Below, one piece after another: positions 1 through 64,000 of a stretch of 64,000 nucleotides of DNA (the stretch's first letter is position 1; each line of letters starts with the position of its first letter). The DNA lies in the NCBI RefSeq assembly GCF_023277115.1, contig NZ_JALQCS010000001.1, positions 496,001 through 560,000 of the forward strand. The letters are read 5' to 3'. A program made the position numbers and the translations under genes. The notes below the pieces were generated by a model. The model saw only the letters and a list, made by a program, of their open reading frames with translations. It was not told the origin of the DNA and ran no database searches. This DNA is from Acidithiobacillus acidisediminis (GTDB lineage: Bacteria; Pseudomonadota; Gammaproteobacteria; Acidithiobacillales; Acidithiobacillaceae).

Positions 1-249
1 GCCGGCGGCCATGACGATGATGTCGGCGACCACTTCTTCGGGCGTCAGGGCGATATCGATAATGGGACAGTGTTCGTCGAAGGCGTCCCGGAGGTCTTGG
101 CGGAAGCCGTAGAGTGCCTTGCCACTACTACCTTGCTGGTGTCCCACCAGTTGCAGGCGATCGGTGGGCAGGAGCAGGCGTTCCAGGAGGATCCGTGCGG
201 CCAGGTGTTTACCTGTGCTGCCGTTGGCACCGATGATGGAAATGTCCAC
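1..249 (-). CDS. Malate/lactate dehydrogenase-like protein, N-terminal part
   Basis: Only the first 83 codons are inside the window; the gene runs off the left edge. The product begins with a Rossmann nucleotide-binding fold, with the glycine pattern GANGSTG directly after the first beta strand (residues 7-13), and ends at a second conserved strand reading ADIIVMAAG. This matches NAD(P)-dependent malate/lactate dehydrogenases, which interconvert an alpha-hydroxy acid and its keto acid in the cytoplasm. The start is taken as the GTG at 249 because AAGGG lies eight bases upstream. It follows marC with a 21-base gap and is probably co-transcribed with it. Without the catalytic His/Asp region the substrate cannot be decided. 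Confidence 0.7.
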   Translation of the reverse strand, partial: MDISIIGANGSTGKHLAARILLERLLLPTDRLQLVGHQQGSSGKALYGFRQDLRDAFDEHCPIIDIALTPEEVVADIIVMAAG

Positions 250-270
250 GGTCTCAGCCCTTGATCTGGC

Positions 271-900
271 TCATGCCAAACCCGGTAATAAGGTCAACAG
301 ACCCTGACAAATAAAACGGATGGCGATGGCACCCAGAATCAGACCCGCAAGTTTGGTGATGATTTCGATGCCCAGACTCCCCAGAAAGGCCGAAATTCGA
401 TGCGACTGTCGCATGGCCCAATAGGCCAGCAGGGTGGCCAAGAGGATGTCGACGATGATCAGGAGGTAACCCCCCAGGCTGTCGGCGTTGTGACCGTAGA
501 TAATGACGGTGCTGATGGCACCCGGTCCTGCCAGCAAGGGAATGCCCAACGGCGTCACAGTACTGCTGCGTTGAGGGTTTTTCCCTTCGGCGGATGGTAG
601 GAGGTTATCGGTGACCAGCATTTGTATAGACATGAGCAGCAGCAGGAGCCCGCCGCTGACCTTGAACTCAGCGATACCAATAAAGAAATACTGGAGTATT
701 CTGGCGCCAAACAGGGTACTGGCGATCAGTACCCCGGAAACCGCTATGGCGATTTGGCGGGCGGTGCGTTCTTGCTGTGCGATGCTTTTATCGCTGTTCA
801 GGGCGATAAATAGCGGTACGATGCCAACGGGATCCATCAGCACGACCAAGGTGATGAAAGCCTGGACGCTGATAGCCAGTTCAGTGGATGAAAAGTTCAT
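271..900 (-). CDS. marC: MarC family integral membrane protein
   Basis: The 209-residue product is almost entirely hydrophobic with about six membrane segments, as in the MarC/UPF0056 family (about 200 residues). The family signature is visible near the N-terminus as LVVLMDPVGIVPLF and again as LGIPLLAGPGAIST in the second half. The function of the family is unsettled; an early link with multiple antibiotic resistance was not upheld. The open frame extends upstream to 1080, but the ATG at 900 is chosen because the membrane domain starts right after it and the upstream extension is polar and low in similarity. It lies upstream of the dehydrogenase-like gene. Confidence 0.85.
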   Translation of the reverse strand: MNFSSTELAISVQAFITLVVLMDPVGIVPLFIALNSDKSIAQQERTARQIAIAVSGVLIASTLFGARILQYFFIGIAEFKVSGGLLLLLMSIQMLVTDNLLPSAEGKNPQRSSTVTPLGIPLLAGPGAISTVIIYGHNADSLGGYLLIIVDILLATLLAYWAMRQSHRISAFLGSLGIEIITKLAGLILGAIAIRFICQGLLTLLPGLA

Positions 901-1326
901 GGAGTGGACGCCCCCAAGAGATGTTGCGCCACCGAGGTGATCCCAATAGCGACAGCGGATGGCAGTTGGTGGCGCATCCTCGACACTCGCGCGGCAAATG
1001 TCAAACTCCAGCCATGGGAGCTGCCCCCTGATGTCTTGAGACGGCAGTCCGTTAGCAGTGTGTGGTGGGGCGTGCATCATGTATCGGGATCAAGCAGGTA
1101 TCGTGCCGCTGTTAGAATGGCCAAGAGGAGAACTAGCCTAGAGTCCTCGGTATGCTGGCTCTTTGACAGGGTATCCTTGGTGCGCGCGGTTTGGTGCCTG
1201 CCCCATGAAAGTGCATAATGCCACGCCATGGTGCAGTAGCGGACGGTTTGCTGCAGGCAGGGTGCGCCGGAACGCCAGTCGTCTCGTGTAGAGTTCCCGG
1301 GCTCAGCAGGCGACCCTTTCCTGATC

Positions 1327-1342
1327 TGGCACGGGTTATGCT
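1327..1342 (+). promoter_or_regulatory. Sigma-54-like -24/-12 promoter
   Basis: The sequence TGGCACG, four bases, then ATGCT matches the consensus TGGCACG-N4-TTGCW at all but one position. The essential GG (1328-1329) and GC (1340-1341) are exactly 12 bases apart. It would start transcription near 1353, about 120 bases before the substrate-binding protein gene. A perfect version of the same box stands before exbB at 13933. Confidence 0.5.
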
Positions 1343-1350
1343 CCAGGACC

Positions 1351-1371
1351 GCCAACTTGGCCTGAGTTGGC
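1351..1371 (+). repeat. Inverted repeat in the leader of the importer operon
   Basis: GCCAACT and AGTTGGC form a perfect 7-bp stem with a 7-base loop, followed by CTTTTC. It lies just where transcription from the sigma-54-like box would begin, so it could be a 5' mRNA hairpin, a weak terminator or an operator. Confidence 0.4.
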
Positions 1372-1472
1372 CTTTTCGGGCGCTGCCCTGGTGACTCTTC
1401 CGTTTTTTGTGCGTTGCTGCGGAGTTGTCCTGTTGTGAGGGGTACTCTGCGCATGTTTTGGAGTAGTATCCG

Positions 1473-3128
1473 TTGAAAAATTTTTGCCGCGTGATGGGAA
1501 TGGCTTTGAGTATGCCATTGGGGTTCCTGGGTGTTGCCACAGCTTCTGCGACGCCGATCCCCCATGGAGGGACTATTTACACGGTGCCGGGTGTCGGTAT
1601 AGCCCCGCCCGCGGCGGTAAACGGCTTCAATCCTCTACTCACCTCGTCGGCCTATGATAGTCAAGTGGAAGGTAATCTTTATGCGGGGTTACTGTGGATC
1701 AACCGGCGCTTTGCCATCAATTTCAACGAAAGCATTGCCAAGCAGATCATTGTGGGCCCGCATCACCGCAGCTTTACGGTCTTGTTGCACCATTTCTGGC
1801 GTTGGTCCGACGGCCAGCCGGTAACCACTGCGGATATCGCCTATACCTACCATATGATATTGAAGTTAGGACCTTTATACCCTGGCTATGATACCGGTGG
1901 AATCCCCAAGGAAATTAAGTCATTTCAAGTATTGAGTCCCTATGCATTTCGGATCGTGACTACTCGGCCGGTCAATCCGCAGTGGTTTGAGCTCAGTGGT
2001 CTGAGCCAGTTGACGCCATACCCCAAGCAGGCATGGTCAAAATATAGTGTTCAACAGCTCAACGACAATATGACCAATTTGAAATTTTTCAAGGTGGTGG
2101 ATGGGCCATTTCAACTGGAGTCTTTTCATCCGGGACGCTATGTCAGCATTGTTCCCAATCCACATTATTCTGGTCCTAATCCGCCCCATGTGGCACGGGT
2201 TGTTTTTCGCTTCTTGAATTCCAACGCCGGTGTGTTTTTTGCGCTCAAGCGTGGTGCCATACAATTAGGAAACTTGCCTAACCCGCTGTACCCCGCGCGA
2301 AAGCAGTTGACCAATTATCGACTGCATCTGGCAGGGCCGATCTGGGGTTTCAATTATCTCGGCTTCAACTTTGCCAATCCGCATATCGCTTTTATCAGAA
2401 ATGTCTTGGTTCGCCGCGCCATCATGCACGCGATTGATCAGGACCTAATGATCAAAGTCATTGCGTATGGCCACGGTAGTCGCGCTTATGGTCTGATTCC
2501 CACCCACCCCGATACCTTTCTCTCCCCTGAGGCGAAAGCCCTGTTGCGCAAAGGAGAATACGATCCCGCACGGGCAAAGCAACTACTGCGTGAGGCCGGA
2601 TGGCACCGGGGTCCGGACGGTATTCGCGAAAAAAATGGGCGGAAATTGGAATTCACGCTCTATATGCCACCGCAAATGGTGCGTGGCCCCACACTGCTCA
2701 CGCAGATGTTGGGCGCAGTGGGGATAGAGGTGCATTTACGGGAAAAGCCCTTCAATGAAGTCTATGCCGAGATGATCGATCCTCACAATACCCATTGGCA
2801 GGCGGTATACCTAGGCTGGAGCCAAAGCGCTTTCCCTACGGGGGGGTCCATCTTTCGCTGTGGCGGCGCACAGAACAGCTACCATTACTGCAATGCCGAG
2901 ATGGATCGCCTACAAGACGCCATACGGGTACACACGGGCCTCAAGGCGCTGTATATATATCAAAACTATTTTACGGAGCAGCAACCCGTTATTGTCCTGC
3001 CCGACTGGAATTTGTTCATCATGGCGGCAAAGAACATCCATGGCCTGCAACGTGCCCTACCGCCCTTGGGAGGCTTCAATCCGCAATTCCTGTGGATTGA
3101 TCCTGAAGCCAAAAAAACGAAGGAATGA
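1473..3128 (+). CDS. Periplasmic substrate-binding protein of a peptide-type ABC importer (family 5)
   Basis: The 551-residue product has a signal peptide ending in an AxA site (TASATP, near residue 27) and no lipobox cysteine, then a complete family-5 solute-binding domain. Typical elements are the WRWSDGQPVTTADI motif near residue 110 and YDPARAKQLLREAGW in the second half. It would capture oligopeptides or a similar ligand in the periplasm and deliver it to the permease encoded next. The start is TTG at 1473, supported by GGAG nine bases upstream; an ATG 21 bases later is the alternative. A paralogue lies at 9787-11439. It opens a run of eleven closely packed genes. Confidence 0.88.
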   Translation: MKNFCRVMGMALSMPLGFLGVATASATPIPHGGTIYTVPGVGIAPPAAVNGFNPLLTSSAYDSQVEGNLYAGLLWINRRFAINFNESIAKQIIVGPHHRSFTVLLHHFWRWSDGQPVTTADIAYTYHMILKLGPLYPGYDTGGIPKEIKSFQVLSPYAFRIVTTRPVNPQWFELSGLSQLTPYPKQAWSKYSVQQLNDNMTNLKFFKVVDGPFQLESFHPGRYVSIVPNPHYSGPNPPHVARVVFRFLNSNAGVFFALKRGAIQLGNLPNPLYPARKQLTNYRLHLAGPIWGFNYLGFNFANPHIAFIRNVLVRRAIMHAIDQDLMIKVIAYGHGSRAYGLIPTHPDTFLSPEAKALLRKGEYDPARAKQLLREAGWHRGPDGIREKNGRKLEFTLYMPPQMVRGPTLLTQMLGAVGIEVHLREKPFNEVYAEMIDPHNTHWQAVYLGWSQSAFPTGGSIFRCGGAQNSYHYCNAEMDRLQDAIRVHTGLKALYIYQNYFTEQQPVIVLPDWNLFIMAAKNIHGLQRALPPLGGFNPQFLWIDPEAKKTKE

Positions 3129-3132
3129 GCCT

Positions 3133-4095
3133 ATGATCTGGCGTATGATCTTGCGACGTCTGGGGACCTCAGTATTGTCATTATTTTTGTTGGTCACCAT
3201 TGTTTTTGCCCTGATTCACGCCACACCCGGCGGACCTGCTTACAGTATTCTGGGTATGCACGCCACACCCCAGGCGGTGGCGGCATTGAACAAGCAAATG
3301 GGTTTGGATCATCCGCTCTGGCAACAATACGCCGTGTGGTGGACCCACCTGTTTGAGGGCAATTTGGGATATTCCTTCACTCAACACGCGCCGGTTTCCT
3401 CTCTCATGGGCTCGTATCTGGAAAACTCCATTCTGCTCTATGTCCTGGCAACGGTGATTGCCATTTTCTTTTCCATATTCATTGGCATGTTCCAGGGTTA
3501 TTGGGCGGAGCGCACGCCGGGTCTGATCATTGGTGCTGGTCAGATCATCGTCTACTCCATCCCTGCCTTTTTTATCGGGGTCATGCTGATTCTGTTCTTT
3601 GCCATCGATGTGAGCTGGTTCCCGCCCGGCGGTATTGGGGGGGACATGAGCGCAAGTGGGCAAGCGGGCACCTTGAGTTATCTGCGGCACATGGTACTAC
3701 CTGCTGTCACCATTGCCTTACCTTTAACTGCTGGACTGTCACGTTACTTTGGCCATCAGGCGCGTGCTGAGTACCGGCAGGAATACGTCCGCACTGCTCG
3801 CGCTCGCGGAGTGCCGGCGTTACGGCTCGCGGTGCAGCATGTTTTGCGCAATGCCATCCGTCCATTGATCACCGTGATTGGGATGATGATCCCCGGCATT
3901 TTTGTGGGCGGTATCCTGACTGAGAGCGTGTTCAATTATCCGGGACTGGGCTGGTTACTGTGGCGCTCGGCCCTGGAACAAGACTATCCCACCTTGACGG
4001 CGATCGTGCTGCTGATCGGAGTGCTCACCATCCTGGGTAATCTGGCAGCGGACTTGACCAACAGTATCTTGGATGTGCGGGTGCGCTATGAGTAG
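3133..4095 (+). CDS. ABC importer permease, OppB/DppB type
   Basis: The product (320 residues) begins with the typical N-terminal membrane anchor (MIWRMILRRLGTS) and carries the periplasmic ATPGGPAYSILG region characteristic of OppB/DppB permeases. The cytoplasmic coupling loop reads EYVRTARARGVPALRLAVQH, the EAA-like motif that contacts the ATPases. It forms half of the transmembrane channel with the following DppC-type permease. The start ATG at 3133 has AAGGA eight bases upstream and lies four bases after the preceding stop, although the frame is open further upstream. Confidence 0.9.
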   Translation: MIWRMILRRLGTSVLSLFLLVTIVFALIHATPGGPAYSILGMHATPQAVAALNKQMGLDHPLWQQYAVWWTHLFEGNLGYSFTQHAPVSSLMGSYLENSILLYVLATVIAIFFSIFIGMFQGYWAERTPGLIIGAGQIIVYSIPAFFIGVMLILFFAIDVSWFPPGGIGGDMSASGQAGTLSYLRHMVLPAVTIALPLTAGLSRYFGHQARAEYRQEYVRTARARGVPALRLAVQHVLRNAIRPLITVIGMMIPGIFVGGILTESVFNYPGLGWLLWRSALEQDYPTLTAIVLLIGVLTILGNLAADLTNSILDVRVRYE

Positions 4096-4999
4096 TCATC
4101 CTACCGATGTGAGCTTGAGCAATAGTTTGGTGGCGCGGCCCATCCCGGGCATGTTTCGGCGTATCTGGGGCGACTCCTTGCGCTATTGGGTGGGCCAGTA
4201 TAGCCACCCCATGACGTGGATTGGTCTAGGGCTCTTCGCCTTGTTGCTGGCCTTCTCTTGGGTCGGTCCTTGGTTATATCCCGCTGATCCCCTGGCCATA
4301 CACGTCAATCACCTCTTGGTCGGGCCGTCCTGGGCCTATCCCATGGGAACCGATAACCTGGGGCGCAACCTCATGGCGCGGATGATGTCGGGTGGACGAG
4401 CAACCCTGGAGGTGGGCCTGCTGGGATCGGCCATCGCTATGGCGCTGGGAATTCTATTTGGCATGGCGGCGGCCATGAGCCCGCGCTGGCTGGACAAGGT
4501 GCTGATGCGCCTGTTGGATGCCATCCTGGCGTTGCCCGGCATTGTCCTGATGATTTTCTTTGCCGCTATTGTACCGCTGAATACCCTGAGCCTGATCCTG
4601 GTTTTGGGGGGGCTGTCTTGGCCTGGTTTGGCGCGTATCGTGCGTAATGAGGCGCTGGCCTACAAAGAGCGAGATTATGTCTTGGCGGCCCGGCAATTTG
4701 GTGCGAGTACCTTCTACATTGCGCGTACCCATCTGCTGCGTTCCATGCTGCCGATCCTGATCGTCAATGCGACCTTCATGGTGGCCGATCTGATTCTGGC
4801 CCTCTCCGGGCTTTCTTTTCTGGGTCTGGGTATCCAACCGCCCCACGCCTCTTGGGGTGGGCTGCTCAATGATGGCCTGCAGCTGGTCATCATTGGGCCA
4901 TGGTGGTTGATCGTCTTCCCCGGGGTTGCCATTTTCTTGGCCATCGTGGCGATGAATGTGCTGGGCCAGGGATTGTTGGCACGCCTGGAGGGTCGTTGA
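4088..4999 (+). CDS. ABC importer permease, OppC/DppC type
   Basis: The 303-residue membrane protein pairs with the preceding OppB-type permease. The N-terminal OppC-specific segment is followed by the periplasmic GTDNLGRNLMARMMSGGR motif typical of DppC/OppC proteins and by the coupling loop ERDYVLAARQFGASTFYIA. The start ATG at 4088 overlaps the end of the upstream gene by eight bases, implying translational coupling. The membrane-spanning C-terminal half contains the usual SFLGLGIQPPHASWG motif. Confidence 0.9.
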   Translation: MSSHPTDVSLSNSLVARPIPGMFRRIWGDSLRYWVGQYSHPMTWIGLGLFALLLAFSWVGPWLYPADPLAIHVNHLLVGPSWAYPMGTDNLGRNLMARMMSGGRATLEVGLLGSAIAMALGILFGMAAAMSPRWLDKVLMRLLDAILALPGIVLMIFFAAIVPLNTLSLILVLGGLSWPGLARIVRNEALAYKERDYVLAARQFGASTFYIARTHLLRSMLPILIVNATFMVADLILALSGLSFLGLGIQPPHASWGGLLNDGLQLVIIGPWWLIVFPGVAIFLAIVAMNVLGQGLLARLEGR

Positions 5000-5000
5000 G

Positions 5001-6017
5001 ATGGAGCAAAATCGATTGTCCGAGCGGGGCATGCGTACCATAGCCCAGGGTCTTGGGGCGCTGCACGTGGAAGATCTGACCGTAACCTTTGGCCGCGGCA
5101 AGAAGACGTTTCAGGTCATTGAGTCCCTCAACTTTTCCGTAGCGCCGGGGGAGACCCTGGGTTTGGTGGGGGAGTCGGGATCAGGTAAGTCCATGACCGC
5201 GGCAGCACTGTTGGGCTTGCTGCCCTGGGGCGGGCGGATCTCTCGCGGGTCCGTGCGCTTAGGGGATCAGGAGTTGACCCATCTATCTGCCAGGGCAATG
5301 CGGGAACTGCGCGGGCGGGAGGTGGGCATGATCTTCCAGAACCCTCTGTCGTCCCTCAATCCGAGCATGACCGTGGCGCAGCAGATTGCCGAGCCGTATC
5401 GCCTGTATCTCGGGGCGGATGCCCGGGCAGGACGTGCTCGTGCCTTGGAACTCTTGCAGGAGGTGGGGGTGCCCGATGCCGAACGCCGATTGGATGACTA
5501 TCCCCATCAGTTTTCAGGGGGGATGCGGCAGCGGGTGATGATTGCCATGGCCCTAGCGTGCAAGCCAAAGCTCCTGATTGCCGATGAGCCGACGACCGCC
5601 CTGGATGTCATCATTCAGGCGCAGATTTTGAAGTTGATTCGGCGCTTGCAGCGGGAGCACGGGATGGCCGTGATCTTCATCACCCATGATTTGTCTTTGG
5701 TCGCCGAATATGCGGATCAAGTCATGGTGCTGTATGCCGGCCGCACGGTGGAGCGTGGCCGCACCCCGGAGTTCTTTGCCAATCCTCGGCATCCCTACAG
5801 CCGCGCCTTGCTGAACTCCATCCCGAGACTCGCCAACGGCGATGCGCGTTTGAGCGATATCGACGGCCTGCCGCCCCGTCCTCAGGCCTTTCCTACCGGT
5901 TGTCGCTTTGCACCTCGCTGTACGTTACGGACGGAGGATTGTGAGCTCCGCTACCCCCCGGCCAGCGGCGAAGGCCACCAGTTCTTCTGTGTGCACCCCG
6001 TGGGAGGTGCCGCATGA
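5001..6017 (+). CDS. ABC importer ATPase, OppD/DppD type
   Basis: The 338-residue cytoplasmic ATPase contains Walker A (GESGSGKS, near residue 57), the signature FSGGMRQRV, Walker B followed by the catalytic Glu ([12 protein letters not shown]) and an H-loop (ITHDLSLV). Its C-terminus has the oligopeptide-transporter-specific cysteine cluster [14 protein letters not shown], which in some family members binds an iron-sulfur cluster. The ATG at 5001 follows the permease stop by one base. It hydrolyses ATP together with the following OppF-type ATPase to drive import. Confidence 0.9.
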
Positions 6018-7006
6018 GCGCTTGGCTGGAGGTGGAACATCTCGACGTGCGCTTTCCTCTGGGTGAAGGGGGGCTACTGCGAGAGAGTCAGGGCTATGTC
6101 CATGCACTCAGTGATGTGAGTCTGCACCTCGATCAAGGGGAAACCATTGGTTTGATTGGGGAATCCGGTTCGGGTAAAAGTACCCTGGGGCGCGCCATCC
6201 TCCATCTGGTGCGTCCCACGGCGGGGGCTGTGCACTTTGAGGGAGAGAATCTGACGGCGTTGAGCGAGGCGGCGATTCGTCCCTTTCGACTGCAGATGCA
6301 GATGGTATTTCAGGACCCCTATGATTCCATGAATCCGCGGATGACGGTGGGTCAGATCATCATGGAGCCGCTGAACCTGCAGCACATTGGTACGGCGCGT
6401 GGTCGTCGCAAGAAGGCCGAGGATCTACTGGAGCGTATGGGGCTGGATCGTCGGGCAATGAATCGCTACCCGGTACAGTATTCCGGCGGGCAGCGGCAGC
6501 GGATTGCCATTGCCCGTGCCTTGAGCACGGAGCCACGTCTTTTGGTGTTGGATGAGCCGACGTCGGGGCTCGATGTCTCGATGCAGGCGCGCATTCTGAA
6601 TTTGCTGAAAGATTTGCAAAGTGAGATGGGTCTGGGCTACGTCTTTATCAGTCACGATCTGGGAGCCGTATCCTATCTGGCCCAGCGTATTGCGGTGATG
6701 TATCTCGGGCGGATCGTGGAGTTGGCACCCACCCGAGTGCTTACGCAGCAACCCGCCCATCCCTATACGGTGTCTTTGATGGATGCCTTGCCGCCCATGG
6801 TTCGGCAAAACGACCAGGAACGCCTGCCACCGCCGAGTGGCGAGCCCCCGTCGCCAGTGCATCCCCCGGCGGGATGTGCCTTTCATACGCGTTGCCCACA
6901 CGTGGCCGCGCGCTGTAAGGAACTGCGCCCCCCCTTACAGGAACTGAGCGGTGGGCATTACGTTGCCTGTCATTTTCCATTGGGGGGCGTGGGGACGGCG
7001 ATTTGA
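6014..7006 (+). CDS. ABC importer ATPase, OppF/DppF type
   Basis: The second ATPase (330 residues) has Walker [10 protein letters not shown], signature YSGGQRQRI, Walker B LLVLDEPTSGLD and the C-terminal cysteine-containing oligopeptide-transporter tail (GCAFHTRCPHVAARC). Its ATG overlaps the preceding stop codon (ATGA). With the OppD-type partner it completes a five-part importer. The next gene, tldD, starts 25 bases downstream on the same strand. Confidence 0.9.
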   Translation: MSAWLEVEHLDVRFPLGEGGLLRESQGYVHALSDVSLHLDQGETIGLIGESGSGKSTLGRAILHLVRPTAGAVHFEGENLTALSEAAIRPFRLQMQMVFQDPYDSMNPRMTVGQIIMEPLNLQHIGTARGRRKKAEDLLERMGLDRRAMNRYPVQYSGGQRQRIAIARALSTEPRLLVLDEPTSGLDVSMQARILNLLKDLQSEMGLGYVFISHDLGAVSYLAQRIAVMYLGRIVELAPTRVLTQQPAHPYTVSLMDALPPMVRQNDQERLPPPSGEPPSPVHPPAGCAFHTRCPHVAARCKELRPPLQELSGGHYVACHFPLGGVGTAI

Positions 7007-7031
7007 TCCCGCGCACTACTGGAGTCTCATC

Positions 7032-8486
7032 ATGAATATTGTGGAACGTCCGTCTTTGGTCGCGCTTGCCGAGCGTGTTCTTGGCGAGCTGGGGGGCTTG
7101 GCCTGGTGGTCCCTGCTTTTGGAGGAGCGCGAAACCCTGCTGCTGCAGGTAGAGCGTGGTGTCGGCCTGGCCCCGTTTCGGTCGCGCGGCCGCAGTGCCC
7201 TGATTGGGGTCATGGCTCAGGGGAATGTGGCCTACGCCTCTGTTACGGATTTTTCCGAGTCAGCCATTCGTCAGGCGGTGGAGGCCGCAGTGCAGCGCGC
7301 CCAGTCTGCCGCGTCCGTGGCCTTGTACCATGCGCAGGACTGGCCAATGGCGACGGAATCTGGCGATTGGCACTCGGCTTTTGCGCAAGGCACACCTCTA
7401 TCCGTACAGGATGGCCTGCACCAGCTGCATGCGTTGGATACCGCGATGGCCCAGTCGCCCCAGGTGGTGGATAGATACGCCGGGCTGGAAACTCGGGCCA
7501 TCGATAGGCTCTTCTGGCACGCTGCGGGCGCACGGCAACGACAATACACGCACCTCTGCCTTCCGCGCTTGCGGGTTACGGTCAGTGACGGTCACGAGGT
7601 GCAAAGCCGTAGCTTCAGCCCGTTGGGCCAGGGGATTGCCAGCGCGGAGCTGCTCCAGCAACTCGGTTTTATTACGGAGACAGCGCAACGCTTGACGGTG
7701 GAGGCGCGGGAGCTGGTGGCCGCGCCCAATTGCCCCAGCGGCCCTTGGGATCTGATCCTGTCGCCAGGACAAATGGCGTTACAGATTCATGAGAGCATTG
7801 GGCACCCGCTGGAATTGGACCGGATTCTTGGTGATGAGCGCAATTATGCGGGCTGGAGTTTTTTGCAATTGGCGGACTTTGGCACTTTGCGCTATGGGAG
7901 TCCCTTACTGAATGTGGTCTTCGATCCTGCTGAGACGGGAGAGCTGGCAGCCTATGGCTTTGATGATGAGGGTAGCAAGGCGGAGCGCCACTATCTGATT
8001 CGGGACGGGGTCTTGCAGCGGCCCCTGGGCGGAGCTCGCTCGGCGGCACGCGCCAATATGCCAGCACTGGCTTGTGCGCGGGTTTGCGATCCCTTGCGGC
8101 CGCCCATCGATCGTATGGCCAATATCAATCTGGAACCCGGCAATCAGAGCTTTGCTGAGATCATCGCCAGCACGGAACGCGGGATTTGGATGGACGAGAA
8201 CCGATCTTGGTCCATCGATCAGCAGCGCGACAAGTTCCAGTTTGGTTGTGAGTGGGGGCGACTGGTGGAACAGGGAGAGATCAAAGGCTGGGTGAAAAAT
8301 CCGAATTATCGCGGCCGCACCCTGGCGTTCTGGCAGGCCTTGGATGCCGTCGGCGATCGGTCCACCTACGCCGTGTCGGGCTCCCCCTACTGTGGCAAGG
8401 GGGAGTTGAACCAGTCCATTACTGTGGGGCACGCCTCGCCCATCTGCCGCTTTCACGGCATTGAAGTCTTTGGGGGTGCGGCATGA
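7032..8486 (+). CDS. tldD: Metallopeptidase TldD
   Basis: The 484-residue product carries the TldD zinc-binding motif HESIGH (His253, Glu254, His258) and the conserved C-terminal CGKGELNQSITVG block. TldD forms a heterodimer with TldE that degrades or trims unstructured and modified peptides in the cytoplasm; in E. coli the pair matures microcin B17 and degrades the CcdA antidote. The ATG at 7032 is chosen over the longer open frame because it starts the conserved domain and follows oppF. The placement directly behind a peptide importer suggests that imported peptides are its substrates. Confidence 0.93.
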   Translation: MNIVERPSLVALAERVLGELGGLAWWSLLLEERETLLLQVERGVGLAPFRSRGRSALIGVMAQGNVAYASVTDFSESAIRQAVEAAVQRAQSAASVALYHAQDWPMATESGDWHSAFAQGTPLSVQDGLHQLHALDTAMAQSPQVVDRYAGLETRAIDRLFWHAAGARQRQYTHLCLPRLRVTVSDGHEVQSRSFSPLGQGIASAELLQQLGFITETAQRLTVEARELVAAPNCPSGPWDLILSPGQMALQIHESIGHPLELDRILGDERNYAGWSFLQLADFGTLRYGSPLLNVVFDPAETGELAAYGFDDEGSKAERHYLIRDGVLQRPLGGARSAARANMPALACARVCDPLRPPIDRMANINLEPGNQSFAEIIASTERGIWMDENRSWSIDQQRDKFQFGCEWGRLVEQGEIKGWVKNPNYRGRTLAFWQALDAVGDRSTYAVSGSPYCGKGELNQSITVGHASPICRFHGIEVFGGAA

Positions 8487-9790
8487 TGACGGAAGTGGAG
8501 GGCTGGGTCGCGAGGCTTCCAGATCAACTGGCCCAGTTGGCAGGAATAGACGAGCTGTTATTTGCCGGGGTCTACGCCGAACGCACGGATTACGCGCGGA
8601 TCAGTAAGTCCCGAGTGAATCAGAGCGGTATGGTGGACCAGCGGGACCTGTCCTTGACCTTGATCCAGGGGCAACGTCAGACCCGCATGGATATCACGGC
8701 GGCATGGCCGTCGATGGCCGAGTTGTCGCAATGGGTCGCCCAGTTACGCGATGACTTGAGGCAGGTTCCTGAGGACCCCTGGCTCAACCCCAGCCAAGAA
8801 GCGCGGCAGGCCCGGGGTGGAGACTACGGTTCGTCGGTGGATTTTAATGCCATGGTTGCGGCCTTGTGTGAAGCGGGGGCCTCCCAGGACTTGGTGGGGA
8901 TCGTGACCGGTGGTCCGCAGTATTACGCCGTGTGCAGTAGCATCGGCCATCGTCTGGAGTTTTTAGGCGGCGGCAGCATGGTGGATCTCAGCAGCTTTGA
9001 CCCAGATAACAATGCCAGCAAGGCACTACTAGCCAACCCGACGCCAGCCCAGTTGCATGCCCTGCCCAGGCAGATGCACAAGCAATTGCAAGCCCTGCAG
9101 CTTCCGGTCCAGACCTTGCGGCCCGATGCCTACCGCGCGTGGCTGGCCCCCGAGGCGTTGGCGGAGTTGTGGGGTGTCTTGAGCTGGCAGGGCTTTACGG
9201 TGGAAATGCTGCGGAGTGGTATGAGTCCTCTGCGTCTCTTGTATAGCGGGGAGCGTCAGCTCCATGCAGACGTCTCTCTCTGGGAAGATCGTGCGGGCCT
9301 GGGACTGCCCACCTTCACCCACGATGGCCATCCGTTGCCGGGGGCCATTCCCCTGATCCAAAACGGCAAGGCGCATGATGGCTTGGCGGACTCCCGTGCC
9401 GCCAAGGAATTTGGCGTCGCCATCAACGGCTCGGGGTATGCCGCCGCTCTGTCCATGGGTCCGGGAACGTTGCCCGACGGCGATGTGCTCGAGGCGATCG
9501 GCACGGGCCTGTATTTGGGCCATCTCTGGTATGCCAACGTGTCCGATCCCGCCAGTTGTCGGGTGACGGCCATGACCCGTTATGATTGCTTTTGGGTCGA
9601 AGGCGGTCGAATTGTTGGACCGGTTGCCCCGTCGCGCATTGATTCCAGCCTCTTTCAACTGCTGGGTGAGGATTTGCTGGCCTTGGGTCAGGATTTGCAT
9701 CGGCTCCCCGAACGTCATACCTATGGTCAACGCGCCTGGGGCGGGATGCGCCTGCCTGGGGCCTTGACGCGTGTCCAGGTGACTTTGTGA
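8483..9790 (+). CDS. tldE: TldE/PmbA, partner of TldD
   Basis: This 435-residue protein is the non-metal-binding partner of TldD; it lacks an HExxxH motif, as is normal for TldE/PmbA. The C-terminal half has the family pattern including GVAINGSGYAAALSMGPG and LGHLWYANVSDPASCRVT. The ATG overlaps the tldD stop by four bases, as expected for obligate partners. TldE is needed for access of peptide substrates to the heterodimer chamber. Confidence 0.92.
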   Translation: MMTEVEGWVARLPDQLAQLAGIDELLFAGVYAERTDYARISKSRVNQSGMVDQRDLSLTLIQGQRQTRMDITAAWPSMAELSQWVAQLRDDLRQVPEDPWLNPSQEARQARGGDYGSSVDFNAMVAALCEAGASQDLVGIVTGGPQYYAVCSSIGHRLEFLGGGSMVDLSSFDPDNNASKALLANPTPAQLHALPRQMHKQLQALQLPVQTLRPDAYRAWLAPEALAELWGVLSWQGFTVEMLRSGMSPLRLLYSGERQLHADVSLWEDRAGLGLPTFTHDGHPLPGAIPLIQNGKAHDGLADSRAAKEFGVAINGSGYAAALSMGPGTLPDGDVLEAIGTGLYLGHLWYANVSDPASCRVTAMTRYDCFWVEGGRIVGPVAPSRIDSSLFQLLGEDLLALGQDLHRLPERHTYGQRAWGGMRLPGALTRVQVTL

Positions 9791-11439
9791 CGCGACGTTT
9801 TCTGGGGAGGGTATCGATACCGGGTTTGCGACGCACCGCCCTCGCGGCCTGCATGATGGCAGTTCCCCTACTTGCCCAGGCCGATTCTGGTAGCCTGACT
9901 ACGGTCACCAGTGTGGGCCTGTCGCCACCGGCGAACGTGAATTCCCTGATGCCGATCGTCAACAACGATTCTTCCGCAAACAGCCAGATCATTGCCCTGA
10001 TGTTCCCGCCGTTATTGCACGTGGGGGTCGACCTCAAAATCAATTGGCAGCGCTCCTTTGCTCAAGACATCGTGGTGAGCCCGGATCGGCGCCGATTTGT
10101 TATCCATCTGAAGCCTTGGCGCTGGTCCGATGGGCGGCCTGTGACTGGCAAGGATGTCTTGGCGTCGTTGAAGATGATTCGGGCCTTTGGAGCACGCTAC
10201 CCCAATAGCGGGATGGGAGGGATGCCAGAGATTATTCAGCAGGCTACGGCGCCCAACCCCCAGACGGTTGTGCTGACCTTGCGGCGGGCCGTCAACCCGA
10301 CTTGGTTTGAATTGAATGGCCTGTCACAACTGGTGCCGGTGCCGGCTTGGTCGTGGGGACGTTATTCCATTGATCAACTGTATCGCCTACAGAATCAGGT
10401 CAGCATGGTGCAGGTGGTGGATGGACCCTATCGTCTGCTGCGCTTCGACCCGGGCCGGAGCCTCAGCTTCGTCCGCAATGCCGCCTACTCCGGTCCTCCG
10501 GCGCCACTGCAACACCTGACCTTTGTGATGTATAGCTCGGCTTCCAGTGCCTTCTGGGGATTGAAGAGCGGCGACTTGCAGGCAGGCATGATCCCCCATT
10601 ATCTCTTTGCGGCGCGGGGGTTGGTCAGCAATTTACAAAGCTGCGTCAGTAATGGAGGCTATGGGTTTAATTACGTCACTCTGAATCTGCATAATCCGCG
10701 GGTCTCATTTTTGGCCAGCACGCCGGTACGGCAAGCCATGGCACTGGCCATTAACCAGGAACAAATTATCCGGGTGGCGTTTCATGGTTTGGCGGTACCC
10801 AGTTTCAACCCCGTGCCTTCGGATCCAGATACCTATCTTTCTCCGGCCATGCAGCAACTGGTTCGTCATCCCCAGCGGGCGTATGATCCAGCGCGCGCCA
10901 ATGCCTTACTGGCGGCCAATGGCTGGCACCGCGGCGCCGATGGTATTCGCCAACGAAACGGGCAACGCCTGGTTTTGAGCATGATCGTTCCCGACATGAG
11001 CGAGACCCTTATCTACACCGGCGAGCTTTTGAAGGCCGACTGGCAGCGCGTGGGTATCGATCTCCATCTCCATGTCGTTCCGTTCAATCTGGAGCTGGCC
11101 AAGTTGCATCCCGGTGGAAAATGGGAGGCCGCGATGATCGTCTGGTCCTATAACCCCGACTATTATCCCAGCGGCGACGGTCTCTTTGATACCGGGGGTG
11201 GCTCCAACTATGGAGGGTATTCCAGCCAGCGGATGGATGCCTTGATTCGTGCCAGTTCTACCGACTCGGGAAACCAAGCGCTTTATGCCTATGAACAGTA
11301 TGCCTACGAGCAACAGCCAGTGATTTTTCTACCCTATCCACAGTATCTGGTGAAATACGCCCCGGGTTTATCCTTGGCAAAGCTCTCTCAGGCCCTGTAT
11401 TCCGTGCGTTGCCAGCCACAGCAGGCGGTGGCTCCATGA
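9787..11439 (+). CDS. Second periplasmic substrate-binding protein (family 5)
   Basis: The 550-residue protein is a paralogue of the first binding protein; both share a WRWSDGRPVT-type motif, YDPARA and GWHRG...DGIR. The signal peptide ends at AQA-DS near residue 33. The start is GTG at 9787, overlapping the tldE stop by four bases. Having two binding proteins for one permease/ATPase set suggests two ligands, or two forms of one ligand, feed the same importer. The ligand-contact regions differ clearly between the paralogues, for example in the block around residues 440-460. Confidence 0.88.
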   Translation: MTRRFLGRVSIPGLRRTALAACMMAVPLLAQADSGSLTTVTSVGLSPPANVNSLMPIVNNDSSANSQIIALMFPPLLHVGVDLKINWQRSFAQDIVVSPDRRRFVIHLKPWRWSDGRPVTGKDVLASLKMIRAFGARYPNSGMGGMPEIIQQATAPNPQTVVLTLRRAVNPTWFELNGLSQLVPVPAWSWGRYSIDQLYRLQNQVSMVQVVDGPYRLLRFDPGRSLSFVRNAAYSGPPAPLQHLTFVMYSSASSAFWGLKSGDLQAGMIPHYLFAARGLVSNLQSCVSNGGYGFNYVTLNLHNPRVSFLASTPVRQAMALAINQEQIIRVAFHGLAVPSFNPVPSDPDTYLSPAMQQLVRHPQRAYDPARANALLAANGWHRGADGIRQRNGQRLVLSMIVPDMSETLIYTGELLKADWQRVGIDLHLHVVPFNLELAKLHPGGKWEAAMIVWSYNPDYYPSGDGLFDTGGGSNYGGYSSQRMDALIRASSTDSGNQALYAYEQYAYEQQPVIFLPYPQYLVKYAPGLSLAKLSQALYSVRCQPQQAVAP

Positions 11440-11876
11440 TCTATTCCCCGGACGTGCGTATCTTGGCGGTGGATTTTCAGCCCTGGGCGAAAATCTTGGC
11501 AGATATTCGTATGGAGGTCTTTGTGGCCGAGCAGGGAGTACCCGAGGCCTTGGAAATGGACGACCGAGATGGGGCGTGTCGCCATTTCTTGGCCACGGTG
11601 GGAGAGGCCTTTGTGGGTACCGTGCGCTTGGATGTTGCGCAGGAAGGAAAGATCGGCCGTTTGGCGGTACGCAGGGAATGGCGTCAGCAGGGTATCGGTA
11701 GCCAACTCATGATGGCGGCGCAAGAAACCGCCAAGGGGTTGGGGCTGTCCCGGGTCTGGTGCCATGCCCAAACCCAGGCGCTGCCCTTTTATTGGCGCCT
11801 GGGATACCAGGCCGAAGGGGAAGAATTTGTCGAGGCAGGTATTTCCCATTACCACCTATCCCTGCAGTTGTCCTAG
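11436..11876 (+). CDS. GNAT family N-acetyltransferase
   Basis: The 146-residue product shows the acetyl-CoA pyrophosphate-binding loop RQQGIGSQLM and the preceding beta-4 strand GRLAV, hallmarks of the GNAT fold. The C-terminal YWRLGYQAEGEEFVEAG is the usual beta-6/7 region (GNAT subgroup close to ElaA/YjcF). The ATG at 11436 overlaps the stop of the second binding protein (ATGA). The substrate is unknown; its place between a peptide import/processing set and an exporter would fit acetylation of an imported or self-made small peptide, but this is inference. Confidence 0.85.
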   Translation: MIYSPDVRILAVDFQPWAKILADIRMEVFVAEQGVPEALEMDDRDGACRHFLATVGEAFVGTVRLDVAQEGKIGRLAVRREWRQQGIGSQLMMAAQETAKGLGLSRVWCHAQTQALPFYWRLGYQAEGEEFVEAGISHYHLSLQLS

Positions 11877-11921
11877 TGCCAGAAGATGCCAGCACGCACC
11901 CCACGCCTTTGAGAGGACATC

Positions 11922-13781
11922 ATGTATCGCTACTTTGAAAGTATGATCGATATCTTTCGTGATCATCAGCATCACGAAGTGCCAGATCATACCACCCGTG
12001 CCGCCGTCTGGAAGTTTTACGGGAATTATCTGTCGCAGGTCCGTCAATCGATGGTCTTGTTGTTCATCGCCGGCTTTGTGACGGCGCTGGTGGATCTGAG
12101 CATTCCCCTGTTCATTGGCAAGATCACCGGTTTTGTGGCCAAGGCCCATGCAGAAAGCCTACCGCAGAAGGATTGGTGGGCCATTCTGGGGATGGCATTC
12201 ATCATTATCGTCATCAGGCCATTTATCCATTTTTTTCACGACTTGGTGACGAATCAGGCGATTGCCGCCAACTTTACGAATTTGATCCGTTGGCAGAACC
12301 ATCGTGGACTCATTCGCCAGGGTTGGAGCTTTTTTCAGAATGATTTTGCTGGTCGGATCGCCAATCGGGTGATGCAGACGGGTCCTTCCTTGCGGGAAAG
12401 TACCGTCGCCACCCTGACCGCGGTCTGGTACTTGCTCACGTACGGGGTCAGCTCCGTGTGGATCCTTGCCCGCCAAAGCTGGATGCTCTCGGTGCCGGTC
12501 GTGCTCTGGTTTTTGTTGTACGGCCTTCTGATGTGGTATTTCATTCCGCGTTTGACCCAGAGATCCAACCGGCTTTCCAAGGCTCGATCGGGGCTGACGG
12601 GGGCGATCGTGGACAGCTACACCAACATCCACACGGTGAAACTCTTCGCGAAATCCGAAGATGAGGACCGCTTCGTGCGTGATGCGCTGACCGGCCACAC
12701 GTCGGCCTTCCGTGCGTCGCTACGTATGATTACCACCTGGATGGCGTCATTGACGATGTTAAACGCTCTGCTGCTGAGTGGCACCACGGGCGTCGGCTTG
12801 CTCTTGTGGCACGAGGGGATCATCGGTGTGGCCATCCTGACCACGGCTGTTCCTCTCGTTTGGCAGATTGCCAATATGTCAGGCTGGGTGGCCAGCAACC
12901 TGTCCACCATTTTCGAAAACATCGGTACCGTTCAGGACGGTATGCGATCCGTGGATCGTCCTCGGGTCATGGGGGACCAGCCTGATGCCCGTCCCTTTGT
13001 TTTCCAGGCCGGTCGTGTCGAATTTGATCAAGTCTCCTTTAGCTACCACGGCGATCCAGAGACCGACGCAATAACCAAGCATATCGATGACGTCGCGTTG
13101 TGCATCGAGCCAGGGGAGCGGGTAGCCATTGTCGGGCCGTCTGGCTCGGGCAAATCGACCATGGTCAGCTTGTTGCTGCGATTTTTTGATGTAGATCGGG
13201 GACGGATATTGCTCGACGGACAGGATATTCGTCAGTTGGAGCAAGAGAGTTTTCGTCAGTACATCGGCGTGGTGTCTCAGGATACCTCCCTCTTGCACCG
13301 ATCCATCCTTGATAATGTGCGCTACGGTCGCCAAGACGCAAGTCGGGAAGAAGTCGAAGAGGCCTTGCGGCGGGCGCGCGCCGATGTCTTCGTACAATCG
13401 CTGGTCGATGCCAATGGCCGGACGGGTTTGGATGCCCATGTGGGAGAGCGCGGAATCAAGTTATCGGGCGGTCAGCGGCAACGCATCGCCATCGCGCGGG
13501 TATTTTTGAAGAATGCGCCCATCCTGATTTTGGATGAAGCAACTTCGGCCCTGGATTCCGTCACCGAGCGGGAAATTCAGCACGAATTGGATGATCTGAT
13601 GGCGGGCCGCACGGTGATATCCATTGCCCATCGGATTTCGACCATCGCCCATTTTGATCGCATTGTGGTGATGGAAAATGGGCGGATCGTTGAAACGGGA
13701 AATCATCAGCAGCTGTTACAGTTGCAAGGCCATTATGCGGAACTGTGGATGCGACAAAGCCAGCCTTTAGCGTTTGACTAA
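11922..13781 (+). CDS. ABC exporter, fused membrane and ATPase domains
   Basis: The 619-residue half-transporter has a six-helix membrane domain (residues about 35-330) followed by a nucleotide-binding domain with Walker A GPSGSGKST (near residue 406), signature LSGGQRQRIAIARV, Walker B ILILDEATSALD and H-loop ISIAHRIST. Such proteins work as dimers and export lipids, drugs, peptides or siderophores. It is 45 bases downstream of the GNAT gene and is the last member of the run. No peptidase C39 domain is present, so it is not a leader-cleaving bacteriocin exporter. Confidence 0.88.
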   Translation: MYRYFESMIDIFRDHQHHEVPDHTTRAAVWKFYGNYLSQVRQSMVLLFIAGFVTALVDLSIPLFIGKITGFVAKAHAESLPQKDWWAILGMAFIIIVIRPFIHFFHDLVTNQAIAANFTNLIRWQNHRGLIRQGWSFFQNDFAGRIANRVMQTGPSLRESTVATLTAVWYLLTYGVSSVWILARQSWMLSVPVVLWFLLYGLLMWYFIPRLTQRSNRLSKARSGLTGAIVDSYTNIHTVKLFAKSEDEDRFVRDALTGHTSAFRASLRMITTWMASLTMLNALLLSGTTGVGLLLWHEGIIGVAILTTAVPLVWQIANMSGWVASNLSTIFENIGTVQDGMRSVDRPRVMGDQPDARPFVFQAGRVEFDQVSFSYHGDPETDAITKHIDDVALCIEPGERVAIVGPSGSGKSTMVSLLLRFFDVDRGRILLDGQDIRQLEQESFRQYIGVVSQDTSLLHRSILDNVRYGRQDASREEVEEALRRARADVFVQSLVDANGRTGLDAHVGERGIKLSGGQRQRIAIARVFLKNAPILILDEATSALDSVTEREIQHELDDLMAGRTVISIAHRISTIAHFDRIVVMENGRIVETGNHQQLLQLQGHYAELWMRQSQPLAFD

Positions 13782-13876
13782 AAATCAGTTGTTCCATGTT
13801 CTACCGAGGTCGCCGTAGATTTTCGGCATGATAGAAGACCCGGAAACCTCCTCCTGTTCATTTTTGGTTCAATGCC

Positions 13877-13891
13877 GCACCTAATTGGTGC
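13877..13891 (+). promoter_or_regulatory. Inverted repeat upstream of the sigma-54 promoter
   Basis: GCACC-TAATT-GGTGC is a perfect 5-bp dyad. It ends 42 bases upstream of the -24 element of the exbB promoter and is a candidate activator-binding site. A similar TGCC...GGTGCA arrangement occurs at 1219-1235 before the importer operon. Confidence 0.4.
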
Positions 13892-13932
13892 ATGAAGTAA
13901 GGGATGGTTGCGAGGATTGCTGGCAGGCGTGG

Positions 13933-13948
13933 TGGCACGGTGATTGCT
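13933..13948 (+). promoter_or_regulatory. Sigma-54 -24/-12 promoter of exbB-exbD-tonB
   Basis: TGGCACG-GTGA-TTGCT fits the sigma-54 consensus at every defined position, with GG at 13934-13935 and GC at 13946-13947. Transcription would start near 13959, about 34 bases before the exbB start codon. Such promoters need RpoN and an AAA+ activator. Confidence 0.75.
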
Positions 13949-13992
13949 CAACGGAAAGCGGTACGGCCTGATTCGACATGGAAGGGAATCGC

Positions 13993-14700
13993 ATGACATT
14001 TGCGTACATTGTTCATTTAGCAAACTACTCGGACGGAGTTTTGTATCTTCTGATGGCCCTGCTCGCCATTGAGCTTGCGGTGATCTTTGATCGCTTCTGG
14101 TTTTTGCGCAACGCAATGGCGAAGGGAAGAAAGATCTTATGGTTGGTCTCGAACCGGGGTAAGCTGCGGCGGCCCGATCTGGAAGAGCTTGCCGATATGG
14201 CAAAGGGTTTACCGGAAGAGTCCTTGGTTGGCGTAGCACTGCGTCACTTCAATCTGGTTCATCATTATGGCAGCGCGCGCGGTGAGGCCTTTGCCAATCG
14301 TTTGGACGAAGCCATCTTCCTGACCACCCCCAGTCTGGATAAGCGCCTGTGGGTACTGGATACGATTGTTACCTTGGCACCGCTGCTGGGACTCTTTGGC
14401 ACGATTCTGGGAATGTTTCATGCTTTCAGTATCTTGGCTACACCGGATCACGCGCCAAGCTCTGTTACCGGGGGTGTGGCGGATGCATTGATTGCGACAG
14501 CATCAGGGCTTGCCATCGCCATGATTGGATTGATCAGCTTCAATGCCTTCAACAACGCTATCGATAAGACGATCTTTCAGTTGGAGTCGCTCAAAGTCGT
14601 GTTGATGAACCGTCTGGATGGTGCCCCGGTCGTGTTGGAAGAGTCAGCGCCCAGTTCAGCGAATGCGCACCCCATCGCAGAAACGGCTGCGCACGCGTAA
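13993..14700 (+). CDS. exbB: ExbB/TolQ-type proton channel subunit
   Basis: The 235-residue inner-membrane protein has one N-terminal helix, a long cytoplasmic loop and two further helices with the MotA/TolQ/ExbB pattern (LAPLLGLFGTILGM and ALIATASGLAIAMIG). With ExbD it uses the proton gradient to energise TonB. The ATG at 13993 is preferred over one at 13978 because AAGGGA lies six bases upstream. It opens a three-gene operon preceded by a sigma-54 box. Confidence 0.9.
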   Translation: MTFAYIVHLANYSDGVLYLLMALLAIELAVIFDRFWFLRNAMAKGRKILWLVSNRGKLRRPDLEELADMAKGLPEESLVGVALRHFNLVHHYGSARGEAFANRLDEAIFLTTPSLDKRLWVLDTIVTLAPLLGLFGTILGMFHAFSILATPDHAPSSVTGGVADALIATASGLAIAMIGLISFNAFNNAIDKTIFQLESLKVVLMNRLDGAPVVLEESAPSSANAHPIAETAAHA

Positions 14701-14711
14701 GGAGAGATCGT

Positions 14712-15110
14712 ATGCTTCCGACCCGTCGACCCCGCAAGAAAGGCCGGGTAGAAATTATCCCGATGATCGACGTCATGCTGTTTTTGCTGGTGTTCTTCAT
14801 CATGATCACGCTCCAGATGATCACCGATAAGGGGCTCAAATTACAGCTTCCCAGCTCCAGCCAGGCGAAGGAGCTGCCGCATCCCCACTTTGTACTGAAT
14901 ATCCTCAAAGATGGGGCGGTAGAGGTAAAGGGTAAGAAAATGGATTTGTCGGGATTGACTGGTTTCCTATCCGCGGATGGAGACGTGGCCCATACCCAGG
15001 TCACCATTGCCGCTGACAAATTGGTGCCCTTCAAAGACTTTGTGCATGTGATGGATGCCTGTCAGAAGGCGGGCGTAACGGCCATCGGCATCGCCACGAA
15101 AGAAACGTGA
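14712..15110 (+). CDS. exbD: ExbD/TolR-type protein
   Basis: The 132-residue product has a basic N-terminus, a single membrane helix with the functional aspartate (PMIDVMLFLLVFF, Asp20) and a periplasmic ExbD/TolR domain. It forms the proton-conducting complex with ExbB. It begins 11 bases after exbB and its stop overlaps the region read by the tonB frame. Confidence 0.9.
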   Translation: MLPTRRPRKKGRVEIIPMIDVMLFLLVFFIMITLQMITDKGLKLQLPSSSQAKELPHPHFVLNILKDGAVEVKGKKMDLSGLTGFLSADGDVAHTQVTIAADKLVPFKDFVHVMDACQKAGVTAIGIATKET

Positions 15111-15142
15111 TCCGATCCCAGGCCCTTGAGGAGAATCACGCA

Positions 15143-15898
15143 ATGGCTAGTGCAGTCGTGAACACCATTCTGCCGCCGGATCCCGAGCAAGGGAGTCATC
15201 GTTTTGCTACCGCCCTGATTGCTGGGGTTATCGTCGAGATGGCTTTGATTGGTGCCTTGGTCTGGTATGGAGAGACCCATCCCGCGCATCCTGTTCCGCC
15301 GCCTAAGAAACACGTCATGGCGGTACAAATGGTGACGCTTCCCCCGCCTCCGAAGGTGGTTCCGAAGCCGGTCGTCAAACCGACCCCACCGAAACCGATG
15401 CCTCCCAAGCCGGTTATCCATCATACACCTCCGCCCCCACCGGCCCCGCACCCCAAGATGGTGGTACCCCCGAAGCCGGTACCGACCCCGCCGGCGCCAC
15501 CGGTGAAGATGGCTCCACCGCCTAAACCGGTACTGCCGCCCAAGCCGGCAACTCCTCCGGCGCCACCACCGCCACCGCCGTTATCGGCGGCAGAGCGGGT
15601 GGACCTGATGGGGCAGTATGTAGCGGAACTGCGTCCGCTCATTCAGAACCAGCTGCATGTCCCTGCCGAATTGCGCGCCATGGGACTCTCTGGGACAGCG
15701 ACGGTGGAGTTTGAGGTATCACCCAGCGGTCAGGTGTTGTGGGCCAAGGTGATCAAGCCGAGCCCGTTGGGTGCGGTGAACCGGGCTGCCGTGGCAGCGG
15801 TCAAGAGCGGAAACTTCCCGGCGTTTCTGAAAAAGATGCCAAAACAGAATACGGTATTCGAGATCCCTATCGAGGTCGGTGCAGACTCGGGGTCGTAA
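15143..15898 (+). CDS. tonB: TonB energy transducer
   Basis: The 251-residue protein has a membrane anchor (about residues 20-38), a long periplasmic proline/lysine-rich spacer (about residues 48-150) and a C-terminal TonB domain with TATVEFEVSPSGQV and the AVNRAAVAAVKSG helix. It would span the periplasm to open TonB-dependent outer-membrane receptors. The ATG at 15143 has GAGGAG nine bases upstream; a GTG at 15107 in the same frame is less likely. No TonB-dependent receptor gene occurs in the window. Confidence 0.9.
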   Translation: MASAVVNTILPPDPEQGSHRFATALIAGVIVEMALIGALVWYGETHPAHPVPPPKKHVMAVQMVTLPPPPKVVPKPVVKPTPPKPMPPKPVIHHTPPPPPAPHPKMVVPPKPVPTPPAPPVKMAPPPKPVLPPKPATPPAPPPPPPLSAAERVDLMGQYVAELRPLIQNQLHVPAELRAMGLSGTATVEFEVSPSGQVLWAKVIKPSPLGAVNRAAVAAVKSGNFPAFLKKMPKQNTVFEIPIEVGADSGS

Positions 15899-15916
15899 CC
15901 TGCTAAGAGGTGATGT

Positions 15917-16081
15917 ATGAGTGTCCTGCAAACGGTGGTTTGGGGAACAGCATTCACAAAGCTGAAAAGAGGTGCTCCCAGAATGCGTAGTTATAGTATG
16001 AAACCCAGGGGGCCGGTTCCTCGCGAATATGACCGAAACGGTTCGATCGCGTACTATGAGGGAATCGGCGAATCAAGATGA
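15917..16081 (+). CDS. Possible 54-residue protein downstream of tonB
   Basis: An ATG at 15917, preceded by AGAGGTG, opens a 54-codon frame 18 bases after tonB. The product is basic in its middle and ends with a charged, tyrosine-containing tail; no family is recognised. It overlaps the 3' end of the convergent GNAT-like gene by nine bases. The good ribosome site and spacing argue for a real gene, the absence of recognised similarity against. Confidence 0.3.
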   Translation: MSVLQTVVWGTAFTKLKRGAPRMRSYSMKPRGPVPREYDRNGSIAYYEGIGESR

Positions 16082-16975
16082 GCAAGCAGGAAGGGGGATG
16101 AATCGGTAGTCCATAATGGCAGGGCGGCCGGCAGTGGTGGCAGTGCGGTAAGAGGCGATGTTGGTGTGGTGGATTGTGCCGAGCAGCAGGGTTTGGGGGT
16201 CGGTGGCAGCGAGACTGACAGCAAGACGGCGCTGGGCGTAAGCGGCGTGGCCGTGGCCGTGATGGCTGGAGGCCAGGATTTCTTCGATTACGATGTGGCC
16301 GTGCAGCCAGTCGATTGTGCCAGGGGCTGTGGCAAGCAGGCCGGCTTGGGTGCCATCGATCATAATGTAATCGAGAGAGCCGTTCGTGTGGCACTCGGTG
16401 AGCTCGGCGGCGTCGGCGATGTGGAGTTCGGCGGCGAGGGTGGGGTTGGTGGCGGCGAAATCCTGGTGCCATCGGGCGGCCTGGGCGGCAGCAGCTTCAG
16501 GGGCGTGGCAGGGTTGGAGGGTGACGGTGGGGCGGAGTGGTTGCTCTGCCATGATGCCGGCGCGGCCGGCATGGATGGTCTGGTCGATCGGAAAGGCGGC
16601 GAAAGCTGGTTCGCCTGCGCTGAGGATGCGGAACTGGGGTGGGTCGAAGGCGGCCCAGACATTGGCGATAGCGGTGCGCCAGGCGGGAAGATCTATTGGG
16701 CCGGTCCATGCGAGCAGATCCACGAAGGGTTTGGTGATGTCATGGCCGTAGAATCGGATGCCACCAAGCAGATGGCCGGTACGGGTCGCGACGATCCGAT
16801 GAAGGTAGTCTGTCGGGTGGATGCCGGGCAGATCGAGGTGATCGCTGAATAGGGCGGCAAAGGCGGGGTCCGAGCAATGCGCGATCTGCTGGTCGAGCCA
16901 TGCGGGGATAGTGGCAGTGGGGAGATGGAGCCCGGCAAAGCGGGCGATGGTGGGGGCGGTGAAGTCGTTTAGCAT
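16073..16975 (-). CDS. GNAT-like acetyltransferase, function unknown
   Basis: The 300-residue product is rich in Ala and His. Its C-terminal third resembles a GNAT domain: a GHGHAAYAQRRLA loop where the acetyl-CoA loop should be, then HHTNIASYRTATTAGRP, which parallels the usual Asn...Tyr...GF end of the fold. The N-terminal half is not recognised. It is encoded convergently to exbB-exbD-tonB and stands alone. It might acetylate a small molecule, but no substrate can be inferred. Confidence 0.55.
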   Translation of the reverse strand: MLNDFTAPTIARFAGLHLPTATIPAWLDQQIAHCSDPAFAALFSDHLDLPGIHPTDYLHRIVATRTGHLLGGIRFYGHDITKPFVDLLAWTGPIDLPAWRTAIANVWAAFDPPQFRILSAGEPAFAAFPIDQTIHAGRAGIMAEQPLRPTVTLQPCHAPEAAAAQAARWHQDFAATNPTLAAELHIADAAELTECHTNGSLDYIMIDGTQAGLLATAPGTIDWLHGHIVIEEILASSHHGHGHAAYAQRRLAVSLAATDPQTLLLGTIHHTNIASYRTATTAGRPAIMDYRFIPLPACSS

Positions 16976-18147
16976 GAGAAGAAGTTAGCAGACAGGTATC
17001 GGGAGTTCCATTCTGAACATGACCATTCTGTGTCTTCTCCCACAATATTGTAAAATCCTGGCCAATATTAGAAGTTTCCAGCAACACTTCCATCACCGAC
17101 AGTATCCTTCCAGTGTTCGGGATCCGCGATGCGCACTGAACCGAAGAAGGTATTACTGTAGGCTAGGGGAATAGTAGGCGGTACTGTCGTAGATCCTCCT
17201 GGAGGGCATTGCACTGGGACATGGTGGCCAGTACGGTGGGTAAGTCCCTGTAGTCAAAAGCCGCTGACCAAGCTTTGGCCCGGTCCATGCTGCGCAGGAA
17301 TGCGAGATTATGGAGCAACGAGTCGTGGACGACTAAGCATCCCACCTACTGGCCACTGAGGTCCAGTGAGCTACTATCAAGCGCGGTGTATGAGCGATTT
17401 CTGACATAGTTCAGGCGGCGCTCTGTTGCGGGTCCGGCTAGATATCGTTAGCCGGTACTCCGTCGATAAAGATGACCCCGGCAAAGAGCTCACGGAGTCG
17501 CTATTGCACCATCGTGAGGCCCAACGGCGTTGGGCAAGGTGTATGGCATAAGATCTACGGAAAAGCGCATATACGCTAACTATTTATATTACTTACCTTT
17601 GTTTGCTATCACTAAGACAACGATTTCTTGGCACAGAATATGCGTGCAAGTCTGGCCGTCTGGCTACAAAATCGCTGGCTGCTGCGGATGATTGCCAAGA
17701 AGGGTGTTTCCTTCCACCGGATCGTTTTTTGCGACGGTATTGTGGTGCGCGGGTCGCCCGCTGGCTCCAACTAACTGCGAGCAACGCATGCCCGTCCGAC
17801 TACGGCGCTCGAAACTTACGGCACCATGATCTAGCCATGGGTTGAATTGTTCAGGGATGGCCAAGGGAATTAGAGATATGGCAGGCCAAATAACCTTTGT
17901 AGAAAGCCCCGGTATAGAGCGGTGGCGCAGTAAATCAAGCATTAGTAGGGCCCCTCAGGGAAATTGGACAAGATCGTACCATGGCGTCAGTAGTTGATCT
18001 CTTCGCGCCGCGCTGTTTTTTGTCCCAGGCGAGTCCCCTGACGGGCGTTGAAGTGATCCTGACCGATGCCCTTTCCACCATGCGATATCTACGGACCAAG
18101 CCCATTGGTAAAGTGAGTAAGACAGACAACAGGACCCATTTTTCATC
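16976..18147. other. Non-coding or decayed region
   Basis: About 1.2 kb without a convincing gene. Fragments that might be remnants: a 60-codon minus-strand frame (17163-17345), and a plus-strand frame open from 17918, with an ATG at 17981, that ends at 18151 and overlaps the ABC ATPase start by ATGA. A 44-codon plus-strand frame with a hydrophobic/basic N-terminal half lies at 17640-17774. None matches a family that I recognise. Confidence 0.4.
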
Positions 18148-19053
18148 ATGAAAGCGCTCATTCACGCAAATGAAATACAATTCGCCTATTCCGGGAAGCC
18201 GATTCTCCTTGACGTCAACCTGCTTGTTTCGCGAGGGGAGATCGTCGCTTTACTAGGGGAAAATGGCGCTGGAAAAACAACTACCGTGCGTATTCTCTTG
18301 GGATTCCGGCGCCCAACTTCAGGATCGGTAACCGTCCTGGGGGAACATCCAGCATCACTATCTATGGCGGCACGTAGGAAGATTGGCATCATGCTCTAAG
18401 AAGAAGATGGCGCGTTATCTTCAATGCTGACCGTGAAGGAACATTTACAACAGGTTTGCGGCTATTATCCCCACCCTATTGCCCCGCAGCGTTGCGCAGA
18501 GATTACGGGGATTTCTCACCTCGCGGCAAAAAAGTACCGGGAGCTCTCCGGCGGGCAAAGACGGAGTCTTCAGTATGCCCTGGCGATTTGCGGGCACCCG
18601 GAACTGATCTTCCTTGATGAGCCCACCGTTGGTATAGATGTACGGACACGCCAGCAAATATGGGATCACCTCAGAGACTTGAAGGGCCATGGAACTGGCG
18701 TATTGTTGACCACTCACCACATGGAAGAAGCCGAAGCGCTCGCTGATCGAATCGTAGTTTTGAATAAGGGAAGAATCATCTTTTCAGGACCGGCATCAAC
18801 AATATCCGGTGCCAACTCATCGATCGTCATTAGTTGCCAGACATCCATACCAATCCAAACCCTTATTGCTCACCCTGCCGTGCTTTCTGTGAACACCGAA
18901 GGGAATACGATGCTCATTACAACAAAGGACTCTGACGCGATTATCCGGTGGCTCATCCAAATGGATGACCGCTTATCGGGAATAAGCATGAGAAAAAATA
19001 CCCTATCCGACCCATTTATGCGCTTGACTGGGGCTGAAGAGGATCATCTATGA
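18148..19053 (+). pseudogene. ABC exporter ATPase with in-frame stop
   Basis: Read through, this is a complete 301-residue ABC-2-type ATPase: Walker A GENGAGKTTTV, signature LSGGQRRSLQ, Walker B LIFLDEPTVGID and H-loop LLTTHHMEE. A TAA at 18397-18399 interrupts it after IGIML, in a place where the family usually has Gln, so a single CAA-to-TAA change would explain it. Walker A lies before and the signature after the stop, so neither piece is functional alone. The intact permease gene overlaps its end by four bases. Readthrough or a sequencing error cannot be excluded. Confidence 0.8.
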
Positions 19054-19796
19054 TACGCTCCTATTTTACGGAAACCGGCTGGGAACTCCGCGCTATGTTT
19101 CGAGAATATCCACTATGGATTCCCATCGTTCTGCTCCCCTCCTTACTTTTTTTGCTGTATGGAGTGCTCGCAAAACATACCGGAACTCCCAGTAATTATG
19201 AAGTATTTCGAAGCTTTGCCGCCATGATTACAGTGGAGAGCATGGCATCTGGGATATTCTCTATTGGTGTTGGAATATCTGCTGATCGGCAAGGGGGTGT
19301 GTTGCGATTGAAGCGATTATACCCGCTACCGCCAGGTACTTATATGGTATATAAAATTCTCTCACGTATGTTGTTATTCTACATGTCCATTTTCCTTCTT
19401 AGTCTTCTGTTATTGGCTTCCGGGTGGACTCCGTCATTTTCCGATTGGGTAGAGGCTGTTATATATGCTGTGCTCGGTGTAGCTCCATTTAGTGCCCTAG
19501 GTTTAACCATCGGACTCTTTTCTGGTAGCGTCAGTGCCGCTTCTGGGATTGCTAACATTGTCCTGATGTTTTTAGGGTTTGTTTCTGGCGTTTTTATTTC
19601 GTTGCACTCTCTCCCGGGCTTCCTGCAGAGAATGAGCATTATTTGGCCTTGCCATCAGGTTTATATCCTTTGCTACACTGCTATAAGTGGAAATCAGAAT
19701 CGAAACGCTATAATACTGCACCTGAGCATACTGTCCCTCGAGACTATCGCGCTCTTCTTGATAGTTGGGTATAAATGGCGGCGTTTGCCATTATAA
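19050..19796 (+). CDS. ABC-2 type permease
   Basis: The 248-residue membrane protein has about six helices in the arrangement of ABC-2 exporters, including the ISADRQGGVLRLKRLYPLPP cytoplasmic segment that in this family precedes the second helix pair. It starts with an ATG overlapping the ATPase stop (ATGA), so the two form one transporter. With the ATPase broken, this subunit is probably orphaned. Base composition is more AT-rich than in the preceding operons. Confidence 0.75.
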   Translation: MIRSYFTETGWELRAMFREYPLWIPIVLLPSLLFLLYGVLAKHTGTPSNYEVFRSFAAMITVESMASGIFSIGVGISADRQGGVLRLKRLYPLPPGTYMVYKILSRMLLFYMSIFLLSLLLLASGWTPSFSDWVEAVIYAVLGVAPFSALGLTIGLFSGSVSAASGIANIVLMFLGFVSGVFISLHSLPGFLQRMSIIWPCHQVYILCYTAISGNQNRNAIILHLSILSLETIALFLIVGYKWRRLPL

Positions 19797-20235
19797 ATTC
19801 AGGGCCTGTAAGAGTTGCCTGCTGCTGGCCTTCACCACAGCCAAGCACAGACCTGTAGCAGGCCGCGGAACAGGAGATGGTAATCCACCTATTCCATCAG
19901 CAGCCTGCTGACGTGATGATCCCATCTGTCCGCGATATGGGCGATCGCACCACGCCGGAAGAGAGATGGCTGGACAGGTTCGCCAACAATCCCTGCACCA
20001 TATATGCGCACCTTGCACTACATAGGCGCGAACTCACAAGCATTGTGCAGAGTTCACCTGGTCAATGCGCTTGATCCCCCCGATCTCCCTTCAATAGATG
20101 GGATGGCATAGACCTTGCTGAAACCCTCTAGTGAACACAAAGGTTTCCTTTGTCGTTGGAACTGTACGGTCTGAACGCAAAACGCAACAAGCCTTGCAAC
20201 GACAAAGAATTCCCGCATTCAGGAATGAGGCAATA
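19797..20235. other. Intergenic region, possible transposon remnant
   Basis: No supported gene is seen. A minus-strand 75-codon frame at 19791-20018 ends in a sequence rich in Leu, Gln and Ser that could be a transposase tail, but this is weak. The frame of the following ATPase is open back to 20131; its first part is unlike the family, so it is treated as leader. Confidence 0.35.
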
Positions 20236-20946
20236 ATGATAACTCCGACACCGCAAACCCAGGACACGGGCCCTCTGCTGGAATTGTGCAAGGTCAGTAA
20301 GGTGTATTACAGCGATACCGTCCAGACGCACGCCCTGGTTGAACTCAACCTACAGGTGAATCGTGGGGATTACGTGGCGCTCATGGGGCCCTCTGGCTCG
20401 GGCAAATCCACTTTGATGGCTATCCTCGGATTGCTGGACACCCCGACCGAGGGGGACTACCGCATGGATGGTCAGACCAGTTTGGGCTTGAACGAAGATC
20501 AGCGGGCGTCCATGCGCAACCAATATATCGGCTTCGTCTTTCAGTCCTTCAACTTGATTGGCGACCTGACCGTCGCAGAAAACGTTGCGCTGCCATTACG
20601 GTATCGGGGGGGTATCTCCAAGCAGGAACAACACGAACGGGTCATGACCCTATTGGCGCGCGTGGGCATGGAACACCGCGCCCAACATTTCCCGGCTCAG
20701 CTGTCCGGCGGTCAGGCCCAGCGGGTAGCGGTTGCCCGTGCCTTTATCGGGAGTCCATCCATCATTCTGGCAGATGAGCCAACGGGCAACCTCGATACGC
20801 ACGCAGGGGAACAGGTCATGGCGTTGATGGAAGAGGCGCGCCGCGAGAATGGCACGACCCTGTTCCTGGCCACCCACGATCCGGCCCATGCCGAGCGGGC
20901 GCAGCGGGTGTTGCACCTCCTGGATGGGCGCTTTGAAGATCGATAG
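20236..20946 (+). CDS. LolD/MacB-type ABC ATPase
   Basis: The 236-residue ATPase has Walker A GPSGSGKST, the MacB/LolD-typical Q-loop region (YIGFVFQSFNLIGDLT), signature LSGGQAQRVAVARA and Walker B IILADEPTGNLD. It would drive the FtsX-like permease encoded 37 bases downstream. The ATG at 20236 is preferred over an upstream start because AGGAATGAGG precedes it. It belongs to a four-gene tripartite efflux set. Confidence 0.9.
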   Translation: MITPTPQTQDTGPLLELCKVSKVYYSDTVQTHALVELNLQVNRGDYVALMGPSGSGKSTLMAILGLLDTPTEGDYRMDGQTSLGLNEDQRASMRNQYIGFVFQSFNLIGDLTVAENVALPLRYRGGISKQEQHERVMTLLARVGMEHRAQHFPAQLSGGQAQRVAVARAFIGSPSIILADEPTGNLDTHAGEQVMALMEEARRENGTTLFLATHDPAHAERAQRVLHLLDGRFEDR

Positions 20947-20983
20947 CCGGCCGCACGCACGATAGCGACAAGAAGGACCGAAC

Positions 20984-23407
20984 ATGACCCACTCTCTCTC
21001 GAGCGAGCTGCAGATCTTCTTCCGAAGGTTGTGGCAGCAGCGTCTCTACTTTGTCGTGTCGGCCCTCTTTTTGGGCTTGGCAACGGGGGTGGCGGGTGTC
21101 GGTTTTCAGGTCTTGTATGCCTTTCAATTGCAACCCCTGCCCTATGTCGATCCATCCCGTTTGGTCTTAATTCGCGAAGAAGCGCCAGCCATGGGCTTGG
21201 GCACTAGCCTCCAATCCAGTGCCAAGTTGCGTCAGGACTTGGATCGTGAAGCCGATAGCGGTATTCAAAGTACTGCGCTGATCTCCGACCAGAGCCAAAC
21301 CACCACAGCCCGCATCAACGGGGTGGTGGTTGCCTTGGACTACAAAGGTGTATCGCCGCAAGTCTTTCCATTGCTATTCAGCCGTCCAGTTCTTGGGGTT
21401 TGGCCAGAGCTTTCCAGTGGCAAAGCCGATGGCCCGCATCAAGCAGTGATCAGCTATGCCTTCTGGAAGCGGGCCTTTGGTGGCAATCCGAATGCGGTGA
21501 ACAGCGAGCTACAGGTAGCCGGTCAAAGCTATCGGATCACGGCAGTATTGCCCAAAGGGACGCAGATCGTTCCGGGCTCTTCCGCAGAGGTATTTATTCC
21601 GTTGGTCGTGCCAACAATTCAGGAAAACAATATCAATGAGTTTCTGTATGCCCGGCTGTCACCCGGAGCATCTCTCCACGAATTGAATGTCCGTTTGGCA
21701 GCGCTTACCGCACGCCTGCAAGCATTGATTCCGCCGCAGTTTCGTAGCTTTTTTAATGGCCTTCGGATTGACGCCATGCCACTGCGGAGCGCCTTCTTGC
21801 AGGAAATGGAGATGAGCCGCCTGCCCTGGTTGTATCTCGGCGTGGGGCTGTTTCTGTGGGTCATCGCCGTCTTCAACATTAGTAACTATGCCCTCTTGCG
21901 GCACCACGCTATCCTCCGCTCTCTGGGCATCCGCCAGATCTTGGGCGCGTCGCGCCTGGGGATCTTTGCCCAACTGCTGTTAGAGCAGATCCCTATTTTT
22001 TTGCTAGGCCTGTTCATCGCCGTGCCGATCGCCGGCTTGGGAAGCCGGTGGCTGTCGGAGAGCGTGTTCTCCACCAAGGGGGACGGCTACCACTTGTTTC
22101 CTTTGCATTTCAATATTGGGGTGTTGGTTTTCGTGTTGGCCTTGCTCTTGATGGGGGTCATGATCGCTCTCGTCCTGCCATTGTTCCGGAGCCGCCCCGC
22201 TTCGCTGCGCGAGGCAATTGCTGGAGATGAGCGAACTGCCAGTCTGAGCAAGGGGATGCAGCGTTTGCTTCAGGTAGCCAGCGGTGTGCAGGTGGCCTTG
22301 GCCATTGCGGTATTAGGGGTTGCGCTGAGCCTGACCACCAGCGCCCTGATCTTAGGATATCGTCCATTGGGGTTTGACCCCGAGGGCGTGTTCTATGCCA
22401 CCTTGTATTTCCCGCCGGGCCATGCCAACGATGCCAGCCTGCGCACGGTTCAGGGGGCGTTGCGGTCGGTTCCTTATGTGCATGGTGCGGCCTTTGCGTC
22501 GACTCTTCCGTGGCAAGGCGACATTATGGACGGCAATTTTTCCAGCCGGCAGCGGACGGGTATGGCGATTTTTGAGCCTACCACAGGCGAATTGTTCTCT
22601 TTACTGCATATTCCACTAGAAGGAGGGCAAGCCCTTCCTCCGCTCTCTGCCCCAATACAAGGGAACCCCATATGGATCGGTTCAGACGCCTGCAAAAGGT
22701 ACTATCCCGATCAGGATTGTGTTGGAAAGATCCTACATTTAGGTCCGCAGTCTAGTCCGAAGACGAACCCTATCTCGGGCGTCTACGCGCCCATCTCTTG
22801 GAGCTTGCACAGCGTGATGCGACACAGGGTTGGTATGATGTACATACCTCTGAACACACCCGTCGGACAACGTCATTTCTTGTCTACCTTAGGAAACGTG
22901 CAACTTGTCATGCGCCTGTCTCCTGAGTCGAGTGCCGCACGAACCGAAGTGCGTAACGCCATTCACCTTGCACTGCCAGGCGCAGTCCTGGCAAACATTC
23001 ACTCTTATGCCGAGCTGATCCATAAACGCCGCGCCGACTTTCTTGCCTTCGATGCCGTGCTGGTGGTGTTCGCGCTGCTGGCCACCTTCATCAGCCTCTT
23101 CGGGGTCTATGTGGTACAAGGCGCTGTGCAGTCGGCGCGCGGCTCTGAATACCGAGTTCGCCGGCTTCTCGGGGCCCAGATCCATCACTTCCGTCGCCGC
23201 GCCCTTGCGGAACAGGCTCGGATCCTCCTCCCCGGCGTGATCTTGGGGATCGCTGTTGCCGCCGCCTTGGCGCGGGCGATGAGCACCCAATTTCCGCACG
23301 CACTGCTCTATTTGGCCCCAGCACTGATTGTGGTGCTTCCTCTGGTGCTGCTGGTGTACTGGCTCAGTACTTGGTGGCCTATCCGCAAGGTACTGCGCAA
23401 TGGCTGA
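20984..23407 (+). CDS. FtsX-like ABC permease, MacB type
   Basis: The 807-residue protein has an N-terminal helix, a large periplasmic MacB-type domain, a first FtsX-like membrane block (about residues 270-430) with an LGIRQILGASRLGIFAQLL motif, a second periplasmic part and a final FtsX block at the C-terminus with RRLLGAQIHHFRRRALAEQA. This duplicated ADOP-like layout occurs in exporters that use mechanotransmission rather than a transmembrane channel. Together with the neighbouring ATPase, adaptor and TolC it forms a complete envelope-spanning pump. Confidence 0.85.
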   Translation: MTHSLSSELQIFFRRLWQQRLYFVVSALFLGLATGVAGVGFQVLYAFQLQPLPYVDPSRLVLIREEAPAMGLGTSLQSSAKLRQDLDREADSGIQSTALISDQSQTTTARINGVVVALDYKGVSPQVFPLLFSRPVLGVWPELSSGKADGPHQAVISYAFWKRAFGGNPNAVNSELQVAGQSYRITAVLPKGTQIVPGSSAEVFIPLVVPTIQENNINEFLYARLSPGASLHELNVRLAALTARLQALIPPQFRSFFNGLRIDAMPLRSAFLQEMEMSRLPWLYLGVGLFLWVIAVFNISNYALLRHHAILRSLGIRQILGASRLGIFAQLLLEQIPIFLLGLFIAVPIAGLGSRWLSESVFSTKGDGYHLFPLHFNIGVLVFVLALLLMGVMIALVLPLFRSRPASLREAIAGDERTASLSKGMQRLLQVASGVQVALAIAVLGVALSLTTSALILGYRPLGFDPEGVFYATLYFPPGHANDASLRTVQGALRSVPYVHGAAFASTLPWQGDIMDGNFSSRQRTGMAIFEPTTGELFSLLHIPLEGGQALPPLSAPIQGNPIWIGSDACKRYYPDQDCVGKILHLGPQSSPKTNPISGVYAPISWSLHSVMRHRVGMMYIPLNTPVGQRHFLSTLGNVQLVMRLSPESSAARTEVRNAIHLALPGAVLANIHSYAELIHKRRADFLAFDAVLVVFALLATFISLFGVYVVQGAVQSARGSEYRVRRLLGAQIHHFRRRALAEQARILLPGVILGIAVAAALARAMSTQFPHALLYLAPALIVVLPLVLLVYWLSTWWPIRKVLRNG

Positions 23408-23460
23408 CCCGAATCGATTGACGAAATCTTGATAGCCGCGACAGATCCCGGAGCGTTTGC

Positions 23461-24726
23461 ATGCCTGATATTGCAATACCACAAAAGGAGATTCAGCGCC
23501 GAAAAAATCGGCGCTGGCTCTTGATTCTGCTGTTCTTCGTGCTGGCTATTCTCAGCTTTGCATTGCTCTGGTGGTTCATTCCCAACGGTCCGTCCGTCTC
23601 TCGCAACAATCTCCTGCTGGGCACGGTCCAACAAGGTAAGTTCGTGGTCCGAATTCGCGCGCCGGGCGATCTGAAAGCGCGGGATGAGCGTTGGATCACC
23701 AGCCGGGTCGGGGGCACCATCGAAAGCCTCCTTGTACACCCGGGCAGTGAGGTTCATCCCCAGTCCCCCCTGCTGCGCCTGCAAGACCCGACTTTGCACA
23801 CCCGGCTCATTCAGGCGCAGTCGGCACTGGCGCAAGCTCGGGCCAGCGCGATAGCCAATGCATCGCAACTGGAAGATCAGCTCTACTCCCTGAAAAGTAC
23901 ATTGGCCTCCGCCCGTTCGGCGGCAACCAGCGCCAAGATGGAACTCGAGGCAGATTCGAGCCTCATGAAGGAACACGTCATCTCCCGCCTGCGCTACGAA
24001 ACGGATCAGCTCCATGCCACCGATACTACTCGGCAGGTACGGGTGCTTCAGGAACGGGTTGCGGTCTTTCAGCAGAATATTGCCGCACAGGCTCAAGGGC
24101 AACAGGCCGTCATTGCTTCCCAACAGGCAAGCCTCGCGGCAGTAATGGCCGATATGAAAGCACTGCGCCCCACTGCACCGATGACAGGCATCGTGCAGGA
24201 CGTGTCCGTACATGCCGGACAACAGATCGCACCGGGAACGGCCATAGCGCGAATTGCCAACCAGCAGAGCCTCGAAGCGATGTTGGCCGTATCGCCAGGC
24301 GATGCAGAGGAAATCTCCCGCCAGCTACCCGTGCAGATCCTGGTTCCTGGCGCCAATGCCCAGGTGATCGCCGGACGGGTGTCCCGGGTCTCGCCCAACG
24401 TGGTGCATGGATCTGTGCCGGTTACCGTGGAATTGTTGGGTACACTCCCCAAAGGAGTCCGGCCCGACTTGGCGGTTACCGGAGTCATCCGTGCCCGCAG
24501 CATTCCCCATACCCTCTATGTCTCTCGTCCGGTGGGGGTGGAGCCCAACAGCGTGACCAATGTCTATGTGCTTTCCGCCCAGGGTGACCGCGCGTTACGG
24601 CGTGAAATTCGTGTTGGAGCGGCCTCGTCATCCAGCATTCAGGTACTGTCAGGCCTTCGCCCAGGAGAGCAGATCGTGCTCTCTAACACGGAGGGTTGGG
24701 GTAAATCTATGCGGGTGCGCACATGA
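23461..24726 (+). CDS. Periplasmic adaptor (membrane fusion) protein
   Basis: The 421-residue protein has an N-terminal membrane helix (about residues 17-40), split biotinyl-lipoyl halves, a long coiled-coil hairpin (about residues 115-220, rich in Ala, Gln and Leu) and a beta-barrel. The motif APMTGIVQDVSVHAGQQIAPG marks the second lipoyl half. It would link the FtsX-like permease to the TolC channel encoded next, whose ATG overlaps its stop by four bases. Confidence 0.85.
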   Translation: MPDIAIPQKEIQRRKNRRWLLILLFFVLAILSFALLWWFIPNGPSVSRNNLLLGTVQQGKFVVRIRAPGDLKARDERWITSRVGGTIESLLVHPGSEVHPQSPLLRLQDPTLHTRLIQAQSALAQARASAIANASQLEDQLYSLKSTLASARSAATSAKMELEADSSLMKEHVISRLRYETDQLHATDTTRQVRVLQERVAVFQQNIAAQAQGQQAVIASQQASLAAVMADMKALRPTAPMTGIVQDVSVHAGQQIAPGTAIARIANQQSLEAMLAVSPGDAEEISRQLPVQILVPGANAQVIAGRVSRVSPNVVHGSVPVTVELLGTLPKGVRPDLAVTGVIRARSIPHTLYVSRPVGVEPNSVTNVYVLSAQGDRALRREIRVGAASSSSIQVLSGLRPGEQIVLSNTEGWGKSMRVRT

Positions 24727-26114
24727 AGTATTGGCGAATTGCGGGGAGTGCCATTCTCCTGTCTGCGTTCGGGTGTAGCATGGCCTCCGCCAGTACGTTA
24801 TGGCAATTCTGGCAAGCTGTACAGGACCACGATCCTCAGCTTCGCTTCTATCGGGATCGTTTGCAGGGTGCGTCCCAGGCACAGCCCTTGGCCCTCGCCG
24901 CGCTCTTACCACAGGTACAGGCCGATGCTGCCCTGCAATGGGCGACCAACGACGAGACCGAGCGAGAATACAGCACGGGGCCGCTGGCCCGCATTCAGGC
25001 ACCGTATCGCAGCAAGAGTTGGCAGGTACAGATCAGTCAGGCGGTGTTCAACTGGGCGGCCTTGCAGGACTATCGGGCGAGTGGTGATCAGGTGGCGGCG
25101 GCAGCAGCGCAGTATCAGCAGTCGTTTCAAGATCTGGAGAGCGCTGCCATTCAGGCCTATGTCCACTGGTTGGTAGCGGCTGCCAATCTGCACAATACCC
25201 GAATGGCGCAGCGTGGCTTCACACACTCGGCGTTTACCGCCAAGGCGCTCTATCAGTCAGGAAAAACCGGTATTTTGGGTGCCGAGGAAACCCAGGTCGC
25301 GCTACTCAGCAATCAGGCGGGCTTGGCGCAAAGCTCGGCAGTGCTCCATGCTGCCGATGCAACCCTGCAACAGTTCACGGGCATCGTGCCCAGCCTGCAC
25401 GTGCCACGTTTACCGCAGCGCTTGGCATTACCCATCCACTCTCTGGCCTACTGGTTACGTTTGGCGCGGATACACAGCCCGATCCTGGCGGCTGCAACAG
25501 CAGATCTGCACGCCCGTCAAAAGCAGACATCCGCCGCTTGGGGCGGATTTTTGCCTCAACTCTCCCTGGTGCTCCTGCATCAATGGCAATCCGAGAATGG
25601 TCCACTGTACTACGAGATCGGTAATCAGAGCGGCAGCTACTCCAATCCCTACCGCAGTAACAGTAACAGCGTAGGCTTACAGTTGACTTGGTCCATTTTC
25701 TCTGGTGGGAGCCAGCAAGCACAGCTTTCGCAGGCACAATATCGGCAGGAACAGGCCTTTGCCAGCCTGCAGGCAGAGCGGCGGTCTGTAGAGCAATCTC
25801 TGCGCGCCACCTTCGCCAGCTACCAGTCGGCCCGCCATCGTGCGCAGCTGTACCGCCATGCCTTGCGTGTGGCTGACCGGGCCAGTAAGGCAGCAGATGA
25901 TGGCGTTCGCGCCGGTCTGGTGTCGGAAAACAATGCCATCATCGATCGACAGAATGCCCTGCAGGTGCGCAACGAGCTTAACCAGGCGAATGCTGATCTG
26001 CTGGATAGCTACGCAACCCTCTCAGCGGCCGCAGGCGTCCTATCTCCCACCGTTCTGCACCACGTATCGCGCTTATTGACTACCTCAACACCGTCTCTAC
26101 CACGCACTGAATAA
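24723..26114 (+). CDS. TolC-type outer-membrane efflux protein
   Basis: The 463-residue product starts with a signal peptide (cleavage near MASAST) and contains the two repeated outer-membrane-factor domains, with alternating helix and strand sequence; the Cys near residue 18 lies inside the hydrophobic core and may be a lipobox (FGCSMAS). It completes the MacB-type pump. The start overlaps the adaptor gene. Related but distinct from the second TolC-type protein at 52384. Confidence 0.85.
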   Translation: MKYWRIAGSAILLSAFGCSMASASTLWQFWQAVQDHDPQLRFYRDRLQGASQAQPLALAALLPQVQADAALQWATNDETEREYSTGPLARIQAPYRSKSWQVQISQAVFNWAALQDYRASGDQVAAAAAQYQQSFQDLESAAIQAYVHWLVAAANLHNTRMAQRGFTHSAFTAKALYQSGKTGILGAEETQVALLSNQAGLAQSSAVLHAADATLQQFTGIVPSLHVPRLPQRLALPIHSLAYWLRLARIHSPILAAATADLHARQKQTSAAWGGFLPQLSLVLLHQWQSENGPLYYEIGNQSGSYSNPYRSNSNSVGLQLTWSIFSGGSQQAQLSQAQYRQEQAFASLQAERRSVEQSLRATFASYQSARHRAQLYRHALRVADRASKAADDGVRAGLVSENNAIIDRQNALQVRNELNQANADLLDSYATLSAAAGVLSPTVLHHVSRLLTTSTPSLPRTE

Positions 26115-26196
26115 GCCTTACTGGCAGAGGAGAATTTCTTCCACCGCAATCAGTGCAATCGACACACCACGAAACCATAGGAACAGGAGATATCCG

Positions 26197-26418
26197 ATGA
26201 CAAGGTTGGTAGCACTCAGATCGATACAATGCATCAAATCTACCCAACGCCGGTATTTAGTGGCCTTGCTTGGCATCGCATGGCTTACAGTGCCCACCAG
26301 CGCGTTGGCGGCAGAGCATCTTGTTGTCCGTGAACTGGCCCATATCGCTGTTCCTGCGGGGGGTAAAATATGGTTCAACATGGCTGCGCGAAGTGTGGGG
26401 GAACGCTTTGTTCAATGA
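26197..26418 (+). CDS. Small secreted protein, unknown function
   Basis: The 73-residue product has a clear signal peptide (basic start, hydrophobic core around residues 21-34, cleavage near ALAAEH), leaving about 35 residues. AGGAG precedes the ATG. It lies 82 bases after tolC. Its last codons run into a duplicated ABC-ATPase fragment (from 26414), so the natural C-terminus may have been lost. Confidence 0.45.
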   Translation: MTRLVALRSIQCIKSTQRRYLVALLGIAWLTVPTSALAAEHLVVRELAHIAVPAGGKIWFNMAARSVGERFVQ

Positions 26419-26499
26419 AATATAATTCAGCTATTCAGGGAAGCCGATTCTCCTTGACGTCAATCTGCTCGTTTCGCCAGGAGAGATCGTCGCTTTACT
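26414..26499 (+). pseudogene. Duplicated 5' fragment of the ABC exporter ATPase gene
   Basis: These 86 bases align without gaps to 18169-18254, the start of the interrupted ATPase gene, with 8 differences by eye (about 91% identity). In the matching frame there is a TAA after three codons, so it is not coding. The sequence after 26500 does not resemble the ATPase. Both copies have the same orientation and bracket the MacB-type efflux cassette. Confidence 0.75.
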
Positions 26500-26638
26500 T
26501 CCCGATCAGCAGATCCGGCTCGATCTATCTCCGTCCGGTCCTGCGGTTCTTTGGACTGAAAGGATTTTTGGGACGCCCTAGCTTCCAGCAGTGTCCACCC
26601 ACCGAATTCGCCCCCTACCACGCACATTGTGGAGCCTA

Positions 26639-26968
26639 CTAATGTCGGAATTTCAATTTCTGTTTGAATTTTAAATAGAAATATGATGATCCTAATGAAA
26701 TAATAGCAATAAATATAATAAACTCAATTTCTCTATGTTGCTGCGGAATTAGGATTGAAAATGAAATCGCCAGAAATATTACCAAACGTTTTTTCATATC
26801 TTCTATCCTGTGGTCTTCAGGCTTGGAGAAAGCAATACTTAACGTTGAGTAAAGGAACAGGCCGAGCAATGCCGGAATAATATCCAAGAAAGAAAACCCA
26901 ATGAAATAAATCGACACCAGAGATAGCAAGACCCCAGTACCAAAATAAAATATTCTGAAGTTTTTCAT
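26639..26968 (-). CDS. Hypothetical membrane protein, AT-rich gene
   Basis: The 109-residue product is predicted to have four hydrophobic segments (for example VLLSLVSIYFIGFSFLDIIP and VIFLAISFSILIP) separated by a charged loop around residues 50-62. No family is recognised. The gene is much richer in A and T than its neighbours, which suggests acquisition by transfer. It sits in the accessory zone before the integrase remnant. Confidence 0.5.
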   Translation of the reverse strand: MKNFRIFYFGTGVLLSLVSIYFIGFSFLDIIPALLGLFLYSTLSIAFSKPEDHRIEDMKKRLVIFLAISFSILIPQQHREIEFIIFIAIISLGSSYFYLKFKQKLKFRH

Positions 26969-27105
26969 GAAATTACTCTCTGTTTTAAAGTGGGAAAGAA
27001 TAAACCAAATGGTACAGCCAGCCGTTCAAATTCCGTCGACCACGGCGTGGGCGAAGCCTACTGTAGGGGGCCGGGTGGAATGCCGGGTTGGACGATGAAA
27101 GGATA

Positions 27106-27447
27106 CTAGCCATCAAGGCTATGGATGACCACATCCGGATCCTCCACCTCGACAATAAGTTGGTTGTAACGGTTATTAGTAAGCGTAACAAAAATTGCAT
27201 TATCGCCGTTGCACGAATCCCAAAAGCTTCGTTTTCCGTCGCAATAGTAGGTGCCTGCGGTAATCAAGTCGGGAATATAGGTGCCAGCGACACGCCATCC
27301 CTTTGAATCATGAGCGGCAGCAGAGTATTTGTGAACAGAAATGATCTCAGATAGCGGAATCTCCAAACGGCTCTTGAGAGACCAAAGCTTATGAAGGCCC
27401 ATCACCTCAAAAAGGACTGTGTCATTCTGAAGAGTGACGTGAACCAT
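27106..27447 (-). CDS. Hypothetical protein, possibly PH-like fold
   Basis: The 113-residue product is beta-strand rich with alternating hydrophobic residues, ending in a helix-like tail; the pattern (LQNDTVLFEVMG... LEIPLSEIISVHKY) recalls small bacterial pleckstrin-homology-like domains, but this is tentative. The ATG at 27447 has GGAGG seven bases upstream and is preferred over one ten codons earlier. It overlaps the end of the integrase remnant by 26 bases. Confidence 0.5.
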   Translation of the reverse strand: MVHVTLQNDTVLFEVMGLHKLWSLKSRLEIPLSEIISVHKYSAAAHDSKGWRVAGTYIPDLITAGTYYCDGKRSFWDSCNGDNAIFVTLTNNRYNQLIVEVEDPDVVIHSLDG

Positions 27448-28216
27448 TACAACACCTCCATACTGAAAATAACGCACAACGTATATTCAACTGCATGAGC
27501 TTTGCGGCATCCAGCTCGGCGACCAGATCTTCACTGCGCAAATGCGCGTAGCGATAGAGCATCTGCGCACTCTTATGCCCAGTAATCTGACGGACCTTGG
27601 CATCGGAGAGTCCCATCTCCACCAGGGTGCTGGTGGCCTCGTGGCGCAAATCATGGTAGCGCAAGCGGCCCTTGATACCCACTTCTTCCAGCACGTCCTG
27701 CCAGATCTTGTCGATGGTGTACGGCCACGCTGCCCATCCCTCCCCGGCTCTCCCGGAAAGACAAAACTGGTACCGTCACGCGGATAGGTTTCGATCGCCT
27801 CGCGCAGAATGTCCGTTGCACGCTGGGTCAGGGGAATCATACGGGTGTCGTTGTTTTTGGTATCCCGAAAGATTGCTGTACGCCGCACCAAATCCACGTC
27901 ACCTACCCGCAACGAGAGAATACGTGCCCAGTGCGGTGCGCAATACCTTGGCGCTGGTGTGGTCCCGGCGCTGTGAGCCGCCTTCCTTTTTGCTGGGGGT
28001 AACCTCTCGCAAATACCGATCCAGTGCAGCGGCAAGGGTCAGCTTCTGGGTCGGAGTACGACGGATGAAAACCCCGCGGACCATTTCGTCTTCCATCTGG
28101 CGTGCCCAGTCTTCGGCATCGCGCTTGGTGCGAAAGGTCTTGATCGTCGTCGGCCAGCCTTGTTTGCGCACCATGGCCTTCCAGGTGCCTGAAGGGGTTT
28201 TGACGATAGTAGGCAT
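27422..28216 (-). pseudogene. Degenerate tyrosine integrase
   Basis: Three frames together encode parts of a phage-type integrase. The first (from the ATG at 28216) gives the N-terminal arm-binding region with WKAMVRKQGWPTTIKTFRTK; the second gives LSLRVGDVDLVRR; the third gives the catalytic HDLRHEATSTL and GHKSAQMLYRYAH with the tyrosine nucleophile. The core-binding domain and the first catalytic Arg region are missing, so there is an internal deletion as well as a frameshift near 27740. It lies next to a tRNA-Phe fragment used as attachment site. It cannot make an active recombinase. Confidence 0.85.
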
Positions 28217-28233
28217 GACTATTCCTCGTGACC

Positions 28234-28260
28234 GTACCGGTACTGTACCGAATCGGTACC
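28234..28260 (-). promoter_or_regulatory. GTACCG repeat operator upstream of the integrase
   Basis: The palindrome GTACCGGTAC (28234-28243) is followed by GTACCG-AAT-CGGTAC (28245-28259), a perfect 6-bp dyad. The cluster starts 18 bases upstream of the integrase ATG and looks like a binding site for a repressor or excisionase. Confidence 0.5.
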
Positions 28261-28309
28261 GAATGACTGGAGGATTGTCAAGAGATATTTATTAACAACC
28301 TGATTTATA

Positions 28310-28355
28310 TGGTGCCCAGGGGCGGAATCGAACCACCGACACGAGGATTTTCAGT
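28310..28355 (-). repeat. 3' fragment of a tRNA-Phe gene (attachment site)
   Basis: Read on the minus strand, 46 bases match the 3' part of a bacterial tRNA-Phe from the anticodon loop (CTGAAAAT, anticodon GAA) through the T arm (GTTCGATTC) to the encoded CCA end. The 5' half of the tRNA is absent: beyond 28355 the sequence does not continue as tRNA. Such 3' fragments are the crossover cores of elements that integrate into tRNA genes; the integrase remnant lies on its 3' side. Confidence 0.8.
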
Positions 28356-28441
28356 GCGATTTAGACGGCGCAAATTCAAAGCCACAATCGCAAAATCAAC
28401 CCATTAAGCGCCAATCTGCCACCGCTTTAACCCATTCATCC

Positions 28442-28475
28442 GTGCCATTTGGCACAATTCTGTGCCCTCGGGCAC
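28442..28475. repeat. Paired 14-bp dyads between the att site and parB
   Basis: GTGCC-ATTT-GGCAC and GTGCC-CTCG-GGCAC are perfect inverted repeats separated by AATTCT; the inner arms also pair (GGCACA-ATTC-TGTGCC). They lie 49 bases beyond the 3' end of parB. They may act as terminator, partition site or recombination arm site. Confidence 0.45.
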
Positions 28476-28523
28476 CCACCAATCCCTGTGTCAATCGAAA
28501 TGCATTGTGCCATAAAACCAACG

Positions 28524-29744
28524 TCACGCCGGGTCGGTCCCGGGGTACTCCAATAGCAATTCCAGGGCAGCGAGAACATCTTCCTCAACAGGATCCGTGC
28601 CGCCCATGCCCGCCCGTTCAAACAGCCGCTCCACCAGGAGCAGCGGAATGGACACCCGGACCGTGTTGCGAACCGCAGGGGCCTGCCGTTCCGGTGTGCC
28701 ATCAGCATCGACCCGGCCGTCGTGAGAGTCCTCGCTTTGCGGATCTCCCGCATCATCGCCTTCGGCGGCGGAACTGCCATACCGGGAAGCTGCCACCATC
28801 GCGGGATGCTCCGTGCTGTCACCGTCTTTATCCCAGATCTTTTCTTCGCCGTTTCCCGGTGCGGTATGGCTCTGCGAATCCGCCATTGGTGGAACGTCTG
28901 CCATGCCCGGCGGCGGAACCGCTGTATCGCCTGCAGGTAGAGGAACCGCGACGGCCGTATTGCCGGTGAGGGTGGCAGGGTTGGGCCCCGGGCGCTGTTC
29001 CCTTTGCTCTATCGCATTCAGAAGCGCACGGCTGAAGGGCGCACCCTCCTGGATGGCTTCGGCCACGGCATCGATCCAATGGCTTTTTTCCGGGTCCCCC
29101 TGCCAGGACAGCAGGCGTTGCAATTCCAGTATTCCCAGGTCCTCCAGGGATACCCCTACCTGGATTGCCAGTTCGGACGCGGCGGGATCGGCCTTGGCGA
29201 GTATCCGGGACACCCAGGATCTGTCGCGTCCGATACGCCGCGCCAATTCCGCCTTACTGATCTGCAAGGTACCCAGGAGGGATTGCAGGGCGACGGCTAT
29301 GTCCGTATCCCGCATATCGGCACGGGCCAGATTCTCCACCAGCTGCATCTCCAGGCGATCCGCCGGATTCTCCGAGTGGGTGATGACGGCGGGGATGCGC
29401 TGGAGATCGTAATCCTTTCGGGCGCAGGGCTCCCCCCGGTCCCGGGCGATCATCGCGGCACGCCAGCGCCGCTCTCCGGCCACGATCCGATACTTTCCCT
29501 GCCCATTGGCCTCCACCGTAATGGGCTGGAGCACCCCGTGTTGCAGGATGCTGTCCGCCAGTTCCTCCAGACTCTGGCCGCCCTCTCCGGCCTCCAGACC
29601 GCGGCGGGGCTGGTTGGGGTCGGGCTCGATGTTGTCCAGGGACAGATACAGAGCCACCAGATTGGTGTTACTCCCGTCCGGAGCGGCTTGCAGAGCCGCA
29701 CGGGCGGCATCCAGATTGATACCTTTCAATAACGATTCTTTCAC
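28524..29744 (-). CDS. parB: ParB-type partition protein
   Basis: The 406-residue protein has an N-terminal ParB nuclease-like domain with DPNQPR (near residue 44) and GERRWRAAMIA (near residue 91), a central helix-turn-helix region (ELARRIGRDRSWVSRILAKA) and a long acidic, low-complexity linker before a C-terminal dimerisation-like segment. It resembles plasmid KorB/ParB proteins, which bind centromere or operator DNA and act with ParA. Its start overlaps the parA stop by four bases. It could also regulate transfer-gene promoters, as KorB does. Confidence 0.88.
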   Translation of the reverse strand: MKESLLKGINLDAARAALQAAPDGSNTNLVALYLSLDNIEPDPNQPRRGLEAGEGGQSLEELADSILQHGVLQPITVEANGQGKYRIVAGERRWRAAMIARDRGEPCARKDYDLQRIPAVITHSENPADRLEMQLVENLARADMRDTDIAVALQSLLGTLQISKAELARRIGRDRSWVSRILAKADPAASELAIQVGVSLEDLGILELQRLLSWQGDPEKSHWIDAVAEAIQEGAPFSRALLNAIEQREQRPGPNPATLTGNTAVAVPLPAGDTAVPPPGMADVPPMADSQSHTAPGNGEEKIWDKDGDSTEHPAMVAASRYGSSAAEGDDAGDPQSEDSHDGRVDADGTPERQAPAVRNTVRVSIPLLLVERLFERAGMGGTDPVEEDVLAALELLLEYPGTDPA

Positions 29745-30604
29745 GACATCACCTCGCCACGGCGGGCTTCCTGTTGCGCCAGTATTTCATCCGCGTTGTC
29801 CGGGGCATCGACTTCTACCCCTTGGGTTTGCGCCTCGTCTCCTTCGACGCCCTCCAACAAACCGTCGAAGGTCTGGTACCAAGCGTCCTGCTGCCCGGCA
29901 TCGCGGCACACTTCCCAATAGGGCTTCCCGAGTCGAAGGCCAGTACGCACATCTTCGCGTTCGTACAGATCGTCCGGCAGGACAAACTCCGGGAGCTGAT
30001 CGTGCAGGTTTTGCGCGATAGCCCGGTTCTTGGGGGAGTTGGCCTTGAGCCGGTTGATCAGCACCCGGAGTTCCAGCTTCGGGTTGACCGGGCGCACCTG
30101 CGTCAGGCCAAGCTGGATCATGGACGCCAGACCTTGTGTGCCCAGGGCATCCGGAGTGACCGGCACGACCAACCGGTCTGCCACCATCAACGGCGCCATC
30201 TGCCGTACCCCGGGTGCGGGGGGACAATCGACGACGACCACGTGATACGGGCCCTGACCGCTGTCCACGACGAGCAGCCGGCGCAAGGCCCGTATGGCGG
30301 GATCCAGATCATCGTCCACGGCATCCAGAGCCGCCGACGCCTGGAGGAAGTCGAACCCGAAGATGGGGGACACCTGTACGGGCACCTTACGATTCGGATA
30401 CCAGAGATCTAACGCGGTCCCCGCTTCGGTCTGGTGGCGATCCGCGTCTCCGGTCAACAAGAAGGTGCTGCTTCCCTGCTGGTCCAGATCGACCAGCAAG
30501 GTCCGAAAGCCCATGTTGTGGGCATGGATGGCCATATGTACGGCAAGCGTGGTCTTGCCCACGCCGCCCTTCTGGTTCGCAAAGACAACGCACTTCGGTT
30601 CCAT
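29741..30604 (-). CDS. parA: ParA-type partition ATPase
   Basis: The 287-residue protein starts with the deviant Walker A of ParA proteins (NQKGGVGKTTLAVHMA, residues 10-25) and has the A' motif LLVDLDQQGSSTFLL and the Walker B region VVVDCPPAP. It is a cytoplasmic ATPase that positions plasmid or element DNA together with ParB. No N-terminal helix-turn-helix is present, as in IncC/Ib-type ParA. AGGAG lies upstream of the ATG. Confidence 0.9.
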   Translation of the reverse strand: MEPKCVVFANQKGGVGKTTLAVHMAIHAHNMGFRTLLVDLDQQGSSTFLLTGDADRHQTEAGTALDLWYPNRKVPVQVSPIFGFDFLQASAALDAVDDDLDPAIRALRRLLVVDSGQGPYHVVVVDCPPAPGVRQMAPLMVADRLVVPVTPDALGTQGLASMIQLGLTQVRPVNPKLELRVLINRLKANSPKNRAIAQNLHDQLPEFVLPDDLYEREDVRTGLRLGKPYWEVCRDAGQQDAWYQTFDGLLEGVEGDEAQTQGVEVDAPDNADEILAQQEARRGEVMS

Positions 30605-30630
30605 GACAATCTCCTGTAGTGATCCAGACC

Positions 30631-30668
30631 GGTATAGCCAGCGCCCGTTGCGCCCTGTATCGCTAGCG
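30631..30668 (-). promoter_or_regulatory. Regulatory region upstream of parA
   Basis: On the plus strand the segment begins GGTATAGCCAGC, the same start as the four 30-bp elements before other transfer genes, but lacks their AAAAGGGGATA part. It ends in the palindrome CGCTAGCG (30661-30668). It sits 27 bases upstream of parA and may hold its promoter and a ParB/KorB site. Confidence 0.4.
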
Positions 30669-30680
30669 CAGATGATCTCG

Positions 30681-30959
30681 TCACCGCCGCAGAATCTCCT
30701 GCACGATGGCCGAGACGCTCACGCTGTCCGGCAGCTGCGCGACCTTGGCCGAAGCCTCCGGGGTGAGCGCGATGGCGAAGGGTTCGTAGGGCGGTTCCGG
30801 CACGGGGCGACTGGCCCGGCGCAGACCCATGCTGCGCAACTCCACCACCGAAAGCCGCACCAGTTCCTGGCTCACCCGCACCGCCCGGGCGTTGGCATCG
30901 TCTTGGTATTGCGGGGCGATGAGATCTCGCCGCAACCGGGGGATGATCCGGGACTTCAC
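30681..30959 (-). CDS. Small protein of the transfer operon
   Basis: A 92-residue basic product starts at a GTG that overlaps the trbI stop by four bases and has GGAGG six bases upstream. The last 25 residues (SVSVSAIVQEILRR) look like the helix end of a ribbon-helix-helix protein. No family can be named. It lies between the type IV secretion genes and parA. Confidence 0.55.
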   Translation of the reverse strand: MKSRIIPRLRRDLIAPQYQDDANARAVRVSQELVRLSVVELRSMGLRRASRPVPEPPYEPFAIALTPEASAKVAQLPDSVSVSAIVQEILRR

Positions 30960-32257
30960 CCGCCACCTCCTTGCGTATAAGGATTGGCTTCGGAAGGTTG
31001 GTCAGGAGCCTGGGGCGTCATCGCCACCGACCTGGTCCCCACCAGATTCACTCCGTGCCGATACGGTCCCGGGAACACCAGATCCTTCGTCACCACCACG
31101 TTGAAAGCGTATCCCGGCCGGATGGTGAGGGTCGGCGCGATATTGATGTATTTCTGGAACAACTGGGCCTCCGCCTGGCCGAAGGTCTGGGCGAGGGCCT
31201 GCTCCCCATTCTGCAAGGCTTCGTTCGCCGTAACGCCCGTCGTATTGGTGGAGGTGCTGGTCGGGCTCGCCTCGGCCATACCCACGTCGATCAGGGACAG
31301 AAGCAGGGCGTTCTTGAAGATCTCCCAGGTGTGGTTGTTCACCAGGTCCTTGAAGCCCGCATAGCCGCGCGGCGACGTGCCCGGCATGTTGGATAGCCGA
31401 ATGTAGGTGCCGTTGGGGAACTCGATACGAGTCCACTCCACGCCTACGCGGGTCTGGCCCATGACCGCCCCGGACCGGTAATAGCCGATCAGGCGACTGC
31501 CCGCGGGGATCAGCACGTAGGCCGCGTTCAGACTGTTGTAGACGGGATGGGCCACGACCGCCGTGACCTCGCCGGCAAGATCGGACTTGATGCCCGTCTC
31601 CAGGATGGCGGGTATCACGGCGCCCTGGAGCAGCTCCCAGGGGCTGACCTCACGCCGGTCCAGGTGGGAGCTGTACACCCCGCCCTGCGCCTGGTTCTTG
31701 CCCGTCATGAGCGCAATGGACTTTGCCAGGGTCAGTGCACCTTCCGGGTTCGCATCCGGCAAGGGCGAGGCGGCTGCCGACGCGGCGGCCGCAGCCACCA
31801 TGCCGGTGGGGTTCCCTCCCCAGGACGTTCCGGATCCCCCCGGCCCTCCCTGCCCACTCAGGGCCTCCATAAAGGCAGTCTCCTGCGGACTGGGTTGGCT
31901 GTTTCCGGGAGCCGTCGCCGGGGACGCCACGTACGCCTGAGCCTGCGACCGGGCGCTCGCCGTCGCGGCGGTCGCTGTACTGTTTACCGGAGCAGTCACG
32001 TCAGGCTTCGATTTGGGTAGCGCCCGCATATCCGGGGCCTTGTGTGGCTTCTCCTGCGCCGCGGAAGGCCCGGCTCCAAAACCATGGAGCTTGTCTATGG
32101 CAAGCAATCCTCCTCCACCTGCGGCCACCAGTGCCAGCACGGTTGCGGCCACGATCTTTTTGGATCTCAGGTGAGCGCCCAGGCTCCGTTTGTCCGGGAT
32201 CAGGGATCCCTTGACCTTTCCCGGGCCTTCGCCCAGGGGTATCCGATGGTCTGCCAC
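30956..32257 (-). CDS. trbI: VirB10/TrbI type IV secretion protein
   Basis: The 433-residue product has a short cytoplasmic N-terminus, one membrane helix (about residues 27-47, AATVLALVAAGGGGLLAID), a long Pro/Ala/Ser-rich periplasmic linker and the conserved VirB10 beta-barrel domain with VLIPAGSRLIGYYRS and the outer-membrane antenna region. It connects the inner and outer membrane parts of the channel. The start is GTG at 32257 with AAGGAGGGG upstream, eleven bases after trbG; the frame is open further but overlaps trbG. Confidence 0.9.
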   Translation of the reverse strand: MADHRIPLGEGPGKVKGSLIPDKRSLGAHLRSKKIVAATVLALVAAGGGGLLAIDKLHGFGAGPSAAQEKPHKAPDMRALPKSKPDVTAPVNSTATAATASARSQAQAYVASPATAPGNSQPSPQETAFMEALSGQGGPGGSGTSWGGNPTGMVAAAAASAAASPLPDANPEGALTLAKSIALMTGKNQAQGGVYSSHLDRREVSPWELLQGAVIPAILETGIKSDLAGEVTAVVAHPVYNSLNAAYVLIPAGSRLIGYYRSGAVMGQTRVGVEWTRIEFPNGTYIRLSNMPGTSPRGYAGFKDLVNNHTWEIFKNALLLSLIDVGMAEASPTSTSTNTTGVTANEALQNGEQALAQTFGQAEAQLFQKYINIAPTLTIRPGYAFNVVVTKDLVFPGPYRHGVNLVGTRSVAMTPQAPDQPSEANPYTQGGGG

Positions 32258-32268
32258 GGGTCCCCTCC

Positions 32269-33357
32269 TTAGTTGCGCTCGTGGGTGAGCCGGACCACCT
32301 TGCCGCTGCTGCCCTTGCCAGCCAGAAGCAGGATTTTGTGCGGCACTCCGTCCACGATGTAGTAACCGTCCCGGAACGTGGTGTTGACGATGGCGTTCTG
32401 TCCAGCCGCGTTTTCCGCCAGCACGGATGGTATGCCGCCGTGGCTGCCCTGACCCGGCCGGAACTGGATGAAGGTCTGCTTGCCGTCGTCGAAGACCCGC
32501 AAGGGCTCGATGGACCGGCAATCTCTATCGGAGAACCAGCCACCACCAGCGCAATGGATTTTCCAGTGGAAGTCCAGGTTGGCGGCATCGATGGTTGGCA
32601 GGACCGCCACGGTCTGACGCGAGACCTTCTGCGCGAAGGCCGCCTTGGCTGCGGCATCCTGCTTCCAGGTACGGACTATGGCGTCCGGGTAGTAGAAGCC
32701 GATCATGGGTGTGTAGCGCGTCTTGTCGCTGGTCACCTCGATGACGTAGTTCATGGCCTTGCCGGAGGGCGACGTACCCGTCACCACCAGATTGGCGTGC
32801 AGGCCCGCAAACCGGGGCGTGACCGCTAGTTCCGGTTGCTGGCCAGCCATGAGGGCCTCCACCTGCCAGTAGGCCGGCGACAATCCGACCGCCTTGGGAC
32901 CCGTCATACCGGAGCGAAAGACGATGACCGACGTATGCAGGGGTGCGGTCACCAGGGTCGGCAAGGACTGCCCGTAGGCGTACAGAACCTCGCCGTTGGT
33001 CCCGGCAATGGGCGGAAGGTTCTGCGTCTTGCCCGCCTCGTAGGCGGCGACCAAAGCCTTTTCCGCGGCTTTCCTGGACCGCTCCGAGATGCGGCCCTGC
33101 GGCGGCGTGGCGATGGCTTTTTCCCAGATTTCCGTGGAGGTCTCCTGGGTCGGCATGGCGGATCCATCCGTCCCCGTGGCCTGGGCGTTGGGTTGCCGCA
33201 CGGCGGGTACCGTATAGGAAGCCATGGGCGGCACCTTGCCCGGAATCCCGCCTGGATCCGGAGAGGCCGGACCGCCGGTGACGACACCGGCAATCGCTAC
33301 CCCGCCAATTCCAAAAGTGGCCGCGGCCACCGCCGCACGAAGCATGTATGAACGCAT
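32269..33357 (-). CDS. trbG: VirB9/TrbG type IV secretion protein
   Basis: The 362-residue protein has a signal peptide and the two VirB9 domains; the C-terminal one contains RVFDDGKQTFIQFRPG and YYIVDGVPHKILLLAG, typical of VirB9/TrbG. It forms the outer-membrane core complex with VirB10 and a VirB7-like lipoprotein. A central pair of cysteines (CAGGGWFSDRDC) may form a disulfide. It follows trbF by 12 bases. Confidence 0.9.
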   Translation of the reverse strand: MRSYMLRAAVAAATFGIGGVAIAGVVTGGPASPDPGGIPGKVPPMASYTVPAVRQPNAQATGTDGSAMPTQETSTEIWEKAIATPPQGRISERSRKAAEKALVAAYEAGKTQNLPPIAGTNGEVLYAYGQSLPTLVTAPLHTSVIVFRSGMTGPKAVGLSPAYWQVEALMAGQQPELAVTPRFAGLHANLVVTGTSPSGKAMNYVIEVTSDKTRYTPMIGFYYPDAIVRTWKQDAAAKAAFAQKVSRQTVAVLPTIDAANLDFHWKIHCAGGGWFSDRDCRSIEPLRVFDDGKQTFIQFRPGQGSHGGIPSVLAENAAGQNAIVNTTFRDGYYIVDGVPHKILLLAGKGSSGKVVRLTHERN

Positions 33358-33369
33358 GACGATCTCCTT

Positions 33370-34050
33370 TCAGGGAACCAGATTCCAGGTGAAGGACGTG
33401 AGATAGATGCCGAAGGGATCCACTTTGAGGACCGCGGGATTATCAGAGGGCGGCTGGATGCGGTAGGTGACGGTCCCCTCGTAGTCCTTTTGCCACGTGA
33501 TGGACCCGCCGGCTCCGTACTGCGTCTCGATCCACTGCACTTGCATCGTTCCGCCCTTGGCCTTGGGCGTGCCTACGGGCAGGACCGACGTGATCTCCAC
33601 GGTCCGTCCGCCCTCGTTGTTGGTGAAGTTGGAGTACGGGTTGTGCCGCTGGAAGTACGCAGTGAGCTGCTGGCTCTCCTTATTGCCCACGATGTGGTAA
33701 GTGGACTGATAAATCTGCTTCTCGGCGGCCACCACGGGTAGCCGTTCCCGCACGTCCCGCACCCAATGGGCGATGACGTGGCGCACGACGGGCAGATCGT
33801 AGGTGCCCGCCTGCACTTCCTGGGCGAGATGCACGGCCTGCCCCAGATGGTTGACTTCGACGACATAGGGCACGACATGCACCCGGCTGGCCTCGTACAC
33901 CATGCCCGCCCCGAACAGGGCGGCAATACCGATAGATCCGAGTGCAGCCATTCGCCAGTTCTTCGCCTGGGCGATGTAGTCGCCGTACCGTTCCAGCCAC
34001 TCCCGCCGCGCCACCAGGTAGTGTTCGGCGACTTCTTTCTGCTCTGCCAT
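33370..34050 (-). CDS. trbF: VirB8/TrbF type IV secretion protein
   Basis: The 226-residue inner-membrane protein has a cytoplasmic N-terminus, one helix (about residues 33-53) and a periplasmic VirB8 domain with PYVVEVNHLGQAVHL and an HNPYSNFTNNEGGRTVEI region. It nucleates assembly of the secretion channel. It is the first gene of the trbF-trbG-trbI unit and is preceded by one of the conserved 30-bp elements (44 bases upstream). Confidence 0.9.
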   Translation of the reverse strand: MAEQKEVAEHYLVARREWLERYGDYIAQAKNWRMAALGSIGIAALFGAGMVYEASRVHVVPYVVEVNHLGQAVHLAQEVQAGTYDLPVVRHVIAHWVRDVRERLPVVAAEKQIYQSTYHIVGNKESQQLTAYFQRHNPYSNFTNNEGGRTVEITSVLPVGTPKAKGGTMQVQWIETQYGAGGSITWQKDYEGTVTYRIQPPSDNPAVLKVDPFGIYLTSFTWNLVP

Positions 34051-34093
34051 AAAGGGCTCCCTTTTCCAAAAGCCAAAACCCGTTTCCTGCTCT

Positions 34094-34123
34094 GGTATAG
34101 CCAGCCAAAAAGGGGATAGGCAG
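34094..34123 (-). promoter_or_regulatory. Conserved 30-bp element, copy A (upstream of trbF)
   Basis: Plus-strand form starts GGTATAGCCAGCCAAAAAGG and ends GGATAGGCAG. It shares length and most positions with copies at 38808, 42640 and 44750, each upstream of a minus-strand transfer gene. Read with the genes it goes from a CTATCCCC block to a GCTATACC block, the latter a possible -10. Confidence 0.6.
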
Positions 34124-34249
34124 GGGATTGCGCCTGGCAGGGGCTACAGCCGGCATGGGTTCTGGGGACTGATCCGCTAGGTTCTATCTGTGGATAAGCC
34201 GACGAGAAAAGGGCGTCAAAGGATGACGAACACCCCACCCAATTTGCTT

Positions 34250-34621
34250 CTACACGGTATTATCGCCCGCGATCAGGACCTCAGCCGGAATACCAAGGAC
34301 GCGGTGCAGCCTACGGATCATGGGCAGGGTTAATGGGCGCTTGCGATTCAGGATCTCGTAAATCCGTTTACGCTTGCCGATGATTGGCTCCAGATCCTTG
34401 ACAGACAGGCCGATTTGCTCCATCCGAAACTTGATGGCCTCGATCGGATCCGGCATTCCCACGGGAAAATGCCTAGCTTCATAGGCGACCACGAGCGTGG
34501 ACAGGATATCCAGGCGATCCCATTCCGGAGTACCCGCCTCCGGGTCGGAGTCCATCAAAGCCAATATCTCCGTGAGGGTCGCCCGGTAATCTGCCTCGGT
34601 GTGAGTAGGGTGAATATCCAT
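34250..34621 (-). CDS. higA: HigA-type antitoxin
   Basis: The 123-residue protein ends in an XRE helix-turn-helix (MEQIGLSVKDLEPIIGKRKR...NRKRPLTLPMIRRLHRVLGIP), as in HigA antitoxins that are encoded after their toxin. It neutralises the HigB-type toxin encoded 15 bases upstream and usually represses the shared promoter. The start ATG is at 34621. Confidence 0.88.
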   Translation of the reverse strand: MDIHPTHTEADYRATLTEILALMDSDPEAGTPEWDRLDILSTLVVAYEARHFPVGMPDPIEAIKFRMEQIGLSVKDLEPIIGKRKRIYEILNRKRPLTLPMIRRLHRVLGIPAEVLIAGDNTV

Positions 34622-34636
34622 TTTGTCCTCCTGACC

Positions 34637-34939
34637 TCAAGCCAACTCAATGCGTTCCGCGTCGATTTTGTCGTATTCCTGATGCGTGCCCACAAACTTC
34701 ACGCAGACGATCTGCAGTCGGAAGGCAACCGAAACAACCAGCCGGTAGTCATTGCCTTTGATGTTAAAGACGACGCGGCGATTCTTCAGAATGCTGGTAC
34801 TCCTGTACTGCGCCATGATGTCAGACGGCTGCGTCCAGCTGGCGTTCCTGGCCTCGTCGAACCATGCTTTCAAGGGCTGCTCGGCATCGGGGCAGATCTC
34901 CCAAAAAGCTCGCAGCGTGGAGACAGCTATCACTCGCAT
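34637..34939 (-). CDS. higB: HigB-type mRNA interferase toxin
   Basis: The 100-residue product matches the HigB family: an N-terminal helix, the SWTQPSDIMAQYRSTSIL segment and the C-terminal beta core with NIKGNDYRLVVSV and KFVGTHQEYDKID. HigB toxins cut mRNA at the ribosome. The toxin-first order is typical of HigBA. A perfect palindrome lies 14 bases upstream of the start. The pair sits between two transfer-gene units and probably stabilises the element. Confidence 0.9.
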   Translation of the reverse strand: MRVIAVSTLRAFWEICPDAEQPLKAWFDEARNASWTQPSDIMAQYRSTSILKNRRVVFNIKGNDYRLVVSVAFRLQIVCVKFVGTHQEYDKIDAERIELA

Positions 34940-34952
34940 ACCGTTCAGGGTA

Positions 34953-34967
34953 GTCCCATTATGGGAC
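34953..34967 (-). promoter_or_regulatory. Operator palindrome of higBA
   Basis: GTCCCAT-T-ATGGGAC is a perfect 7-bp dyad with a one-base centre, placed just upstream of higB where HigA is expected to bind. A looser version (CCATGTTATGGG) lies about 70 bases further upstream. Confidence 0.65.
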
Positions 34968-35053
34968 CATCGCAGCCTGGGCCATTCTTCGGTGATGGCT
35001 GGTGTTTCCGCCGGGGGTCCGGCTCCATGTTATGGGATACCCGGAAAGAACAA

Positions 35054-35073
35054 GCCCCGCGCGTTGGCGGGGC
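35054..35073 (-). terminator. Terminator after the trbJ-trbL unit
   Basis: GCCCCGC and GCGGGGC form a perfect GC-rich 7-bp stem with a six-base loop; on the minus strand it is followed by TTGTTCTTT. It lies 30 bases beyond the small membrane protein gene at 35103 and would separate that unit from higBA. Confidence 0.65.
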
Positions 35074-35102
35074 CTTCTAAACTGCAGAGATCGCTTCAGC
35101 GG

Positions 35103-35354
35103 TCAGAGGTTACTGTTACGGCCCTGATGGTAGCCCTCGCTGCGTGCGCGGGCCATGTCGCTAGCACTGTATCCTTTGAATGCAAGACCACTAAAATCTG
35201 CCTTGTGGGGCACGAGCATGAAGTACAGAGCGCCCATCACAACCGGGCCGATCACGGTAAGGTACACCAAATCCGTCCCGATAAAGGGAATTGCCAGCGT
35301 GATTGGCGAAAACGCCATCGCCAGTATCCAGAAAATGAATATCTTGAGCTTCAC
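35103..35354 (-). CDS. Small membrane protein of the transfer cluster
   Basis: An 83-residue product with two hydrophobic segments (about residues 2-20 and 24-44) and a polar C-terminal tail. The GTG at 35354 is chosen because GGAGG lies seven bases upstream; an ATG 33 bases earlier is possible. It follows trbL and may be a TrbK-like or otherwise accessory protein, but no family is recognised. Confidence 0.55.
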   Translation of the reverse strand: MKLKIFIFWILAMAFSPITLAIPFIGTDLVYLTVIGPVVMGALYFMLVPHKADFSGLAFKGYSASDMARARSEGYHQGRNSNL

Positions 35355-35423
35355 GGCCCCACCTCCATTCATCAGACTCAACCCCACCGCTTCTTGCCTA
35401 TAGCGCGGATTGTCTCGTCGCCG

Positions 35424-36959
35424 CTACTCGCTGTGCTTCAAGCCGAACCCATTCGCTTGTACACCCACTTTGCTCTCCTCTCCGGGCGACAGGATTTTTT
35501 CTGCAACACCATGTATGGCGGTAAGGTTTTTATGCTGTTTCATCATTCTCTCCGCCAGCGACATAGGCTTGTCCTGCCCTTCGCCAGTGGCACCGCTCCG
35601 CTCCGCAGCGGGTGCCGCTCGCCTGGTCTCCGCCACACCGGAAGGTCCCGCGTTCTGCAGGGAATCCAGCTTAGGCGGCAGCACCGTGTTTTCGGGAAGC
35701 CCAGACGGTTCCGGTGGTGGTGGCGGGGCCTGTACGGCGTTCGCCATACCGGCATCCGCCGCACCGGATAGCGAGCCCGCCTCACCGGCGCCCAAGGCCG
35801 TTCCACCAGCCCCCGCAGCACCACCGGCTGCACCGGACAGCGCACCCGCTTCGCCAATCCCAGCGGCTGCGGCTTCCGCGCCCGTCAAAACCCCAGTGCC
35901 CGCGCCCGCTCCGGCGGCGCCCAAAGCGGCACCGCCCGTAGCCAGGGCCGCGGCTCCGAGCGCGGCGGCCGCCACACCACTGGAGATCAACTCACCACCG
36001 GACATTGTGGACCCGCCCGTCAGGACGCTGGCCGCGATGCCGGGCAGCTTCTTCGCCATCCAGGCAATCAGCAACACAAAAATGAGCACATTGGCATAAG
36101 CCGAAAGCGTGGTCCCGATATTGGTCCCGCCAGATTGTTTCACGCCGTTCAGCAGATTGGTAATGATGGACGAAGAATGGTTCTCGATGAAGGCAATCCA
36201 GATCACGAGGACCATGAACCGGATGCCCACGGACAGCGCGTACTTGAGGTACCCTTCCGTGTGCTGCACGGTCCAGCGGCTACCCGCAAAGCCCATCATG
36301 ATGATGCCCACGGACGCCACCAGGGCGGCCTCCAACTGGATGGCCAGATACTCCAGCGCCAGATAGATCAGGGCCAGAATAGCGATGATCCCGACGACCA
36401 TCCCGACAAACGCACCCAGGATGGTGGAGATCAGGGTTTTCCCGCCGGAAGAGACCAGATCCCAGACATACTTGATGGCTCCGCCCGTACCGCTCTGCAC
36501 CGGCCCCTGGACACAAGCCGTGAAAATCTTGCCGCCGGTTCCGAGTATCCAGTCGAGGCTCGTATGCGGCTGCCCGGCGGCGGCGACACCGGATGCCTTG
36601 AACCCATAGATGACCCAGCCAATCAGCTCATGCCCGTTGAGCAGGATGGTAAAAAACACCCCAATGGTGATGAGTTTCTTGATGAAGGACGTGAACACTT
36701 CGTGTACGTCCTTTCCGCCGATGAGCCATTGGGCCACCAAGTAGACGAAGTCCACGCCGAATAGCGTATAGAAAATTCCTTCGGCAACGCTTTTCAGGGA
36801 ACCGTACCACCCCGTTGTGGCGCTGATAAACGTATTGGTAATGCCGCTGGCCCCAGACGTGCCCGCGAAGGCGTCCGGCGCGGCGAGGAGGAGCAGCGCC
36901 AGTAATACCCAGGGTGCGAGGGCTTTGCGCCCTGCCAGGGGCCAAGGTCGTCTGTGCAT
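35424..36959 (-). CDS. trbL: VirB6/TrbL polytopic channel protein
   Basis: The 511-residue protein has a signal-like N-terminus, five to six membrane helices (about residues 45-320) and a long C-terminal tail. Residues about 325-395 are almost entirely Ala, Gly and Leu, and the last 100 residues are Pro-rich and charged. The membrane part, with a segment LGAFVGMVVGIIAILALIYL, fits TrbL/VirB6, the inner-membrane part of the DNA translocation path. Starts one base after trbJ ends. Confidence 0.85.
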   Translation of the reverse strand: MHRRPWPLAGRKALAPWVLLALLLLAAPDAFAGTSGASGITNTFISATTGWYGSLKSVAEGIFYTLFGVDFVYLVAQWLIGGKDVHEVFTSFIKKLITIGVFFTILLNGHELIGWVIYGFKASGVAAAGQPHTSLDWILGTGGKIFTACVQGPVQSGTGGAIKYVWDLVSSGGKTLISTILGAFVGMVVGIIAILALIYLALEYLAIQLEAALVASVGIIMMGFAGSRWTVQHTEGYLKYALSVGIRFMVLVIWIAFIENHSSSIITNLLNGVKQSGGTNIGTTLSAYANVLIFVLLIAWMAKKLPGIAASVLTGGSTMSGGELISSGVAAAALGAAALATGGAALGAAGAGAGTGVLTGAEAAAAGIGEAGALSGAAGGAAGAGGTALGAGEAGSLSGAADAGMANAVQAPPPPPEPSGLPENTVLPPKLDSLQNAGPSGVAETRRAAPAAERSGATGEGQDKPMSLAERMMKQHKNLTAIHGVAEKILSPGEESKVGVQANGFGLKHSE

Positions 36960-36960
36960 T

Positions 36961-37734
36961 TCAATCCCCTCCCAGAGTCTGGGCCAGGGTGTTCAGTGTG
37001 CCGCCCGAAGCGCTCACCGCAGGCTGCGGGTTGGTGCCATTGCCATACAAGGCCTGAGTGGCCTCCTGGTTCGCGGCAACCTGGCTGGTCTGGTAGGCCA
37101 GCTGGTTTTTCCGCCATTCCATTTCGGCCGATGCTTCCGTATTGGCGGTCTGCTGCATCTGGGTCAGTGCCGATACTGTGGCCTGCCCGGCTTCCACGGC
37201 CCCCTGCAGCAGGGCATTGCGGCTTTGCGGGTTCTGCAAGGCCTGACTGATGGCCTGCTCCGCCTGCGCCTGGGTAGCGAAGGCGTCCGGGTTCAGGTTC
37301 GCGGCCTGGATCGCCGTATTCAGCGCGTTGTTGAGCCCGGTCGTGATGCTCTCGTATTTTTGGGTATATTCGTCCGTGAGCTGCGGGTTGAAGCTCGCAT
37401 TGATGTTCTGGAACTGGTTGGCGATGTTCATGGCGTTGGTGCCCAGCTGCTGGGCCTGCGCGGCCATGCCGTAGATCTGATCGATGGGCTGCAGAATCCG
37501 GTTCACCAGGCTCTGCGGGAGGGTGACCATGTTCTGGACCATGTTTTCGTACTGCTGGATCTGCTCTACCAGCCGCTCCGCACCGGAAATTTTTGACTGG
37601 ATGAGTGTGGCTTCCTGCACGATCTGTTCGGGCAGGGTGGCTCCCCCGGTGACCGCGCCGCCTGCCAGAGCCGGGACCGGCGGCAATGCCATCAGGATTG
37701 CGAGGAAGACACGGCGAATGCTCTGCTTTTTCAT
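36961..37734 (-). CDS. trbJ: VirB5/TrbJ pilus-associated protein
   Basis: The 257-residue secreted protein has a signal peptide (cleavage near PALAGG), then a helical, Gln/Asn-rich body with coiled-coil character (ERLVEQIQQYENMVQNMV). This is characteristic of TrbJ/VirB5 proteins, minor pilus components or adhesins at the tip. It lies between a secreted protein of unknown function and trbL in one unit. Confidence 0.85.
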   Translation of the reverse strand: MKKQSIRRVFLAILMALPPVPALAGGAVTGGATLPEQIVQEATLIQSKISGAERLVEQIQQYENMVQNMVTLPQSLVNRILQPIDQIYGMAAQAQQLGTNAMNIANQFQNINASFNPQLTDEYTQKYESITTGLNNALNTAIQAANLNPDAFATQAQAEQAISQALQNPQSRNALLQGAVEAGQATVSALTQMQQTANTEASAEMEWRKNQLAYQTSQVAANQEATQALYGNGTNPQPAVSASGGTLNTLAQTLGGD

Positions 37735-37745
37735 GATGGACCTCC

Positions 37746-38774
37746 TTAGTTTTCCGTTCCGCCAGATCGGATGATCTGCATGATCTGCATGATCTGCTGG
37801 ACCTCCTGGTCATACTGTTCCAGGGGCGCGGTGATCGGGGCCATGTAGCCGGCGATACCGGTCTCGTCCGTCGCCAGGGCGGCCACGAGATCTTCCCGGG
37901 CCGGGTTGGCGGTCCCGCCGCCGAAACCATACGGGCTGGGGGCAGACCACGTGCTTCCGTTTTCCATGGGTTGCGCCACCTGGGCCAGGGACGGCTCGTC
38001 GCTTATGGCTTGTTGCACCGCCCGCATGATTGGCGCTTTCAGCGGCAGGGTCGGCAAACTGCCCGTGCCCGTAGGGCAGATATCCACCAGGCGGGTGATC
38101 TGGGAATCCGGGGCTATGCCATCAAACCAGCCGATGGGCGCTCCATCGTTTGGCCCGGCCACATACTGCGCCCGGGCCAGATTCGGGGCGTCTCCAATCC
38201 CAGCCTCCCACTGCGTAATGGGCAAAGGCTGCAAACTGCTGTTGGGTCCGATGGCGTTGCTCAGTTGCGTTGCCGTGGTATTCAACAGCGTGGACAGATC
38301 GTTCAGAGACGCCAACAGAGGCCCTTTCTGGGCCATGATCTGGTTCGCCAGAGCCTCTTCCCGGGGGTTGCCGGACTGCACCAGCTGCACTAGGTAATCC
38401 GACAACTGTTCCGGGAAATCAGCGGCGACGGCCTGTATGGCGTAGGCTTCCGCCTCACCGTCACCGCCGATATTGAGCGCGCCGGTCACCAGATATTGGG
38501 TGACCTGATCCCATCGGGTGTTGTGGCATTGCTCACGAAAGCCCATGGGATTGGTGACCACCGGGCCGAGACCGGCCCAGGTGGCGGCGGCGTAGGGCGC
38601 GAGTTGCCCATACGACTGCGCGGCGGACTGTACCTGCGCCCAGGTCTGCGCCATGGCACCGAGCGCCCTGCTGTCTGCCTGCATGGCGGACAACGGATCG
38701 GCCAAGGCGGACGCCGGCATGGATACCACGGCCAGAGCGGCCAGGAGAGCGGTTGTAAAACGGGTTTTTCGCAT
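37746..38774 (-). CDS. Secreted protein of unknown function in the transfer cluster
   Basis: The 342-residue product has a clean signal peptide (cleavage near SALADP), three cysteines at most in the mature part, and a Gln/Ala-rich helical sequence; its last 25 residues contain the repeat QIMQIMQI. The start at 38774 is chosen because the signal peptide begins there; 34 bases upstream is copy B of the conserved 30-bp element. It opens the unit with trbJ and trbL. No family is recognised; a pilus- or surface-associated role is possible. Confidence 0.65.
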   Translation of the reverse strand: MRKTRFTTALLAALAVVSMPASALADPLSAMQADSRALGAMAQTWAQVQSAAQSYGQLAPYAAATWAGLGPVVTNPMGFREQCHNTRWDQVTQYLVTGALNIGGDGEAEAYAIQAVAADFPEQLSDYLVQLVQSGNPREEALANQIMAQKGPLLASLNDLSTLLNTTATQLSNAIGPNSSLQPLPITQWEAGIGDAPNLARAQYVAGPNDGAPIGWFDGIAPDSQITRLVDICPTGTGSLPTLPLKAPIMRAVQQAISDEPSLAQVAQPMENGSTWSAPSPYGFGGGTANPAREDLVAALATDETGIAGYMAPITAPLEQYDQEVQQIMQIMQIIRSGGTEN

Positions 38775-38807
38775 GAGTAACCCCCAGAGAGAAGACGATT
38801 CCCTCCG

Positions 38808-38837
38808 GGTATAGCGGGGCAAAACGGGGATAGGTAG
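38808..38837 (-). promoter_or_regulatory. Conserved 30-bp element, copy B
   Basis: Plus-strand form starts GGTATAGCGGGGCAAAACGG and ends GGATAGGTAG. It lies 34 bases upstream of the unit of the secreted protein, trbJ and trbL. Confidence 0.6.
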
Positions 38838-38859
38838 TCTATCTGGGCCGCGTTTACAG

Positions 38860-39186
38860 CTAGTTCAGGGCCTTGGACAGGGTGCTCAGGGTGTCCGGGC
38901 TGGCTTTGTACTCGATATCCTGTTGTGCCTGATCCGCATTGGTACAGTTCGGAGAGGATCCATCCGCAATGCACGGTGCGTGGTTACATTCCTGGATCAG
39001 CTGCTTTCGCTGGCGGGGATGGTGCTGGTAATAGTCCGTCGAGTGATATTGGCTTGCCATGTCGTAGGGCTCCGGCTTGCATACTGCTGTCTGGTCTGCT
39101 GGTGCCGGCTTTTTGTGCTCATGCCCACATCCGGCCAATCCCAGGACCGACAACGCGGCCACCACAGCGATCTGCGATACCTTCAT
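38860..39186 (-). CDS. Entry-exclusion-like lipoprotein (EexN type)
   Basis: The 108-residue product has a lipoprotein signal (VLGLAGC, Cys near residue 20). The mature part contains DYYQHHPRQRKQLIQEC and SSPNCTNADQA, the pattern of EexN-type entry-exclusion lipoproteins, which stop a cell from receiving a second copy of the same element. A VirB7-like role in the outer-membrane complex is the alternative, as such lipoproteins share size and position. It follows trbE with a 74-base gap. Confidence 0.65.
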   Translation of the reverse strand: MKVSQIAVVAALSVLGLAGCGHEHKKPAPADQTAVCKPEPYDMASQYHSTDYYQHHPRQRKQLIQECNHAPCIADGSSPNCTNADQAQQDIEYKASPDTLSTLSKALN

Positions 39187-39260
39187 GAAATCTTCCTCCT
39201 TCGGTTCTATGGGCCGGGAAATCCGGCCCGCACCCAATGGCGCGGATTGTCTCGTCAACC

Positions 39261-41771
39261 TCAGAAAGCCGGATACAGGCGTTCCAGAAGGCCGATCCAA
39301 CTCCCCTGAACCGGAACGGGGAGCCGTTCCCGCAACCAGGCCACGGGCCATGTCCGCCCATACTGGTTCCGCAATTCCGCTACCCGCTTCACGTCGCGAG
39401 GATCGGACACGGCGCAGAAAGCCAGGGTCACCGGACCCATGGCAAAAGACACCAGCCGCTGCCCATTAGGGCTGCTCACGTAGTAATCCTGCTTCGGGGT
39501 CGCGGTCTGCAAAAGCTGGATCTGCCGGTCCAGCAGGCCAAAGGCCGTATACATGGGCAGCAAGGTGGTCGACCCGGCTTCCCGGTTGGGCAGGAAAATC
39601 TTGGTCGGGCAACTCTCCTGCAAGACCGGCAGCAAAGGGCTTCCGATCAGGTCCGCCAGAGACTGCGTGGCGAAGAGGACCGCCGCGTTCTTCTTGCGCA
39701 GCACCTTGAGCCACGCCCGGATTTTGGCCAGGAACAGCGGGTTGTCCAGCAGGGTCCAGGCCTCGTCGAGCACGATCAGCGTGGGGCTGCCATCCAGCAT
39801 GGTTTCGATGCGATGGAAGAGGTACAGCAGGATGGGCACCACGATGCCCCTGGCGGTATCGCCCTGGGGCAGGCTGTCCATCTCGAAGGTCAGAAACCGG
39901 CTGGAGAGATCCAGACCGTCGTGCCGGGCATCCAACAGATCCCCGTACTTGCCCGTGCCCTGGTACACGCCCACCGCCTGTTTCAGGCGGGCATCCTGCA
40001 AGAGGGACACCACGTCGGTAATGGACCGTCCCTGTTCCGATGCCAAGCCCTCGATGGCCTGGTGGATGACGGCCCGCTCGGCGGAGGTCACCGTCACCCC
40101 CTGGAGCACGGCCAGGCTTTCCAGCCATTCTTCGGCAAACACCCGCTCGGCCTGGCTATCCACCCGCTCCAGCGGGGCAAAAGACAGCTTGCTGTACTCT
40201 CCGCCCAAGTCGTAGTGCTGGGCCAAGCCCGGCGCGGCAGCGCCCACGGCCTCGGTGAGCGCGAAGAGGGACCGCCCCTTGTCGAAGGCGATGACCCGCG
40301 CGTTGCGATAGCGCAGCCACTGGGCCACGAGCAGCGCCAGCAGACTGGACTTACCAGCACCGGTGGGCCCCAAAATCAGACTGTGCCCAACATCCGAGAC
40401 ATGCAGATTGAAGCGAAAAGGCGTGGACCCCGAAGTCTTGGCGAAAGTGAGGCACGGTGCCGGTTGGTTCCCCGTGCGCATGAGCGGACTGGGGCACTCC
40501 CGGTCTCCCGCCCAGATCGCCGTTTTGGGCGAAACATCCGCGAAGTTCATGCTGTTCAGCACCGGGCGGCGCACGTTCTCCCAGGTGTGGCCCGGCAGGC
40601 TGCCCAGGAAGGCCTCCACCACATTGACCGTCTCCCGCTTGGCCACGAAGTTGGCGTTGTCGAGCAGGTTCATGACGATCCGAACCCGATCCTCCAGCGT
40701 CTTGGCGTCCTTCCCGCGTAGCACGACGGTGAATGTGAAATAGCCCAGGCGCACGGCACCGCTGGACACGTCGCCATCGGCCAGCGCGGTTTCTTGTTCC
40801 ATGGCCTGCTTGAAGGGATCGGCCCGGTCGTGCCGGACCTGACCCCTGTCCAAGGCGGCCGAGAGGTAATCCCGCAGGCTGAATTTGGAGCTGGCCCACT
40901 TCTCCCGATACTTCCCGATCAGCTTCTTGGACTCCTGCTGATCCTGGAGAATGAAGCGGGTGGTGTAGCGCAGAGGGAACGGCAGGCCGTGCAAATCTTC
41001 CAGCAGCACGGGATTCGTGCGGTCCGGGTAGCCCGTCACACTGACCACCTCGATCAACTCCCCGTCGATGGATGGCTCCACGCCGGCGATGAAATCGTGG
41101 TGCCCGAGAAGCACGTCCAGATAGCCCGGGATCGTCGGGGGATTCACGCCGTGCGCCTTGCCGGTCAGGCACTCGTGATAGTGGGTCAGCAAGCCGCGAG
41201 CATCGAGCGGGGATAGCAGAAAGGTCTGCTGCAAGATCCCGGTGACGGCGCGAATGGCGTCCTCGAATTTCTGCAGGAGCACGTCGAAGGTGTCTGGCTG
41301 CGCGTCCTTTTTGGACTCCAGAAACATCTGCCCGGCGGACACTTCGGACTCCGGCGGGGTCTGCCAGGTAAGCGCCAGAGTGTAGCGGCAGAGAAAGTGC
41401 AGGCCCTCCTGCTCGAATTGGGAGCGGCGCTCCAGATCGATGAGGGCGGATACGGGATCGGGGAAGAAGCACCGGCTTTCTTCGATGTATCCGTCCGCAG
41501 GGACACGGGTGGCCGAGATCTGCACGGTCCATCCCGACCCGAGCCGCGTCAAGGCGGCATTGACGACCGCCGACATACGGTTGATCCCGGCGTGGGAAAG
41601 ACTTTCCCGGTCTGGCCCGGAAAATCCGATGACGGACAGGAACGAACCGTCCTTGTTCAAGAGGACGGCGCAGGGTTTACCCAGTACCGTGATCTCGCCC
41701 GCCAGGATGGCGGGGTTGAGCAGATCGGGCAGCGCAAGCTCCTTACTGCGAAACTCTTTGACGTTCAGCAT
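39261..41771 (-). CDS. trbE: VirB4/TrbE secretion ATPase
   Basis: The 836-residue ATPase has the VirB4 N-terminal domain and a C-terminal motor domain with Walker A GPTGAGKSSLLALL and Walker B LIVLDEAWTLL followed by the usual TQSLADL region. It energises pilus assembly and substrate transfer at the inner membrane. Its ATG lies inside the end of trbD (29-base overlap), so translation is coupled. Length agrees with the family. Confidence 0.92.
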   Translation of the reverse strand: MLNVKEFRSKELALPDLLNPAILAGEITVLGKPCAVLLNKDGSFLSVIGFSGPDRESLSHAGINRMSAVVNAALTRLGSGWTVQISATRVPADGYIEESRCFFPDPVSALIDLERRSQFEQEGLHFLCRYTLALTWQTPPESEVSAGQMFLESKKDAQPDTFDVLLQKFEDAIRAVTGILQQTFLLSPLDARGLLTHYHECLTGKAHGVNPPTIPGYLDVLLGHHDFIAGVEPSIDGELIEVVSVTGYPDRTNPVLLEDLHGLPFPLRYTTRFILQDQQESKKLIGKYREKWASSKFSLRDYLSAALDRGQVRHDRADPFKQAMEQETALADGDVSSGAVRLGYFTFTVVLRGKDAKTLEDRVRIVMNLLDNANFVAKRETVNVVEAFLGSLPGHTWENVRRPVLNSMNFADVSPKTAIWAGDRECPSPLMRTGNQPAPCLTFAKTSGSTPFRFNLHVSDVGHSLILGPTGAGKSSLLALLVAQWLRYRNARVIAFDKGRSLFALTEAVGAAAPGLAQHYDLGGEYSKLSFAPLERVDSQAERVFAEEWLESLAVLQGVTVTSAERAVIHQAIEGLASEQGRSITDVVSLLQDARLKQAVGVYQGTGKYGDLLDARHDGLDLSSRFLTFEMDSLPQGDTARGIVVPILLYLFHRIETMLDGSPTLIVLDEAWTLLDNPLFLAKIRAWLKVLRKKNAAVLFATQSLADLIGSPLLPVLQESCPTKIFLPNREAGSTTLLPMYTAFGLLDRQIQLLQTATPKQDYYVSSPNGQRLVSFAMGPVTLAFCAVSDPRDVKRVAELRNQYGRTWPVAWLRERLPVPVQGSWIGLLERLYPAF

Positions 41772-42135
41772 CTTTTCGGGCTCCCAGTCGGGCTATCCAG
41801 GACAGCAGTTTGGTGGTGGCGGGGATGGGGTGCGGGTTGGGGATCTCCCGGTACCCGGCCTCCAGCGTCGCGCCGCTCCCATAGAAGGTCTGGTACTTTC
41901 TGGACCGGTTGACCACCGCGATCATTTGGGCGTCGGATTTCGCCAGATGTTGCAGCACCGCCTGAATCAGCATGAACAGCAGCACGGCGATGACAGCGCC
42001 CGGGATGGAGAGGGTGAAGAAATACACCAGCATCGCAAATCCGGCGTTGTACATTGTCGCCGTGCGTTCCGCCCCCATCAGCAGATGGGGACGGACCAGC
42101 GACTGGTACAGCCGCACCTGCCGTGTTCCGTCCAT
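41743..42135 (-). CDS. trbD: VirB3/TrbD type IV secretion protein
   Basis: The 130-residue protein has two adjacent membrane helices (about residues 28-58) after a polar N-terminus, and a C-terminal polar tail, as in VirB3/TrbD. It acts with VirB4 in pilus assembly. The ATG at 42135 is chosen because it follows a GAGGA and lies 22 bases after trbC; the frame is open further upstream but overlaps trbC. Confidence 0.8.
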   Translation of the reverse strand: MDGTRQVRLYQSLVRPHLLMGAERTATMYNAGFAMLVYFFTLSIPGAVIAVLLFMLIQAVLQHLAKSDAQMIAVVNRSRKYQTFYGSGATLEAGYREIPNPHPIPATTKLLSWIARLGARKDAERQRVSQ

Positions 42136-42157
42136 CTTTCCTCCTCTGGTCGGGCCG

Positions 42158-42547
42158 TTACAGACCCAGGCCGTGAGCCAGGGTCGCCAACAGGCCGGCG
42201 TGCTGGCCCAACACGGCCGCCTGGATACCGGCCTGCTGGCCGAACCACCCATACTGGGCGATGAGAAAGCCGCCGCCCGCGGCGGTACCGATACCGACGG
42301 CGGCCTTGCCGTAGTCGTGCTTGAAGGCGTGCACCGCGCCGTAGCCGACGCCGCCGGCCACGCCCACGGACCCGATGAAGGGCATGAAGTTCTGCTGAAC
42401 GAAGTTGCTGATGTCCCCGAAGGGGCCACCGGTGGCCGCCAAAGCGGCCGCGGTTCCCGCCAGGGTAAGCCCCACGCCCAGAGCCAGCTTGGCCTTGCGG
42501 CTCAAAGGCCGGCGATTGTACTGCGGCATTGCGTCTACCTGTTCCAT
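42158..42547 (-). CDS. trbC: VirB2/TrbC pilin-like protein
   Basis: The 129-residue protein has a long basic leader (MEQVDAMPQYNRRPLSRKAK), then a hydrophobic segment ending near LAATGG, a short loop with DISNFVQQNFMPF and a second hydrophobic segment, the layout of VirB2/TrbC pilins. The C-terminal tail is longer than usual and rich in Gly, Ala and Gln. It lies directly before trbD. Confidence 0.75.
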   Translation of the reverse strand: MEQVDAMPQYNRRPLSRKAKLALGVGLTLAGTAAALAATGGPFGDISNFVQQNFMPFIGSVGVAGGVGYGAVHAFKHDYGKAAVGIGTAAGGGFLIAQYGWFGQQAGIQAAVLGQHAGLLATLAHGLGL

Positions 42548-42579
42548 GTTGCGATTCCTCTTGCAAGCAGGTTGTCCCG

Positions 42580-42897
42580 TTACCTCGACGCATCGGTAGG
42601 GACCACTCCCGACACGCCGCAGGCCCCTCGGCCTAGGTCGGTATAGCGGGGCCAAAAGGGGATAGGTAGTCCAGTCGTGCTGAGTGCACGGTCACCCCTG
42701 TAGCGGCGGGGGCGGCGTGATGAGGACTTAGGCAACGGCTGGCTCAGACACAGCGGCTTCTTGGGCAGGGGATCGATGCCTTCCCCCAGAAGCTGCAAAT
42801 GGATCGACTTTCTCAGATGGGGATCCAATCTGCGGATACCAGGGGCGCCAAAGAAGAGTTCCGGGAGCAGGTAAAGGTATCCCCTAGGCATCGTCAT
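42580..42897 (-). CDS. Doubtful 105-residue frame between trbB cluster and trbC
   Basis: The frame starts at an ATG overlapping the preceding stop by four bases, which favours translation, and its first 55 residues look plausible (PRGYLYLLPELFFGAPGIRR). Its 3' half runs through copy C of the 30-bp element and becomes Arg/Ser/Pro-rich, so the natural protein may end earlier or the frame may be chance. Confidence 0.3.
   Translation of the reverse strand: MTMPRGYLYLLPELFFGAPGIRRLDPHLRKSIHLQLLGEGIDPLPKKPLCLSQPLPKSSSRRPRRYRGDRALSTTGLPIPFWPRYTDLGRGACGVSGVVPTDASR
42640..42669 (-). promoter_or_regulatory. Conserved 30-bp element, copy C (upstream of trbC)
   Basis: Plus-strand form starts GGTATAGCGGGGCCAAAAGG and ends GGATAGGTAG; it differs from copy B at two positions. 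It lies 93 bases upstream of trbC and would serve trbC-trbD-trbE. Confidence 0.6.
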
Positions 42898-43286
42898 TCC
42901 TTCAACGGCGCGTTGTGGACCACCAGGACCTGGCCACCCATCAGGGCAAAGCTGCCTTGGATGTAGGAGATGCCGGCAATCCGCTCGAGCAGTGTGATGG
43001 CGGGGACCGCCTCCCCATAGGGGATTTTCTCCCCGATCATGGCGTAGTTCGGCCCGGTGAAACGAAATTGGATATGCAGCTTGCGGGCAATATACCGCAG
43101 TGCTCCGCGCTCATTGACGCGATAGCTGGCCGGTAGCCGCACGTCAAAGAAAAAGATCGCGGGGGGATCGGAAAAGAAAGAAACACTTGGCTTGGGCCTT
43201 ACCGGCGGACTCCGATGCAACACCACCGGGACCGATATTACCGGAACCACCGGAATCTGGAGTTCTGGGGCAAGAGCGTACCACAT
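42894..43286 (-). CDS. Hypothetical protein, possible pilus/secretin-associated domain
   Basis: The 130-residue product starts with a Pro/Val-rich stretch and has a C-terminal domain (about residues 50-125) with two beta-alpha units, ALRYIARKLHIQFRF and AITLLERIAGISY, recalling the TcpQ/PilL-type domains that associate with secretins or lysin-motif proteins. This is a fold impression, not a firm assignment. It follows trbB with a ten-base gap. Confidence 0.5.
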   Translation of the reverse strand: MWYALAPELQIPVVPVISVPVVLHRSPPVRPKPSVSFFSDPPAIFFFDVRLPASYRVNERGALRYIARKLHIQFRFTGPNYAMIGEKIPYGEAVPAITLLERIAGISYIQGSFALMGGQVLVVHNAPLKE

Positions 43287-43296
43287 GGGCTAATCC

Positions 43297-44250
43297 TCAC
43301 TGATCGAAACAAACGATGTCGGAAACCACCCGGCCTGCCGGGTGGGCAGATTCGCGCCGGATCTGAACCACCACGTCCACGGCTTCCCGGATCAAGGCGC
43401 TCTGGGACGGCACCCCCGCCTCCTGGCAAAGCTGGTCCAGACGGATCAGTGCGGCTTCCGGGTCATTCGCGTGCAGGGTGGCCAGTCCCCCGGGGTGACC
43501 GGTGTTCCAGGCCTTGAGCAGCGCCAAAGCGGCGCCGTCGCGCACTTCACCCACAAAGATGCGGTCCGGACGGTAGCGCAAAGTCAGCTTCAGGAGCCGG
43601 GTCATGTCGATATTGGCATCCGGGTCCGTCAGCATCTGGACGGTGTTGGGTGCCTTGCAGACTATCTCCCGCGTGTCCTCGATGATGACGACACGCTGAT
43701 CGAGCCCGGAGACCTGGGCGACCCGATGCGACAGAGCGTTGAGCAGGGTGGTCTTGCCCGAACCGGTCCCACCGCTCACCAAAATGTTCTTGCGCGTGTC
43801 CAGGGCTTCGGTCAGATAATCCCGCTGATCCGGGGCCAGAATGCCGGCATGCACATAGTCCTCCAGGGTGAAGATCCTGGTGGTGGGCAGGCGGATAGAG
43901 AACGTCGGCATGGGCGTCAGAGGCGGGATACAGCCTGCGAAGCGGGCCCGGCGAAACTCGTCGGGCATCGCCCCCTCAACGATGGCCCGGTTCCGGTCCA
44001 CCACCGTTTCCCGCCAGGACGCCATGAGGGCCAGGAAGTTGAGCGCCTTGGCCGGACTCATGCGGGTCAGTTCGGTGATCCCGTGTCCATGCCGCTCCAC
44101 GAGGATTCTTCCGTCGTCGTTTAGCATGATTTCAACGGCGGATGGGTCATCGAAAACCGCGCAGATAGTCTCTCCCAGAATCCGGCGCATCTGCTCGATC
44201 AACCGGGCATGGGCCTCGACCTTGGCCTTGTCGATGGAATGCAGCGTCAT
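43297..44250 (-). CDS. trbB: VirB11/TrbB secretion ATPase
   Basis: The 317-residue protein is a VirB11-type hexameric ATPase: an N-terminal domain, then Walker A SGGTGSGKTTLLNAL, the Asp box VIIEDTREI, Walker B-like LRYRPDRIFVGEVRDG and the His box GHPGGLATLHAND. It switches the machine between pilus assembly and DNA transfer at the cytoplasmic face. It lies second in the first transfer unit, three bases after a small regulator-like gene. Confidence 0.93.
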   Translation of the reverse strand: MTLHSIDKAKVEAHARLIEQMRRILGETICAVFDDPSAVEIMLNDDGRILVERHGHGITELTRMSPAKALNFLALMASWRETVVDRNRAIVEGAMPDEFRRARFAGCIPPLTPMPTFSIRLPTTRIFTLEDYVHAGILAPDQRDYLTEALDTRKNILVSGGTGSGKTTLLNALSHRVAQVSGLDQRVVIIEDTREIVCKAPNTVQMLTDPDANIDMTRLLKLTLRYRPDRIFVGEVRDGAALALLKAWNTGHPGGLATLHANDPEAALIRLDQLCQEAGVPSQSALIREAVDVVVQIRRESAHPAGRVVSDIVCFDQ

Positions 44251-44253
44251 GGG

Positions 44254-44721
44254 TCATTCCTCCGTCGGGTTCTCGCCTTCAACAACGATGCGCTCCTCCA
44301 GCAGCCGAGCGATCCGGCGCAACGCCCGGGGCCGGTCCCCGTCGAATCCCATCTGAGCCACTTGCGTCAAAAACCGCTCGTAGCGAGTCAGCGCAGAGGA
44401 CCGGACGGCCTCCGCCTCATCAAGAACCGGCTCCGGCAGGTGCAGCAGCATGAGTTTGACGAACATATCGAACATGGCCGTGAGGGTATCCAACTCGGCT
44501 TGCACGGCCTCCACATCCCCCCTGAGCGCCAGGATCGTTGCGGACATGCGCCGCTCGAAGCCGCGCAGATCGCCGTCTCCCGCCGCGTTGGCCGCCTCGA
44601 TGCCGCGAAGCGCATAATCCGTGATCAAGGCGGCCCTGGAGACGCGCTTCTCCCGGGATTCCTTTTCGATACGGTCGGCATAACGACCGATGAGCTTTAC
44701 TTGTCCGAATACCGTGGGCAT
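44254..44721 (-). CDS. Putative ribbon-helix-helix regulator of transfer genes
   Basis: The 155-residue product begins with a short strand and two helices (VKLIGRYADRIEKESREKRV...RAALITDYALRGI), like a ribbon-helix-helix DNA-binding domain, followed by a long helical region with coiled-coil character. It is the first gene of the transfer unit and 29 bases downstream of copy D of the 30-bp element, so it may act on these elements. The start ATG at 44721 has GAGG upstream. No close family is recognised. Confidence 0.55.
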   Translation of the reverse strand: MPTVFGQVKLIGRYADRIEKESREKRVSRAALITDYALRGIEAANAAGDGDLRGFERRMSATILALRGDVEAVQAELDTLTAMFDMFVKLMLLHLPEPVLDEAEAVRSSALTRYERFLTQVAQMGFDGDRPRALRRIARLLEERIVVEGENPTEE

Positions 44722-44749
44722 GGGCCCCTCCTGTTCATCGTCCCGCTTT

Positions 44750-44779
44750 GGTATAGCCGGACCAAAAGGGGATAAGCAG
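44750..44779 (-). promoter_or_regulatory. Conserved 30-bp element, copy D
   Basis: Plus-strand form starts GGTATAGCCGGACCAAAAGG and ends GGATAAGCAG. It lies 29 bases upstream of the regulator-like gene that opens the trbB unit. Confidence 0.6.
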
Positions 44780-44864
44780 GGGCTTGCGGACGGCGGGCAA
44801 TGACAGTGGTAAGGCTTAACACAGAGCAGAATTGATCTGAGCAACAAAGCTCTCCCTAGCCGCG

Positions 44865-45203
44865 ATGGCGGCAATAGATTCCCAAGTAGCGCCATCAGGC
44901 GTGATGCGCTACTGTTGGATTATTCAGGGACAAACGGAAGCGCGCAGCAGGTGCCCGCCCAGAGAAGAGGTGGCTTTCCTGGAGCAGCACGGAGTCCAGG
45001 TGCGCCTGACGAAGAAACGTCCTATATACATGCATGCCGAGGCGGATATTTCGAGCCGCTACGCATTTGTGGGCAGCGAGAACTACAGTACGTCTTCACT
45101 TGAGGGGAACCGCGAGATGGGCTTGATTCTGACCAACCCAACGGATGTTTCCAGATTGCCGGCGCAATTTGCACAGGATCGCAAGGTGGCGGGGACGGCA
45201 TGA
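44865..45203 (+). pseudogene. Truncated phospholipase D-family protein
   Basis: From about 44970 the frame encodes the C-terminal half of a PLD-family protein: VAFLEQHGVQVR, then YMHAEAD...FVGSENYSTSSL and GNREMGL. The HKD motif is damaged: the Lys after His is replaced by Glu, and the expected Asp is missing with one residue fewer in between. The N-terminal half of the family is absent; the first 35 codons do not fit. Its stop overlaps the SIMPL gene start (ATGA), so both belonged to one operon. Confidence 0.65.
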
Positions 45204-45635
45204 GGCGCGCGCATATTCTGTGGCTACTTCTCGGATTGCCGGGCCTGGCTGTGGCGCAAGTGCCGCCGCCGGCCCTCACCAGCGTCAATTTTCATGTGGT
45301 GACGCATTATCGGGTGCCAAGGACGGTGCTGCATGCCGATCTGCAGGCAGAGGCATCGGGAAAAAACCCGGCGAAGCTGGCCTCCATGGTCAATCAGGAC
45401 GTGGCGTGGGCAAAAGCACGGCTGCAATCGGTGCCTGGGATTACCTGGCGCAGCGCCGGATACCAGACCCAGGCCACAGGCCAAGCCGGTGCGCTCTGGC
45501 TGGTACGGGAAGATCTGGTCCTGCAAAGTCCGGATCCGGCCGCATTGCTCCCCTTGCTGGGCACATTGCAATCCCGGTTACACTTGGTCGGGATGCATTA
45601 TGCAGCGCGTCCTGCCGCCGCACACAAGGCACTAA

Positions 45636-46895
45636 GAGGATGCGGAAAAAATCCGTAGAAACGCCCTGGCGCTATCGGATTTGGTCAAAAATTGCCGAAT
45701 AGGCAGCCCTATCAGGCCTGTTTTGCCCGCTGTTGCAGTCTTTTTGGGGCCATTTTGGGATTCCAGACGCAGTACTCCCATCAGGCCACCCCCAACCGCA
45801 CCATGCGGACCAGGTTGTAGGCGACGGTGACCAAGGAAAAGTGCAGACCGACCCGTTCCAAACCACGGAATCGGGTTTTCCGCATCCCTCCCACAGTCTT
45901 CATCCAGCCGAAGATGGATTCTATCCGCCGCCGGACGTGGATGCTCATGGCATAGCCCCGGTGGCGAGTAGTCCGGGCATCGATGGCCGAGCCTTTTCGC
46001 TTGCGGGCTACATGAGGGGTCACATTCCGATCCCGGAGATTCTGGACGAAGCCGTGGCGGTCATAGCCCTTGTCGGCACCGAGGGTGATGCGCTGGTTCC
46101 CGCCCAGATCGTCCACGAGTTGGACGGCGGCGTCGACTTCCGCCGTACCGTCGGCGGTGGTGACCTGCTCTCCGGCAATCAATCCATGCCGATTATCCAT
46201 GAGCACATGCCCAAGATAGGCCAAGCGGGAAGCTTCGCCGGGCGCCTTTTTGTAGAGCCGGGCATCGGGGTCGGTCACCGAGGCGTGAGTCTCGTTACTG
46301 CGCGACTGGCCGCGGAAATCGGAACCATCGCCCTCACGGTCCTCGGGATCTTTCGGCCGGAAGGACTTCTGCGAAGCCCAAGCTTCCAGCAGGGTGCCAT
46401 CGACGGAGAAATGCTCTTCGGAAAGCAGATTCTGGCCGCGGGCCTGTTCCAGTACGGATCGGAAGAATTCCCGTACCGTCCCATGATCCAGCAACCGATC
46501 GCGATTCTTAGTAAAGACCGTGGGCACCCAGACGTCGTCGTCCATTCCCAAACCGACAAACCAACGGAACAGCAGGTTGTAGTTGAGTTGCTCCATCAGC
46601 TGCCGTTCCGAGCGGATGCTGTAAAACACCTGCAGCAGTAGCGCCCGCAGGAGAAACTCCGGGGGAATGGAGGGGCGACCGTAGGTCGAGTACATCGTGC
46701 TGAAGTGGCTATCCATCTCCGCCAGGGAGCGATCCACGATAGCTCGGATCGCTCTCAGCGGATGGTCCTGGGGCACCCGTTGCTCCGGGGAAACGTAGCT
46801 GAACAACCCTTGGGTCTCTACCTTCGCTCCACGCATCTTTCCAACCCCCGCTGCACCATTTTGCCCAGTATACCACCGACTTTTTCATCACCGTC
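45636..46895. mobile_element. IS5-group insertion sequence (1260 bp) in the SIMPL gene
   Basis: The ends form imperfect inverted repeats: the left begins GAGGATGCGGAAAAAATCCG and the right, read inwards, begins GACGGTGATGAAAAAGTCGG; 16 of 23 terminal positions agree. A CTAA target duplication flanks it (45632-45635 and 46896-46899), which fits the YTAR target of the IS5 group. One transposase gene lies inside on the minus strand. Confidence 0.85.
45781..46836 (-). CDS. IS5-family transposase
   Basis: The 351-residue DDE transposase has an N-terminal DUF772-type domain (QDHPLRAIRAIVD... PPEFLLRALLLQ), a catalytic region with HFSVDGTLLEAW (first Asp), GADKGYDRHGFV (second Asp) and the last Glu in RIESIFGWMK near the C-terminus. 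The reading frame is intact, so the element may be active. It is not closely similar to the transposase of the other IS in this window. Confidence 0.9.
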   Translation of the reverse strand: MRGAKVETQGLFSYVSPEQRVPQDHPLRAIRAIVDRSLAEMDSHFSTMYSTYGRPSIPPEFLLRALLLQVFYSIRSERQLMEQLNYNLLFRWFVGLGMDDDVWVPTVFTKNRDRLLDHGTVREFFRSVLEQARGQNLLSEEHFSVDGTLLEAWASQKSFRPKDPEDREGDGSDFRGQSRSNETHASVTDPDARLYKKAPGEASRLAYLGHVLMDNRHGLIAGEQVTTADGTAEVDAAVQLVDDLGGNQRITLGADKGYDRHGFVQNLRDRNVTPHVARKRKGSAIDARTTRHRGYAMSIHVRRRIESIFGWMKTVGGMRKTRFRGLERVGLHFSLVTVAYNLVRMVRLGVA

Positions 46896-47336
46896 CTAAG
46901 AGCGGCCGAGCTGCGGGGACTGCGCCGATACCGGAAAGAAGCGCGGCAGGATTGCGCTGTGCTAGGCCACAAAAGGGTGCGTCTGGGACAGATCTTCATC
47001 AACACCAATGTCGTCCCGTTGGCGCGGCCTATGCCGGTCATGGCGCTGTCCGCCCAGGTCGTCCCCGGGCCGGTAGTAGGCCGAGGTGGGACGGAAAGTG
47101 GCCGGGTGGTGGTTGGGGGTAATGCTTATTGCGAGTGAGAGGGCGGACTATCCTGGTAATATGGGACTATATGCAAAAAGTGATTGGCTTCGACTTGCGG
47201 GCCTGCTGGAAAAATACCTGTAGCACGCAGGGACTGGTTGCCCATTAAGGGACAGCACGCGTAGAGTAATATCCAACGGCGCCAAGGCAGCGATAGCGGA
47301 CGTTCGTGAGATCCATACTATCGACTTGGGAGCACT

Positions 47337-47564
47337 CTATTTCTCAAAATTATTCCACACAGAATACCCTTTCCGAAAAGCCACTAGACTCCAGATAGAC
47401 TCTACGATACCAAATGGCCACGTTTCGGAAAGAAACCCGTAGATCGCAGAAGAGATGCAGATTATTCCAACTGCTAGAGTAAACCACGATGATTTTTGCT
47501 CCAGAGCATAAAATGCCATCATCAAAGTTACCACCGATGCGCCGTATATCGTCAGGAGATTCAC
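47337..47564 (-). CDS. Small membrane protein, CBU_0592-like
   Basis: The 75-residue product has two or three hydrophobic segments and ends with WPFGIVESIWSLVAFRK, close to the conserved C-terminus of the CBU_0592-like small membrane domain. The start is GTG at 47564 with GGAG six bases upstream. The role of the family is unknown. The surrounding region has no other complete gene and is richer in A and T. Confidence 0.55.
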   Translation of the reverse strand: MNLLTIYGASVVTLMMAFYALEQKSSWFTLAVGIICISSAIYGFLSETWPFGIVESIWSLVAFRKGYSVWNNFEK

Positions 47565-47585
47565 GTTTTTCTCCAGTTCTGCGTA

Positions 47586-47816
47586 TCAAAGCCCCACCAC
47601 TAAGACGAGCCCCAAAATCATGAGAATGACCAGGCTCAATCGTTCGCTATTGCGATCCAGCCAAGCCCACCGCCAGTGTAAGCCCAGCCACGTAGCGAGC
47701 CAGACCAAGAGCATGATAAGGACCAGCGTCGCCAGGGAATAGGTCAGCAGCACCGCCGTAATGGCCAGCGTTCCCACAGTGCGTGCCGCTGTGAATCCGG
47801 TGATTACTTTGCGCAA
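47586..47816 (-). CDS. Hypothetical small membrane protein or gene fragment
   Basis: The frame encodes two hydrophobic segments joined by WRWAWLDRNSER. It has no clear ribosome site at its TTG start, and the frame is open back to 47868, so it may be the C-terminal remnant of a larger membrane protein. No family is recognised. Confidence 0.3.
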   Translation of the reverse strand: MRKVITGFTAARTVGTLAITAVLLTYSLATLVLIMLLVWLATWLGLHWRWAWLDRNSERLSLVILMILGLVLVVGL

Positions 47817-47868
47817 TCGTTTACGCAGTAACGTCGGCCAGTTCCAGAGTCTGACGCCGCTGGTGATC

Positions 47869-48434
47869 TAGACGCTGACCACCCAACATCGGGAGCACCC
47901 GGGCTCGACGGCCCAGTTGCACTACGCAAACGATCATGGGGCTTGAAGCTCTACCCCTGATGATGAAAAATAGTCCTGTCCATTGGCGTTGCCAGTCGCT
48001 AGAGGCACCATAACCGGGCGGTGCTTGGCTTCAGCGGGTCTATGGTCGATCGCTCTTTCTTCTCTTTGCAAGCCTCTGGTGAGGTCTGCGGGGTAAGTGT
48101 GCCCAGCTTTCTGCCGTTTTTTCACAGTAATCTGAAGGTGGTGCTTTTGGGCAGGAGGTATCGCTTCCGTCCTACCCGACGATCCGCCGCTATCTCAAGG
48201 CGCAGGGCCTGTTTCAAGGCAAAAACCACCCTTCGCAGCCCAATTCTCCGCACTGACGGGCTATCGCCAGGCGATTCACCGATGAGCGCACCGCAAAAAC
48301 CACCCGTAAACGTCAACATCAGAAAGAACTCACGGATCCAGCCATTCGTAAGCTTGAGTGGATTCATAGCCAACGCAAGATGCAGTCGCAGGCTCGTGAG
48401 GCGCCACGTGAGATTTGTCCAACGACTTCTTCGC
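47869..48434. other. Region with decayed coding fragments
   Basis: No intact gene. On the plus strand around 48155-48450 there are short pieces that read like the start of a helix-turn-helix protein (SYPTIRRYLKAQGLF) and a basic segment after a stop, possibly an IS21-type or regulator remnant. The assignment is weak. Confidence 0.3.
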
Positions 48435-48465
48435 TTGACTTGGAGTAGACTCTAGCATCTATCCT
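48435..48465 (+). promoter_or_regulatory. MerR-type promoter with 19-bp spacer
   Basis: TTGACT (48435-48440) and TATCCT (48460-48465) are separated by 19 bases, the overlong spacer typical of promoters activated by MerR-family regulators. The spacer contains GGAGT-AG-ACTCT, close to the ZntR operator core. It lies 51 bases upstream of the thioredoxin-like gene. Confidence 0.7.
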
Positions 48466-48515
48466 CTGTTTTGAAGCCCCCATCATGGTCTATCGGCTCC
48501 AGGAGGTACATCCAC

Positions 48516-48812
48516 ATGGCGATCAACGTCGAAGTATTTTCTTCACCCGGCTGTGGCAAGTGCGCCCAAGCGGTTCAGGTTCTGCGCGCCGTAGCTGAAG
48601 AATTTGGACCAGATAAGGTACAGTGGAGACAGGTAAATATCTTGGAGGAACTGAACCACGCGGTAGAAGTTGGTGTCCTGACCAGTCCAGCCATCGCGGT
48701 GGAAGGCAAGTTGGTGTTCGCAGGTCTCCCAAGCGTGCGGGACTTGCGCAACTATCTAAATAGCATTCTATCAGGAGGAGAATCCCATGATCGTATTGCT
48801 TCTGCTGACTAG
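48516..48812 (+). CDS. Thioredoxin-like protein
   Basis: The 98-residue protein has a thioredoxin-like fold with the redox motif CGKC (Cys13 and Cys16) after the first strand, and the cis-proline region TSPAIAVEG. There is no signal peptide, so it should act in the cytoplasm. The ATG at 48516 has AGGAGG eight bases upstream. Its 3' end overlaps the CcdA-like gene by 26 bases, and the MerR-type promoter lies just upstream; it probably exchanges electrons with the CcdA-like partner. Confidence 0.82.
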   Translation: MAINVEVFSSPGCGKCAQAVQVLRAVAEEFGPDKVQWRQVNILEELNHAVEVGVLTSPAIAVEGKLVFAGLPSVRDLRNYLNSILSGGESHDRIASAD

Positions 48813-50097
48813 CGCTGCGTTGGGTCTGCTTTCCTTCTTCGAGCCCTGCACCATCGCGACCCATACAGTCTTTGCAGCGCGCAGCCATGCACAGCATGGT
48901 CGTGGTGTGCTAACACTATGGATCACCCGCAGTATTTTCCTGGCTGCCATCCTCGCCGTCGCAGCTCAGCTGATTCCTTCGCCGCATTGGGGGCCATACC
49001 TGCCCTCTATTGTTCTAGCAGCAATAGCTCTCCCATTCATCATCTCACGTTTCATGTATCTGCCGGTGCCACACTTCACTTTCTATAAACTCATTCCCGG
49101 AGGAGCGAGATGGCCACAGCCGTTCCAGCTGGCGTGGACTTTGCCAGCCTGTGCCCTTCCGCTCTTCGGAATCGTAGGAGGAGTCGCGGTTACGCTCCAC
49201 CACCCCCTATGGGCAGCCATTGCAGGGGCGATTTACGCCTCGGCTTTCACCCTGCCGGTGATAACAGCCGCGTGGCTAGGAACTGGACCACGTCTACTAG
49301 GATTCCTGGATCGCACAGCCCCGGCTGCACCCGTCGTGACCGCTGTCGGGCTTATCCTCGTGGCGTTGCTTCTTCTCTCCCCGCATGTAAGTACTGTCGT
49401 TGATTCGAGCATGGTCCCCGATGTCCTGCGGCATCCCTCATTTGCAGCCCTTGCCTTGGGGTTCGGCGTCGGCTTTCTCTTCAGTTTTGAGCCACTGGCG
49501 CTTGCTTCCTTGGGTATGGGGATCACTTTTGTGACGCGAGGACAAAGTCGTTCTTCGAGCTTGTGGTTGACCGGGGCGTTTCTATTGGGAATGATCCTGA
49601 CTCAAGCATTTTTGGGAGGCGCCGCCGCGGAAGGTGGTCATTGGGTACATGGGATCATGGGCCGTCAATGGGGAGTAGTCTTGGGACCCGTGGCTATCCT
49701 CCTGGGCCTATTGTGGGCTGGTTTGATCAAGATTCGATTATCTTGGTTCTCGATGCGCGCAATGAAAGTTGAGGGTCCGCTGGGCGCCTTTATGCTCGGT
49801 ATTCCCTTCGCGGTTGCCGTGTGTCCATTTTGCACGCCAGCTTTGCTAGTTATGCTGACTGCTAGCGCCAGCGTGCATTCGTTACCGTTCGGAGTCGCCC
49901 TCCTCTCTGCTTTTGCCGTAGGTCGTAGTCTACCAGTGCTCACAGGAGCAACCGGTCTTGCGTGGCTGGAACGCTTCCCCGGAATGGAACAAAGTCTACC
50001 AGCTTTGAAGGTTATGGGGGGAGTGGTGATGATCGCCATGGGGCTGTATCTACTCAATGGCTACTTTTACTGGCTTCCTAGTTTGGCTGCAGGATAA
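48787..50097 (+). CDS. CcdA/DsbD-like membrane thiol transporter
   Basis: The 436-residue protein has about ten to twelve membrane segments. Cys21 lies in a FEPCT motif and Cys346/Cys349 in CPFCTPAL; such PC motifs in helices are the redox cysteines of CcdA/DsbD proteins, which carry reducing power across the inner membrane. It is about twice the size of CcdA and seems to contain two related halves (FEPC at the start, a FEPLALASLGMG block in the middle). Together with the thioredoxin-like protein and the metal-type MerR it forms a probable metal- or thiol-stress operon. Confidence 0.75.
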   Translation: MIVLLLLTSAALGLLSFFEPCTIATHTVFAARSHAQHGRGVLTLWITRSIFLAAILAVAAQLIPSPHWGPYLPSIVLAAIALPFIISRFMYLPVPHFTFYKLIPGGARWPQPFQLAWTLPACALPLFGIVGGVAVTLHHPLWAAIAGAIYASAFTLPVITAAWLGTGPRLLGFLDRTAPAAPVVTAVGLILVALLLLSPHVSTVVDSSMVPDVLRHPSFAALALGFGVGFLFSFEPLALASLGMGITFVTRGQSRSSSLWLTGAFLLGMILTQAFLGGAAAEGGHWVHGIMGRQWGVVLGPVAILLGLLWAGLIKIRLSWFSMRAMKVEGPLGAFMLGIPFAVAVCPFCTPALLVMLTASASVHSLPFGVALLSAFAVGRSLPVLTGATGLAWLERFPGMEQSLPALKVMGGVVMIAMGLYLLNGYFYWLPSLAAG

Positions 50098-50183
50098 GAA
50101 AATGGGTTACCGTATCGGTGTTCTGGCTAAGGATGTCGGTGTGCTACCTGACACGATTCGCTATTACGAAAAACTTGGTTTAA

Positions 50184-51332
50184 GGAAGCTCTGACCTAGC
50201 CTAAAAAGGTGCGCCTTGTCCCCAGTATTGACCTAAGCACGTTGCTATCAGGTCACTTATCCGTCAAATTCCCCCATTTTCTGGAGAATTATTGGATATT
50301 GGGCACACCACTCCCTACGCGGCCAGGAGATATCTCCTCAGCATGTACAGATTGGCCAAGGCAAAGAGCGTGGTCAGTTGAGCACCGTTCTTGGCCAGAC
50401 CCCGATATCTGGTTCGCTGATAACCGAATTGGCACTTCAGCACCCGGAAGGCGTGTTCTCCCCGGGCACGGATCCGGGCAATGGCGCGGTTGTAGCGCTT
50501 GAGGGCCGCCAAGCCGGTTTTCTGCCCAGGATAGCGTCGCCGCGCTACCGCGTTCCGTATGCCTCGGGCCACCAGCGTGTCATGCACCTGGGGATAGTCA
50601 TAGCCCCGGTCAGCGAGGACCACCGACTCCTCTCCGGTAAGGAGCCCCTCCAGCCGCTGATGATCCGGTACCTTGGCCGCGGTGAAGTCCACCGCCTGTA
50701 CGATACCTTGGAGATCCGTTGCCACATGCGCCTTCATCCCGAAATACCACTGATTCCCTTTCTTGGTGGAGCTCATCTCCGGATCCCGCTGGCGGTCTCG
50801 GTTCTTGGTGGAGCTCGGGGCGTGAATCAAGGTGGCATCCACGGTCTTGCCCTCCTGCAGAAAGAGCCCTTTCTCCCGCAACACCGCCTGCACCTCGGCA
50901 AAGATGGCCTGAGCAAGCGCATGGCGCTCCAGTAAGCGGCGGAACTTCAGGATCGTGGTCTCGTCAGGAACGAAGTCCCGGCCCAGGTCGATACCGACGA
51001 ATTGACGGAGCAGGGGAACCTCGTACAGGGCCTCTTCCATCCCCGGATCGGAGTAGCCGAACCATTGCTGGAGAAAGTGGATACGCAGCATCCGCTCCAA
51101 GGGCATGGGCTTGCGGCCACTGCCACCCTTGGGATAGTGCGGCTCGATCAAGGCCACAAGCCTGGCCCAGGGAACCACGGCATCCATCTCGGCCAGAAAG
51201 CGTTCTCGCTTGGTCTGCTTGCGGCGTCGCGACAGGCTGGGCTCCTCGGCAAAGGTCATCTGTCCGGTCATGGATGGCATCTCCTCGCTACTCGGTCAGC
51301 CCATTCTATCAGATGGCTAAATCAGAGACTCC
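50184..51332. mobile_element. IS5-group insertion sequence (1149 bp), copy 1
   Basis: Terminal inverted repeats: left GGAAGCTCTGACCTAGCC, right read inwards GGAGTCTCTGATTTAGCC (13 of 18 agree). TTAA is duplicated on both sides (50180-50183 and 51333-51336), a YTAR-type target. A nearly identical copy starts at 63102 in the same orientation. Confidence 0.88.
50315..51280 (-). CDS. IS5-family transposase, copy 1
   Basis: The 321-residue protein has the DUF772-type N-terminal domain (PLERMLRIHFLQQWFGYSDP) and a DDE domain with KTVDATLIHAPSS (first Asp), VLADRGYDYPQVHD (second Asp) and RARGEHAFRVLKCQFGYQ (Glu). The frame is complete and intact. It differs at only a handful of residues from copy 2, for example Ala/Ser and Arg/Gln near residues 168-171. 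Confidence 0.92.
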   Translation of the reverse strand: MPSMTGQMTFAEEPSLSRRRKQTKRERFLAEMDAVVPWARLVALIEPHYPKGGSGRKPMPLERMLRIHFLQQWFGYSDPGMEEALYEVPLLRQFVGIDLGRDFVPDETTILKFRRLLERHALAQAIFAEVQAVLREKGLFLQEGKTVDATLIHAPSSTKNRDRQRDPEMSSTKKGNQWYFGMKAHVATDLQGIVQAVDFTAAKVPDHQRLEGLLTGEESVVLADRGYDYPQVHDTLVARGIRNAVARRRYPGQKTGLAALKRYNRAIARIRARGEHAFRVLKCQFGYQRTRYRGLAKNGAQLTTLFALANLYMLRRYLLAA

Positions 51333-51716
51333 TTAATGAATTCTCCGCCCCGCATGCGAGGCGGAGTACGACAATACACAGCCATGGACAGGGATCGTTT
51401 ACGTTTCATCCGCCAGGCTAAAAATATGGGTTTCACCTTGAAACAGGTGGACGAACTGCTGAAATTGCGAGATGGTCAAATGCCATTGAGAGAAGACGTA
51501 CGCGCGTTGGCCAGAGAAAAGATGGAGGAGATAGAAGCGCGTATAACGGAGCTAGAGCATCTGCGCGCGCAGTTGCGGATACTCACTAACTTGTGCGAGT
51601 GCGAGAGCGGCGAGGAATGCCCGATCCTCAGTGCGATTGAGGGCAGATGACAAGCACACCTTTACTTTAGGAATAGGCGACGTTAGACAATTTTCTGATT
51701 TACAGGAGAGGATCAC

Positions 51717-52010
51717 ATGGACGACCTGATTTGCAATTCATACAAAAATTTTCCTCGCAAAGTTATTTTTGCTGGCGCCATTGCCCTCGTTGGGAGTATT
51801 GGTGCATCAGCCTACTCATCGGCTGATGCAACCACCTGGATCAAAGTCAAATGTTATGGAATAGCGCGGGCGCACATGAATAGCTGCGCAACAGCCACCC
51901 ACTCTTGCGCTGGGCAGTCGATACATAATGGAAGCAAAACTTCATTTCTGTACGTGCCCAGAGGGCTCTGCCAAAAAATTGTGGGGGGAAGCTTGGTTCC
52001 CGGCAAGTGA
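51717..52010 (+). CDS. Orphan DUF2282 (bufferin-like) precursor
   Basis: The 97-residue product has a hydrophobic leader ending near ADATTW and a core with four cysteines (46, 57, 64 and 85) in the pattern KCYGIARAH...C...HSCAGQ...LCQKIVGG. It is clearly homologous to the first precursor of the bufferin operon at 58826, although the leader differs and has an extra Cys6. GGAGAGG precedes the ATG. No modification genes are adjacent, so it may use the enzymes of the operon 7 kb downstream. It lies just after the interrupted merR. Confidence 0.8.
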
Positions 52011-52383
52011 TCGCTTATAGCGGGTTATTCCCCACTGAAGCGCTCTACAGATGAGATCCAACAGTGTTTATTTATGAGCGTGCTAAAAATGCCATGAAAA
52101 ATCGTGTAGTCCGCATTATATGTCTACCGAATGTTTTACCGCCTTGGGCAATAGTGATTGGCAACGCGCTCCCTCGATGTCATGTTGGCGTAGGGGGCGG
52201 AATCCCTGCTCGACTTTGTGCAGGGAGGGCAATTCTTCGCAGTCTTGATCTACGCTCACCAAGTTGAGGCGGGGAAATGAGATGACAACGCTTCGCGTGC
52301 CACTCGCTGAATCTCTTGCTGTACTCTTTTCGACTGTAATCAGCATCGAGACGATAAAAAACCTCGGGCCGCTGGGGACCGGC
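52011..52383. other. Intergenic region before the second tolC
   Basis: No supported gene. A minus-strand frame (52116-52385) with polar composition might be a transposase remnant, but no motif supports it. The tolC frame is open back to 52264; its upstream part does not look like a signal peptide. Confidence 0.3.
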
Positions 52384-53703
52384 ATGCATAGACGACCGCG
52401 CGCTGTATTCGTTGCTGCGTTGCTTTTGTTCAGCGTCAGTAGTGCGGTACAGGCCGAAAATCTGCTTTCAGCCTATCACCAAGCCTATCGCACTGACCCG
52501 GCCCTGGCCGAGGCGCGTGCGCAGTTTCAGGCCACGCTTCAGGACAAGCCGGCAGCGCGGGCGGCGCTGTTGCCACACCTTGGGCTTGGGGCGAGCGTGG
52601 GCTATAACACGGGCACCTTTTCCGGCTTTGCCGGGCTCGACCTGAGCAAGGCCTATCTGTCGGACAGTTACAGTGTCACCCTCACCCAGTCGGTTTTCGA
52701 CGGTCAGAGCTACGTGGCGCTGCGTCAAGCCGACAGTCGCATCCAGGCGCAGACGGCGGCACTGCTGTACACGCAGCAGCAGTTGGCCCTGCGCGTGGCC
52801 ACGGCCTATTTCAAGGTGCTGGAGGCGCAGTCCCAGGAGCGTATTGCCGAGCGTCAGCGACGCCTGCTGGAGAGCATCTACCGGCAGACGGAGGCGGCCC
52901 TGAAGGTGGGCACCGGCGATATCATTGCCGTGCGTGAGGCCCGAGCGCGCCTCGATGCAGCGCGGTCGGACCTGATCCGTGCCCGCAATGCGGTGTCCAT
53001 CGCCGAGCGCGGCCTGGAGCGCCTCACCCACGCGCCCGTCGGTCATCTGGAGGATCTCCGGCCCTTTACCGCCGAAGGCCCCAAGCCGGACGACATGGAC
53101 GCATGGGTTCAGGCGGCCATCCGGGATCAGCCGCTGATGCACGAGGCCGAGGCGCAATTGCGTACGGCCCAGGAAGAGGTGCAGTACCAGCAGCGGGCGC
53201 GCTGGCCCAAGGTCGATCTGCAGGGGATTGCGCAGCACAACCATGGTAGCCCCTTTCCGGGTTTCAACGAGAATCAGGCTGGGGTGAGCCTGAATCTCTC
53301 CATGCCCATCTACCAGGGTGGAAGCATTTCCAGCGGGGAGCAGAAAGCCCAGGCCCTGAGCGTGGCCCAAGTGGACCACCTGGGTAGCGTTCGCGACCAG
53401 GTGCGACTGGATACCCAGACCGCTTTTTTGAACCTTCAAGACAGCGTATCCCAGCTCCAGGCGGCCAAGGCAACGGTGGAATCGGCCAAAGTCTCCTTGA
53501 CGGGCACGCGCAAGGGCTATGAGGTAGGTACCCGTTCCATCATCGATCTTTTGCAGACGGCGACGGACTACCTGCGCGCCGAGCAGGATTATAATGTTGC
53601 CCTGTACAAGCAGGTGCTCGCCCGGGTCCAGCTCCAGGCGGCCACTGGACAACTGGACCTGCAGGACCTACAGGCCGTGAACGGTCTGCTGCAAACACAT
53701 TGA
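52384..53703 (+). CDS. TolC-type outer-membrane efflux protein (second system)
   Basis: The 439-residue protein has a signal peptide (cleavage near VQAENL) and the features of true TolC/type I secretion channels: LLSAYHQAYRTDPALAEARA at the mature N-terminus and the second repeat with YEVGTRSIIDLLQTATDYL. The ATG at 52384 is preferred because the signal peptide begins there and GGGGA lies six bases upstream. It opens a five-gene efflux operon with a HlyD-type adaptor and YbhFSR-type ABC proteins. Confidence 0.88.
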   Translation: MHRRPRAVFVAALLLFSVSSAVQAENLLSAYHQAYRTDPALAEARAQFQATLQDKPAARAALLPHLGLGASVGYNTGTFSGFAGLDLSKAYLSDSYSVTLTQSVFDGQSYVALRQADSRIQAQTAALLYTQQQLALRVATAYFKVLEAQSQERIAERQRRLLESIYRQTEAALKVGTGDIIAVREARARLDAARSDLIRARNAVSIAERGLERLTHAPVGHLEDLRPFTAEGPKPDDMDAWVQAAIRDQPLMHEAEAQLRTAQEEVQYQQRARWPKVDLQGIAQHNHGSPFPGFNENQAGVSLNLSMPIYQGGSISSGEQKAQALSVAQVDHLGSVRDQVRLDTQTAFLNLQDSVSQLQAAKATVESAKVSLTGTRKGYEVGTRSIIDLLQTATDYLRAEQDYNVALYKQVLARVQLQAATGQLDLQDLQAVNGLLQTH

Positions 53704-53729
53704 ATACGCCATTAGAAAGGAAGCCCGTC

Positions 53730-54764
53730 ATGGCCAGCAAAAAAATGCGCCTCATCCTGCTGCTTCTGCTTTTGGTCATTGGCGCCGGGGTGGCCTACTG
53801 GTGGACCCACCGTCCGGTCACCAATCCCCATACCTTGACCATCTACGGCAACATCGACATCCGCCAGGTGCAGGCGGCCTTCAACGACAACGGGCGCGTA
53901 CAGAAACTGCTGATGCAGGAAGGTGACCACATCAAGCAGGGACAGTTGCTGGCAGAGTTGGACCCGACGCGCTTTCAGGATGCCGTCGATCGGGATCGAG
54001 CCACGGTAGCGGCCCAGGAGCAGGTCTTGGCCAGACTGCTCTCGGGTTCCCGCCCCGAAGAGATCGCCGAGGCCCGGGCGCAGGTGGCGGCGGCCCAGGC
54101 GACTCTGGAAAACGCCGAGCTCGTCTGGCGGCGACAAAAGGCTTTGGCCGCCGAACAGTACGTCCCCAAACAGAGCGCCGACAATGCCGCCGCGGCCCTG
54201 AAAACGGCGCGGGCCGATCTCGACCATAGCCAACAGGCCCTTATTCTCGCCATCAAAGGGCCGCGTAAGGAAGACATTGCGGCCGCCCGAGCGCAGTTAC
54301 TGGCCGATCGCGCCGCCTTGGCCCTAGCCAAGCGGAAGTTACGGGACACGAAGCTCTACGCACCGGAAGATGGCGTAGTCCAGGACCGCATTGTTGAGCC
54401 GGGCGACATGGTCTCGCCAGCAACCCCGGTCTTTACCCTGGCGCTCGACAATCCAGTCTGGGTGCGCGCCTATCTGCCGGAGACGGCCTTGGGCAAAGTG
54501 CGGCTGGGCATGCGGGCACAGATCGAGAGCGACTCCTTTCCCGGTAAGCAGTTTGCGGGCTGGGTGGGTTTCATCTCGCCGACGGCGGAGTTCACCCCCA
54601 AGACGGTGCAAACCACGGATCTGCGCACGGAGCTCGTCTACCGAGTGCGGGTCTATGCCTGCAATCCGCAGCATGAGTTGCGCCTGGGCATGCCGGTAAC
54701 GGTGCAGATCCCTCTGCAGAACAACCAGCCCCAGGCCCTCTCCGAGCACCCCTGTGCGCACTGA
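53730..54764 (+). CDS. HlyD/YbhG-type periplasmic adaptor
   Basis: The 344-residue protein has an N-terminal membrane anchor (about residues 6-22), the first lipoyl half with YGNIDIRQVQAAFNDNGRVQ, a coiled-coil hairpin with repeated ARAQVAAAQATLENAE-like helices, and the second lipoyl half (APEDGVVQDRIVEPGDMV). It resembles YbhG/HlyD adaptors that join ABC-2 exporters to TolC. The ATG at 53730 has AAAGGA nine bases upstream. Its end overlaps the next gene by 11 bases. Confidence 0.88.
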   Translation: MASKKMRLILLLLLLVIGAGVAYWWTHRPVTNPHTLTIYGNIDIRQVQAAFNDNGRVQKLLMQEGDHIKQGQLLAELDPTRFQDAVDRDRATVAAQEQVLARLLSGSRPEEIAEARAQVAAAQATLENAELVWRRQKALAAEQYVPKQSADNAAAALKTARADLDHSQQALILAIKGPRKEDIAAARAQLLADRAALALAKRKLRDTKLYAPEDGVVQDRIVEPGDMVSPATPVFTLALDNPVWVRAYLPETALGKVRLGMRAQIESDSFPGKQFAGWVGFISPTAEFTPKTVQTTDLRTELVYRVRVYACNPQHELRLGMPVTVQIPLQNNQPQALSEHPCAH

Positions 54765-56496
54765 ACCCGCGGCTACCCGCCCCTTGCGCTTCGTTGGGGT
54801 GCACAAAACTTTCCAGCGCGGTAAGGACACGGTTCTTGCCTTGGATGGTCTGGATCTGGAACTCGCCCCGGGCCAGGTGACGGGCCTGCTAGGACCCGAC
54901 GGGGCGGGCAAGACCACCCTCATCCGCCTGGCCGCTGGGCTCCTGCGTCCGAGCGCAGGGCAGGTCGTGCTGTTTGGGCAGGAAATCCGCACCGGGACGA
55001 CGGATCTGCAGGAGAAGATCGGGTACATGCCGCAACGCTTCGGCCTCTACGAAGACCTGACGGTGCAGGAGAATCTCGATCTCTACAGCGACTTGCAGAG
55101 ACTTGACCCGGAGCAGGCGCGCAATCGCCAGGAAGAGCTCCTGAAACTCACCGCTCTGGGACCTTTTGGCAAGCGTCGCGCCGGGGCACTTTCGGGCGGC
55201 ATGAAGCAGAAGTTGGGCTTGGCCTGTGCTTTGCTGCGAGCACCCCAGCTCTTGCTTCTGGACGAGCCCACCGTGGGTGTGGATCCCATCGCCCGCCGCG
55301 AGCTCTGGGAGATTATCCAGGGTCTACGCGGCGCTGGGACGACGGTCTTGATGAGTACGGCCTATTTTGACGAGGCGGAGCGTTGCGATGCCATTGTCCT
55401 GCTCCACGAGGGTAAACTGCTCCAGCAAGGGAGCCCGCAGAGCTTCACCGATCCTCTGCGCGGGCGTTGTTTTTTGGTTCGCCACCCCGAAATGCGGCGC
55501 CGCGCCCTGCGCGAGTCGCTACAAGGACGCCCGGGGGTACGGGATGCGCGGATCGTCGCCGACGGCATCCGCGTGCTCACCGGGCCGGAGCCGGTGACGC
55601 CCGCTGCCGGCGAGCAGTGGGAGCCAGTGGCACCCGCCTTTGAAGACGCCTTTGTGCAGCTCTTGGGCTCTATGGAAACGACGGCAATCGCTGCGGCGCC
55701 AATAAGCACCGCCGTTATAGACGACAAAACCGCCGAGGCAGTGGTCGAAGTGGAGGGCTTACGCAAGTTCTTTGGTCACTTTGAGGCGGTCAAAAGCAGC
55801 ACCTTTAGCGTGCGCCGTGGCGAAATCTTTGGTCTTTTGGGGGCCAATGGCGCCGGCAAAACCACGACCTTTCGTATGCTCTGCGGTCTTTTGCCGCCCT
55901 CCGCAGGGACCCTGCGCGTGGCCGGAGTCGACATGCGCCGGGCGAGCAGTGCTGCCCGCGCCCGCATCGGCTATGTGGCGCAGAAATTCGCCCTCTATGG
56001 CAACCTCAGCGTCGATCAGAATCTCCGTTTTTTTTCTGCCGCCTATGGCCTGCGCGGCAAGCAACGGGCTGCGGCCTTCGCCCGCGTGCGCGTGGAGTTT
56101 CAACTTGCCCCCTACGGCACCGTCAATGCCGACGACCTGCCTCTAGGTATCAAGCAACGCTTGGCCCTGGCCTGTGCCCTGCTCCACGAGCCGCCCATCC
56201 TTTTTTTGGATGAGCCCACCTCGGGGGTGGATCCTCTGGCGCGGCGGGAGTTCTGGCAGCGCATCAATGCCCTTGCGGCACAGGGGGTGACGGTGCTCAT
56301 CACCACCCATTTCATGGATGAGGCGGAATACTGCGATCGACTCGTCTTGATGTCCTTGGGGGAGATCCTCGCCCAGGGCAGCCCCGCGGAACTGCGGGCC
56401 CAGGCCAAAAGCCCAGAACACCCGGACCCCAGCATGGAAGATGCTTTCATCCAAATCATCGAAACCCACGAGCGCCAGATCCGGAGGGCATCGTGA
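54754..56496 (+). CDS. YbhF-type ABC ATPase with two nucleotide-binding domains
   Basis: The 580-residue protein is a fusion of two ATPases. The first has Walker A GPDGAGKTTLI, signature LSGGMKQKLG and Walker B LLLDEPTVGVDP; the second has GANGAGKTTTF, a non-canonical signature (PLGIKQRLALA in place of LSGGxxQ) and ILFLDEPTSGVDP. The unusual second signature is also known from YbhF-like proteins. The start is GTG at 54754, overlapping the adaptor gene. It powers the two permeases encoded downstream. Confidence 0.9.
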   Translation: MRTEPAATRPLRFVGVHKTFQRGKDTVLALDGLDLELAPGQVTGLLGPDGAGKTTLIRLAAGLLRPSAGQVVLFGQEIRTGTTDLQEKIGYMPQRFGLYEDLTVQENLDLYSDLQRLDPEQARNRQEELLKLTALGPFGKRRAGALSGGMKQKLGLACALLRAPQLLLLDEPTVGVDPIARRELWEIIQGLRGAGTTVLMSTAYFDEAERCDAIVLLHEGKLLQQGSPQSFTDPLRGRCFLVRHPEMRRRALRESLQGRPGVRDARIVADGIRVLTGPEPVTPAAGEQWEPVAPAFEDAFVQLLGSMETTAIAAAPISTAVIDDKTAEAVVEVEGLRKFFGHFEAVKSSTFSVRRGEIFGLLGANGAGKTTTFRMLCGLLPPSAGTLRVAGVDMRRASSAARARIGYVAQKFALYGNLSVDQNLRFFSAAYGLRGKQRAAAFARVRVEFQLAPYGTVNADDLPLGIKQRLALACALLHEPPILFLDEPTSGVDPLARREFWQRINALAAQGVTVLITTHFMDEAEYCDRLVLMSLGEILAQGSPAELRAQAKSPEHPDPSMEDAFIQIIETHERQIRRAS

Positions 56497-57608
56497 ATCC
56501 TCGGCGCCTGCGCGCACTCATTCGCAAAGAATTTCTGCAGATCCTCCGCGATCCTTCCGCCATCGCCATCGCATTTTTTCTGCCGGTGTTCCTGCTCTTT
56601 CTCTTTGGCTCCGGGGTGTCCCTCGACGCCCGCCACATTCCTCTGGCGGTAGTGGTGGATCAGCCGACGGCGGAGACTGGTGCCTTTGTCGGTGGCCTGC
56701 AGCAGTCCTCCTATTTTGCGCCGAAGCGCTTCCTCAGCGTGCAACAGGCCCAGGCCGCCCTCATGGCACGGAAGGTGGATGGAATCGTCTGGCTACGTTC
56801 CAATTTCAGCCGCCAGATTCTGCAGGGGAATACCGCCTCCATCGGGGTCTTCGTCAACGGTGTGGACGCCAACAATGCCCGCATCGTCGAAGGCTACCTG
56901 CAAGGGGTCTGGCAGAATTGGTTACAACAACGCGCGCTGGCGGCCGGCAAGCCCTTGATCATCCCGGTAGACGCCAAGGATCGAATCTGGTTCAACTCCG
57001 CGCTGCGCAGTCGTGACTATCTGATACCAGGCCTGATTGCCATGATCATGACTCTGATCGGCGCCCTCCTCACGGCTCTGGTGGTAGCCCGGGAGTGGGA
57101 GCGAGGGACCATGGAGGCGCTCATGGCGACCCCAGCGCAGATGGCGGAGATATTGATCGGCAAACTGATCCCCTACTATGTCCTGGGAATGGGCGGCATG
57201 CTGCTCTCGGTGGCTATGGCGGTCTGGCTCTTTGCCGTGCCCCTGCGGGGGAGTTTCGCCGTCCTGCTGCTGGCCTCGACTCTATTCCTTTTGGTCGCCT
57301 TGGGCATGGGCCTGCTCATCTCCAGCGTCGCACGCAATCAATTCGTGGCCGGACAGATCGCCATCATTGTCACCTTCCTTCCGGCCTTCATCCTTTCGGG
57401 ATTCATCTTTTACATCCCGTCCATGCCCGCGGCGATCCAGGTCCTCACCCACATCGTTGCCGCCCGCTACTTTGTCAGCATTTTGCAGACCCTGTTCCTC
57501 GCCGGTGATGTCTGGCCGATTATTCTGTGGAATAGCCTCGCCCTGCTGTTCATGGCGATTTTTTTCCTGGGCGTGACCCTGCGCCGCTCCCACAAGAGGC
57601 TGGACTGA
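56493..57608 (+). CDS. YbhS-type ABC-2 permease
   Basis: The 371-residue protein has an N-terminal helix (LRALIRKEFLQILRDPSAIA precedes it), a large periplasmic domain and five C-terminal helices with EWERGTMEALMATPAQMAEI and the FIPSMP-like region before the last helices, as in YbhS/YhhJ permeases. The GTG start overlaps the ATPase stop by four bases. It pairs with the YbhR-type permease that follows. Confidence 0.88.
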   Translation: MNPRRLRALIRKEFLQILRDPSAIAIAFFLPVFLLFLFGSGVSLDARHIPLAVVVDQPTAETGAFVGGLQQSSYFAPKRFLSVQQAQAALMARKVDGIVWLRSNFSRQILQGNTASIGVFVNGVDANNARIVEGYLQGVWQNWLQQRALAAGKPLIIPVDAKDRIWFNSALRSRDYLIPGLIAMIMTLIGALLTALVVAREWERGTMEALMATPAQMAEILIGKLIPYYVLGMGGMLLSVAMAVWLFAVPLRGSFAVLLLASTLFLLVALGMGLLISSVARNQFVAGQIAIIVTFLPAFILSGFIFYIPSMPAAIQVLTHIVAARYFVSILQTLFLAGDVWPIILWNSLALLFMAIFFLGVTLRRSHKRLD

Positions 57609-58717
57609 TGCTAGCGCGCATCTGGGCCTTGGTGATCAAGGAATTCCTCGCCATTTTGCGGGACAAGAAAAGCCGGTTCGTCCTTATCGGGCCGCCCATC
57701 ATTCAGCTCTTGGTCTTTGGCTACGCCGCCACCTTCGACCTCGATCACATTCCCTACGCCGTTTATAACCAGGACAGCGGCTTTGCCTCTCGCGAACTGC
57801 TCGGCTATTTTCAGGGTTCGCGAGCCTTTCAACAGGTGGCGACCATCACCCGCGAAGGCCAGATCGCTCCCCTCATAGACCGCGAAAAGGCCCTGCTGGT
57901 GCTGCAGATCGGTCCCCATTTCACCGAGGATCTTCTGCATCATCGGCCGGCGCCGGTGCAGGTGATCATCGACGGCCGCAATTCCAACACGGCTACCATT
58001 GCCCTCAACTATGTCAATAGCGTCCTGCTCTCGTTCGACGATCGCTGGGCACGGGATCACCACTGGGGCAGCCCACCGGCACAGCTGGTCACCCGCGCCT
58101 GGTTCAACCCCAATCTTCTGTCGCACTGGTTCGTCGTTCCCGGTATCGTCGCCCTACTTACCCTGGTAGTGACCCTGCTGGTGACGGGGCTCTCGGTAGC
58201 CCGGGAACGGGAGCAAGGGACCTTTGACCAGCTACTCGTTACTCCCATGACGCCCTTGGAGATATTGGCGGGCAAGGCACTGCCGGGGATTCTCGTGGGC
58301 GCCGTGGAGGGCACGTTCATTTCTTTGGTGGCGGTATTCTGGTTTGGCGTGCCCTTCATCGGTAGCGTCTTTGCCCTCGCCCTGGGGATGCTGCTCTTTC
58401 TCTTTGCCGCCGTCGGCATCGGCTTGATGATCTCGTCATTGTCCATGACCCAGCAGCAGGGCCTGCTCGGCGCCTTTCTCTTTTTGGTGCCGGCCATCAT
58501 TCTCTCGGGCTTTGCCACCCCCATCGCCAACATGCCGGAACTGGTCCAAGACCTCACCTATGCCAATCCCATGCGCTACTTTTTGGTGATCGTGCGCGGG
58601 GTATTCCTGGAAGGAGACGGGCTGCTGGACCTGTGGAGCCAGTATTGGCCCTTGGCCATCATCGCGGTCCTGAGCATGAGCGCCGCGGCCTGGCTCTTCC
58701 GTCATCGCATGCAGTAA
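57608..58717 (+). CDS. YbhR-type ABC-2 permease
   Basis: The 369-residue permease is paralogous to the preceding one: N-terminal LVIKEFLAILRDKKSRFVLI, large periplasmic part and C-terminal helices with REREQGTFDQLLVTPMTPLE. The ATG overlaps the preceding stop by one base. The five-gene set tolC-hlyD-ybhF-ybhS-ybhR forms an envelope-spanning exporter; substrates of relatives include drugs and cations. It ends 108 bases before the bufferin operon. Confidence 0.88.
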   Translation: MLARIWALVIKEFLAILRDKKSRFVLIGPPIIQLLVFGYAATFDLDHIPYAVYNQDSGFASRELLGYFQGSRAFQQVATITREGQIAPLIDREKALLVLQIGPHFTEDLLHHRPAPVQVIIDGRNSNTATIALNYVNSVLLSFDDRWARDHHWGSPPAQLVTRAWFNPNLLSHWFVVPGIVALLTLVVTLLVTGLSVAREREQGTFDQLLVTPMTPLEILAGKALPGILVGAVEGTFISLVAVFWFGVPFIGSVFALALGMLLFLFAAVGIGLMISSLSMTQQQGLLGAFLFLVPAIILSGFATPIANMPELVQDLTYANPMRYFLVIVRGVFLEGDGLLDLWSQYWPLAIIAVLSMSAAAWLFRHRMQ

Positions 58718-58750
58718 GGGGGCCCTTCGTCACACCGCTCAGCGATGGGG

Positions 58751-58778
58751 TGTAATAAAAGTCGGCGCTCGACGACTA
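58751..58778 (+). promoter_or_regulatory. Possible ECF-type promoter of the bufferin operon
   Basis: TGTAATAAA (58751-58759) and GACGACTA (58771-58778) have a form seen before ECF-controlled DUF2282 operons in other proteobacteria (an AAT-containing -35 and a CG-containing -10). It lies about 48 bases upstream of the first precursor gene. The match is by eye only. Confidence 0.35.
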
Positions 58779-58795
58779 AAGGGATGAGCATCTAA

Positions 58796-59107
<312 letters not shown>

Positions 59108-59117
59108 GGGCCCTGCC

Positions 59118-59585
59118 GTGGGTACCTGCTCTCTTGTCCTGCATCGGATGGACCAGGTATACGCCCGCCTGGTCGATGCCAGCCAGCATCTTTCATCTTT
59201 GGCTGCATTGGCCGCGCGGTGGTGGATAGCGCAGATATTCTGGAATGCCGGGATGGTGAAGCTGCAGAGCATGACCTCCACTATCGCGCTCTTTCGGTAC
59301 ATGTATCACGTTCCCCTGCTGCCGCCAGTATGGGCAGCCTACTTGGGTACGGGTATCGAGCTGGTCTTTCCGGTATTGCTGGTATTGGGACTGGCTGGGC
59401 GCGTCGCTGCCGCTTTCCTTTTTTTCTACAACATTGCAACCATCATTTCTTATCCGCAGATGGGCATGGCCGGCATACTGGATCAAGTACCCTGGGGGAT
59501 CTTTCTCTTGTATCTGACAGTGTATGGACCCGGAATACTGTCAGTAGATGCCATTCTCCAGAAATTCCTGCACAAAGCCGGGTAG
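59118..59585 (+). CDS. DoxX-family membrane protein
   Basis: The 155-residue protein has four membrane helices and the DoxX motif set (WWIAQIFWNAGMVKLQ near residue 36, then YLGTGIELVFPVLLVLGL and the QVPWGIFLL region). DoxX proteins are frequent in DUF2282/DUF692 operons, where a role in redox or quinone-linked chemistry is suspected. The start is taken as GTG at 59118 (AGGGG upstream); an ATG at 59148 is possible. It lies between the two precursor genes. Confidence 0.82.
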   Translation: MGTCSLVLHRMDQVYARLVDASQHLSSLAALAARWWIAQIFWNAGMVKLQSMTSTIALFRYMYHVPLLPPVWAAYLGTGIELVFPVLLVLGLAGRVAAAFLFFYNIATIISYPQMGMAGILDQVPWGIFLLYLTVYGPGILSVDAILQKFLHKAG

Positions 59586-59665
59586 GTGATCTCTTTCTAC
59601 CGCCTAGGCCTACGCCCAGGCTTGGTGGGAAACCACGTGGTAACAACTGAAAAGGAGTAGTGCAA

Positions 59666-59953
59666 ATGGAACAGAAAATGAACGACCGTAACCATATTTT
59701 CCGGAAGGCCGTTTTGGCTGGGGCTCTGACGCTTGCCGGGGCAGGATTCGCCAGCACCGCCTGGGCTGGGATGATGCCCCACGGCTACGTCAAGTGTTAT
59801 GGAATCGCCAAGGCACACCAGAATCAGTGTATGTCCATTGGGGGTATCACCCGTGGTTCTGCCACCACCAACGGCAACCCGGATGCGTGGCTGGCGGTGC
59901 CCAAAGGTGTTTGCCTGAAGATCGTTGGGGGTAGTCTAACCCCCGGCAAGTAA
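59666..59953 (+). CDS. Second bufferin-like precursor, lacking the third cysteine
   Basis: The 95-residue product has a leader ending near AWAGMM and a core with Cys44, Cys55 and Cys83; the C-terminal CLKIVGGSLTPGK matches the first precursor. Where the other two precursors have HSCAG, this one has GITRG, with Thr62 in place of the cysteine. The ATG at 59666 has AAGGAG eight bases upstream; an in-frame GTG at 59660 is less likely. The gene is followed by a strong hairpin and then the DUF692 gene. Confidence 0.85.
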   Translation: MEQKMNDRNHIFRKAVLAGALTLAGAGFASTAWAGMMPHGYVKCYGIAKAHQNQCMSIGGITRGSATTNGNPDAWLAVPKGVCLKIVGGSLTPGK

Positions 59954-59962
59954 GGGGTATTC

Positions 59963-59986
59963 GGGTCCGGGGTTTGCCCTGGACCC
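59963..59986 (+). terminator. Hairpin between the second precursor and bufB
   Basis: GGGTCCGGGG and CCCTGGACCC form a ten-base-pair stem (one G-U pair) with loop TTTG. It is followed by GGTTGG rather than a T run, so it is more likely a partial terminator or an mRNA 3'-end stabiliser raising precursor levels over the enzymes. Confidence 0.55.
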
Positions 59987-60056
59987 GGTTGGATGTTATC
60001 AGGATCTTTTCCCGTGCCCTGCAGAGGAAAAGGCCTTGACCCCAGGAGAAAACCAC

Positions 60057-60941
60057 ATGCTAGACACTCTGGAAACCGATACAACCGTTCCTGGATCACG
60101 AAGCATCGACGCCATCCCTGCCGCTGCGGGCATTGGATTGCGCGCGGCACACTACGATGATTTTTTGGCAATGGCACCGGAGGTCGCATGGGTAGAAGTA
60201 CACAGCGAAAACCTCTTTGCCGCCGGTGGCAAGGTCCACCGCGTCATGGAGCAGGTGCGTCGTGACTATCCCCTGAGCCTGCATGGCGTCGGCCTTTCTC
60301 TGGGTAGTGCGGACCCTCTCAATCTGGATCATCTACGCCAACTCAAGCGGGTGATACAGCACTATGCTCCTGGGCTGGTTTCAGAGCATCTATGTTGGAT
60401 TTCAGTAGGTGGAAGGTATCTCCACGACCTCTTCCCACTACCCGGAACAGAGTCCATGCTGGCACATCTGGTCCCTCGTATCCAACAGGTGCAGGAAGTC
60501 CTCGGGTGTCAGATTCTGATCGAGAATGTCTCTGCCTATCTGCGTTTTTCCGGCGATGCGCTGCCCGAGTGGGCCATGCTCAACACACTGGCAGAGAAAA
60601 CCGGCTGCGGGTTACTCGTGGATATCAACAACCTCTTTGTCAGCAGTCGCAACCAACACTTCGACCCCCTCGTCTACCTCGCCAATCTCCATCGTGAGGC
60701 GGTACGGGAAATTCATCTGGCCGGGTTTTCGGTGGAAGAAGTAGAAGGCACAACGGTGCTCATCGACACCCATAGCTGTCCAGTGTGGCCGGAGGTCTGG
60801 GACTTGTATGCCCGTTCCTTGCGCATGTTCGATCATCGGGTGCCCACCCTTATCGAATGGGACAGCGACTTGCCAACCATCGATATCCTGTTGGGCGAAG
60901 CGGCCGAGGCGCAAAGGCTGTTGGAGAACACCCATGGATGA
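60057..60941 (+). CDS. bufB: DUF692 family multinuclear non-heme iron oxidase (BufB)
   Basis: The 294-residue TIM-barrel protein shows the metal-binding motifs of the family in order: HSENLF (near residue 52), LHGVGLSLG (near 79), SEHLCW (near 110), ENVSAYLR (near 157), DINNLFVSSRN (near 190), EIHLAGF (near 218), DTHSCPV (near 237) and EWDSD (near 270). MNIOs use a mixed-valent iron centre and oxygen to turn cysteines of precursor peptides into heterocycles. The ATG at 60057 has AGGAG eight bases upstream. Its end overlaps the DUF2063 gene by eight bases. Confidence 0.92.
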   Translation: MLDTLETDTTVPGSRSIDAIPAAAGIGLRAAHYDDFLAMAPEVAWVEVHSENLFAAGGKVHRVMEQVRRDYPLSLHGVGLSLGSADPLNLDHLRQLKRVIQHYAPGLVSEHLCWISVGGRYLHDLFPLPGTESMLAHLVPRIQQVQEVLGCQILIENVSAYLRFSGDALPEWAMLNTLAEKTGCGLLVDINNLFVSSRNQHFDPLVYLANLHREAVREIHLAGFSVEEVEGTTVLIDTHSCPVWPEVWDLYARSLRMFDHRVPTLIEWDSDLPTIDILLGEAAEAQRLLENTHG

Positions 60942-61647
60942 GATTCGGCAATGGCAGGAAGCCTTTTGCCATGCCTTGCTCGCCGACGAGGAAGGGGTGG
61001 AACTGCCGGGACTCGTCGGCCCCATTTCCGCTGCGGCATCCACAGCCATCTATCGCAACAATGTCCTGGAGGGATTTCGGCTGGCTCTGGCAGATATCTA
61101 CCGAGTCGTGGAAACGCTGGTCGGTGAGGAGTGTTTTCGTGCTCTTTGTTTCGACTATGTGCGTGTCCTCCCCTCGGCTTGCGGGGACCGCAATGCCTAC
61201 GGTGGGGCGTTGCCCGATTGGTTGCTGACCCATCCTCTCGTTCAATCGGTACCCTATTTACCCGACCTGGCGCGCCTCGAGTGGGCGCAGCACGAAGCCT
61301 ATCAAGCGGCGGAGGGGTACGCCGAAAACGGCCTGCATCATTCCCTGCAACTCGTGGAGTCCGACTACCCCATTTTTTCCATCTGGGCATTTTGTCAGGA
61401 TCCCAAAAACGCAGAGACTCTCGATCTGGATCGCCTAGCGGGTGAGACCGTGCTGGTGGCGAGACCACAGGAAGAGGTGATGATGCGCCCCATGGAGCCG
61501 ACAGAGGCGCTGTGGTACCGGTCACTCCTGTCGGGAGCGAGCCCCGTGGAAGCCGCTGCCCTGGTACAAAATCGCGAGCCCGGAATACACGTGCGTGGAT
61601 TTTTGGAAACCGCACTGATCGCAGGACTTTTGGTGGAATGGCAATGA
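60934..61647 (+). CDS. bufC: DUF2063 partner protein of the MNIO (BufC)
   Basis: The 237-residue product starts with the DUF2063 domain (IRQWQEAFCHALLADE, then STAIYRNNVLEGFRLALADI near residue 40) and has a C-terminal half with beta strands. In related systems such proteins bring the precursor peptide to the DUF692 enzyme. The ATG overlaps the bufB end by eight bases. A WAQHEAYQAAEG segment is typical of the family. Confidence 0.9.
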   Translation: MDEIRQWQEAFCHALLADEEGVELPGLVGPISAAASTAIYRNNVLEGFRLALADIYRVVETLVGEECFRALCFDYVRVLPSACGDRNAYGGALPDWLLTHPLVQSVPYLPDLARLEWAQHEAYQAAEGYAENGLHHSLQLVESDYPIFSIWAFCQDPKNAETLDLDRLAGETVLVARPQEEVMMRPMEPTEALWYRSLLSGASPVEAAALVQNREPGIHVRGFLETALIAGLLVEWQ

Positions 61648-62240
61648 CGGAGAATGCTCCGGAGCGATACTCCCCAGACCAGTGGGTAGATGTCTATGGT
61701 GATGCCCTGTTTCGTCATGCCCTGTTTCGCCTGAATGGCAATTGTGCCTTGGCGGAAGACCTGGTGCAGGAGACCTTGCTGGCCGCTTGGCTGGGTCGAG
61801 AGAACTATGCAGGGGCGGCAAGGGAAAAAACCTGGATGTTCGGTATCCTGGAGCACAAGCTGTTGGATCATTTTCGCCAGCAACAGCGGCATCCCCAGGT
61901 TTCCTTCCCGGAAGGCGAGAACGACGAAGACGAAATGGAACAACTACTGTTTCGCGCTGATGGCCGCTGGGCGCTGCGCCCCGGGAATTGGGGCCAAAAT
62001 CCAGAAAAACTGGCGGAAGATCGAAATCTCCGGGAGGCTCTGCAACGTTGTGTGGCGGATTTGCCCGAGGCACAGCGTATGGCGTTCGTGCATCGGGAAT
62101 GGTTGGGCGAGGATACCGCCTACTGTGCCCAGCAGCTTTTGACGAGCATCAATCACTTGGCCGTTTTGTTGCACCGGGCACGATTGCGCATCGCCCGTTG
62201 CCTCGAGGCACTATTTCCGCAGGGAGAGGCGCGTTCGTGA
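61644..62240 (+). CDS. ECF-type RNA polymerase sigma factor
   Basis: The 198-residue protein has sigma region 2 (ALFRLNGNCALAEDLVQETLL... KTWMFGILEHKLLDHFRQQ) and region 4 (LREALQRCVADLPEAQRMAF... LTSINHLAVLLHRARLRI), with a short acidic linker and no region 3. The ATG at 61644 overlaps the bufC stop; another ATG lies six bases upstream. It is followed by its likely anti-sigma factor and probably controls the operon that it is part of, as ECF factors do in other bufferin operons. Confidence 0.9.
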   Translation: MTENAPERYSPDQWVDVYGDALFRHALFRLNGNCALAEDLVQETLLAAWLGRENYAGAAREKTWMFGILEHKLLDHFRQQQRHPQVSFPEGENDEDEMEQLLFRADGRWALRPGNWGQNPEKLAEDRNLREALQRCVADLPEAQRMAFVHREWLGEDTAYCAQQLLTSINHLAVLLHRARLRIARCLEALFPQGEARS

Positions 62241-62584
62241 AGTATCGTCACCTCATGTTGACCTGTAAGGAGGCGGCTCAAGAAATCTCCAAAGCGCAGG
62301 ATGGCCGCTTATCCACGCGCGAGCGTTTAATGCTGGCGATGCATCTGCTCTTTTGCGCCTCCTGCCGACAATACCAACGACAGGTACATTGGCTGAGCGA
62401 AGTCTCCCGGAAATTGTTGGCACGATGGAGTGATCAACGCTTAGGCGAGGATTTCAAGCAAGGATTGCGTGAGCGATTGCGTCGATGCGACGCGACGGGA
62501 CAGGCAACCGATCTCTATACGAATCCGTCGGACGATGAGACCGGTGGAGACCGCAGTGACGCAGACAGCAGGAGTCCGAAATGA
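62237..62584 (+). CDS. Zinc-finger anti-sigma factor
   Basis: The 115-residue protein has a zf-HC2-like N-terminus (LTCKEAAQEISKAQDGRLST, then MHLLFCASCRQYQ), that is a Cys, His, CxxC zinc site typical of soluble or membrane-linked anti-sigma factors. No membrane segment follows, so it is cytoplasmic; the C-terminus is polar and acidic. The start is GTG at 62237, overlapping the sigma gene stop. The zinc/thiol site could let it sense metals or oxidants directly. Confidence 0.8.
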   Translation: MKYRHLMLTCKEAAQEISKAQDGRLSTRERLMLAMHLLFCASCRQYQRQVHWLSEVSRKLLARWSDQRLGEDFKQGLRERLRRCDATGQATDLYTNPSDDETGGDRSDADSRSPK

Positions 62585-62931
62585 GTAAATTAGCGATTGT
62601 GTTGCTTTCCGATATGAAGGATCCAGTAAAAGTAGAAATGGCCATGCGCTATGCATTAGTGGCCAAACAAGAAAACGTACTAAAAGATATACGGTTCTAT
62701 TTCTTTGGTCCTGGGGTGCGTGTTCCCGGGCAGGTTATGGGAGATCAACAAGCACTCCGGGAAGTTCTTGACCAACTTCTGGACAGTGGCATAGCAACGG
62801 TCGCTTGTATCTACAATGCACGCCAAGCAGGAGAGGAAGAAAATCTGCGCAAGGCAGAGATCGAGGCAAAAGCCATTGGTTCGGAATTGACGCGTCTGAT
62901 AGCGGATGGCTATCAGCTCCTGTCCTTTTAG
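62581..62931 (+). CDS. DsrE-family protein
   Basis: The 116-residue protein matches the small DsrE/DsrF-like fold: MSKLAIVLLSDMKDP start, a central FYFFGPGV strand and a C-terminal helix plus GYQLLSF. Proteins of this family take part in sulfur transfer; the usual catalytic cysteine appears as Cys88 in VACIYNARQ. The ATG overlaps the anti-sigma stop by four bases, so it belongs to the bufferin operon, which is unusual and may reflect the sulfur-oxidising lifestyle. Confidence 0.8.
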   Translation: MSKLAIVLLSDMKDPVKVEMAMRYALVAKQENVLKDIRFYFFGPGVRVPGQVMGDQQALREVLDQLLDSGIATVACIYNARQAGEEENLRKAEIEAKAIGSELTRLIADGYQLLSF

Positions 62932-62932
62932 A

Positions 62933-63101
62933 ATGCGCCGAGCGATGACAATCCGCATGCACACAAAAGTTCTCTTCAGCATACTGTTAGCCGCCAGCCT
63001 GTCTTTGGTGGTCTTTACCCCGGCCGATGCCAGTACTTTGGCAACTGGCCAGCAAACCGTTGAGCAAAAGCTGTGGACGCAGACGCTGCCGAAACAGTTA
63101 A
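62933..63101 (+). pseudogene. Secreted protein gene truncated by an IS
   Basis: The frame encodes a signal peptide (hydrophobic about residues 10-28, cleavage near ADAST) and about 24 further residues before the IS inserts at TTAA (63098-63101); translation then stops within the IS. An ATG at 62957 is an alternative start. It was the last recognisable gene of the bufferin operon; its remaining part would lie beyond the IS, outside the window. Confidence 0.6.
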
Positions 63102-64000
63102 GGAAGCTCTGACCTAGCCTAAAAAGGTGCGCCTTGTCCCCAGTATTGACCTAAGCACGTTGCTATCAGGTCACTTATCCGTCAAATTCCCCCATTTTCT
63201 GGAGAATTATTGGATATTGGGCACACCACTCCCTACGCGGCCAGGAGATATCTCCTCAGCATGTACAGATTGGCCAAGGCAAAGAGCGTGGTCAGTTGAG
63301 CACCGTTCTTGGCCAGACCCCGATATCTGGTTCGCTGATAACCGAATTGGCACTTCAGCACCCGGAAGGCGTGTTCTCCCCGGGCACGGATCCGGGCAAT
63401 GGCGCGGTTGTAGCGCTTGAGGGCCGCCAAGCCGGTTTTCTGCCCAGGATAGCGTCGCCGCGCTACCGCGTTCCGTATGCCTCGGGCCACCAGCGTGTCA
63501 TGCACCTGGGGATAGTCATAGCCCCGGTCAGCGAGGACCACCGACTCCTCTCCGGTAAGGAGCCCCTCCAGCCGCTGATGATCCGGTACCTTGGCCGCCG
63601 TGAAGTCCACCGCCTGTACGATACCTTGGAGATCCGTTGCCACATGCGCCTTCATCCCGAAATACCACTGATTCCCTTTCTTGGTGGAACTCATCTCTGG
63701 ATCCCGCTTGCGGTCTCGGTTCTTGGTGGAGCTCGGGGCGTGAATCAAGGTGGCATCCACGGTCTTGCCTTCCTGCAGCAAGAGCCCTTTCTCCTGCAAC
63801 ACGGACTGCACCTCGGCAAAGATGGCCTGGGCAAGCGCATGGCGCTCCAGTAAGCGGCGGAACTTCAGGATCGTGGTCTCATCGGGAACGAAGTCCCGAC
63901 CCAAGTCGATACCGACGAATTGACGGAGCAGAGGAACCTCGTACAGGGCCTCTTCCATCCCCGGATCGGAGTAGCCGAACCATTGCTGGAGAAAGTGGAT
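63102..64000. mobile_element. IS5-group insertion sequence, copy 2 (partial)
   Basis: The sequence from 63102 matches copy 1 (50184 onward) almost base for base to the end of the window, so about 250 further bases lie outside. It follows TTAA, the same target type. Transposase differences from copy 1 show that the two are not recent identical copies. Confidence 0.9.
63233..64000 (-). CDS. IS5-family transposase, copy 2 (partial)
   Basis: The gene has the same offset within the IS as copy 1 and continues past the right edge; about 66 N-terminal codons are missing. The DDE residues visible in copy 1 are all kept (KTVDATLIHAPSS, LADRGYDYPQVHD, GEHAFRVLK). A few substitutions, such as Lys for Gln in NRDRKRDPEMSS, distinguish it from copy 1. 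Confidence 0.9.
   Translation of the reverse strand: MHFLQQWFGYSDPGMEEALYEVPLLRQFVGIDLGRDFVPDETTILKFRRLLERHALAQAIFAEVQSVLQEKGLLLQEGKTVDATLIHAPSSTKNRDRKRDPEMSSTKKGNQWYFGMKAHVATDLQGIVQAVDFTAAKVPDHQRLEGLLTGEESVVLADRGYDYPQVHDTLVARGIRNAVARRRYPGQKTGLAALKRYNRAIARIRARGEHAFRVLKCQFGYQRTRYRGLAKNGAQLTTLFALANLYMLRRYLLAA

Follow-up and report, generated by a model that had tools for sequence, protein, structure and literature searches.

The window analysed here, a stretch of 64,000 nucleotides from Acidithiobacillus acidisediminis (positions 496,001 to 560,000 of contig NZ_JALQCS010000001.1, written C1 below), carries three neighbouring genes, read in the same direction, for proteins with MotA_ExbB, ExbD and TonB_C domains and thus an ExbB-ExbD-TonB system, the ExbB of which has its nearest named relative in Acidithiobacillus sp. 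YTS05 (94% identity). The block that holds these genes starts 211 bases past a co-directional gene, with a peptide-transport operon upstream, and the features considered below are as follows.

1199..1235, + strand: two NtrC-like boxes, TGCCCCATGAAAGTGCA at 1199-1215 (11/12) and TGCCACGCCATGGTGCA at 1219-1235 (10/12), before the peptide-transport operon
1327..1342, + strand: sigma-54-like promoter TGGCACGGGTTATGCT (11/12), before the SBP_bac_5 gene and oligopeptide ABC transporter
1473..9790, + strand: genes for SBP_bac_5, two permeases, two oligopeptide ATPases and two PmbA/TldD metallopeptidases, upstream of exbB
13856..15920, + strand: duplicated block (promoter and exbB-exbD-tonB), 99.3% identical to a copy at C1:1089.5-1092.7 kb
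13876..13892, + strand: NtrC-type box CGCACCTAATTGGTGCA, that is CGCACC-TAATT-GGTGCA, 11/12 to TGCACYN5RGTGCA
13933..13948, + strand: sigma-54 -24/-12 promoter TGGCACGGTGATTGCT, 12/12 consensus positions
13959, + strand: predicted transcription start, about 12 bases past the GC element, from sigma-54 promoter geometry
13978, + strand: alternative upstream start of exbB, with Shine-Dalgarno-like GGAAGGGAA at 13980-13988
13993..14700, + strand: exbB (Pfam MotA_ExbB, E 7.5e-25)
14712..15110, + strand: exbD (Pfam ExbD, E 1.1e-29)
15143..15898, + strand: tonB (Pfam TonB_C, E 6.2e-10), with an upstream alternative start at 15107

To evaluate the promoter, we scored TGGCACGGTGATTGCT, which lies 44 bases upstream of the likely exbB start, against TGGCACG-N4-TTGCW, which we take to be the sigma-54 consensus, and found that it matched at all 12 positions with the GG-N10-GC core included, so that the full consensus match before exbB-exbD-tonB asserted in the original prediction stands. 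In sigma-54 promoters the start site lies some 12 bases downstream of the GC, and with the first T of the word set, as we presume, at -26, transcription would start near 13959. Matches with at most two mismatches occurred in the window at a number close to chance (8 observed vs 7.25 expected), so that only the perfect match deserves attention here. Genome-wide, the strict word TGGCAYGNNNNTTGCW gave 12 matches and the reversed control pattern 0, while a looser word gave 48 vs 19 in the control, such that weaker sigma-54-like sites are partly products of chance. After dinucleotide shuffling of the local upstream DNA, the sigma-54 score was reached in 0/1000 shuffles and the score of the dyad described below in 1/1000. 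A scan for a Fur-like box upstream of exbB, using what we take to be the Fur consensus, reached 9/19 at best, and Fur control of the operon was rejected on the grounds that no upstream site scored above this value.

Also borne out was the symmetric GCACC-N5-GGTGC element said to lie upstream of the promoter, which is present at 13877-13891 (GCACC-TAATT-GGTGC) with 41 bases between it and the sigma-54 word, in agreement with the predicted spacing. Extended by one further base on either side, the dyad becomes the NtrC-type box, which has its centre at about -75 relative to the predicted start and fits the NtrC-box published as TGCACCAnnnTGGTGCA (PMC8743547); in scoring we chose Y/R for the inner positions. 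Alone the dyad is not rare, as the genome contains GCACC-N3..7-GGTGC 46 times vs 26 for the control, and its meaning therefore derives from position and conservation. A terminator was also considered for the dyad and dropped by eye, there being no T run after it.

Turning to the proteins that such a promoter would need, the genome (2.81 Mb in four contigs) encodes one RpoN together with 13 strong and three weak matches to sigma-54 activator proteins, and hence both the sigma factor and at least one enhancer-binding protein. Among these activators NtrC was identified by TIGR01818 (714 bits vs a cut-off of 558.6), and it is adjoined by NtrB (NF008293, above cut-off). As a positive control, we examined the ntrBC, P-II (glnK) and glnA promoters of the same genome, which carry sigma-54 sites of 9-10/12 along with NtrC-like boxes of 9-10/12, and the -57 box offset of exbB is common to glnA (9/12), ntrBC (10/12) and an omega-aminotransferase gene (10/12). 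Boxes of the dyad type were sought near the other sigma-54 sites of the genome, as had been suggested at the outset, and an NtrC box of at least 10/12 was found within 140 bases upstream of 9/48 sigma-54-like sites vs 1/48 control stretches. These nine paired sites precede two exbB copies, the TonB-dependent receptor genes TBDR1 (1108.8 kb) and TBDR3 (490 kb), two BBP2 porin genes, a divergent pair in the window with shared boxes, and a CP_ATPgrasp gene. Sigma-54/NtrC pairs also occur before genes without a known nitrogen role (C1:1085050, 1186532 and 1193235), so some pairs are due to chance and the pair alone is no proof of function. Because the dyad lies within an NtrC-box, the AAA+ activator left unnamed in the original prediction is, judging from sequence, most likely NtrC, with nitrogen limitation as the signal.

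Several of the paired sites lie before genes with their own context. The divergent sigma-54-like sites at window positions 1093-1342 have two NtrC-like boxes in common, and the genes at 1473..9790 possibly form a nitrogen-controlled peptide-uptake operon. The two BBP2-type porin genes (L136:9824-11157 on contig C3, and L171 at C1:1177.4 kb) have sigma-54-like sites and NtrC-like boxes and perhaps encode nitrogen-controlled outer-membrane channels. Near ntrBC, CP_ATPgrasp, Alpha-E and transglutaminase/DUF2126 genes (L137:1599-7498, C1:1179.6-1185.5 kb) follow a sigma-54-like site and an NtrC-like box.

We then surveyed exbB across 28 other genomes of the family, where full-length matches fell into groups of 81-93% identity (13 genomes), 70-75% and at most 59%. 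A sigma-54 site of at least 9/12 together with an NtrC box of at least 10/12 preceded exbB in all 13 orthologues at 81-93% identity (a count over 28 genomes that ignores kinship), in 2/7 paralogues at 70-75% (one of the seven belonging to this genome), and in 0/16 paralogues at or below 59%, these last being chosen from the loci at hand as a subset of those listed, with partial matches left out. Taken one at a time, the orthologues whose sigma-54 site scores 9/12 give weak evidence (P by shuffling as high as 0.13). The two paralogues that bear the pair, L255 and L258 (genomes G022 and G009; 74% identity), show that it is not confined to this operon, and nitrogen may control a second TonB set in some of the relatives. 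In a set of named genomes, sigma-54 sites of at least 9/12 preceded 15/15 operon loci (L038, with only 57 bases of upstream sequence, was left out of the count) and NtrC boxes of at least 10/12 preceded 11/15, while both elements were found in 0/13 outgroup loci and 2/4 paralogues. The four loci lacking a clear box are L030, L032, L034 and L036, all from metagenome-assembled genomes (MAGs) and 67-69% identical, which keep sigma-54 sites of 11/12 with a best box of 9/12, so that another activator may serve there. Since the 11 loci with boxes are the same as 11 of the 13 orthologues, the two counts make up one body of evidence, namely 13 genomes plus the four MAG loci. The site before exbB is thus a predicted promoter that is conserved and true to the sigma-54 type, and the presence of both elements in 13/13 orthologues strongly supports the earlier suggestion of sigma-54 control through a specific AAA+ activator.

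Promoter and genes are present twice in this genome. Over 1,903 bases the window copy and the C1:1089 kb copy are 99.3% identical with 14 differences, of which one falls in the promoter region, beside the NtrC box but not within it; the two copies have identical promoter elements. At C1:1089 kb, exbB is split by an element that we call IS630-like on account of its DDE_3 transposase and TA duplication. The exbB, exbD and tonB frames of the window are all open and, the other exbB being split, the window exbB is the only intact one of the group at or above 81% identity in this genome. The IS630-like element occupies L134 from about 4642 to 5748 (C1:1089.6-1090.7 kb), inside the second exbB of the purine locus, and may affect the purine genes downstream as well. 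A plasmid-borne duplicate was also considered and dropped, as megablast against a plasmid collection (from which the records nearest this genome are possibly absent) gave no match.

Evaluating the gene context further, we found a nucleobase permease of the NCS1 family after exbB-exbD-tonB in 14/15 orthologous loci, the fifteenth breaking off at a contig end. A guanine deaminase-like gene comes next in 9/15, and the other six are cut or of the MAG type. In this genome the purine locus at 1089-1103 kb holds genes for a permease, a guanine deaminase-like protein, adenosine deaminase, a purine nucleoside permease family protein, xanthine dehydrogenase-like subunits, an XdhC-like protein and an AtzD-type protein, and the stretch at 1108-1122 kb holds TBDR1, omega-aminotransferase, carbon-nitrogen hydrolase, PreA, dihydropyrimidinase, NCS1 permeases and cytidine deaminase. 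Matches to adenosine deaminase, PreA, dihydropyrimidinase, cytidine deaminase, omega-aminotransferase and AtzD exceed their family cut-offs; those to guanine deaminase, xanthine dehydrogenase and XdhC, though the best of their kind, fall short of the NCBIfam ones. The AtzD/TrzD gene, of the cyanuric-acid hydrolase type, lies at L134:16461-17540 within the purine-catabolic cluster.

To link the module to possible receptors, we compared the six TonB-dependent receptors that a family search finds in the genome, which revealed the promoter pair before TBDR1 and TBDR3 and not before the other four. TBDR1 adjoins pyrimidine-catabolic genes, and its orthologues (74-90% identity) are present in exactly the 13/28 genomes that have the exbB orthologue and absent from the other 15, with the two genes 1.8-18.1 kb apart on the same contig in 10/13 genomes, as worked out by hand. 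The probability of this co-occurrence by chance would be 2.7e-8 for independent genomes, a figure that overstates the case because the genomes are not independent. Both promoter elements precede TBDR1 in 10/13 cases, with a sigma-54 site and NtrC boxes that reach 9/12 in two more and neither element in one (L230 of genome G020, cut at a contig edge, is excluded), vs 1/14 other receptors (of 16 with loci, of 26 listed). The link that makes TBDR1 the candidate cognate receptor of ExbB-ExbD-TonB is this co-occurrence and not a direct pairing. Sigma-54 sites of at least 9/12 precede 9/11 TBDR3 orthologues and both elements precede 2/11; in L249-L252, L254 and L256 the sigma-54 site scores 11/12 (for example TGGCACAACAGTTGCT) and no NtrC box reaches 10/12, and TBDR3 may be controlled by some other activator. 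TBDR1 resembles haem/protein and siderophore receptor families weakly and below cut-offs. A search for solved-structure relatives gave one weak match for TBDR1 (E 0.0017) and none for TBDR3, and an AlphaFold model of TBDR1 built from 11 sequences was unusable (mean pLDDT 29.4). Directly upstream of the window, at L133:9479-16852 (C1:487-495 kb), paralogous genes in the order tonB-exbB-exbD lie together with TBDR3 and genes for succinylarginine dihydrolase (AstB) and an AstA-like protein. This second TonB set adjoins nitrogen catabolism, and a sigma-54/NtrC pair was not found before its tonB.

From these observations we consider it probable that an NtrC-activated sigma-54 promoter drives the TonB module and that the receptors bring in organic nitrogen, most likely purine- or pyrimidine-related. 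The evidence for this comes from sequence (the RpoN, NtrB and NtrC genes, the promoter elements and their conservation, the operon context, the receptor co-occurrence and the duplication), and from it we infer NtrC binding, nitrogen induction and the substrate. When nitrogen is short, NtrB would phosphorylate NtrC, which would bind the box at 13876-13892 and loop to sigma-54 RNA polymerase at 13933-13948 and so drive exbB-exbD-tonB. The ExbB-ExbD-TonB motor would then power one or more outer-membrane receptors of the same regulon, TBDR1 first, the putative purine- or pyrimidine-related compounds would be imported, and NCS1 permeases and catabolic enzymes would yield ammonium from them. More tentatively, we propose that this is a TonB-dependent route dedicated to organic nitrogen, in which TBDR1, perhaps with other receptors, would carry nucleobases, nucleosides or larger compounds derived from nucleic acids actively across the outer membrane, powered by this ExbB-ExbD-TonB, with receptor, motor, permease and enzymes forming one NtrC/sigma-54 regulon.

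The conserved box bears on which activator is at work, be it NtrC itself, a different enhancer-binding protein whose box is similar (NtrX, for instance) or a combination of several. There are 13 strong activator proteins in the genome from which to choose, NtrX has been inferred to share the regulatory interactions of NtrC (PMC12194929), and sigma-54 sites are kept without a clear box in the four MAG orthologues and appear without the pair in most TBDR3 orthologues (9/11 vs 2/11); however, the exbB box fits the published NtrC-box and is found again at this genome's glnA, P-II and ntrBC promoters and in 13/13 family orthologues, which makes a different activator quite improbable. The duplication likewise raises the possibility that the window copy is a recent duplicate without a role of its own, its genes silent or read through from the peptide operon upstream, as its near identity with the C1:1089 kb copy and its position 211 bases past a co-directional gene might suggest. 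Its open frames, its promoter elements unchanged between the copies and the splitting of the other exbB, which leaves this one as the sole intact copy, argue against that reading, which we regard as very doubtful.

What the module transports is a separate matter, and it could serve iron or another metal, for example in supplying molybdenum enzymes, and merely be co-expressed under nitrogen limitation. Iron uptake is the heading under which A. ferrooxidans TonB systems have been described (PMC2621215), and the weak family matches of the receptors are to haem and siderophore types, but the best Fur-like site reached only 9/19, the operon of the relatives extends into genes for a nucleobase permease and a guanine deaminase-like protein, and TBDR1 adjoins pyrimidine catabolism, so that we think a metal role unlikely and organic nitrogen the better reading.

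Organic nitrogen uptake through an NtrC-activated TonB module would most likely represent two known kinds of system in a new combination. The NtrC/sigma-54 nitrogen regulon (core glnA, amtB, glnBK and ntrBC, with taxon-specific extensions; PMC5343134) pairs a sigma-54 consensus with a 17-bp NtrC box as here, and the box offset at exbB is that of glnA and ntrBC in this genome; the target, however, is an outer-membrane energy-transduction operon, whereas genes named in sections of PMC5343134 on NtrC concern ammonium, urea, nitrate and amides and not TonB. Comparative genomics has predicted TonB-dependent receptors in the HypR and HutC amino-acid catabolic regulons and, in the same sections of that source, not in that of NtrC (PMC5343134), so that receptors for nitrogen-containing nutrients within a catabolic regulon are a likeness; yet HypR and HutC are local, one-pathway regulators with receptors, and here NtrC/sigma-54 is associated with the exbB-exbD-tonB motor. 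The Fur-controlled ExbB-ExbD-TonB systems for iron have the same three proteins in the same order, but the operon described here has a sigma-54/NtrC promoter without a Fur-like box and is joined in relatives to a nucleobase-catabolic operon. For Xylella fastidiosa, a sigma-54 site has also been predicted upstream of exbB (PMC3224663), and in Flavobacteriia TonB genes are reportedly enriched in sigma-54 sites, with the regulation called unconfirmed (PMC12316311); both resemble our case in placing sigma-54 before exbB or TonB genes and are, as given there, predictions without an assigned activator. Within the same bacterial class, an NtrC regulon with conserved NtrB/NtrC has been predicted for Acidithiobacillia from a site scan limited to selected reference genes (PMC12194929), in the main text of which the words TonB, exbB, nucleobase and purine do not appear. 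Titles and abstracts of the matches listed in our literature search held no link between NtrC and exbB-exbD-tonB in a nucleobase operon.

The TonB systems of A. ferrooxidans have been filed under iron (PMC2621215) although their hosts live in iron-rich acid, and the promoter, its conservation and the gene context described here agree on nitrogen and not iron. If this reading is true, it would give such bacteria a reason to keep TonB systems, would add outer-membrane energy transduction to the NtrC regulon, and would offer a receptor with a directly testable substrate. It would also bear on biomining, where ammonia has been described as growth-limiting (PMC3826726).
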